A stretch of DNA of 36,574 nucleotides from an uncultured Tepidamorphus sp. (GTDB lineage: Bacteria; Pseudomonadota; Alphaproteobacteria; Rhizobiales; Tepidamorphaceae): contig CAJQNW010000067.1 in the NCBI GenBank assembly GCA_905479765.1, positions 1 through 36,574 on the forward strand. The letters are read 5' to 3'. Of this stretch, positions 1-36,574 are shown in pieces. Under the pieces are notes generated by a model. It saw only the letters and a program-made list of their open reading frames with translations. It was not told where the DNA came from and made no database searches. The translations under genes were made by a program, and so were the position numbers. The stretch's first letter is position 1, and the number at the start of each line of letters is the position of its first letter.

Positions 1-356
1 CCGGTTCCGAGGGCGTGACACAGCGCCGCCTGGTCGACGAGCCCGCCGCGCGCGGTGTTCACCAGGATGGCGTGCGGCTGCATCTCGGCGAATGCCGCGG
101 CGTCGAAGAGATGCTCGGTTTCCTCGGTCAGCGGCGCGTGGATCGAGACGAAGTCGGAGCGCGCGAGCAGGTCGTCGAAACTGACGTGGGCGCCGGGGAA
201 GTCGGGGACCGCACGGTGGCCGCAGTAGAGGACGTTCATCTGGAACGCAGCGGCGCGGGTGGCGACGGCGCCGGTAACCGGATTGACGCGCTCAAAGGTC
301 GCGGCGTCGCTGGACGCGACGCTTTCGTTCCTGATGAGGAGTGCTGCGTCGAGCAT
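1..356 (-). CDS. Partial chimeric ORF: aldehyde dehydrogenase-like N-terminus joined in frame to D-2-hydroxyacid dehydrogenase (continues beyond left edge)
   Basis: Manual minus-strand translation from ATG at 356: MLDAALLIRNESVASSDAATFERVNPVTGAVATRAAAFQMNVLYCGHRAVPDFPGAHVSFDDLLARSDFVSIHAPLTEETEHLFDAAAFAEMQPHAILVNTARGGLVDQAAL...; no stop to the window edge. First ~37 aa resemble ALDH N-termini, remainder is D-2-hydroxyacid dehydrogenase. Absent from the ORF track. Confidence 0.7.
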   Translation of the reverse strand, partial: MLDAALLIRNESVASSDAATFERVNPVTGAVATRAAAFQMNVLYCGHRAVPDFPGAHVSFDDLLARSDFVSIHAPLTEETEHLFDAAAFAEMQPHAILVNTARGGLVDQAALCHALGT

Positions 357-614
357 CTCCCGCCGTTCTCCCGTAAAGCCTGCATCCGGTTCGCGATCTC
401 TTGGCGGTCGCGTGGTTGCCGGAAGCGGTGTTTCCTCTGTGTTCGCGGCGGCTTCTTGTTTGTTCGGGCTTGTGCCGGTGTCGCCTTGATCTCAACCATA
501 GAAGGCACCGGCAACTTTAAAATGCAATTATGTCGGTATTTATTGTAATTATATGGTCAATTCCGCCGGACAAATCGCCAAGGCACGGTCTCAAACTTGC
601 AGAATGCCACGCCC

Positions 615-1532
615 ATGACCCAACAGCCGGTCGCGCCGCATGCTCCGGCGTCTCGCGTGCCGATCAAGGTGGAGCGGATCGAAAGCGGCCTGCAGGCACG
701 CCACTGGTCGTTCAACCGGGACGCGGCGGTAGCGGCGCGCCAGATCATCCTGCTGGTCGACGGGGACGGCGAGGCGGAAACCGATCCCGAGACCTATCCG
801 TTCTCCGGGCCGGCGATCCTGTGGCTCGGCGACAGCCGGCCCGGCCGGCTGAAGGCCGGGGCCGGCGCCACCGGTTTTCTGGCGAGCATCGGCAACGCGA
901 TCCTGGTCGATGCGATCGGCGACGAGCCGGAGTCGGTCGGCCTGCGCTACATGGTGGACCGCAATTTCCAGCTGCCGCTGGCCGGCCAAATACCGCTGCG
1001 GTCCGACATCGTGCTCGCCTTCGAGGCGATCCTGCGCGAATTGCAACAGCCGCAAAGCGGCTCGCCGATGCTGATTGCCGCATATCTCAGGATCATTCTC
1101 GTCTCGATGCTGCGGATTTCCGGCGTCGAGGAACTGGCAATGCGGAGCGGCGGCGAGAAATCCCGTGTGCTGCAGCGCTTCCGGCAACTGGTCGAGATGA
1201 ACTTCCGCGACCACTGGACGGTTACCCGCTACGCCGAGACGCTCGGCATTTCACGCGACCGGCTGCACGCGGTGTGCACGGCAGCGCTCGGGAAAGGGCC
1301 GAAGGCGCTGATCGCCGAACGGCTGGCGCGCGAGGCAGGCCTCAGGCTGGAACGCTCGACGCTGACGATCGAGCAGCTCAGCCATTCACTGGGTTTCCGC
1401 GACCCGGCACATTTTTCCAACTTCTTCAAGCGCACAACGGGCATGACGCCTGGCCGGTATCGCCGGATGATGGTGATGTTCGATCCCGCCACGATTGCCG
1501 GATCGCCGGCTACTTTCGCCGACTGGCCGTAA
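615..1532 (+). CDS. AraC-family transcriptional regulator
   Basis: C-terminal AraC HTH (YAETLGISRDRLHAVC...LGFRDPAHFSNFFKRTTGMTPGRYRR). ATG at 615; ORF opens at TTG 597. Confidence 0.88.
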   Translation: MTQQPVAPHAPASRVPIKVERIESGLQARHWSFNRDAAVAARQIILLVDGDGEAETDPETYPFSGPAILWLGDSRPGRLKAGAGATGFLASIGNAILVDAIGDEPESVGLRYMVDRNFQLPLAGQIPLRSDIVLAFEAILRELQQPQSGSPMLIAAYLRIILVSMLRISGVEELAMRSGGEKSRVLQRFRQLVEMNFRDHWTVTRYAETLGISRDRLHAVCTAALGKGPKALIAERLAREAGLRLERSTLTIEQLSHSLGFRDPAHFSNFFKRTTGMTPGRYRRMMVMFDPATIAGSPATFADWP

Positions 1533-2622
1533 GGCGACGACCCTCCGGCCACAGTCCGTAAAGTCCCGTCGATGCGTCACGCAGGCCGTGACAATAAAGA
1601 ACGCCCGGCGTCTCGCTGGTGGTGTCTTCAACGCGCGTTTCGACCAGAAGGGCGCGGGCGCGCGAGAAGGGGAAGGACAGCGTATCGTCGCGGCCGACTT
1701 CGGCGGATACTGCCGCGCAATCGAAGCGCTGCGGCGCGATCGCGAAGGCTGCGGCAAGCAGATCGAACGGATAAAAGCCGGAGCGGCCGATGTCCTCGTT
1801 CCAGTAGGTAAGCCAGGCGCGGGAGCGGTCCGCCACCCATCGGCCGGCCGGTCCGGCCAACGATATCTGCCGGAGATCGGCGGCGTCGATTTCGACCTCG
1901 CGCGCCGCCTCATAAGGGATGAGCACGAGCGGCACGCCGGCGGACAGCACCGCTCGCACCGCGCCAGGGTCCATCGCGACATTGAAATCGCGGAAGATTG
2001 GCCCGTGGCCGAGCAGCATGCCGCCGCCGTTTCCTTCGGAAGGATGGAAGAGGTGGCCGGGCCGGCGGCCCATCACCGCGATGATCCGCTCGATGTTCGC
2101 GTGCAGGTCCGGGCGCGTCTCCAGCAGCGAGGCGACGTTGCTCAGCGGGCCGAGCGCGAGGATGGTCAGCGGCCCGTCGGCGAGCGCCCCGGTGAGGGCA
2201 GCGGCGGCTTCCTTCCCGCCGCGATGAACCGGGATCATGCGTCCGGTCTGCCTGGCGATGCGGTCGGCCAGTTCGCGCGCCGTGCGTTCGGTGATGGCGA
2301 GCTCGTCATTTCCGGAAACGCTCGACACTCCGGCGATAATGATATCGCTCTGTGTTGCGAGGGCGAGGATTGCCAGGCAGTCGTCCGGATCGGTCGTTGC
2401 GCCGGCGCCGCAGGCCGCGTCCGTGTCGATCCAGATCCGGTCGGCAGCGGGGGGCATCGCCGCCGGGTCCACCGAGGGCAGGGGCTGCGGCCAGTATTCG
2501 CCGGTGCGCCATTCCCTGACCGGCATGGCGAGTGTCGCGGCGATGAGAAGGACAGCGACGCAGAGAGAACCGGCGAGGCAAAGGCTGACCCGGCGCAGTG
2601 CGGTTTTCCCCTTGCCGGACAT
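1510..2622 (-). CDS. Inosine-uridine-type nucleoside hydrolase with N-terminal hydrophobic anchor/signal
   Basis: IDTDAACGAGATTDPDDCLAILAL (nucleoside hydrolase N-terminal motif variant), LTILALGPLSNVA; hydrophobic N-terminus SLCLAGSLCVAVLLIAATLA. Confidence 0.78.
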   Translation of the reverse strand: MSGKGKTALRRVSLCLAGSLCVAVLLIAATLAMPVREWRTGEYWPQPLPSVDPAAMPPAADRIWIDTDAACGAGATTDPDDCLAILALATQSDIIIAGVSSVSGNDELAITERTARELADRIARQTGRMIPVHRGGKEAAAALTGALADGPLTILALGPLSNVASLLETRPDLHANIERIIAVMGRRPGHLFHPSEGNGGGMLLGHGPIFRDFNVAMDPGAVRAVLSAGVPLVLIPYEAAREVEIDAADLRQISLAGPAGRWVADRSRAWLTYWNEDIGRSGFYPFDLLAAAFAIAPQRFDCAAVSAEVGRDDTLSFPFSRARALLVETRVEDTTSETPGVLYCHGLRDASTGLYGLWPEGRRLTASRRK

Positions 2623-2628
2623 TGGATC

Positions 2629-3243
2629 TCAGTCCTTCGTCCCGAGTACCGAGATCACAGGCATGGGGTGGAGCGGCAGCCGTTCGGTCCGGACGTCACT
2701 GAACCCCGCCGTCCTCATCCAGCCGGTGATACGGGCCGCCATTGTCTCAGCATCGGCGGCGGTCGCGCCGCGGTGCCGGGGCTGATAGGTGGTGGCGACC
2801 GTGCCGCCCGGCGCCATGACGCTCGCGATTTGTTCGAAGGCGGCTGCGGTGTCTTCCCAGAACTGCACGACGTTGGCGGACATTACCTTGGTGAAGGGCT
2901 CGTCGAGCCCGTCCAATAACTCCAGGCCGCCGGTCATGAGCGTGACCCGGCCCGAACGGATGGCCTCGGCGTTTCGGACAGTGGCTGCGCGATGCATGGT
3001 GCCGGAATGGTCGATGCCAACAATCGCGCCTTCGGTGATCGTCCCGGCTGCAAGCGCCAGCGACAGGCCCGGTCCGTAGCCGATCTCGAGGAAGCGGTCG
3101 TCCGGCCTCAGGTCGAGCAATTCGATCGTCCAGGCATTGCGCTGCCGGTTGGACCCGCGCGCGGCCATGATGGCGCCCGCAAGCCGCCCGAGAAGTCCGT
3201 GCGGCTTGCGGAACTGTCCATAGACGGCCTGGGCCAGGCTCAC
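2629..3243 (-). CDS. Class I SAM-dependent methyltransferase
   Basis: FLEIGYGPGLSLALAA motif I and downstream methyltransferase fold; GTG start at 3243 overlaps the upstream stop (GTGA). The longer 2629..3438 ORF is an upstream extension. Confidence 0.8.
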   Translation of the reverse strand: MSLAQAVYGQFRKPHGLLGRLAGAIMAARGSNRQRNAWTIELLDLRPDDRFLEIGYGPGLSLALAAGTITEGAIVGIDHSGTMHRAATVRNAEAIRSGRVTLMTGGLELLDGLDEPFTKVMSANVVQFWEDTAAAFEQIASVMAPGGTVATTYQPRHRGATAADAETMAARITGWMRTAGFSDVRTERLPLHPMPVISVLGTKD

Positions 3244-3479
3244 GCGGCGTGGCTCCGGCGGCGGCTTGCGAACGAGAAGACCGTGACGAGGATGCCGGTC
3301 AGCAGCACCACGGCGAAGGCATGGCGGAACTGCATGTCCGGCAGGGCGAAGAGGTCGCCGGCGAGCGTGTTCCACGACCACAGCACCGCGACCGAGGCGG
3401 CGATCAAGGCGAGCACGGCCCAGCCGGCGGTCTTCCAAAGAGCGATCGTCATCAGAGAGCGGCGTTCAATCATCATCAT
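3240..3479 (-). CDS. Small membrane protein (about 79 aa, two predicted TM segments)
   Basis: MMMIERRSLMTIALWKTAGWAVLALIAASVAVLWSWN...FAVVLLTGILVTVFSFASRRRSHAA; overlaps genes on both sides. Confidence 0.7.
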   Translation of the reverse strand: MMMIERRSLMTIALWKTAGWAVLALIAASVAVLWSWNTLAGDLFALPDMQFRHAFAVVLLTGILVTVFSFASRRRSHAA

Positions 3480-3948
3480 CGTCGTTGTCCTTTTCCGTTT
3501 GCGGGAGATGCAGGCTTCGGTCGAGCGCGGCGGTCATCGCGGCAAGCGCCCGTTCGCCGGCGGCGAGATCGTCCGAAGCGATATCGCCGAACAGCTCGGC
3601 GATCGCGGCGGCCTCGCGCCGGCGGATTTCCTCGAATGCGTCGTGGCCTTTCGCGGTCAGCTCGATCAGCACCGAGCGCTTGTGCTCCGGGTTGGGCAGG
3701 GATGCGCAGAGGCCGGCTTCGCTCAGCTGGTTAACCAGCATCTGGATGTGCTGGCGCGACACGGGCCGCTGGCGCGCCATCTGCGGCACGGTCATCGGTC
3801 CGTTCTTGGACAGGCTCTCCATCACGCCGCGCATGGCGGTGGTGATGCCGAGATCGGCATGCAGGCGGTCGCCGAAGGTGCGCAGGCGGTGGAACAACCC
3901 GCGCACCGCGCTGGTGACGGCTTCGATCTGTTTCGGGTTCGCGATCAT
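3466..3948 (-). CDS. MarR-family transcriptional regulator
   Basis: Winged-helix pattern (VPQMARQRPVSRQHIQMLVNQLSEAGL...PNPEHKRSVLIELTAKG); twin palindromes upstream. Confidence 0.85.
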   Translation of the reverse strand: MIANPKQIEAVTSAVRGLFHRLRTFGDRLHADLGITTAMRGVMESLSKNGPMTVPQMARQRPVSRQHIQMLVNQLSEAGLCASLPNPEHKRSVLIELTAKGHDAFEEIRRREAAAIAELFGDIASDDLAAGERALAAMTAALDRSLHLPQTEKDNDDDDD

Positions 3949-3964
3949 GACGCCAGATATAGGA

Positions 3965-4003
3965 ATGACAACAATATTGTCATTATGACAATTAAGTTGT
4001 CAT
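3965..4003. promoter_or_regulatory. Twin palindromic operator, ATGACAA-N5-TTGTCAT x2
   Basis: ATGACAACAATATTGTCAT (3965-3983) and ATGACAATTAAGTTGTCAT (3985-4003); centres 20 bp apart, starting 17 bp upstream of the MarR start. Confidence 0.85.
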
Positions 4004-4057
4004 TATGGGCCCGCGCGAGGATTTCACGGGCAATCCGGCGTTACCTGGTCCTCAATG

Positions 4058-4498
4058 CTACCGCGTTCCGCCGCGCGGCTGCCGTTTCCGCCGGTGATAG
4101 GTGAGGGCCTCGGCGATCATGGTCCTGAGTTCCGGGCGCTTCAGGTCCTCGGCGGATCGGAAGTGGACGCTGCGATTGCCGCCGTAGGTGTAGTGCTCGA
4201 AGCGGTCCTTCCAGTCTTCGACGAGGCTCGTCTGGCAGTTCACGAAGAGCGCGAACGCAGCCTCGTCCGTCTTGTCGCCGTCGATGCGGATCGTGGTTCC
4301 GGATTTCGACCGTGTCGTGAGATAGCTCGGCTGGCCCCATTTCAGCGTCTCTTCAAGCGGGCCTGCGTCTTCCTCTTCGGCGACGTCCAAAATCAGGTCT
4401 CTCAGCCGCGTGAGGCCTTCGCGCACGTCCGGGGCGTACCGGCCGAATACCGGCTGGATTGCGGGCCCCGGCTTGCTGCCCTTCGATGCGATCGTCAT
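4058..4498 (-). CDS. DUF1801-like (YdhG-like) protein
   Basis: LKWGQPSYLT...GTTIRIDGDKTDEAAFALFVNCQTSLVEDW...NRSVHF pattern typical of DUF1801. Confidence 0.65.
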   Translation of the reverse strand: MTIASKGSKPGPAIQPVFGRYAPDVREGLTRLRDLILDVAEEEDAGPLEETLKWGQPSYLTTRSKSGTTIRIDGDKTDEAAFALFVNCQTSLVEDWKDRFEHYTYGGNRSVHFRSAEDLKRPELRTMIAEALTYHRRKRQPRGGTR

Positions 4499-4507
4499 GG
4501 CCTGACC

Positions 4508-5704
4508 CTAGGCCGCCCCTGCGGGCTTGGTGATCTTCACGCGCGCTTTCAGGTCGGTGCGGCAGAAGGCGTGCAGGAAGCAGGTCTGCTCTGACATATC
4601 CAGCGCCGTCCGGCAGAAGTCGTCGTTCTCGCGCGTGTCGAGATAGACATGCGTCTCGACGGGATCGGCCTCGCCGGGCCTTCCGGTGCCACCCGATGCG
4701 CCGCCCAGCGAGAAGTGGGTATCCTGGACGATGCGATAGTCGTCCAGTTCCCTTTTCGCGATCTTCGCGTAGCGGCCGAACTGCGTCATGAAGCAGAAGC
4801 CTATGCCAGCCGAGATATAGCTTGCCGCATCGGGCGCACGTCCCTGGCCGCCGGCCTCGGGACCTTCCTCGCTCAAATACCGGAAGATCGAGCCGTGCGG
4901 ATTGTAGAGGTGCTGTTCGATCTCTTTCACGCCGTCGGGCCGCAGCGTGCAGATGCCGCGCACATGGAGGATGCGGTCCTGCTCGTCCCTGAGGCTGTCG
5001 CCGGCGAGCGTCACGGATTCCTGCGTCTTCGGCGTCATGGCACCGCGCCGGATCAGTCCCGACCAGTCGCCGTCGGCGGGCGTCGCCTTGTCGAAAGTGT
5101 CGCCTGGATCGATGAGCGCATTGGCGGCGAGGCGCCGGGCGTTGCCGGTGGCGATCTCGGCACCATTGTGGGACAGCGTGAACAGGCTGTCGCAGACGCC
5201 GCGCATCAGGCCGTTCAGCGGCGAGGCGGCGACCGCGTCGTAGACCAGCGCGCGCAGCGTCTCGGTATCGGCGGGCGAGGCGATCTCGGCTTCCAGCTCC
5301 ACGTCGCGGGCGCCGCCCGTCATGGTGCCCTTCAGCGCCGAGCCCTTCATCGAATAGTAGTTGTCCTGGATCAGGCGGATGTCGTCGATGGCGATGCCGC
5401 GCGTCTTCGCCAGTGCCAGGATCTCGTTCATGTAGGCCGAGACCATGCCGGTGGTCAGGAACGACAGCGGGCAGGGCGCCTCGTCGAGACCGTCGAGATA
5501 GGCGCCTTCGTCGCTCGAAAGCCGCCACATCGCACCGGTCAGGCCGGAGACGACGAGGGCTTCCTTCTGCATGACGGAGAGCGAACGGACGGCGAGACGG
5601 ACCGGCTGGCCCTTGCGATCGGCGGGCGGGGTTAAACCGGTTTCTTCGGGATTGGCGACCTTGAAAAACAGAGGTTTGCCAGACTCTATCAGTGGATTGC
5701 TCAT
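4508..5704 (-). CDS. Tandem OsmC-like protein (about 398 aa)
   Basis: Two OsmC-like halves: PCPLSFLTTGMVSAYMNEIL... and ISAGIGFCFMTQFGRYAK...CRTALDMSEQTCFLHAFCRTDL. Confidence 0.65.
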   Translation of the reverse strand: MSNPLIESGKPLFFKVANPEETGLTPPADRKGQPVRLAVRSLSVMQKEALVVSGLTGAMWRLSSDEGAYLDGLDEAPCPLSFLTTGMVSAYMNEILALAKTRGIAIDDIRLIQDNYYSMKGSALKGTMTGGARDVELEAEIASPADTETLRALVYDAVAASPLNGLMRGVCDSLFTLSHNGAEIATGNARRLAANALIDPGDTFDKATPADGDWSGLIRRGAMTPKTQESVTLAGDSLRDEQDRILHVRGICTLRPDGVKEIEQHLYNPHGSIFRYLSEEGPEAGGQGRAPDAASYISAGIGFCFMTQFGRYAKIAKRELDDYRIVQDTHFSLGGASGGTGRPGEADPVETHVYLDTRENDDFCRTALDMSEQTCFLHAFCRTDLKARVKITKPAGAA

Positions 5705-5746
5705 GTACGGTCTCGTTCGTCGGGTCGAAGCCGAAGCCTCGACGGA

Positions 5747-7504
5747 TCAGTTCAGTAGCCCCGCCTTGCGCACCCCTTCGATGCGGACGTCGAAATCGGC
5801 CTGGTTGCGGAACGGCAGGATAGACTCTCGGCTCTCCATGTCGAAGCCGGGATCGACGGATTTGACCTTGGCCCACGCGGCTTTTGCTTCGTCGATGCGG
5901 CCGAGGTGGCCGTAGCAGGACGCGAGCAGGATGTGGGCCGTCTTCGAGTCCGGATCGCGCTGAAGCCTCTTATTGAGTACTGCAACCGCCTCCTCGAACC
6001 GCCCGAGCGAGATGTGTGCCTCGGCGAGGAAATGCAGCAGGATGTCCGGATAATGCGGGTCGAGCCGCATCGAGGTCTCGATGTTCTCGATCGCGGCGGC
6101 CGGTTCGCCGTTGAATATCTGCGGGTGGGCCAAGGCGATATGGCCCTGCGCGGAGCCCGGCGTCAGCTCCAGGCAACGCGCGGCGGCGGCCAGCGCCCGG
6201 TCCAGGTCGTGGCTCCACAGGGAGGCGATGGTCAACGCGAAATAGCCTTCGGGCTCCTCGGCATCCATCTCAACTGCGCGTTCGGCGATCATGAGCCCCT
6301 CAGTGAGCGAGCCCTGGGGATCGTCGCTCCAACCGTTGACGTAGTCGACCGCGTGGGTGAAAGCGATCAGAGCGTGCGCCGCTGCGTAGTCCGGTTCGAT
6401 GGCGACCGCGGAGGCGAGCAGCCGACGCGCATCGATGTTTCCCGACTTCTTGTGCTGCCAAGCCTGCTCGCGGCCGCGCAGGTACAGATTGTAGGCGTCG
6501 AGGTTGATCGTGCGCTTGTGGGCCAGACGTTGCTTCTCGTCCGCGGTCAGCCTGACCTTGAGCGCGGAGACGATCTCCCGGGTCAGCTCATCCTGGACGG
6601 CGAAAATGTCGGTGAGGTCACGGTCGAACCGGTCGGCCCAGACGTGGCCGCCATTGGTCGCGTCGATGAGCTGTGCGGTGACGCGCACGCGGTTGCCCGC
6701 CTTGCGCACGCTGCCCTCCAGCACGTAGCGCACACCCAGTTCACGCGCGACCTCGGGGATCGAGACCGCGTCCGCGTTCTTGTAGACGAAGGTGGAGTTG
6801 CGGGCGATAACGTGCAGCTCGGACACCTTCGACAGATCGGTGATGATATCCTCGCTGATGCCGTCGGAGAAATATTCCTGCTCCGCGTCGCCGCTCATGT
6901 TGTCGAAGGCGAGGACGGCGACGGAGGGCTTTTCCGGTAGCGCGGGGTGTTGCGCGGGAGCGGCCGGCTCACCGGATTCCATCAGGATGCAAAACACCTC
7001 GATCGGGCGGGCGATGTTCTTGACCGACTGTTCGCCGCGCGTCTCGATCTCGATCGGGACCTTGTCGCGCACCTGATCGAAGGCGGCGCGCGAGATATAG
7101 ACACCGCCCGGGTCGGCCAGCCCTTCGATGCGCGACGCCACGTTGACGCCGTCGCCGTAGATGTCGTCGCCGTCGACGATGATGTCCCCGACATTGATGC
7201 CGATCCGGAACTGGATGAGACTGTCGTCGGGAACGCCATCGTTGTGGTCGCGCACGGCCTTCTGGATGTCGATCGCGCAACTGACCGCATCGACGGCGCT
7301 GGCGAACTCCACGAGCACGCCGTCGCCCATGAGTTTGACGATGCGCCCGGCGAAGGCGGCGACCTTGGGATTGACGATGTCTTGCAGCATCCCCTTCAAC
7401 CGCGCCAGCGTTCCGGCTTCGTCGCCCTCCATCAGACGCGAATAGCCGACGACATCGGCGGCCAGGACCGCGGCTAGCCTTCGTTGAACTCGTTGCTCAG
7501 CCAC
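5747..7504 (-). CDS. Class III adenylate/guanylate cyclase with C-terminal TPR region
   Basis: RRLAAVLAADVVGYSRLMEGDEAGT...LMGDGVLVEF...FRIGINVGDIIVDGDDIYGDGVNVASRIE, then TolB-like segment (PSVAVLAFDNMSGD) and TPR-like repeats. GTG start at 7504 preceded by GAGGGG RBS. Confidence 0.88.
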   Translation of the reverse strand: MAEQRVQRRLAAVLAADVVGYSRLMEGDEAGTLARLKGMLQDIVNPKVAAFAGRIVKLMGDGVLVEFASAVDAVSCAIDIQKAVRDHNDGVPDDSLIQFRIGINVGDIIVDGDDIYGDGVNVASRIEGLADPGGVYISRAAFDQVRDKVPIEIETRGEQSVKNIARPIEVFCILMESGEPAAPAQHPALPEKPSVAVLAFDNMSGDAEQEYFSDGISEDIITDLSKVSELHVIARNSTFVYKNADAVSIPEVARELGVRYVLEGSVRKAGNRVRVTAQLIDATNGGHVWADRFDRDLTDIFAVQDELTREIVSALKVRLTADEKQRLAHKRTINLDAYNLYLRGREQAWQHKKSGNIDARRLLASAVAIEPDYAAAHALIAFTHAVDYVNGWSDDPQGSLTEGLMIAERAVEMDAEEPEGYFALTIASLWSHDLDRALAAAARCLELTPGSAQGHIALAHPQIFNGEPAAAIENIETSMRLDPHYPDILLHFLAEAHISLGRFEEAVAVLNKRLQRDPDSKTAHILLASCYGHLGRIDEAKAAWAKVKSVDPGFDMESRESILPFRNQADFDVRIEGVRKAGLLN

Positions 7505-7726
7505 GCTTCCCCTCGCCCGGTTGGTATGTGATTTTCCGAACGCTTCGGATTTTTCGGGCTGCGGCGCATGACAGCCGGCAAAGGGTAGGGCACCGCGCCG
7601 CCACATACCGTTGGGCACCATACCGACCGCTGGCGGCGGCGTCCAATGAAGCCAGGGCATTTACGACCCGAGGCGGCGGAGCCGAATATTCGCTAACGGG
7701 CTTCGCGGCTTGCGAGTTCCGGCTCC

Positions 7727-7778
7727 CATGCCTGCGCAGGCTTCCGATCACCTTCTGCAGCAGGTCGAGGAGCTGCTC
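7727..7778 (-). pseudogene. Relic of a MarR-family gene 3' end
   Basis: 52 bp about 85% identical by eye to the C-terminal codons of the MarR gene at 11510-11561; reads EQLLDLLQKVIGSLRRH vs EQFLDLMQKVIECLRTH; no intact upstream ORF. Confidence 0.65.
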
Positions 7779-7793
7779 ACGTCGTCATCCGAA

Positions 7794-9293
7794 TCAACCG
7801 GCGGCCTGGTGACCTTTTCGTCGTTTCCAGGACCGCCAGGCCGGCGGGCCGATCAGGATCAGCGCCGCCAGTATAATGATAGAAACGGTGATCGGCCTTT
7901 CCAGAAGGATCGTCAGGCTTCCGTCGCCAAGGCTCAGCGTTTCGCGCAGGCGCTCCTCGACAATCGGTCCCATGACGATGCCCATGATCAGTGCCACAAG
8001 CGGCCAGCCAAACCGTAGCAGGACATAACCCATGACGCCGGCGGCGAGCGCCACGCCGCAATCAAACAGGCGGGTATTGACCGCATAGATGCCGACCAGC
8101 GAGACGACGATGACTGCGACCGCCAGGATGCGGTGCGGCACTTTTACGATCATCGCGAAGGGGCGAAGCCAGAGCGCCAGCATGACGAAGGCGACGATGT
8201 TGATCAGCAGCATCGACCAGTAGAGCGTCGAGATCAGCACCGGCTCCTTGATGAGCAGCAGCGGGCCCGGGTAGATGCCGTTGAGCGTGAAGACGCCGAG
8301 CAGCAGCGCGCTCAGCGCCTCGCCGGGAATGCCGAGCGTCAGGAGCGGGATCAGCGCGCCGGCCGGCACGGCATTGTTGCCGGCTTCGGCGGCGAGGCAG
8401 CCTTCCGGCGTTCCCTTGCCGAACTCTTCGGGATGTTTCGAAAGCCGCTTGGCGACGTCGTAGGACATGAAGGAGGCGAGCACCGAGCCGGGCCCGGGCA
8501 GGAGGCCGATGAACGTGCCGAGCACGCCGGAGCGGATCAGCGTCTTCCAGTAGCGCAGGCTCGAAACGATCTTCGAGAAGTCCAGCGTCGAGCGGCTGAG
8601 GTTCATCTTGTCGGTCTTGAGGATTCCCTGTTCGAGCAGGAGCAGAGACTGGCCGATGCCGAACAGGCCGAGGACGAGGGCGACCAGATCGAGGCCGTTC
8701 TGCATCTCCCAGGTGCCGAAGTTGAAGCGCGGGCTGAGCGTCGGACCGTCGATGCCGACCGTCGACAGCCAGAAGCCGAGACCGATCAGCATGACGCCCT
8801 GGGCCAACTGCCGGCGAAACGAGATGACGACCAGGAAGACACCGAACAGGGCGGCAACGAGATATTCCGGCGGGCCGAAGTTCGCCGCGACCTTTGAGAG
8901 CAGCGGCGCCAGCATCACCAGGATGACGACCGAGATGATGCCGCCGCCGAGCGAGCCGACCAGCGCCGCCGACAGGGCGGTCTGGGCCTCGCCGCGCTCG
9001 GTGAGCGGAAACCCGTCGAACGAGGTGACGATGGAGGAGGGGACACCGGGAGTGCGCAACAGGATCGCCGGAACCGCGCCGCCGAAATAGCCGCCGCAGA
9101 AAACGCCGAGCAGAAGCGACAGCGCGACGTCGGCGGTGAGCGCGAAGGTGAACGGCAGCAGCACCACCATGCCGACCATCGGCCCCAGGCCCGGCAGCAC
9201 GCCGACGACGATGCCGACCCAGGTGCCGATGACCAGCGCGATCAGGTTGGCGGGAGCGAAGGCGTTGACGAAACCGTCGAACAGGAACTCCAT
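7794..9293 (-). CDS. tctA: Tripartite tricarboxylate transporter large permease, TctA family
   Basis: [77 protein letters not shown] signatures. Confidence 0.93.
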
Positions 9294-9296
9294 CGC

Positions 9297-9824
9297 CTAG
9301 CCCTCGAACAATTCGACGAGCAGCGGCGTCGGAAACCAGATGTCGAGGAATGAAATGAAGGCGAGGTGCAGGCAGAGCGCGACACCGGCCGCAATCGCCA
9401 GGGCACGCAAGGGCCTGCGATAGCCGACGATCATCAGGCCGGCGAAGACGAAGGCGAAGGACGCGGGTCCAAGGCCCGCGAACCGGATCGCGGATGGAAA
9501 GAAGGCCATCAGCGCGAACAGCCCGATGGCCAGCCGCGGCACGCCGCGCCCGTCGACGAAACAGGACTTCGTGCGGCGATCGCGGACAAGGCGGACCGCG
9601 GAGGGCACGGCGCCGAGCACGGTCAGCGCCAGCGCAATCAGCGGGAAGATCAGCGGGCCCTTGTAGAAGGGGTCGGGTCCGGATTGATCGACCAGCCAGG
9701 GCGCCCCGATCAAAAGACCAAGCGCAACCGCTCCGATCCCCGCTCCCAGCGTGTCATGCGCGCGGGAGCGGGGATCGGAGCTGGCCGTGGCCGACTGTTT
9801 CGACGGCGTGTCCAGAGTCGTCAC
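9297..9824 (-). CDS. tctB: Tripartite tricarboxylate transporter small permease, TctB family
   Basis: Four hydrophobic segments, DPFYKGPLIFPLIALALTVLGAV; located between tctA and tctC. Confidence 0.85.
   Translation of the reverse strand: MTTLDTPSKQSATASSDPRSRAHDTLGAGIGAVALGLLIGAPWLVDQSGPDPFYKGPLIFPLIALALTVLGAVPSAVRLVRDRRTKSCFVDGRGVPRLAIGLFALMAFFPSAIRFAGLGPASFAFVFAGLMIVGYRRPLRALAIAAGVALCLHLAFISFLDIWFPTPLLVELFEG
9730..9781 (-). repeat. Perfect 18-bp inverted repeat (16-nt loop) inside tctB
   Basis: GCTCCGATCCCCGCTCCC (9730-9747) and GGGAGCGGGGATCGGAGC (9764-9781). Confidence 0.95.
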
Positions 9825-9854
9825 AAGGACAGCGAGATCCCGATGTCAGCGATA

Positions 9855-10799
9855 TTATTGCGTGATACCCAGGTCCTTCATGATCGCACCGAACTGCTCG
9901 AGTTCGCCGTCCATGCGCTTGCGGGCTTCCTCCGGCCCAGTCGGGTGGGCAACGACGCCGGCATTCTCGACAACCTTCTGGACTGATGGATCCTCCATCG
10001 CCTTGAAGAAAGCTTCCGAAAGCCTGGCGACGATCGCCGGGTCGGTTTCCTTCGGCACGAAGGCGCCGAACCAGATCGAGTAGGCATCGCCGTAGCCCTG
10101 TTCGGCGACGGTCGGGACGTCGGGATAGGCCGGCACGCGGTTCGGCAGCATGGCGGCCAGCAGCTTCATCTTGCCGGACTCGACGTAATCCCTGAGGCCG
10201 GGCGTCGAGAAGGTGATGACGTCTGCGTCGCCCTGCACGACGAGGATCGGGTTCAGCTTTGAATAGGCCGTTTCCTTCCACTCGAAGCCGCCGACGTCGG
10301 CGACCTTCATGGCGATCAGCGTTGGCACGGCGCCGAGGCCCCAGTGAGCGAGCTTGAGGTCGTTTTCCTTGCCATAGGCGGCGAGCTCCTCAAGATTGTT
10401 GTAGGGCGCATCGGCGCGGGCTGCGAGCGTGAACGGGCTCGACCAGACCAGGCCGAGCGGCTGCAGGTCCTGGTTCTTGTAGGGCGTCTTGCCGCGCAGC
10501 ACCTGGGTGATCATCGGGCCGATCGAGATGAGGCCGATCGTGTAGCCGTCGGGCCGCGACTTGGCGAGTTCGGCGGTGGCCAGCACGGCACCGCCGCCGG
10601 GCTTGTTGACGACCTTCACCGGGACGCCAAGATCGGCCGACATGACCGGGGCGATGGCGTTGGCGACCAAGGTCGACGGGTCGTTGGGCGCCGGCCAGGG
10701 GATCATGATCTGGATCGGCTTGTCGGGCCATTCGGCACAGGCCGTGCCGGCCATCATGGCCAGTGCCAGCGCTGCCGTCAGAAGTCTGCGTATCATCAT
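9855..10799 (-). CDS. tctC: Tripartite tricarboxylate transporter solute-binding protein (Bug/TctC family)
   Basis: Signal peptide MMIRRLLTAALALAMMAGTACAEWPDKPIQIMIPWP, VVNKPGGGAVLATAELAKSRPDGYTIG. ORF track extends 26 codons further upstream. Confidence 0.9.
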   Translation of the reverse strand: MMIRRLLTAALALAMMAGTACAEWPDKPIQIMIPWPAPNDPSTLVANAIAPVMSADLGVPVKVVNKPGGGAVLATAELAKSRPDGYTIGLISIGPMITQVLRGKTPYKNQDLQPLGLVWSSPFTLAARADAPYNNLEELAAYGKENDLKLAHWGLGAVPTLIAMKVADVGGFEWKETAYSKLNPILVVQGDADVITFSTPGLRDYVESGKMKLLAAMLPNRVPAYPDVPTVAEQGYGDAYSIWFGAFVPKETDPAIVARLSEAFFKAMEDPSVQKVVENAGVVAHPTGPEEARKRMDGELEQFGAIMKDLGITQ

Positions 10800-10842
10800 T
10801 GTCCGTTCCTCCGTTGTGTTTGCTATTGTTTTTTTGTCGTTG

Positions 10843-11391
10843 TCAGGTGCCGTCGATGCCTTCGACCTCGTCGACACGGTCGTCCATGAAGGGCTGCAGC
10901 TTGTCGAGTAGCCGGAACAAGGTCCCGGTCTCCTCTACGGTCAGCGCCGAGACGATGACGTCGTTGCGCGCGTAGGCCATTACCAATGCCCTGTCGTGCA
11001 GAGTGCGCCCCTTCTCCGTCGTCGTCAGGCGGATTCTGCGTTGATCGTTTTCGTCGGGGACGGTTTCGATCAGGCCGCGCTCGACAAGTGCCTTGACCAG
11101 CCGGCTGAGCTGGCCCTTGTCGATCAACAGCTTTCGGGCGACGGCGCCGAAGCGCACCGGTTCCATCGCCGCGGTAAGACCCAGAAGCCGCCATTCCAGC
11201 ACGCGAAGACCGAAACGGGATTTGAGCCAGCTCTGGCCCATCCGGTCGTTCGCGGCGGCCAGCATTGCGATCCGGAACGTCAGCAGATCACGGATGTCGC
11301 CAATGCCGGGATGCCGGGCAGGTAAAGGCGCATGACCGACCGTGGCGGTGGCTGATGACATACCGTGCCCGTCTGTATCTGGTTGAGTCAC
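10843..11391 (-). CDS. MarR-family transcriptional regulator
   Basis: LIDKGQLSRLVKALVERGLIETVPDENDQRRIRLTTTEKGR; GTG start 11391 or ATG 11361; palindrome immediately upstream. Confidence 0.85.
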   Translation of the reverse strand: MTQPDTDGHGMSSATATVGHAPLPARHPGIGDIRDLLTFRIAMLAAANDRMGQSWLKSRFGLRVLEWRLLGLTAAMEPVRFGAVARKLLIDKGQLSRLVKALVERGLIETVPDENDQRRIRLTTTEKGRTLHDRALVMAYARNDVIVSALTVEETGTLFRLLDKLQPFMDDRVDEVEGIDGT

Positions 11392-11406
11392 GCCATCGTC
11401 AGCAGG

Positions 11407-11427
11407 ATCGTTGTCAATGTCAACGAT
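11407..11427. promoter_or_regulatory. Palindromic operator candidate ATCGTTG-N7-CAACGAT
   Basis: ATCGTTGTCAATGTCAACGAT, 16 bp upstream of the MarR GTG start. Confidence 0.7.
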
Positions 11428-11474
11428 AATTCGATATGGCTGCGGCGGGTCGCGGGCTTACCGGATTTTTGCGG

Positions 11475-11939
11475 CTAGGATTCGCCTGGAGAATTGTGTG
11501 CGCCGTTCACGTGGGTGCGCAGGCATTCGATGACCTTCTGCATCAGGTCGAGGAACTGCTCGCGCTCGGCGTCGGTGAGGCAGCCGAGCGCGGCCTCGTT
11601 GGACCGGATGGCGCCGAGGATCGTCGGCTCCAGGATCTCCCTTGCCTTGTCGGTCAGATGCACGGTCTGGGCGCGGCCGTCGGTTTCGTGCGGCCGCCGG
11701 ATGATGAATCCGTCCCGCTCCATGCGCGCCAGCGTGTTGGTCATCGTGCCCTGTTCGACCCCGAGCCGCTCGACCAGCAGCCGCTGCGTGACGCCGGGAT
11801 CGCGCCAGATCTCGACCATGGTCATGAATTGCGCCGGGGCGAGGCCGTAGGGCTCGATTTCCATGTTCAGGGCGCGGGTCAAAAGGCGGGCCATCACATT
11901 GCCGAGATAGCCGGCGGACTGGGTGCGGTCGAATTCCAT
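11475..11939 (-). CDS. MarR-family transcriptional regulator
   Basis: LLVERLGVEQGTMTNTLARMERDGFIIRRPHETDGRAQTVHLTDKAREI. Confidence 0.87.
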   Translation of the reverse strand: MEFDRTQSAGYLGNVMARLLTRALNMEIEPYGLAPAQFMTMVEIWRDPGVTQRLLVERLGVEQGTMTNTLARMERDGFIIRRPHETDGRAQTVHLTDKAREILEPTILGAIRSNEAALGCLTDAEREQFLDLMQKVIECLRTHVNGAHNSPGES

Positions 11940-11967
11940 CGGGCCAGCTTATCAAAGAAGCATGCTT

Positions 11968-11984
11968 TGCAAAATTACATTGCA
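11968..11984. promoter_or_regulatory. Palindromic operator candidate TGCAA-N7-TTGCA
   Basis: TGCAAAATTACATTGCA upstream of the MarR start at 11939; AAGCATGCTT palindrome adjacent. Confidence 0.5.
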
Positions 11985-12020
11985 GGCTTTGAAATATTGC
12001 CCCGCGCGGCGATCAAGGCT

Positions 12021-13241
12021 TCAGGCGCCCGGCGCGGGCTTCGCAGCCGCGGGTGCGGGCTGTCTTGAGTTCACGATGAAGGCTGCGACCGACAGAAGTC
12101 CGAGGACCACATAGGCCGATGCTAGGGTCAACGGCGAATGGGCATGAAAGGCGGTCAGGGCGGCGGTGTAGACGACCGTGCCGAACAAAACCAGCGCGCC
12201 GATCAGCGCGTTGGCGACCCCGGTTACTTCGTCGGTGAATACGCCGACCGCGATCCCGTAATAGTTCGGGAAGGTAAAGCCGATGCCGACCATGATCACG
12301 AATGTCGGCGCCATGACCGTTGCCAGATTGACGATCTGGGCCAGCATCAGGGCGACCATGACCAGCCCGCCGGCAAGCGAGATGCCCAGGCCCAGCTTCA
12401 GGATCTCGTTCGGCTTGTGGTTCTTCAGGAGCGCCGTGTTCAGCAGGTTGCCGACAAAGAAACCGAGGCCGACGAGAAGCGCCGACCAGCCATAGACCTT
12501 GGCTGAATAGCCGAGCGCGTCCTGAAGCAGGAACGGACCGAGCACGCTGAACGAGATGATCATCGACCAGGACACCGCGATGCCGAAAACCGCGCTGGTG
12601 TAGCGGGGCGCGCGCAGGATCGTGGCGTAGTTCCGCAACAGCCGTTCCGGCTCGATCCGGCTGTCGGGTGATGGGGGGTGCGTCTCCGGCAATTTGGCGA
12701 TGATCAGGATGAGCGCCAGCGCGGCGACGACGAACATGAAACCGAAATTGGCCTGCCAGCCCCAAAGGTCCTGAATATGACCGCCGACGACCGGAGACAG
12801 GATCGGGACAAGACCGTAGGTCAGGCTGAAATACGACGTGACCCGGCCGATCTCGTCGCCCTTGAAACTGTCGCCGATCAGCGTCGTGGCCGTCATCGCG
12901 CAGCTTGCGATGCCAAGCCCCTGCACGGCGCGCCCTGCCATCAGCAGCCAGACGGAATCCGCGACGATGCAGGCCGCCGTGCCGACCAGGTAAAGCGCAA
13001 TACCAATGATGAGGATGATGCGCCGGCCGTAGCGGTCGGACAGCGGCCCCATCACCACCTGGCCGATCCCGAGCGTCAGAAGAAAGACGCTGATCGACAG
13101 CTGCATGGCCGACACCGAACTGTCGAAATAACGCACCATCGCGGGAAGGGAGGGAGCGTATTCGTCAACAGGAATCGGAGCGAGCACGCCGATCATCAGG
13201 ATGAAGAAGATCATCATTCGTGGACTGAACGTCGCGGCCAT
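12021..13241 (-). CDS. MFS multidrug transporter, Bcr/CflA type
   Basis: IPVDEYAPSLPAMVRYFDSSVSAMQLSISVFLLTLGIGQVVMGPLSDRYGRR, GRAVQGLGIA; 12 TM pattern. Confidence 0.87.
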   Translation of the reverse strand: MAATFSPRMMIFFILMIGVLAPIPVDEYAPSLPAMVRYFDSSVSAMQLSISVFLLTLGIGQVVMGPLSDRYGRRIILIIGIALYLVGTAACIVADSVWLLMAGRAVQGLGIASCAMTATTLIGDSFKGDEIGRVTSYFSLTYGLVPILSPVVGGHIQDLWGWQANFGFMFVVAALALILIIAKLPETHPPSPDSRIEPERLLRNYATILRAPRYTSAVFGIAVSWSMIISFSVLGPFLLQDALGYSAKVYGWSALLVGLGFFVGNLLNTALLKNHKPNEILKLGLGISLAGGLVMVALMLAQIVNLATVMAPTFVIMVGIGFTFPNYYGIAVGVFTDEVTGVANALIGALVLFGTVVYTAALTAFHAHSPLTLASAYVVLGLLSVAAFIVNSRQPAPAAAKPAPGA

Positions 13242-13385
13242 GTTCGTTCCCCCCGGAAAATCGAGCCGATACTTTAGATCAGTATTCCCCGATACATAAC
13301 CCTAGGGAAGAAAGCGCGGCGATTGCAGTGCTGATAGAAGGTATTAGCTGGCCGGGACGAACGCGCCGTTCCAGGAGTCGGCCGG

Positions 13386-14270
13386 TCAATCCCTTGTGGC
13401 GGGATCCAGCCCCAGCGCCTTGATCAGCGCATCGACATCCCGGCCGGTCTTGCCCTTCGGCTTGACTCCGAGCGAACCGATACGGGTCTGCGTGGCAGCG
13501 ACGGCCGAGGCAATGTCACCGTTCAGGCCCAACTCGCGGAGCGTGACCGCGACCTCCTGCATCTCCGCGCCACGGCGCACGCCGTGGTGGGAGACCCGGT
13601 CGATCTCGTAGTCGGCGAAGCGCTCCCACTTCAGGCCGGGATAGCTGTCGGCGAGCGACGAGACGACCCGTTCGAAGCAGCCAGAGGCGCGGGCGGCCAG
13701 CAGCATCTCCACGGTGATGGCCTCCAACCCCTTCACGAACGAGCTGCGCACCATCTTGATCGCGGTGGCCTCGCCGACGTCGTCGCCGATGATCTCGAAG
13801 TCGAAGGCAAGGCGGGCGAGATCCGGCTCGATCGTCCCGGCGGCGGTGCCTGCGAGCAGCACAGGCGTGCGGTGGCCGCGCGGATGCACCGGCGCCATCA
13901 CCGCCATGTCGACGTATTTTGCGCCGCTCGTGGCAACCAGATCGGCCGACTTGCGCTTGCGTCCCGGCGAAACCGAGTTGATGTCGATGAAAACCTGCCG
14001 GCTTTCCAGATGAGGCGCGATTTCCTGCGCCGCCTCCAGGCTCGAAGCAGCGGTGACGGCAGAGATGACCCAGTCGGATTCGGCTGCGAGATCCGAAGGG
14101 TGGGCGAGCGGGTGGACATTGCGCTGGCGGGCATTGTTCGCGGTCGGTCCGTCCATCCCTTCGCTGTCGAACAGGATGTCGTAGGTCGCGAAATGCTCCA
14201 CGCCCTTGTCTTTCAGCGTGTCGGCAAAGGCGCGGGCCGCCTCGCCGAAGCCGATGAACCCGATGTGCAT
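13386..14270 (-). CDS. NAD(P)-dependent dehydrogenase, 6-phosphogluconate DH-like with DUF1932-like C-terminus
   Basis: MHIGFIGFGEAARAFADTL, FIDINSVSPGRKRKSADLV, YVDMAVMAPVHPRGHRTPVLLAG. Confidence 0.75.
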   Translation of the reverse strand: MHIGFIGFGEAARAFADTLKDKGVEHFATYDILFDSEGMDGPTANNARQRNVHPLAHPSDLAAESDWVISAVTAASSLEAAQEIAPHLESRQVFIDINSVSPGRKRKSADLVATSGAKYVDMAVMAPVHPRGHRTPVLLAGTAAGTIEPDLARLAFDFEIIGDDVGEATAIKMVRSSFVKGLEAITVEMLLAARASGCFERVVSSLADSYPGLKWERFADYEIDRVSHHGVRRGAEMQEVAVTLRELGLNGDIASAVAATQTRIGSLGVKPKGKTGRDVDALIKALGLDPATRD

Positions 14271-14358
14271 GAGCGTCGTCTCCCGTCTAATCCCTGCAAT
14301 CTAAATGGCATCGGGCCTGTTCGGCGTCTATAGGTTCGGTAAGTCTTAGGGAGCCGTC

Positions 14359-15228
14359 ATGACCGCCGAGAACCTGCCGTTTCATCCCAATCCGAAAAAG
14401 CCCGACGTCGCTCTGCCGGCGGATGCTTGTGACGCGCATTGCCATGTGTTCGGGCCGGCGGCGCGGTTTGCCTTCGCGCCCGAACGCACCTACACGCCCG
14501 TCGACGCGCCAAAGCAGACACTGTTCGCGCTGCACCGGCACCTCGGTATCTCCCGCACCGTTCTGGTGCAGGCGAGCTGTCATGGCACCGACAATGCGGC
14601 GATGCTCGACATGATCGCGGCCGACCCGGAGCGGGTGCGCGGCATCGCGATGGTGAGGCCCGAGATCACGCCTGACGAACTTTGCGCCCTGCACAAGGGC
14701 GGCGTGCGCGGGGTGCGATTCAATTTTGTCGCGCACCTGGGCAAGGACGCCGATCTCGACGCGGTGCGGACGACCGCTGCGAAGATCGCCGATCTAGGCT
14801 GGCACGCGGTCGTGCATTTCGACGCGGCCAAGCTGCCGGAGCTTGCGCCGTTCCTGCGCGAGCTTCCGGTGCCGATGGTGATCGACCACATGGGCCGGGT
14901 CGATGCCAGCGCCGGGCTCGATCAGGAGCCTTTCCGGCTGCTGCTCGATCTCATGGAGGACGAGCGGTTCTGGGTGAAGGTGTGCGGCTCAGAGCGGATT
15001 TCCCGTGCCGGACCACCGTTCCACGACGCCGTGCCGTTCGCGCGGACGCTGGTCGAAACGTTTCCGGACCGGGTGCTGTGGGGCACCGACTGGCCGCATC
15101 CGAACATCAAGAAGAACATGCCGGACGATGGCGCGCTGGTCGATCTGTTGCCGCTGATGGCGCCGGACGACGCCCTGATGCGGGCACTGCTCATAGACAA
15201 TCCAACGCGGCTGTACTGGGCGGACTAA
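14359..15228 (+). CDS. ligI: Amidohydrolase, 2-pyrone-4,6-dicarboxylate lactonase-like (LigI family)
   Basis: LPADACDAHCHVFGPAARFAFAPERTYTP, VRGVRFNFVAHLG, VIDHMGRVD, VLWGTDWPHPN. Confidence 0.78.
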   Translation: MTAENLPFHPNPKKPDVALPADACDAHCHVFGPAARFAFAPERTYTPVDAPKQTLFALHRHLGISRTVLVQASCHGTDNAAMLDMIAADPERVRGIAMVRPEITPDELCALHKGGVRGVRFNFVAHLGKDADLDAVRTTAAKIADLGWHAVVHFDAAKLPELAPFLRELPVPMVIDHMGRVDASAGLDQEPFRLLLDLMEDERFWVKVCGSERISRAGPPFHDAVPFARTLVETFPDRVLWGTDWPHPNIKKNMPDDGALVDLLPLMAPDDALMRALLIDNPTRLYWAD

Positions 15229-16103
15229 CGCCGCGGGGCGGGTGTCTTTGTGCTTCGCTGTGCGAGCACGACCGCCACGCCGCCAAGCGTGGCGATTGAC
15301 GCCACAATGAGGCGGAGCGTCAGCGCTTCCGAAATCAGGGCAATGCCGCCGAATGCGGCGATCACCGGGACGGACAGCTGAACCGTCGCGGCGCGGGTCG
15401 CGGTAAGGCCGGGGAGGGCGGCGTACCAGATGACGTAGCCGCATGCGGAGGCGACAGACCCCGAGATAACGGCGAGCGCGAAACCATTCGCTGTCAGGTG
15501 AATGTGGCTTATAAAGACGAGGCTCAGGATCACGGTCAGCGGCACGGCGTAGATGAAGTTCCCGGCGGTCGCCGCCAGCGGATCCGTGGCGCCACGGCCG
15601 AGCAGGGAATAGAAGCCCCAGGAAATGCCGGCGACCGCCATCGCGACGGCTCCCAGCGGGTCTGGCGCGGTCACGCCGGAGGAGACTAGATAGACGAGCC
15701 CGAAAACGGCCACCGCGAGCCCTCCCCATGACAAGAGCGAAAAGTGCTCGCCGGACCGCAGCGCGACGATGAACATGGTGAGCTGTACCGCGCCGAACAG
15801 GATCAGAGCGCCGGTGCCTGCGCTCAACGACAGGTAGGCGAACGAGAAGAAGGCCATGTAGGCGTAGAGGGCAGCGACCGAACGCCAGTTCGCCGTGGGG
15901 CGGATCCGCAATCCCTTACGCAGGGCCAGGATCGCGGCAAGCGTAATCGCTCCCGAGATCAGGCGGACGCTCGTGAAGCTCGCCGCATCGATCAGGGTTG
16001 GTGCAAGCGCGAGACGGCATAGCAACGAGTTGGCCGCGAAAGCCAACATCGCCGCGCCGGTCAGGAGCGCGGTGCGTGTCGTGATGTGATCGGTCGCGGG
16101 CAT
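15225..16103 (-). CDS. DMT/EamA-family transporter
   Basis: About 10 TM pattern; FISHIHLTANGFALAVISGSVASACGYVIWYAALPGLTATRAATVQLSVPVIAAFGGI. Confidence 0.82.
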   Translation of the reverse strand: MPATDHITTRTALLTGAAMLAFAANSLLCRLALAPTLIDAASFTSVRLISGAITLAAILALRKGLRIRPTANWRSVAALYAYMAFFSFAYLSLSAGTGALILFGAVQLTMFIVALRSGEHFSLLSWGGLAVAVFGLVYLVSSGVTAPDPLGAVAMAVAGISWGFYSLLGRGATDPLAATAGNFIYAVPLTVILSLVFISHIHLTANGFALAVISGSVASACGYVIWYAALPGLTATRAATVQLSVPVIAAFGGIALISEALTLRLIVASIATLGGVAVVLAQRSTKTPAPRR

Positions 16104-16202
16104 CGCCGCCGGACCCTCGCAAGCGACGGCTCTCTAATACAGCCGGAAGCAGGAGACGCCTGTCGGATGCCGGCGTCAATCCTTCTTATACCGGCCTGGA
16201 GG

Positions 16203-17414
16203 TCATTCGATCGCCTCGGCCCGGCGCACGCTGGCGATCATCGACGTATTCAGCAGGTGCTTGTAGGCGGCGTCCGAGTCGGCGGCGGTCTGGCGGAGTT
16301 CCTCCAGGCGCTGGCGGCGGACCTCCGGATCCTGCTCCTCGAGAAGCCGCTTGTTGCGGATCGACATTGCCTGCACGAACTCGATGGTGACGCCGCGACG
16401 CTGGCGCACGTAGCGTTCGAGCAAGACGTCGGCGTCTCCCTTGCGGTGCCAGATGCTGTCAAGCTTGCCGGCGAGGTTCATGGCGTCGTGCACGGCGGAA
16501 TTGAGGCCCATGCCGCCCAGCGGATTGTTGGCGTGCGCCGCGTCGCCCATCAACAGCACGCGGCCGTCGCGGAATGTCTCGGCGACGCGCTGATGCACCC
16601 GGTAGATCGAGTGATAGGGGATGTCGACGTCGGCGAGTTCGGCGAGGAAGCCGCCGAGCTTGTCGCGCACGAAGGGCAGGTCGAGTGCCTGTTCGTCGGA
16701 TACCTCCGGCTGGATCGGGAAGACCACGCGCCACAGGCCGGGCGGGCCGTCGTGCGGCACCTTGAAGACCGCCGCCCATTCGACCGGATCGGCGATATAG
16801 GCGTTCATGGCAAAGCCGTGCGTGGCCAGATCATAGGTGGTCGAGGCGACCAGATAGCGCTCCGGCCAGGTGAAGCCTTCGAACGCGACGCCCATCTGCT
16901 TGCGGACGGTCGAACGGCCGCCGTCGGCGCCGATCAGATAGCTTGCCTCGATCGTCTCGCGGCCTTCCGGTCCTTCGATTTCGCCCCGCACCCGGTCGTC
17001 GTACTGCTCATAGGAGACGAACTCGGTCGAGAAGCGCAGGTCCGCGTGCGGGAAGTCCTTGATGCGTTGCCCAAGAAAGCGGCTGAGCTTGTGCTGCTCG
17101 ATGTGCAGGCGGAAGGGGTAGGGCGTGTCGCCGGCCAGCATCTCCAGCCTGAACTCGGCGATGACGCCGCCGCGCCGCTCGCGGATCTGCCAGACCGGTA
17201 CCCGGATGCCGTTGGCGCGCATCTGGTCGCCGACGCCCAGCCTGTCGAACATCTCGACCGTCGGGGGGTGGAAGGAGCCGGCCCTAAGATCGATGGGGAA
17301 ATCCGGTTCGCGCTCGACGACGATGATCGGGATATCCTGAAGCGCCAGCGCCACGGCGACGGACATGCCGCCGGGACCACCACCGGCGACGACGATCGGT
17401 AGCCGTTCAGCCAT
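16203..17414 (-). CDS. FAD-dependent group A aromatic monooxygenase
   Basis: VVAGGGPGGMSVAVALA, LIGADGGRSTVRKQMG, GRVLLMGDAAHANNPLGGMGLNSAVHDAMNLAGKL; divergent from gentisate dioxygenase. Confidence 0.85.
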   Translation of the reverse strand: MAERLPIVVAGGGPGGMSVAVALALQDIPIIVVEREPDFPIDLRAGSFHPPTVEMFDRLGVGDQMRANGIRVPVWQIRERRGGVIAEFRLEMLAGDTPYPFRLHIEQHKLSRFLGQRIKDFPHADLRFSTEFVSYEQYDDRVRGEIEGPEGRETIEASYLIGADGGRSTVRKQMGVAFEGFTWPERYLVASTTYDLATHGFAMNAYIADPVEWAAVFKVPHDGPPGLWRVVFPIQPEVSDEQALDLPFVRDKLGGFLAELADVDIPYHSIYRVHQRVAETFRDGRVLLMGDAAHANNPLGGMGLNSAVHDAMNLAGKLDSIWHRKGDADVLLERYVRQRRGVTIEFVQAMSIRNKRLLEEQDPEVRRQRLEELRQTAADSDAAYKHLLNTSMIASVRRAEAIE

Positions 17415-17611
17415 CGGCGTGCCCGGGATGTATTTCGAATTTCACTTTGTCTCCTCCCGCGAATTTGGCCCGATCGTATCAGCTTGCCGGGTGTGTCGAT
17501 TTTAGTTAGTGTACCTTATCATATTTACCCGAAACGGATGGTCCACGGCAAGGCCGGTTTCGGGCGGAAAGCAAGGCCAGAACGGCCGTTCGAACACGTG
17601 TGGAGGATACC

Positions 17612-18667
17612 ATGGATCAGGTCGTCGACGACGCCACCCAAGCCAAGCGGCAGGATTTCTACGACAAGCTCGGCCCGAAGAATCTCGCGCCCCTGTGGGA
17701 GGTGCTGAAAGGGCTGATGCCGAACGAGCCGACCTCGAAGGCGGTGCCGTTTCACTGGAGCTATGCCGATATCCGGCCGTTGCTGATGGAATCCGGCACG
17801 CTGCTGACGGCTGAAGAGGCCGAGCGCCGCGTGCTGGTGCTCGAGAATCCGTCCTTCGTCGGCCAGTCGCGGACAACCTCTACGCTGTATTCGGGGGTGC
17901 AGCTGATCATGCCCGGCGAGACCGCGCCGGCGCATCGTCACACCGCCTCGGCGCTGCGCTTCATGCTGGAGGGCGAGGGCGCGTTCACAGCCGTCGGTGG
18001 CGAACGCACCACCATGCGCTTCGGTGACTTCGTCATCACGCCGGCCTGGGCCTATCACGATCACGGCAACGAGAGTTCCGAGCCGTGTGCCTGGCTCGAC
18101 GGGCTCGACCTGCCGATGGTCTCCTTCTTCGAGACCGGGTTCTCGGAAGGCTACAACGACAAGCGCCAGACGCTGACGCGGCCGGAGGGCGACTCGCTTG
18201 CGCGCTTCGGCGACGGGATGCTGCCGGTCAACGCCGAGAGCCGCTACGGACTGACCTCGCCGATCTTCAACTACCCTTACGAGCGCACCCGCGAGGCGCT
18301 GGTGACGGCGGCCAAGGGCGAGGCGCCGGACCCGCACACGGCTACGACGCTGCGCTATGCCAACCCGATCGACGGCGGTTGGGCGATGCCGACCATGGCG
18401 ACCTGGATGACGCATCTGCAGAAGGGCTTCGAGACCGCGCCGATGCGCTCCACCGACGGCATCGTGATGTGCGTCGGCGAAGGCAGCGGCACCGCGACGA
18501 TCGGCGACAAGACCTTCCAGTTCGCGCCGCGCGACATCATCGCCATTCCCGCATGGTCGTGGCGGAGCTTGAAGGCGAGCGAGGACTGCTTCCTGTTCCA
18601 CTTCTCCGACCGGGTCGTGCACGAGAAGCTCGGCTTCTTCCGCGAGGATCGCCGGGCGGCGAACTGA
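17612..18667 (+). CDS. Gentisate 1,2-dioxygenase-like bicupin
   Basis: LYSGVQLIMPGETAPAHRHTASALRFMLEGEGAFTAVGGERTTMRFGDFVITPAWAYHDHGN plus C-terminal cupin; GGAGG RBS upstream of ATG 17612. Confidence 0.85.
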   Translation: MDQVVDDATQAKRQDFYDKLGPKNLAPLWEVLKGLMPNEPTSKAVPFHWSYADIRPLLMESGTLLTAEEAERRVLVLENPSFVGQSRTTSTLYSGVQLIMPGETAPAHRHTASALRFMLEGEGAFTAVGGERTTMRFGDFVITPAWAYHDHGNESSEPCAWLDGLDLPMVSFFETGFSEGYNDKRQTLTRPEGDSLARFGDGMLPVNAESRYGLTSPIFNYPYERTREALVTAAKGEAPDPHTATTLRYANPIDGGWAMPTMATWMTHLQKGFETAPMRSTDGIVMCVGEGSGTATIGDKTFQFAPRDIIAIPAWSWRSLKASEDCFLFHFSDRVVHEKLGFFREDRRAAN

Positions 18668-18684
18668 ACAGCACCTTCTGTGTC

Positions 18685-18716
18685 CCGCTCATTCCCGCCT
18701 TTGCGGGAATGAGCGG
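18685..18716. repeat. Perfect 14-bp hairpin (REP-like)
   Basis: CCGCTCATTCCCGC-CTTT-GCGGGAATGAGCGG, between gentisate dioxygenase and FAH-family genes. Confidence 0.9.
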
Positions 18717-18787
18717 AATATCGATGGACCTCCGTGAGGACAGCTTTGAACACCGCGTATCACGATAGATAGAATAAGGAATCCCTC

Positions 18788-19645
18788 ATGCGCTTCTGTC
18801 GCTTCGACGACAACCGGCTTGGCGTGGTCGACGGCGAGACCGTCCGCGACGTCACCGCCGCCCTCGACCTGCTTCCCGCCGTGCGCTGGCCGCTGCCGCA
18901 GGGCGACCAGTTCATGCTCAACTTCGACAAGCTCCGGCCGGAGATGGAGAAGCTTGCCAAGGAGGCGCCGGCAAAACTGCTTTCCGAGGTGAAGCTGCTC
19001 AGCCCGATCGCCAATCCCGGCAAGATCATCGCCGCGCCGGTGAACTACCAGCTGCATCTCGATGAATCGCGCGAGGACACCCAGATCAATTTCGGCGGTC
19101 ACGTGAAGACGATCGACGAGTACGGGGTGTTCCTGAAGGCGACCAGCTCGCTCATCGGCCCGAGCGAGGGCGTCGTCGCCGACTGGGCCGACCGGCGCAT
19201 CGACCACGAGGTGGAGCTGGCCTTTGTTATTGGCAAGCAGGGCTTCCGTATCGACGAGGCCGATGCGATGGATTACGTCGCCGGCTACACGATCGGCCTC
19301 GACATGACGATCCGCGGCACCGAGGACCGGAGCTATCGCAAGTCGCTCGATACTTTCACCGTGCTTGGCCCGCATGTGGTCACCGCCGATGAGATCGCAA
19401 ACCCGGGCAAGCTCGACTTCTGGCTGACGATCAACGGCGAGCCGCGGCAGAAATCCAACACCTCGATGCTGATCTTCGGCATCGCCAAGCTCATCGCCTA
19501 TGCCTCCAAGGCCTATACGCTGTATCCCGGCGACGTGATCCTGACCGGTACCCCGGAAGGCGTCGCCCCGGTCGTTCCCGGCGACAGGATCGATGCCTGG
19601 ATCGAGGAAATCGGGCCGATGCAGGTCATGGTGCGCGGCTCTTGA
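18788..19645 (+). CDS. Fumarylacetoacetate hydrolase family protein (fumarylpyruvate/maleylpyruvate hydrolase candidate)
   Basis: GKIIAAPVNYQLHLDE, DHEVELAFVIGKQG, GYTIGLDMTIRGTEDRSYRKSLDTFTVLGP, GDVILTGTPEGVAPVVPGD. Confidence 0.87.
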   Translation: MRFCRFDDNRLGVVDGETVRDVTAALDLLPAVRWPLPQGDQFMLNFDKLRPEMEKLAKEAPAKLLSEVKLLSPIANPGKIIAAPVNYQLHLDESREDTQINFGGHVKTIDEYGVFLKATSSLIGPSEGVVADWADRRIDHEVELAFVIGKQGFRIDEADAMDYVAGYTIGLDMTIRGTEDRSYRKSLDTFTVLGPHVVTADEIANPGKLDFWLTINGEPRQKSNTSMLIFGIAKLIAYASKAYTLYPGDVILTGTPEGVAPVVPGDRIDAWIEEIGPMQVMVRGS

Positions 19646-20142
19646 GCCGTGCGGAACCATCGGAGACCGGGGAAGACCGCACGGCCGGAGAAACGCCGGC
19701 CGCGCTGGCGCCCTTTACCGGCTATCGCCTGCGGCGGCTGCAGGGGCTGTTCGTCACGCACTGGGGGCGCTGGTACCGTGAGCGCGACATCGCCATAACG
19801 CCGGTGCAGGGCGGCATCCTGCTGCTGATCGGCGAGAATGCGGGGCTCACCCAGATTGCGCTGGCGCGGCTGTTGAAGGTCGAGCCGCCGACGCTGCTGC
19901 AGTCGCTGACTCCGCTGGTCGAGGCCGGCTATGTGGCGCGCTCGCGCTCGGAGCGGGACGGGCGCGCGTTCGCTCTCAACCTCACCGATACAGGCGCGGA
20001 CATCGCCGGTGTCATCGCCGAGGAAAGCCGCAGGCACGAGGCGGACCTTCTCGCCGGGCTGTCGGACAAGGAGCGCGCCGATCTGCTGCGGCTCCTCGAC
20101 AAGGCCCTGGCGAGTGGCGAGGGAAGTCTGGGGGACGGCTGA
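19642..20142 (+). CDS. MarR-family transcriptional regulator
   Basis: LARLLKVEPPTLLQSLTPLVEAGYVARSRSERDGRAFALNLTDTG; TTG start overlaps upstream TGA. Confidence 0.82.
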   Translation: MSRAEPSETGEDRTAGETPAALAPFTGYRLRRLQGLFVTHWGRWYRERDIAITPVQGGILLLIGENAGLTQIALARLLKVEPPTLLQSLTPLVEAGYVARSRSERDGRAFALNLTDTGADIAGVIAEESRRHEADLLAGLSDKERADLLRLLDKALASGEGSLGDG

Positions 20143-20202
20143 GCCAAACTGGCCGCGCATATCCGCGGCATCGCCTGCGTGGTTGCTGTAACCGCTGTCT
20201 GG

Positions 20203-20290
20203 GCCCTGGATCAAGTCCAGGGCACGGCGTTGAAAATGTCGCAAGGCCGTGCCATTCAGAAAACCTTGTGTCCCGGACTTGATCCGGGAC
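20203..20290. repeat. Pair of inverted palindromic repeats sharing core GGATCAAGTCC, separated by an 8-bp inverted repeat
   Basis: GCCCTGGATCAAGTCCAGGGC (20203-20223) and GTCCCGGACTTGATCCGGGAC (20270-20290); GGCACGGC (20221-20228)/GCCGTGCC (20246-20253) between them. Confidence 0.88.
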
Positions 20291-20324
20291 CCATGCAGCC
20301 GTTCAGCCTGGGACGCCTTCGCGG

Positions 20325-21365
20325 CTACCCGGCCAGCTCGGCCCGCACGATCTTCGCGCCTTCCACCATCGCCACCATCTTGTTGTAGGCGACGTCGCGC
20401 GCCAGGTATTTCAGGCCGCAGTCCGGCGCCACGACAATGCGGTCGGCGGAGGCATGGGGCAGGGCGCGGCGGATGCGGGCTGCGACCTCCTCGGGCGTCT
20501 CGATCTCGTTGGTGGACAGGTCCAGCACGCCGAGAATGATGCGCTTGTCGGGAAGCGTCTCGAGGATCTTGCAGTCGAGGCCCGACTGGGCCGTCTCGAT
20601 CGACACGTCGTGGACGGGGCAGTTGGCGAATTCCGGCAGGAACGAATAGCCCTCGGGGCGCTCGTGGATGATCGCCGCATAACCGAAGCAGATATGGACC
20701 GCCGTCTCGCCGGTAATCCCGTCGAGCGCGGCATTCAGCGCGTCGAGGCCGTATTCGCGGGCGGTCTCGGAGCGGGCCTGCATGTAGGGCTCGTCGATCT
20801 GGACGATATCGGCGCCGGCTGCGAACAGGTCGCGGATCTCCTCGCTGACGGCCTTGGCGTAGTCCATCGCCATATCGGCAAGGCTGTCGTAGTGGTCGTT
20901 CTGGGCCTGCTGCGACATGGTGAAGGGGCCGGGGACCGTCATCTTGATGCGCCGGTCCGTGTTGGCGCGCAGGAATTCGGTGTCGCGTACTTCGACGGGG
21001 TACTTGCGGCGGATCTTGCCCGTTACCCGGGGCACCGGGTTGGGATGGCCGGACCGGTCGAGCGCGGAACCCGGATTGTCGATGTCGACGCCTTCAAGCG
21101 CGGTGGCAAAGCGGTTCGAGTAGCTTTCGCGGCGTGTCTCGCCGTCGGTGATGATATCGAGGCCGGCGCGCTCCTGGTCGCGGATCGCCAGCAGTGTCGC
21201 GTCGTCCTGGGCTTCCTCGAGGAACTCCGGCGCGACACGCCAGATCTCAAGGGCGCGCACCCGCGGGGGAAAGCGGCCGCGCAGGTTGTCCTTGTCGATC
21301 AGCCAGTCGGGCTGGGCGTAGGAGCCGACAAGCGAGGTCGGCAGCAGCGTGTTCGTCTCGGGCAT
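20325..21365 (-). CDS. MetE C-terminal-like (cobalamin-independent methionine synthase family) enzyme
   Basis: TVPGPFTMSQQ, IVQIDEPYMQA, AVHICFGYAA, VVAPDCGLKYLAR (H-x-C ... C metal site); single domain about 346 aa. Confidence 0.83.
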   Translation of the reverse strand: MPETNTLLPTSLVGSYAQPDWLIDKDNLRGRFPPRVRALEIWRVAPEFLEEAQDDATLLAIRDQERAGLDIITDGETRRESYSNRFATALEGVDIDNPGSALDRSGHPNPVPRVTGKIRRKYPVEVRDTEFLRANTDRRIKMTVPGPFTMSQQAQNDHYDSLADMAMDYAKAVSEEIRDLFAAGADIVQIDEPYMQARSETAREYGLDALNAALDGITGETAVHICFGYAAIIHERPEGYSFLPEFANCPVHDVSIETAQSGLDCKILETLPDKRIILGVLDLSTNEIETPEEVAARIRRALPHASADRIVVAPDCGLKYLARDVAYNKMVAMVEGAKIVRAELAG

Positions 21366-21397
21366 GGCATTTCCTCAAGCTCGGTTTTCATTGGCCT

Positions 21398-22120
21398 TCA
21401 GCTCACCCGTTCGGCGACCGTATTGATCTCCTGGGCGACCCTGTCGGGCGTTGCGATGGGTGCGTCATGCTTACCCGGGATGCGGGCCGTGTGCCAGACG
21501 GGGTCGTCGCGGTACCGCGCGTAGAACGGCTGGAACGGCGAGGGATCGTAATCCTCGCACAGGATGTAGGTCCGGTCCGCGATTGTCTTTTCTGCACCCG
21601 AAAGCACGATCGGTTCGGTAAAGCAGGCGAGCGTGTGCGGCGTCGTCAACCGCGCCAGTATTTCTTGTGATTCCGGACTGCTCGCCCAGATCGGCACCAG
21701 GGGATCGGACGGGATCTGCCAGCCGTTGTAGGCTTCGGCGGCGTCGCGGAGCTGCCTGACGCGCCACTCGGGCGAGTTGTCGAACAGCGACGTGCCGCTC
21801 TCCTCGATATTGAAGGCGTCGAGATAGACCAGCGCGGCGATGCGATCGGCGACTTCAGATGCGACGCCGGTGATCACCGCGCCGCCGTAGGAATGGCCGA
21901 CCAGCACGATATCGGACAGCTCGTTGAAGCGGATGTGATTGACGATGTCGGCGACATGAACAGAGACACCGGTCTCCGGCGTCGCCAGATGGATGCGCTC
22001 GCAGACGCCGGTCAGCGTCGGCGCATGCACCTCGTGACCCGACGCCCGCAGACGGCGGGCGACCGGGTTCCAGCTCCAGCCGCCGTGCCAGGCTCCGTGA
22101 ACGAGAACGATGTCTGCCAT
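21398..22120 (-). CDS. Alpha/beta hydrolase, plant esterase/HNL-like
   Basis: MADIVLVHGAWHGGWSWNPVARRLRASGHEVHAPTLTG, LVGHSYGGAVITG. Confidence 0.83.
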   Translation of the reverse strand: MADIVLVHGAWHGGWSWNPVARRLRASGHEVHAPTLTGVCERIHLATPETGVSVHVADIVNHIRFNELSDIVLVGHSYGGAVITGVASEVADRIAALVYLDAFNIEESGTSLFDNSPEWRVRQLRDAAEAYNGWQIPSDPLVPIWASSPESQEILARLTTPHTLACFTEPIVLSGAEKTIADRTYILCEDYDPSPFQPFYARYRDDPVWHTARIPGKHDAPIATPDRVAQEINTVAERVS

Positions 22121-22148
22121 TTCGGCTCCGGTCTCCCGAGGGTTCCGC

Positions 22149-24116
22149 CTAGCCTTGCTCGCCGGGCACTGGTTGCGGGACGGCCGCGGTCCGCTCGCGG
22201 CGCGCGCCGAGGAATTCGAACGTCAGCAATGCCACCGAGAGGATCAGGCCGGCGATATCGGTCCAGGCTGCCCACGCGCCGATTTCGGCCGGCATCAACA
22301 GCGCAAAGCCGCCGATGATGATGCCGATGCGGATCGGCAGGCTCAACGGGCGGAACGCGTAGCCGATGAATCCGGCCGAGACGATCCATACGCCGGCCAT
22401 GGCAGAGGAAATGGCGATCGCGGTCTGGACCGGGTCCGTCGTGTCGAGCAGCAGGCTCGGCGAGAACACAAACAGGAACGGCACGATATAGGCCGTCCAG
22501 CCGAACCGCATGGCGGTGAAACCGGTGCGCATCGGTTCCGAGCCCGCGAGGCTGGCGGCAAAAAAGGCAGCGATCGCGACCGGCGGCGTGATCATCGACA
22601 TCATGCCGAGGTAGAGGATGAACATGTGGGCGGCGAGCGGCGATATGCCGACCTCGACCAGCGAGGGTGCGATCAGGACGGCCAGCAGCACGTAGACGCC
22701 CAGCGTCGGCATGCCCATGCCGAGCACGATGCACAGAAGGGCCGAGAGTACCAGCAGCGCGAGGATGCTTCCCGCCCCGAGCTGGACCAGGAACAGGGTC
22801 AGCGCGAAGCCCAGGCCGGTCGTCTGCAGGATGCCCATGATGAAGCCGGCGGCCGCAGCGATCATCAGGATGTCGAGCGATCCGATGCCGGTTGCGATGA
22901 TGCATTCCCAGACCGCCCGCAGTTTCATCCGTTGGCCGTCGTAGCCGAGCACCAGACCCAGAACGACCACGACGAGACAGGCATAGAGCGCGGCGAGTTC
23001 GGCTGCTTCGTTCTTCCAGAACAGCACGTAGACGAGCGCCACGAAGGGGAGGATGAACGGCCAGCCCTTTTTGAGCACGCCGCCGAGGCGCGGGATCAGC
23101 GATTCCTCGACACGCTTGATGCCGAGCTTGGCGGCTTCCAGGTCGGCCTGGATGAAGATCGCGATGTAGTAGAGCAGCGAGGGCACCAACGCCGCGATGA
23201 CGATGTCCTTGTATGGGCGCTGCAGAAAGTCGGCCATCAGGAAGGCGACGGCGCCCATCACCGGCGGCATCAGCTGGCCGCCCGTCGACGCCGTCGCCTC
23301 GATGGCGGCGGCCTGGCGCGGCGTGAAGCCGGCCTTCTTCATCAGGGGAATCGTGATGACACCGGTCGCCAGGATGTTGGAGACGACAATGCCTGAGATC
23401 GAGCCGAACAGGCTCGACGCGGTGACCGAAATCTTCGCCGCGCCGCCGCGATAGCGGCCCATCAGCGCCAGCGACAGGTCGTTGAAGAAGGCCGAGCCGC
23501 CGGAATTGAACAGAAGCTGACCGAACAGGATGAAGGGGATGACGATGGTCACGCCGACCAGCATGACGAGTCCGAACAGGCCGCTGGTGTCCATGCCGAG
23601 GTAGAGCACCATCCGGTTGACCTCGATTTCGCGCGTTTGCAGCGCGCCGGGCACGAAATGGCCTACCAGCGCGTAGGCGCTGAAGACTACCACGATGACG
23701 ACGAGGGGCATGCCGACGGCGCGGCGCAGCCCTTCGATGCACAGGACGAACAGGATCCACGAGCAGACCAGCCCATCGATCGGCACGTCGAAGAAAAATT
23801 CGATGATGGTGGGATAGTTCCAGGCGACATAGAGGCAGGTGGCAAGCCCGACAATGGCCGCCACCGCGTCGTACCAGGGCAAGGTCAGCCGAGGCGCGTC
23901 GCGGCGAACGGGGTAGCGGACGAAAACGGCGGCGAGCGCGAATCCGAGTATGACCGCCAGGAACTGCTCGGCCAGAAAATACAGGCCGAGCATCCGGTAC
24001 AGATCGGCAGCCCAGCCGATCGCGAGCAATGCCAGGATGGCTCCCAACGTGCGCTCGGTTATGCGCACCGCCGGCGAGACCGGCGGTGCGTCGGATTTGG
24101 CTGAAGTTTCGCTCAT
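22149..24116 (-). CDS. TRAP transporter fused permease (4TM-12TM, TAXI-associated)
   Basis: ATASTGGQLMPPVMGAVAFLMADFL, GMGMPTLGVYVLLAVLIAPSLVEVGISPLAAHMFILYLGMMSMITPPVAIAAFFAA. Confidence 0.92.
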   Translation of the reverse strand: MSETSAKSDAPPVSPAVRITERTLGAILALLAIGWAADLYRMLGLYFLAEQFLAVILGFALAAVFVRYPVRRDAPRLTLPWYDAVAAIVGLATCLYVAWNYPTIIEFFFDVPIDGLVCSWILFVLCIEGLRRAVGMPLVVIVVVFSAYALVGHFVPGALQTREIEVNRMVLYLGMDTSGLFGLVMLVGVTIVIPFILFGQLLFNSGGSAFFNDLSLALMGRYRGGAAKISVTASSLFGSISGIVVSNILATGVITIPLMKKAGFTPRQAAAIEATASTGGQLMPPVMGAVAFLMADFLQRPYKDIVIAALVPSLLYYIAIFIQADLEAAKLGIKRVEESLIPRLGGVLKKGWPFILPFVALVYVLFWKNEAAELAALYACLVVVVLGLVLGYDGQRMKLRAVWECIIATGIGSLDILMIAAAAGFIMGILQTTGLGFALTLFLVQLGAGSILALLVLSALLCIVLGMGMPTLGVYVLLAVLIAPSLVEVGISPLAAHMFILYLGMMSMITPPVAIAAFFAASLAGSEPMRTGFTAMRFGWTAYIVPFLFVFSPSLLLDTTDPVQTAIAISSAMAGVWIVSAGFIGYAFRPLSLPIRIGIIIGGFALLMPAEIGAWAAWTDIAGLILSVALLTFEFLGARRERTAAVPQPVPGEQG

Positions 24117-24157
24117 ACGTGGCGATCGATTCTCGGATCAGGGGCCGAAAGGGCGCT

Positions 24158-25135
24158 CTAGTCCTTCCAGATGCCGACTTCCTTGAAGAACTGGACGGCG
24201 CCCGGGTGGTACTCCATGTCCTCGTGCTGGTCGGCCATGCCGCCTTGCGTGAAGGCATTGAACGAGGGGTGACCGGCGACCAGCCCGTCCTTGTTTTCGT
24301 AGAGTGCCTTGACCGCCTTGTAGACCACCTCGTCGTCGACGTCCTTATTGGTCAGGAGCACGATGTAGTACTCCATCAGGTTGGTCGGGCCGTCGACGCC
24401 GACCAGATGGGGCAGGGGCTTCTGCTCCTTGACGTGATACTCGGGGCGAACGGCGCCCATGCGGGCCTGGGACTCGGCGGAATCGTTCAGCGGCAGGAAG
24501 CGGATGCCGCCGACGGAGGAGTCGATTTCCGCAACCTTCGGGGCGCCGACCGCGAACATGAAGGCGTCGGACTTGCCGGCCTTGAAGTCGTCGGCGGCGC
24601 GCAGCAGGTTGGTCGCCGGCACGGCCTCCGCGTCATCGAGGCTCAGGCCTTCGGTCGCCAGCATGGCGTTGAACAGCGGGATGCCCTGCTTGAAGCCCTG
24701 CCAGCCGGTCGCCAGCCGCTTGCCCTTGAGGTCGGCGACGGTCTTGATGTCGGAATCGGCCCGCACCGCGATGCCCACCTTGAAGGGGAAGATCGAAGCG
24801 GCGACACGCAGGTCGGACATCGGCTTGCCCTCGTGCTCGTCCTGGCCGCGCAGCGCGACGCCGGCCTCGTCGTTCGAGGTGAAGGCGAATTCGGCCTGTT
24901 TGTTCTGGGCAGCGCCCATGATGGCGGCCGGCGAGTTGAAGGTGACGACCCGCATCTGCAGGTCTGAATTCTCCTGCACCACCTTGGCGACGGCCTGCGC
25001 CTGAACATTGTTGATGGCGCCCGGCGGCAGGGTCGAGATGGCCACCGGCGCGGCGTGTGCGGCCGAGGCCAGCAGCGCGGCCGAGGCGAGACCCGCGGCC
25101 AGTGCGGATATCAATCGTGTTCCAGTCCTGTTCAT
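24158..25135 (-). CDS. TAXI-family TRAP transporter solute-binding protein
   Basis: Signal peptide, LPPGAINNVQAQAVAKVVQENSDLQMRVVTFNSPAAIMGAAQNKQAEFAF; adjacent to fused TRAP permease. Confidence 0.88.
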   Translation of the reverse strand: MNRTGTRLISALAAGLASAALLASAAHAAPVAISTLPPGAINNVQAQAVAKVVQENSDLQMRVVTFNSPAAIMGAAQNKQAEFAFTSNDEAGVALRGQDEHEGKPMSDLRVAASIFPFKVGIAVRADSDIKTVADLKGKRLATGWQGFKQGIPLFNAMLATEGLSLDDAEAVPATNLLRAADDFKAGKSDAFMFAVGAPKVAEIDSSVGGIRFLPLNDSAESQARMGAVRPEYHVKEQKPLPHLVGVDGPTNLMEYYIVLLTNKDVDDEVVYKAVKALYENKDGLVAGHPSFNAFTQGGMADQHEDMEYHPGAVQFFKEVGIWKD

Positions 25136-25224
25136 TCTTTCCTCCCGGTTTGGCTTTTGTTTTATGCCTTGGATAAACCCTAACCCGGATTGGACGTCCG
25201 GGCGAATTGCGAAACTGCTGGCCG

Positions 25225-25857
25225 TTACATGGCGGGCGCGCGCATGCGTTGGTGCTCGCCCCTTTCCTGCTCGACCATTTCCCGGATAAGCCGGGTTTCG
25301 GCGAAGTCCACGACCTGTTCGGCGACCATCGCGAGCTGGCGGGCAACGTCCTCGTCAAGGGGGCCACCGCCGGCAAACGGCTTGGCGGCCGAGTTCAGCG
25401 CGGCGGCAAACGGTGTCGGCCAGCCGCGAAGCGTGTGAATGATGGAGCGCAGCGTGACGAGTGCGGTACCCATCGACTGCATTCCGTCGGCGCAGACGAT
25501 GCAACCGACGGCGCGGCCGTCGAAATACGCGCGGGGATCGTCACGCAGATCTTCCACGTAGTCGAGCGCGTTCTTGAGCATGCCCGACAGCGTGCCGTGA
25601 TAGGCAGGCGTCGACAGGATGACGCCGTCGGCGCGGCGGATCGCCTGGACAAGGCGCCGCGCGGCTGGCGGGCGGTGGGGATCGACGGGATCGTAGAGCG
25701 GCAGCTCGATCGCCGGGCCGGCGATCAGCTCGACCTCGGCGCCGGCGGCTTCGGCCGCCTTCAGGCAATGGCGCAGCGCCATCTCGGAGGTCGAGCCAAG
25801 GCGCGGCGTGCCGCCGATGCCGACAATGAAGGGGCGCCTGATGCCGAGGCTGTTCAT
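25225..25857 (-). CDS. NADPH-dependent FMN reductase-like flavoprotein
   Basis: VGIGGTPRLGSTSEMALRHCL, RADGVILSTPAYHGTLSGMLKNALDYVEDL. Confidence 0.87.
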   Translation of the reverse strand: MNSLGIRRPFIVGIGGTPRLGSTSEMALRHCLKAAEAAGAEVELIAGPAIELPLYDPVDPHRPPAARRLVQAIRRADGVILSTPAYHGTLSGMLKNALDYVEDLRDDPRAYFDGRAVGCIVCADGMQSMGTALVTLRSIIHTLRGWPTPFAAALNSAAKPFAGGGPLDEDVARQLAMVAEQVVDFAETRLIREMVEQERGEHQRMRAPAM

Positions 25858-26729
25858 GCGCGTTCCTTTTTCGCCGCGGCGACCGGCCAGGCACCGATCT
25901 TCGCGCCGATACCATCGGCCCAGTCGTAGCCCTGGAGGATGCGGCTGTGACGCCGTTCAATCCACTCGCGCGTCTCGGGGTGAGTGAGGATGAAAAACTG
26001 GCCGGAGCGGATCGCCTCGACCACGTACTGGCCGACGAAATCCGGTGACAGGCCCTGCTTGATCAGATCGCCCATGAAGTGGTTCTCGGGCCGCTCGGTC
26101 GGGCCGCCGAGCCGGTCGGGCCGGCTGCGTTCGGACAGGTGGATGTCGGTCGCCACCGACATGGGGCACAGCACGGAGACGCCGATATCGGTCTCCTTCA
26201 GCTCGTTCTCCAAGGCTTCCGACAGCGCGACGACGGCGAATTTCGTCATCGAGTAGGGGCCGGTCAGGAAGGTCGGATTGACCTGGAGGCCGCCGATCGA
26301 GGCGGTGTTGACGATATGGCTTGCCTTGCCGTGGGCGCGCAGGCGCGGAACGAAGGTCCGGATGCCGTGAATAATACCGTAGACGTTGACGCCGATCACC
26401 CAGTTCCAGTCGGGATCCTGAACCTTCTCCAACGGTTCGCCATGCATGGCGACGCCGGCGTTGTTGCAGACGATCTGCACGTCGCCCCATTCGCGCTCGA
26501 TTTGATCGGCGGCGGCATCCACCGACGCCTGGTCGGACACGTCGGTGATGATCGCGAGGGTTTCGCCGCCGAACTTCGCGACCTCGGCACGGGCGGCTTC
26601 GAGCGGTTCGGCGCGGATGTCGGCAAGCACGACACGGGCGCCTGCTTCGGCGAGCCGACAGGCAATGCCGAGGCCGATACCCGATGCGGCGCCTGTCACG
26701 AATGCCGCCTTGCCTGATGGATCAAGCAT
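25854..26729 (-). CDS. Short-chain dehydrogenase/reductase
   Basis: AAFVTGAASGIGLGIACRLAEAGARVVLADI, CNNAGVAM, GPYSMTKFAVVALSEAL. Confidence 0.9.
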   Translation of the reverse strand: MLDPSGKAAFVTGAASGIGLGIACRLAEAGARVVLADIRAEPLEAARAEVAKFGGETLAIITDVSDQASVDAAADQIEREWGDVQIVCNNAGVAMHGEPLEKVQDPDWNWVIGVNVYGIIHGIRTFVPRLRAHGKASHIVNTASIGGLQVNPTFLTGPYSMTKFAVVALSEALENELKETDIGVSVLCPMSVATDIHLSERSRPDRLGGPTERPENHFMGDLIKQGLSPDFVGQYVVEAIRSGQFFILTHPETREWIERRHSRILQGYDWADGIGAKIGAWPVAAAKKERA

Positions 26730-26826
26730 GCGCTCTCCTGCCTAGATGTCCCGCTTCGGTGTGGCGTTCGGTCTTCCCGGTCGCCCGGATGACCCGCCTT
26801 TTGCCGGGTTTTGTTATGATGCGATC

Positions 26827-26836
26827 TTGTATACCA
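26827..26836. promoter_or_regulatory. GntR operator candidate site A (TTGTATACCA)
   Basis: GTATAC core; about 100 bp upstream of SDR start (26729). Confidence 0.65.
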
Positions 26837-26889
26837 GACAGACGAGTGTCAACGTGATTTACGGCAATTGTGGGCGCTTGTTCGCGTTT

Positions 26890-26899
26890 TCGTATACAA
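26890..26899. promoter_or_regulatory. GntR operator candidate site B (TCGTATACAA)
   Basis: GTATAC core; CTTGTATAC...GTATACAAG inverted repeat with site A; centres 63 bp apart. Confidence 0.65.
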
Positions 26900-27018
26900 G
26901 TTGCGGGCAATGACCTGCTGGCCGCGACGCGCCGGTGGACCAAGCGAGGAGGCTGTAGCACAGTGCGTGTGCGAACCGGCGAACGGGCGCGCGGACAATT
27001 GAAGCGGAGAGCGGACCG

Positions 27019-27717
27019 TTGAACGACATTGCGGACATCCCGGTTGAGGAACAGGGCACCGACCGAGAAGACGGCATGAGCCGCGCGGTGGAGACCGCCT
27101 ACCGCGAGATCCGCCGCGCCATCATCATCGGCGAGCTTCGGTCCGGCGATACGTTGCAGGAGGCCAAGCTCGCCACCCGCATCGGCGTCAGCCGCACGCC
27201 CATCCGCGAGGCGCTGAGCAGGCTGAGCGCCGAAGGTCTCGTCGTGCTGCAGCGCTACAAGCGCGGATATGTCTCGCACTTCTCCTCGAAGGACGTTTCC
27301 GAGGTGTTCCGGCTGCGCGGGGTCTTCGAGGGCCACGCGGCCGGCCGCGCCGCAACCCGGATCAGCGACGCCGACATCGCCCGGCTTGAAGATCTGGAAC
27401 AGCGCATGGAAGAGCTGTTCGAGCGGCTCGGCTGGAACGCCCATCTGGAAGGCTTCGACGACCTCAATACGGAATTCCACGCGATCATCGCGCACGCCGC
27501 CGACAGCCCGCGGCTGGAGCGCATTCTTGCCTCGTCGCTGGAACTGCCGGCCTCGATCTTCAACTCCTACGCCGAACCCGTCGACGAGCGCACCAGGCGT
27601 ACGCATGCCCAGCACCGCGAGATCATCTCGGCGCTGAAGATGCGCAATCCGTATTGGGCCGAGGCTGCGATGAGCGGGCATCTGTTCTCGCTGCTGGTTG
27701 CCGCCGACGAGGCGTGA
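27019..27717 (+). CDS. GntR-family regulator, FCD type
   Basis: AYREIRRAIIIGELRSGDTLQEAKLATRIGVSRTPIREALSRLSAEGLVVLQRYKRGYVS then FCD domain; TTG 27019 or ATG 27076 start. Confidence 0.92.
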   Translation: MNDIADIPVEEQGTDREDGMSRAVETAYREIRRAIIIGELRSGDTLQEAKLATRIGVSRTPIREALSRLSAEGLVVLQRYKRGYVSHFSSKDVSEVFRLRGVFEGHAAGRAATRISDADIARLEDLEQRMEELFERLGWNAHLEGFDDLNTEFHAIIAHAADSPRLERILASSLELPASIFNSYAEPVDERTRRTHAQHREIISALKMRNPYWAEAAMSGHLFSLLVAADEA

Positions 27718-27750
27718 GGCCTCGTCCCGGCGACGTGAACCCGGAGGGGC

Positions 27751-28917
27751 TTAAGCCCCCGCCGCTATCTTCGCCCCAGCGCCCTCGCGCAGGTAGGGGA
27801 TCACTTCCTTGGCGTAGATCTCCATGTTCTTGCGGGTCAGTTCGGCGGGCAGGGTGCCGAACTGCAACAGCGTCAGCAGGTGACCGAAACCGATCTCCGT
27901 CTGGTACTGCTCCAGCTTCTCGCGCACGGTGGCCGGGCTGCCGCAGATGAACATGCCCTTCTCCATAACGCTGTCGATGGTCTGCTGGGAACCGATCGAG
28001 CTCTTCGCCTTCATGACGCCCATCATCGATTTGAGCGACAGGTAGCCGGGCGGCAGCAGCATTTCCTTGGGCATGCGCAGGAACTTGTTGAGGAAGTTCT
28101 CGATGTGCGGCTTCGCCTCGCGCCGGGCGATCTCGTCGGTCTCGGCCACATAGACCGGCACCGACCAGCCGAGCTGATCCTCGCTAGCTTCATAGCCGTA
28201 GCCTTCGGCCACGTCCTTGTACATCTGCATGTACTTGGCCAGCATCGCGACCGGCGTGAAGGTCTGCAAATAGGTGTACTTGCGGCTTGGCTCGGCGGCC
28301 CACTCGATGGTCTCGCTGGAGCCTTGCGAGGGGATCCAGATCGGCGGGCGCGGCTGCTGGTAGGGGCGCGGCCAGGTGTTCACGTATTCGAAGTCGTAGT
28401 ACTTGCCCTCGAAGTGGAACGGCCCCGTCTCAGTCCAGGCGCGCGTGATCAGGTCGTGCGCCTCATGGAAGCGGCCGTGCGATTCCGCCGGATTGACACC
28501 CCAGGCGTGATACTCCGCGCCGATGCCGCGCACGAAACCGGCAATCAGGCGACCGCCGGTGATATTGTCGAGCATCGTGAACTCTTCGGCCACGACAAGC
28601 GGATTGTTGAGCAGCGGCAGGGCGCGGCCTAGGACTGCGATCTTGACGTTCTTGGTGCGCCGCGACAGCGCGCCCGCGGTGACCGCCGGGATCGGCATCA
28701 GGCCGTAGGCGTTCTGGTGATGCTCGTTGACGCAGACGCCGTCGAAGCCGAGCTGGTCGGCGTATTCGAGTTCGTCGAGATAGCGGTTGTAGAGGACGTG
28801 GCCCTTCTTGGGATCGTAGTAGCTATTGGGCAGCGTGATCCAGGCCGAGTTGTAGTCCTTGTCGTAGTCGAGATCGAGATCGGCATACGGCATCAGGTGC
28901 ATGAAGTAGAATTTCAT
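27751..28917 (-). CDS. LLM class (bacterial luciferase-like) flavin-dependent monooxygenase
   Basis: MKFYFMHLMPYADLDLDY...LGFDGVCVNEHHQNAYGLMPIPAVTAGALSRRTKNVKIAVLGRALPLLNNPLVVAEEFTMLDNITGGRLIAGFVRG. Confidence 0.92.
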   Translation of the reverse strand: MKFYFMHLMPYADLDLDYDKDYNSAWITLPNSYYDPKKGHVLYNRYLDELEYADQLGFDGVCVNEHHQNAYGLMPIPAVTAGALSRRTKNVKIAVLGRALPLLNNPLVVAEEFTMLDNITGGRLIAGFVRGIGAEYHAWGVNPAESHGRFHEAHDLITRAWTETGPFHFEGKYYDFEYVNTWPRPYQQPRPPIWIPSQGSSETIEWAAEPSRKYTYLQTFTPVAMLAKYMQMYKDVAEGYGYEASEDQLGWSVPVYVAETDEIARREAKPHIENFLNKFLRMPKEMLLPPGYLSLKSMMGVMKAKSSIGSQQTIDSVMEKGMFICGSPATVREKLEQYQTEIGFGHLLTLLQFGTLPAELTRKNMEIYAKEVIPYLREGAGAKIAAGA

Positions 28918-29696
28918 CGGGCTACCTCCTCGATGAAGCGGGACACGCGGGCGACATACTCGTCGGCCTTTTCGACCTGGGGCAGGTGCCCGCAATCGGC
29001 GAAGGTTTCCGAAATCGCGCCTGGTATGAGCCCGGCGAGTTTGGGTCCGTACCCGGGCTGGATCACCTTGTCCTGCTCGCCCCAGAGAATCAGAGTCGGG
29101 GTGGCGATGCGATGCAGCCATTTTTCCAGATCGGGATCGTAGAGGCGCGGCTGCCAGGCGAGCTTGGCGGTGGTCAGCCGGTTCTTCAGGATGACCATCT
29201 GCTGCGCGTCGTCGATCGGCTGGGCCAGAACGTGCTCGGCGAAGGACTGATCGTGGAACAGGTTGCGGACCGTCTCTTCCGGCGACCACAGGAAGATGTC
29301 GGGCTTGCGGAGGCCGGGGATGCGGATGCCGGGCGGCGCATTGAGGATCAACGAAGCCAGGCTCGTGTCGTTGCGGACAGCAAGCTCCATGGCGACCCAG
29401 CCACCGATCGACTGGCCGACCAGATTGACGTCGCTCAGCCCGAAGTGGTCGATCACATCGAGATAGAAGAAGGCGAGGTCGCCGATGTTGTCGAGCCATT
29501 CGGGCATGTCGGAGGCGCCGAAGCCGGGATGCTCCGGCACGATCACGTCATAGCGCCCGGACAGGGCTTCCATGAAGGGCAGCCAGGTCGCGGCGCCGTT
29601 TGCGCCGTGCAGGAACAGCAGCGGCTGGCCGGAACCGCCACGCATGAAACGCGTGTTGCATCCGGCTATGATCTCGGTGAATTCCCGAAACGGCAT
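28914..29696 (-). CDS. Alpha/beta fold hydrolase (MhpC-like)
   Basis: PLLFLHGANGAATWLPFMEALS, VNLVGQSIGGWVAMELAVRN, LPQVEKADEYV; ATGA overlap with LLM gene. Confidence 0.88.
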   Translation of the reverse strand: MPFREFTEIIAGCNTRFMRGGSGQPLLFLHGANGAATWLPFMEALSGRYDVIVPEHPGFGASDMPEWLDNIGDLAFFYLDVIDHFGLSDVNLVGQSIGGWVAMELAVRNDTSLASLILNAPPGIRIPGLRKPDIFLWSPEETVRNLFHDQSFAEHVLAQPIDDAQQMVILKNRLTTAKLAWQPRLYDPDLEKWLHRIATPTLILWGEQDKVIQPGYGPKLAGLIPGAISETFADCGHLPQVEKADEYVARVSRFIEEVAR

Positions 29697-29761
29697 CGGG
29701 CGTCTCTCCTCTTGGCTTTTTCGGTCCGCAACGGCGCGGCCCTGTTATCGGTTTTGACGAA

Positions 29762-29771
29762 TGGTATACCA
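29762..29771. promoter_or_regulatory. GntR operator candidate site C (TGGTATACCA)
   Basis: Perfect 10-bp palindrome about 65 bp upstream of hydrolase start. Confidence 0.65.
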
Positions 29772-29889
29772 AATGAGGCGCGACAATCCAGCCGGAGAAT
29801 AGCGGCGCCGGGAAAATTGTTGATATCGTCCGGAATTGCGGGGCATCTTTGCGTTTTTGGCGGCTGGGAGCCGAATGAACTAGCTGGAA

Positions 29890-29899
29890 TTGCATACCA
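29890..29899. promoter_or_regulatory. GntR operator candidate site D (TTGCATACCA)
   Basis: One core mismatch from GTATAC; about 45 bp upstream of the SDR start at 29945. Confidence 0.5.
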
Positions 29900-29944
29900 T
29901 TTCGAACAAGCCGCCGGGAGTGGCGGGAACCTGGGGGGACTGAC

Positions 29945-30736
29945 ATGAAGGCCGAGACACTCTTTGACCTGAGCGGCCGGGTGGCATTCGTGACGGGTGC
30001 CGCGAGCGGGCTTGGGCTGTCGATGGCGGAGGTGCTGGCTGCCAACGGGGCGAGCGTGGCGCTGCTCGACGTGGACGAGGCGGGCCTGAGCGCGGCGGAA
30101 GACAAAATCACCGCGGCGGGTGGCACGGCGGAGACCCATGTCGTCGACGTCGGCGATTTCGACCGGCTCAACGCGGTAATCGACGCCATCGCGGAGAAAC
30201 ACGGCAGGCTCGATATCGCCGTCGCCAATGCCGGCATGAGCGCAGGACCAGGTTTCAAGGTTGCCGAAGGCCGCATGAACGCCGTCGACCGCGAGCGCTG
30301 GAACCGCGTGCTCGACATCAATCTGACGGGCACCTTCGAGACGGTCCGCGCGGCGGCGCGCCACATGATCCCGCGCCGCGAGGGGCGTATCATCGCGGTG
30401 TCGTCGATTGCCGGTCTGATGGCCGAAGAAATGGTCGGCTACGCCTATGCGGTGACCAAGGCCGGCGTCGTCAACCTGGTGCGGCAGGCGGCGATGGAGC
30501 TTGCCGAGCACAACGTGCTGGTGACCGGCATCGCGCCGGGGCCGTTCCGCACCAACATCGGCGGCGGGCGCATCAACGATCCGGATGTCGCCAAGGCCTT
30601 CGAGGCGATCGTGCCGCTGAAGCGCATCGCCCATGTCGACGAGTTGAAAGGTCTCGCGCTGCTGCTGGCCTCGCCGGCGTCGAGCTTCATGACCGGCATC
30701 ACCATTCCGATCGATGGCGGGGCCACGGCGGACTAG
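29945..30736 (+). CDS. Short-chain dehydrogenase/reductase
   Basis: VAFVTGAASGLGLSMAEVLAANGASVALLDV, VANAGMSAG, GYAYAVTKAGVVNLVRQAAMEL, ITIPIDGGATAD. Confidence 0.92.
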   Translation: MKAETLFDLSGRVAFVTGAASGLGLSMAEVLAANGASVALLDVDEAGLSAAEDKITAAGGTAETHVVDVGDFDRLNAVIDAIAEKHGRLDIAVANAGMSAGPGFKVAEGRMNAVDRERWNRVLDINLTGTFETVRAAARHMIPRREGRIIAVSSIAGLMAEEMVGYAYAVTKAGVVNLVRQAAMELAEHNVLVTGIAPGPFRTNIGGGRINDPDVAKAFEAIVPLKRIAHVDELKGLALLLASPASSFMTGITIPIDGGATAD

Positions 30737-30737
30737 C

Positions 30738-31064
30738 TCAGTCGCGCTGCACCAGCTCGATCTTGTAGCCGTCCGCCTCGAGCGCCTTGCAGGTCTCGTA
30801 GATGTCCGGCGCGGCCAGTGCGATGTGGCCGTAACCGGAGCCTAGATCGTATGGCTGTTCCTGGTCCCAGTTATAGGTCAGTTCGAGCACCGCGTCGGTG
30901 TCCTCGTCGCCGTAGCCTAGGAAGACGAGCGTGAACTTGCCGCCGGGAAATTCGTTGCGGCGCAGCTCCTTCATGCCGAGCAGGCGGGTGTAGAAATCGA
31001 CCGATTTGTCGAGGTCCTTCACCCGCAGCATGGTGTGCAGGATGCGGGTCGGTGCGATGCTCAT
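30738..31064 (-). CDS. gloA: Glyoxalase I-like protein with internal deletion
   Basis: ILHTMLRVKDLDKSVDFYTRLLGMKELRRNEFPGGKFTLVFLGYGDED, AVLELTYNWDQEQPYDLGSGYGHIALA, then directly CKALEADGYKIELVQRD*. Confidence 0.83.
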   Translation of the reverse strand: MSIAPTRILHTMLRVKDLDKSVDFYTRLLGMKELRRNEFPGGKFTLVFLGYGDEDTDAVLELTYNWDQEQPYDLGSGYGHIALAAPDIYETCKALEADGYKIELVQRD

Positions 31065-31269
31065 GGACGGCTCCCCTGGCGTATGGCTTTCGGCGGTTGC
31101 GTGGGTATAGCCTGTCTTTCGCACCGGTGCACGCGGCGTCGAAATGCATCGTCTCTCGGCGCGGGATTCCCGTTCGGTTACGCAGGCTTACGGTTGCCGT
31201 CCGTGCATCGGCGCGTCACAATGGCGACGTATCCTTTGCCCAGAAAACGGGCGCGGACAAGGAGTTGGC

Positions 31270-31623
31270 ATGGCTGTCGGCAAGGTCATTCGCGGAGGCC
31301 TATTCCTGGGCGTCGCGGTCGGTATCGGTGCGGCGATCGTCGCGCCGACGGTGTGGCGCGTGATGCGGCCGGCGGCGAAGTCGGCCCTGCGCGCCGGTAT
31401 CGCGGGCTATGGCGCGGCGCGCACGGCGGCGGCGCGGGCGGGCGAAGAAGTCGAGGATCTGGTCGCGGAGGTCGTCTACGAGGCCGAGGAATCCGAGGGC
31501 ATGACCGAAGAAGCGCCCGTGGCGCCGGAGCCGAAGAAAACCCGCGCGAAATCCGCCGCCCCGAAATCCACTGCCAAGAAGGCAACCAGGGCCGCCCCTA
31601 AGCGGAAGGCCGCTCGTGCCTGA
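31270..31623 (+). CDS. Small DUF5132-like membrane protein with Lys/Ala-rich tail
   Basis: MAVGKVIRGGLFLGVAVGIGAAIVAPTVWRVMRPAAKSALRAG... and tail KKTRAKSAAPKSTAKKATRAAPKRKAARA. Confidence 0.65.
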   Translation: MAVGKVIRGGLFLGVAVGIGAAIVAPTVWRVMRPAAKSALRAGIAGYGAARTAAARAGEEVEDLVAEVVYEAEESEGMTEEAPVAPEPKKTRAKSAAPKSTAKKATRAAPKRKAARA

Positions 31624-32098
31624 TCTTCGGGCAAGGCTGGCACACCAGATCCCCGGCCGCACCCGCCTGCGGCTTGAAGGCGAGGCGGCGGACCAAGCCG
31701 AACTCGAGCGGCTGGCTGAGTCCATCGCCGCGATGCCCGGCGTGCGCCGTGTCGATATCCGCGCCGACACCGGCAGCATCCTTATTCGGCACACCGGCGC
31801 ATTCGAGACGGTTTCCGAAGGCTTAGAGGCTGTCGGGCTTGCGCTGTTGCCCGCTGTCCTCGAGGACGTTGTGGATCCGATCGGCGACACCGGGCGCGAA
31901 CTCGGCGAACTCAACGCGGCCTTCGACAAGCTGACCGGCGGCAAGATCGATTTCTGGAGCGCGGCGTTTCTGGGCGTCCTCGGCATCGGCCTTTGGCAGC
32001 TCGGCCGTGGCCGGGTCGCGGGTCCGGCGCTTACCGTTCTAGGCCAGGCGGCGACAATTGCGATGGCGCGTCCGTTCCGTCCTTCGAAACGGAAATGA
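31616..32098 (+). CDS. HMA-like domain protein with HxxPGRTRLR motif
   Basis: VPDLRARLAHQIPGRTRLRLEGEAADQAELERLAESIAAMPGVRRVDIRADTGSILIRH; GTG start overlaps upstream stop. Confidence 0.7.
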   Translation: MPDLRARLAHQIPGRTRLRLEGEAADQAELERLAESIAAMPGVRRVDIRADTGSILIRHTGAFETVSEGLEAVGLALLPAVLEDVVDPIGDTGRELGELNAAFDKLTGGKIDFWSAAFLGVLGIGLWQLGRGRVAGPALTVLGQAATIAMARPFRPSKRK

Positions 32099-34991
32099 GC
32101 CGCCGGCCTTTGGCAAGCGCGAAGAAGCTGCCCGCCAGCGTCGCCGACAGGGCGAATTCCGACCAATGGACCGGGCCGACGCCGAGCAGGTTGCGCAGGC
32201 GCGGAACCATGAACGGCAGCGCCAGCATGCCTCCGGCGCCCAGCAGCGTTGCCTCCAGCCGGCGTTCGGAGCGCCGCTTGTTGCGACCGGTGCGGTCGCG
32301 CAGCACCCAGCCCTGGAGGATCTGCGCCATCGCCAGCGTCAGGAAGGTCACGGTGCGGGTCGGCGGGCCGACGCCTTCGCGGCGCAGGCTGATGAAATGG
32401 CCGATCAGCGCGGCGGCCGCGATGCCGGCACCGTCGAACAGCATACTGGCGGCATCGCCGCGGCTGAACAGATCCCGTTCAGCGTCGGCGGGCGGGCGCG
32501 CCATTACCTCGCCGGGTTCGGCCAGCGCCAGACCGAGCGCCGGCATGATGTCGGTGACGAGGTTGAGCCAGAACAGTTCCATCGGCGTTTCCATCTCGCC
32601 GCGCCCGTGCAGTTCCTCGATGACCATCACCATGATTTCCGACAGGTTGGTCGACAGCAGGTAGCGAACCGCGTTGCGGATGTTGTCCTCTGTCGCGCGG
32701 CCGCGCGCGATGGCGCGGGCCAGTTCGCGCAGGTCGTCGTCGGCGATGACGAGGTCGGCGACTTCGCGGGCGACCGCCGTACCGCGTTGTCCCATCGCGA
32801 TGCCGACGGAGGCCGCGCGTAGCGCCGGGCCGTCGTTGACGCCGTCGCCGATCATCGCCACCCGGTGCCCGGCCGCCTGCATGGCTTCGACGATACGCAG
32901 TTTGTCGGCGGGGCTGACGCGGGCGAAGATCGAGGTGTGGTCGGCGAGACGACCGATCTCCTCGCGGCTGAGCGTAGCCAGGCTCGGGCCGTCGGCGACA
33001 TCGAATATCGCGGATCGTGACAGGCCGAGCGCCTGGCCGACGGCGAGCGCGGTGGCCGGCTGGTCGCCGGTGATCATGACGGTGCGGATGCCGGCGCCGT
33101 GCAGCTGTTCGATGGCCTCGCGGGCTTCAAACCGCAGCGGATCGGCAAGACCGACGAGACCCTGCCAGACGAACTTGCCCGAGGGCTTCTCGTGGAGCGT
33201 TGCGTCCGCATAGCCGACGCCGAGGACGCGCAGGCCCCGGGCGGCCATCGCCTCGTTGGCTTTGAGGATTTCCGCGCGGCGCTCCTCGTTCAGTGGCAAT
33301 GTCCGACCGTCGACGCGTTCCTCGACGGCAAAGCTCAGCAGTTCGTCCGGCGCGCCCTTCACGTAGAGCCTGGGACTGCCCTTGCGAACATGCTCGCTCG
33401 CCATCCAGCGGCGGCGATGATTGCGGCTGCGGACATCGCGCATCGGCCGCTCGCCGCGCAGATCGTTCACGGGGACACCGGCTTTTACGGCGAATTCGAG
33501 CAGCGCCTGCTCGGTGCCGGAGCCCTGTCCCTCGCGGGCCTCGTTGCACAGAGATACGGTCTGGGCCAGCGCGAACAGGTCGTTGCTGCCGTCGCGCTGC
33601 AGATCCTCCGGACCAACGTGGTGCTCATCCTGCGAGATATCCAGAACCGTGTCGCCGGCAATCGCGGCGACGACGGCCATGCGGTTTTCGGTCAGGGTGC
33701 CGGTCTTGTCGAAGCAGATCGTGTCGACGGTGCCGATCGACTCGATCGCCGGCAGCGCTCGGACATAGGCGCCCTGCTTTTCCAGCGTCCGCGCGCTCAG
33801 CGCCATGGTGGTCGTGGCGACCGCCGGCAGCCCCTCGGGAATGGCGGCGACGGCAAGCGCGATGGCACTCTTGACTATCAGGACCGGCCGTTCGCCGCGC
33901 AGCAGGCCGATGCCGAGCACCAGACCGGAGACGCCGAGGCAGACGGCGGCGAGTTGCTGGCCGAGCCGGTCGAGCTTGTCCTCGATTGCCGGGCGGGGCG
34001 GGCGGGCCGAGTTGATGAGCCCGCGGGTATGCGCCATCTCGGTGGATGTGCCTGTGGCGAAAACGACGGCGCGGCCATTGCCGCCGGTCACCACCGTTCC
34101 GGCATGGACGATGTTGAAACGATCCGACACGGCCGCGGGGGCGCGCTTGAGCGGATCGGCCGTCTTTTCGACTGGCAGGCTTTCGCCGGTCAGCGCAGAT
34201 TCATCGACGCTCAGGTCGTCGACCTCGATCAGGCGCGCGTCGGCTGCGATCTGCATGCCCTGCGCGAGAACCAGGATATCGCCGGGCACGACATCCTGGG
34301 CAGGGATCAGCAGGGGCTTGCCGTCGCGATAGACAGCCGCCTCGTGCTCGACGGGTTTCGATAACCGCCGGATCAGCCGTTCCGTGGCGTTCTCGGTGGA
34401 AAAGCCGATGGCGGAGTTGGCGGCGACGACACCCAGCGTGACGACGGCATCGAGAACGCCCCCGGTGGCAAGCGACAAGACCGCCGAGCCGAGCAGCATG
34501 CCGACCGGCATCGTGGTGACCTGTTCGAGCAGCATGTCGCGGCGGGCACGGCCGCTTTCGACAGGCGTGGCATTGGGACCGTGGGTCCGGCGGCGCTCGA
34601 CGACCTCGTCGGCGGATAGACCGCCCTTCGGGCTCTCGCACCGGGCCAGCGCGGCACGGACGTCGCTCAGGGCGAATTCATCGAGTTTCGGATAGCGCGG
34701 TCTTGGCGCCGGCGATCTGTTTGCGGGGGCAGCCAGCTCCGGTTCGTCGATACCCGTCTGTTCGCATGGAGCGGGATTGGCGATCGCGTCGGCTATGAGG
34801 GTGGCAACGGCTGCCCGGTCCAGCGATTTCGGATGCCGGACAAGGACGCCCCTGGCCCATTTGTCTGCGGAGAGCAGTTCCAATCCCTGAGCCGACAGGT
34901 GCGCGCTGATCGGTGTCCAGGAATCCGGCCAGCGCCCGTCGATCCGGAGCCGGGTCCGTCCGGGAAGGTGATGGTGTACTCGTACGCGCAC
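32031..34991 (-). CDS. P-type cation-transporting ATPase with N-terminal HMA-like domain
   Basis: FDKTGTLTENRM, LSVDESALTGESLPVEK, AVAAIPEGLPAVATTTMALSARTL, MIGDGVNDGPALRAA; N-terminus VRVRVHHHLPGRTRLRIDG; GTG start. Confidence 0.92.
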   Translation of the reverse strand: MRVRVHHHLPGRTRLRIDGRWPDSWTPISAHLSAQGLELLSADKWARGVLVRHPKSLDRAAVATLIADAIANPAPCEQTGIDEPELAAPANRSPAPRPRYPKLDEFALSDVRAALARCESPKGGLSADEVVERRRTHGPNATPVESGRARRDMLLEQVTTMPVGMLLGSAVLSLATGGVLDAVVTLGVVAANSAIGFSTENATERLIRRLSKPVEHEAAVYRDGKPLLIPAQDVVPGDILVLAQGMQIAADARLIEVDDLSVDESALTGESLPVEKTADPLKRAPAAVSDRFNIVHAGTVVTGGNGRAVVFATGTSTEMAHTRGLINSARPPRPAIEDKLDRLGQQLAAVCLGVSGLVLGIGLLRGERPVLIVKSAIALAVAAIPEGLPAVATTTMALSARTLEKQGAYVRALPAIESIGTVDTICFDKTGTLTENRMAVVAAIAGDTVLDISQDEHHVGPEDLQRDGSNDLFALAQTVSLCNEAREGQGSGTEQALLEFAVKAGVPVNDLRGERPMRDVRSRNHRRRWMASEHVRKGSPRLYVKGAPDELLSFAVEERVDGRTLPLNEERRAEILKANEAMAARGLRVLGVGYADATLHEKPSGKFVWQGLVGLADPLRFEAREAIEQLHGAGIRTVMITGDQPATALAVGQALGLSRSAIFDVADGPSLATLSREEIGRLADHTSIFARVSPADKLRIVEAMQAAGHRVAMIGDGVNDGPALRAASVGIAMGQRGTAVAREVADLVIADDDLRELARAIARGRATEDNIRNAVRYLLSTNLSEIMVMVIEELHGRGEMETPMELFWLNLVTDIMPALGLALAEPGEVMARPPADAERDLFSRGDAASMLFDGAGIAAAALIGHFISLRREGVGPPTRTVTFLTLAMAQILQGWVLRDRTGRNKRRSERRLEATLLGAGGMLALPFMVPRLRNLLGVGPVHWSEFALSATLAGSFFALAKGRRLISVSKDGTDAPSQLSPPGLER

Positions 34992-35005
34992 GTCGACGAT
35001 CCCGG

Positions 35006-35620
35006 CTACTCCGCTAGCTGGCGTAGATCCTCTCCATCTAGCCTCCCCGCGACCAACCCTTCAATGACGTTTCGCAAACGCTGCGCTGATTGTCGGGGCT
35101 CACGGTCGTTGACGATCTCGACCAGCGTTACACCGTCGGGAACCGTAACAGGAACAGGCGTCAGGCGTTCGTCGATATCCGCGCCGCTCTCGCGTCCCCG
35201 GCCTTCGATCCGGGCGCGCAGGATATCGGGCGGCGCGGTCACGTGAACCACGGTGACGTGACGATATCGCTGTGCCGCCGCGCCAACGGCCTTCCGGGAT
35301 AGATTGGCGACGACGACCGATCCCGCCGCGATCCACTCGTCGACGATCAGCGGAACCGCGTAGCCGAGCCCGTGGGCGCGCCAATGCAGGGCGACGCCAT
35401 CGCTATCGACCAGCCGATCGAAAGAGGCTTCGTCAAGCGTGTCGTGATCTTCCGACTTCGTATCGGCCGTGCGGGTGATCAGTCGGCGCGGAAACCGGAT
35501 GCGGGGGTCGGTTGTGACGGCTTCGGCGGCAAGCCTTATCAGCGTGTCCTTGCCGGCGCCGGACGGGCCAACGACTGGCACGAAGGTGCCCGGTCCAATT
35601 CGTGCGCGGTCGCCATTCAC
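35006..35620 (-). CDS. phnN: Ribose 1,5-bisphosphate phosphokinase PhnN
   Basis: FVPVVGPSGAGKDTLIRLAAEA, RFPRRLITRTAD, SRKAVGAAAQRYRHVTVVHVTAPPDILRARI. Confidence 0.88.
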   Translation of the reverse strand: MNGDRARIGPGTFVPVVGPSGAGKDTLIRLAAEAVTTDPRIRFPRRLITRTADTKSEDHDTLDEASFDRLVDSDGVALHWRAHGLGYAVPLIVDEWIAAGSVVVANLSRKAVGAAAQRYRHVTVVHVTAPPDILRARIEGRGRESGADIDERLTPVPVTVPDGVTLVEIVNDREPRQSAQRLRNVIEGLVAGRLDGEDLRQLAE

Positions 35621-36198
35621 GCCGGGCTCTCGGACAGCGCGGCGTCCGCGTCGACGCGGAAATCGTCGAGAGCCGGCGTCCGCGCCTCGGTGTCCTTGGC
35701 CAGATCGTCCCAGACGCGCAGCCGCACCGCGTCGCGGGCAAACGGCGCGGCGATGAACTCGGCTGCTTCGGCTACGGAGAAGCGGCCGCCCTGCACCTTC
35801 AGCGAGGCGACGGAGGCCGGCGAGAGGTCGGCGAAGTAGTCGGTATTGGTTGCGCAGAGATAGCGTTTGGCGGCGACATGCATACGGATCGGCTCGGTCA
35901 CGGCCGGCCCGAACCAGCGCGCTAGGTGAGCGGCAGCGACTTCCTCGTGCAGCATGTCTATCCCCCGTTCGGCGGCGCCATCGTCGCCAGCGCCGTCATC
36001 GACGACGAGATGACCATAGTCGTGCAGAAGCGCCGCCGTCACGAGACTTGCCGTCGCACCGGCGCGGCGCGCCATCGTCGCGCACTGCAGCGCGTGCTGG
36101 AGCTGCGTCACCGCCTCGCCGCCATACATCTCATGCCCGCGACCGGCAAGATTGTCGAAGATCTCGTCGACGATACGGCTTGCGCGCCTGCCGTTCAT
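35617..36198 (-). CDS. HD-domain phosphonate oxygenase-like protein (PhnZ/TmpB-type)
   Basis: GHEMYGGEAVTQLQHALQCATMARRAGATASLVTAALLHDYGHLV; overlaps phnM and phnN by ATGA. Confidence 0.78.
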   Translation of the reverse strand: MNGRRASRIVDEIFDNLAGRGHEMYGGEAVTQLQHALQCATMARRAGATASLVTAALLHDYGHLVVDDGAGDDGAAERGIDMLHEEVAAAHLARWFGPAVTEPIRMHVAAKRYLCATNTDYFADLSPASVASLKVQGGRFSVAEAAEFIAAPFARDAVRLRVWDDLAKDTEARTPALDDFRVDADAALSESPA

Positions 36199-36574
36199 GC
36201 GACCCTCTTTCCTCTGCGCCAGACGCCGCGAACCACCGGGACGTCGTCCTCGAAGCGGACACGGACGAGGTCGGCGGACAGCCCCTCGGCGATCTCGCCG
36301 CGATCGTTAAGACCCACGGCACGCGCAGGATTTGACGTCACGAGACGGATCGCCTGCGGCAGCGTGATCGAGTCGACGCGCTGCGGCAGAACGAAGGCGG
36401 CATGAAGCAGACTGAAGGGGATATAGTCCGACGACAGCACGTCGAGCAGCCCGTTCCGAGCCAGATCGATCGCCGATACGTTTCCCGAATGCGACGCGCC
36501 GCGCACGACGTTGGGCGCGCCCATCAGGACCGCCAGACCGGCGGTGTGCGCCGCGCGGGCCGCTTCCACCGTGG
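36195..36574 (-). CDS. phnM: Alpha-D-ribose 1-methylphosphonate 5-triphosphate diphosphatase PhnM, C-terminal part (runs off right edge)
   Basis: GLAVLMGAPNVVRGASHSGNVSAIDLARNGLLDVLSSDYIPFSLLHAAF, RLVTSNPARAVGLNDRGEIAEGLSADLVRV. Confidence 0.9.
   Translation of the reverse strand, partial: TVEAARAAHTAGLAVLMGAPNVVRGASHSGNVSAIDLARNGLLDVLSSDYIPFSLLHAAFVLPQRVDSITLPQAIRLVTSNPARAVGLNDRGEIAEGLSADLVRVRFEDDVPVVRGVWRRGKRVA

Follow-up and report, generated by a model that had tools for sequence, protein, structure and literature searches.

A hybrid reading frame of aldehyde dehydrogenase and D-2-hydroxyacid dehydrogenase sequence in an uncultured Tepidamorphus sp. is most likely a contig-end artefact

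Chimeric contig ends occur in draft and metagenome assemblies, and the hybrid open reading frame analyzed here has in common with them (i) a foreign tail roughly the length of a short read or insert; (ii) a position at the end of a contig; and (iii) a join at a short similarity. When compared from sequence, not from reads, no feature was observed in which the two differ. The proteins to which the hybrid is related belong to two enzyme families. With the aldehyde dehydrogenase (ALDH) family (PF00171), and specifically with the orthologue from the congeneric genome G001, it shares the first 37 residues, the divergently oriented AraC-family gene and synteny as far as base 247 of the window (the whole stretch of DNA analyzed, 36,574 nucleotides), whereas the contig lacks everything past ALDH residue 37, including the NAD-binding and catalytic parts. 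With the glyoxylate/hydroxypyruvate reductase and phosphoglycerate dehydrogenase group (PF02826), residues 38–118 can be aligned and the SDFVSIHAPLTEET and VNTARGGLVD motifs are conserved; unlike members of this group, however, the hybrid has neither the GxGxxG loop nor the N-terminal substrate domain half, and its C-terminus is cut by the contig end.

The hybrid reading frame lies on the minus strand (356..3), starts at an ATG at position 356 and runs off the contig without a stop codon, encoding 118 residues (Table 1). Its translation begins with MLDAALLIRNESVASSDAATFERVNPVTGAVATRAAAFQMNVLYCGHR and continues with VNTARGGLVDQAALCHALGT. As the initial annotation had recognized, it starts as an ALDH, with 95% identity over 37 residues to the start of the 483-residue ALDH of G001, and then switches to D-2-hydroxyacid dehydrogenase sequence: residues 30–116 match PF02826 (E=6e-28, 97.8 bits, cut-off 25.1) at profile positions 50–141 of 178, which, judged by this profile comparison, is far beyond chance. 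The likeness to ALDH is confined to the first 37 residues, and the whole hybrid (P0001) does not match PF00171; all catalytic ALDH parts are missing.

Table 1. Features at the left end of the window (strand and supporting evidence)
Feature	Position	Strand	Evidence
ALDH (PF00171) N-terminal 37 codons, ATG 356	246..356	-	95% identity over 37 aa to G001 ALDH
Junction zone, codons 30-37 (AVATRAAA), shared codons ACC CGC GCC GC	246..269	-	PF02826 match starts at residue 30; codon comparison
Partial D-2-hydroxyacid dehydrogenase NAD-binding domain tail	1..245	-	PF02826 50-141; single copy in draft; absent from sister locus
Divergent ALDH/AraC intergenic region	357..614	.	Window 247-576 aligns with L106 7076-7401, 73% nt
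AraC-family regulator (HTH_18), divergent from ALDH	615..1529	+	PF12833 E=6.9e-19; 81% aa identity to G001 orthologue

The two homologies overlap at residues 30–37 (about window 246–269), where both families are alike, and the suggestion of a join of the microhomology type made in the initial annotation is borne out to this extent. Compared codon by codon with the G001 ALDH gene, the window agrees through codon 35 and diverges within codon 36, while likeness to the dehydrogenase begins at codon 30. The short GC-rich similarity at the join is ACCCGCGCCGC, which encodes TRAA, and the two parts meet in frame and at matching motifs of both families. Alignment with full-length dehydrogenases places the join just after the GxGRIG motif, within AVA(R/K)RAxxF; the NAD loop and the entire N-terminal half of the dehydrogenase are missing, so that the absence of the GxGxxG segment noted earlier was read correctly.

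A search of the organism's own genome (G000) established that the window is a complete contig (G000:C67:1-36574, 36574 bases) and that its base 1 is an assembly end. The draft comprises 4,997,711 bases in 521 contigs and is 85.3% complete with 3.6% contamination. The dehydrogenase-like part thus makes up the last ~245 bases of contig C67, the join being ~245 bases from the contig end, and the contig stops at hybrid residue 118. The same contig encodes, at 35620-36198 (-), a PhnZ-like HD-domain oxygenase of phosphonate degradation (TIGR03276, 223.1 bits, above the cut-off of 214.6).

The intact form of the locus was found in relatives, a comparison that the initial annotation had recommended. 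On contig C15 of G001 (locus L106), the AraC gene (+) is followed on the opposite strand by a 483-aa ALDH gene (7185..5734), whose product is covered from end to end by a PF00171 match (E=8e-153) and for which the best NCBIfam models are of the HpaE, SSADH and betaine-aldehyde types, all below cut-off. After it come a substrate-binding protein gene (5679..4480, a binding protein by NCBIfam), two permease-like and two ATPase-like reading frames, and the start of a second ALDH gene; the permease and ATPase roles (branched-chain-amino-acid-type ABC transporter) were read from the translations, not from a family search. Similarity between the window and L106 spans from window position 1531 down to 247 and ends abruptly at 247. 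The ALDH start and AraC neighbourhood of the window are orthologous to the G001 locus with its intact ALDH gene. The congener G002 likewise encodes a full-length ALDH (60% identical), its gene facing away from one of AraC type and having a binding-protein gene on its far side; the family member G007 also has a full-length ALDH (62%).

For the AraC-family regulator of the window, the closest NCBIfam model is HpaA (TIGR02297, 123.8 bits, far under the cut-off of 274.65). HpaA is a regulator of 4-hydroxyphenylacetate catabolism, and the combination of a regulator resembling HpaA, at a score well below cut-off, with an HpaE-like ALDH hints at an aromatic-aldehyde pathway.

When the organism's own draft was searched with the sister locus, the transporter operon was found on another contig, C399, at 82–89% nucleotide identity. 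Base 1 of C399 corresponds to L106 base 5313, which falls in binding-protein residue 123 (the two proteins are 91% identical at the amino acid level), and the second ALDH gene follows on contig C189. The true continuation of the operon is thus present elsewhere in the draft, with the locus split across C189, C399 and C67. The ends of C399 and C67 face each other across ~1.76 kb of sister sequence (1,763 bases, L106 5314-7075), the counterpart of which was detected in no G000 contig in the draft search; this absent segment would hold ALDH residues 38–483 and the start of the binding protein. The remainder of the ALDH gene was also sought among the 21 other contigs with ALDH matches, all of which proved to carry paralogues (no more than 44% identity).

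Both in G001 (C15, L106) and in G000 (C189, C399), a different ALDH gene flanks the transporter operon on each side, the first next to the divergent AraC gene and the second downstream. A dispersed repeat is located at or close to the end of C189 and the distal end of C399; it is an element of ~95 bases with self-complementary parts that also occurs at 20200-20294 of the window and 537-630 of L106, with about 20 or more matches in the genome. This element is probably a palindromic repeat of intergenic regions at which the assembly breaks.

These results bear directly on the deletion scar offered in the initial annotation, in which a deletion mediated by microhomology would have brought the start of the ALDH gene into contact with a dehydrogenase gene downstream. 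Such an event would account for the short shared string at the join and for both parts lying on the same strand and in the same frame. It fails, however, because the ~7 kb inspected downstream of ALDH in the sister operon contains no dehydrogenase and because C399 still carries the genes that such an event should have eliminated or moved, and that contig starts inside the binding-protein gene rather than at a dehydrogenase; we regard a deletion as highly improbable.

Next to be considered is the source of the tail. The G000 draft contains no second copy of it, the weak matches reaching at most 55 bases at 82%, and neither the head nor the C-terminal remainder of the dehydrogenase gene was found there: apart from the tail, the draft has six strong PF02826 matches, all complete or nearly so (98–100% of the profile, reading frames of 329–543 aa). 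The best relatives of the tail elsewhere are scattered across many phyla at 54–62% amino acid identity, and no donor was identified among the genome-search matches; among 61 related genomes, no congeneric dehydrogenase counterpart exceeds about 50% identity over its length. A within-draft repeat was considered as the cause of the join, and the tail was found to have no exact string of at least 14 bases in common with the remainder of C67; a repeat-induced fork inside the G000 bin is unlikely.

A foreign origin was likewise sought in the composition of the tail. Its codon usage (score rank 230 of 385 host segments) and its GC3 (0.91, rank 323 of 385) are no different from what other genes on the contig show, and composition gives no sign of foreign origin; codon use and GC3 are not diagnostic in a GC-rich genome, and these values neither support nor exclude another organism. 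The tail could stem from a gene that this organism itself possesses but that is missing from the assembly.

A contig-typical composition also fits a genuine strain-level rearrangement or insertion, in which a segment carrying a dehydrogenase gene would have been inserted or recombined into the ALDH gene and broken both genes, the hybrid being a dead remnant. With 15% of the genome missing, the partner of such an event could be unassembled, and a contig can break at a true structural variant between strains. Yet the breakpoint would have to fall, by coincidence, only ~245 bases from the end of a contig, C399 retains the downstream operon at 82–91% conservation, and the dehydrogenase has, as noted, no congeneric counterpart beyond about 50% identity over its length. 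We consider a rearrangement of this kind unlikely, and similarly unlikely a strain-specific event that inserted a dehydrogenase gene in the ALDH operon and thereby created a hybrid gene, in frame and under AraC control.

Homologues with the same hybrid arrangement, the occurrence of which in many genomes the initial annotation had held to speak against its proposal, were sought widely. Matches covering the ALDH leader together with the dehydrogenase part were absent from 61 related genomes and from 385 genomes of the class and 398 of the order (the latter two sets queried with the dehydrogenase part). Nor did any appear when contigs from 84,980 species were scanned with patterns from both halves, a scan that is not exhaustive, since it finds only candidates that share short exact peptide patterns. 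A literature search yielded nothing directly useful. The frame is open through the join, as would be expected if the ALDH promoter drove a functional, neofunctionalised hybrid, another possibility raised initially. Such a protein would nevertheless have a Rossmann fold devoid of the first strands and of the dinucleotide loop, and neither enzyme has its catalytic domain on the contig, each being either missing or beyond the contig end. Because the dinucleotide loop is absent and no relative with the same arrangement was found in the genome searches, a functional hybrid is very unlikely, its probability being close to negligible.

We infer from this context, rather than from reads, that the hybrid reading frame is an artefact of the contig end and not a gene fusion (probability roughly 0.87), the tail at 1..245 being most likely a chimeric contig-end extension. 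This reading is preferred because the tail stands at a contig end, synteny is lost at base 247, the displaced operon lies on C399 and no other trace of the tail gene was found. Against it, a random chimera is expected to join in frame only one time in three, and the codon usage and GC content of the tail are typical of the contig. Under the artefact reading, the ATG at 356 would start an ordinary full-length ALDH gene in the real genome, with AraC divergent and the branched-chain-amino-acid-type ABC transporter operon after it, as in the sister; the last ~245 bases of C67 would belong to a D-2-hydroxyacid dehydrogenase gene at another place in this genome or to one from a different organism present in the sample, presumably joined at ACCCGCGCCGC by a chimeric read or fragment or by a false assembly step. 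The join may have arisen as a library chimera, as an amplification chimera or through an assembler error. Of the three readings in the initial annotation, it is therefore the assembly join, extended to include a library chimera, that survives, while the deletion scar and the neofunctionalised protein do not; and since no other reading agrees with the genomic context, the claim that the ALDH promoter drives the hybrid is left unsupported.

The hybrid accordingly adds no biology. Taken at face value, it could be deposited in databases as a fusion protein that does not exist. It provides a worked example of how fusions at contig ends, even when in frame and matched at motifs, can be assembly or library chimeras, and of how a syntenic sister genome, together with a search of the organism's own draft for the displaced operon, can expose such chimeras without reads.
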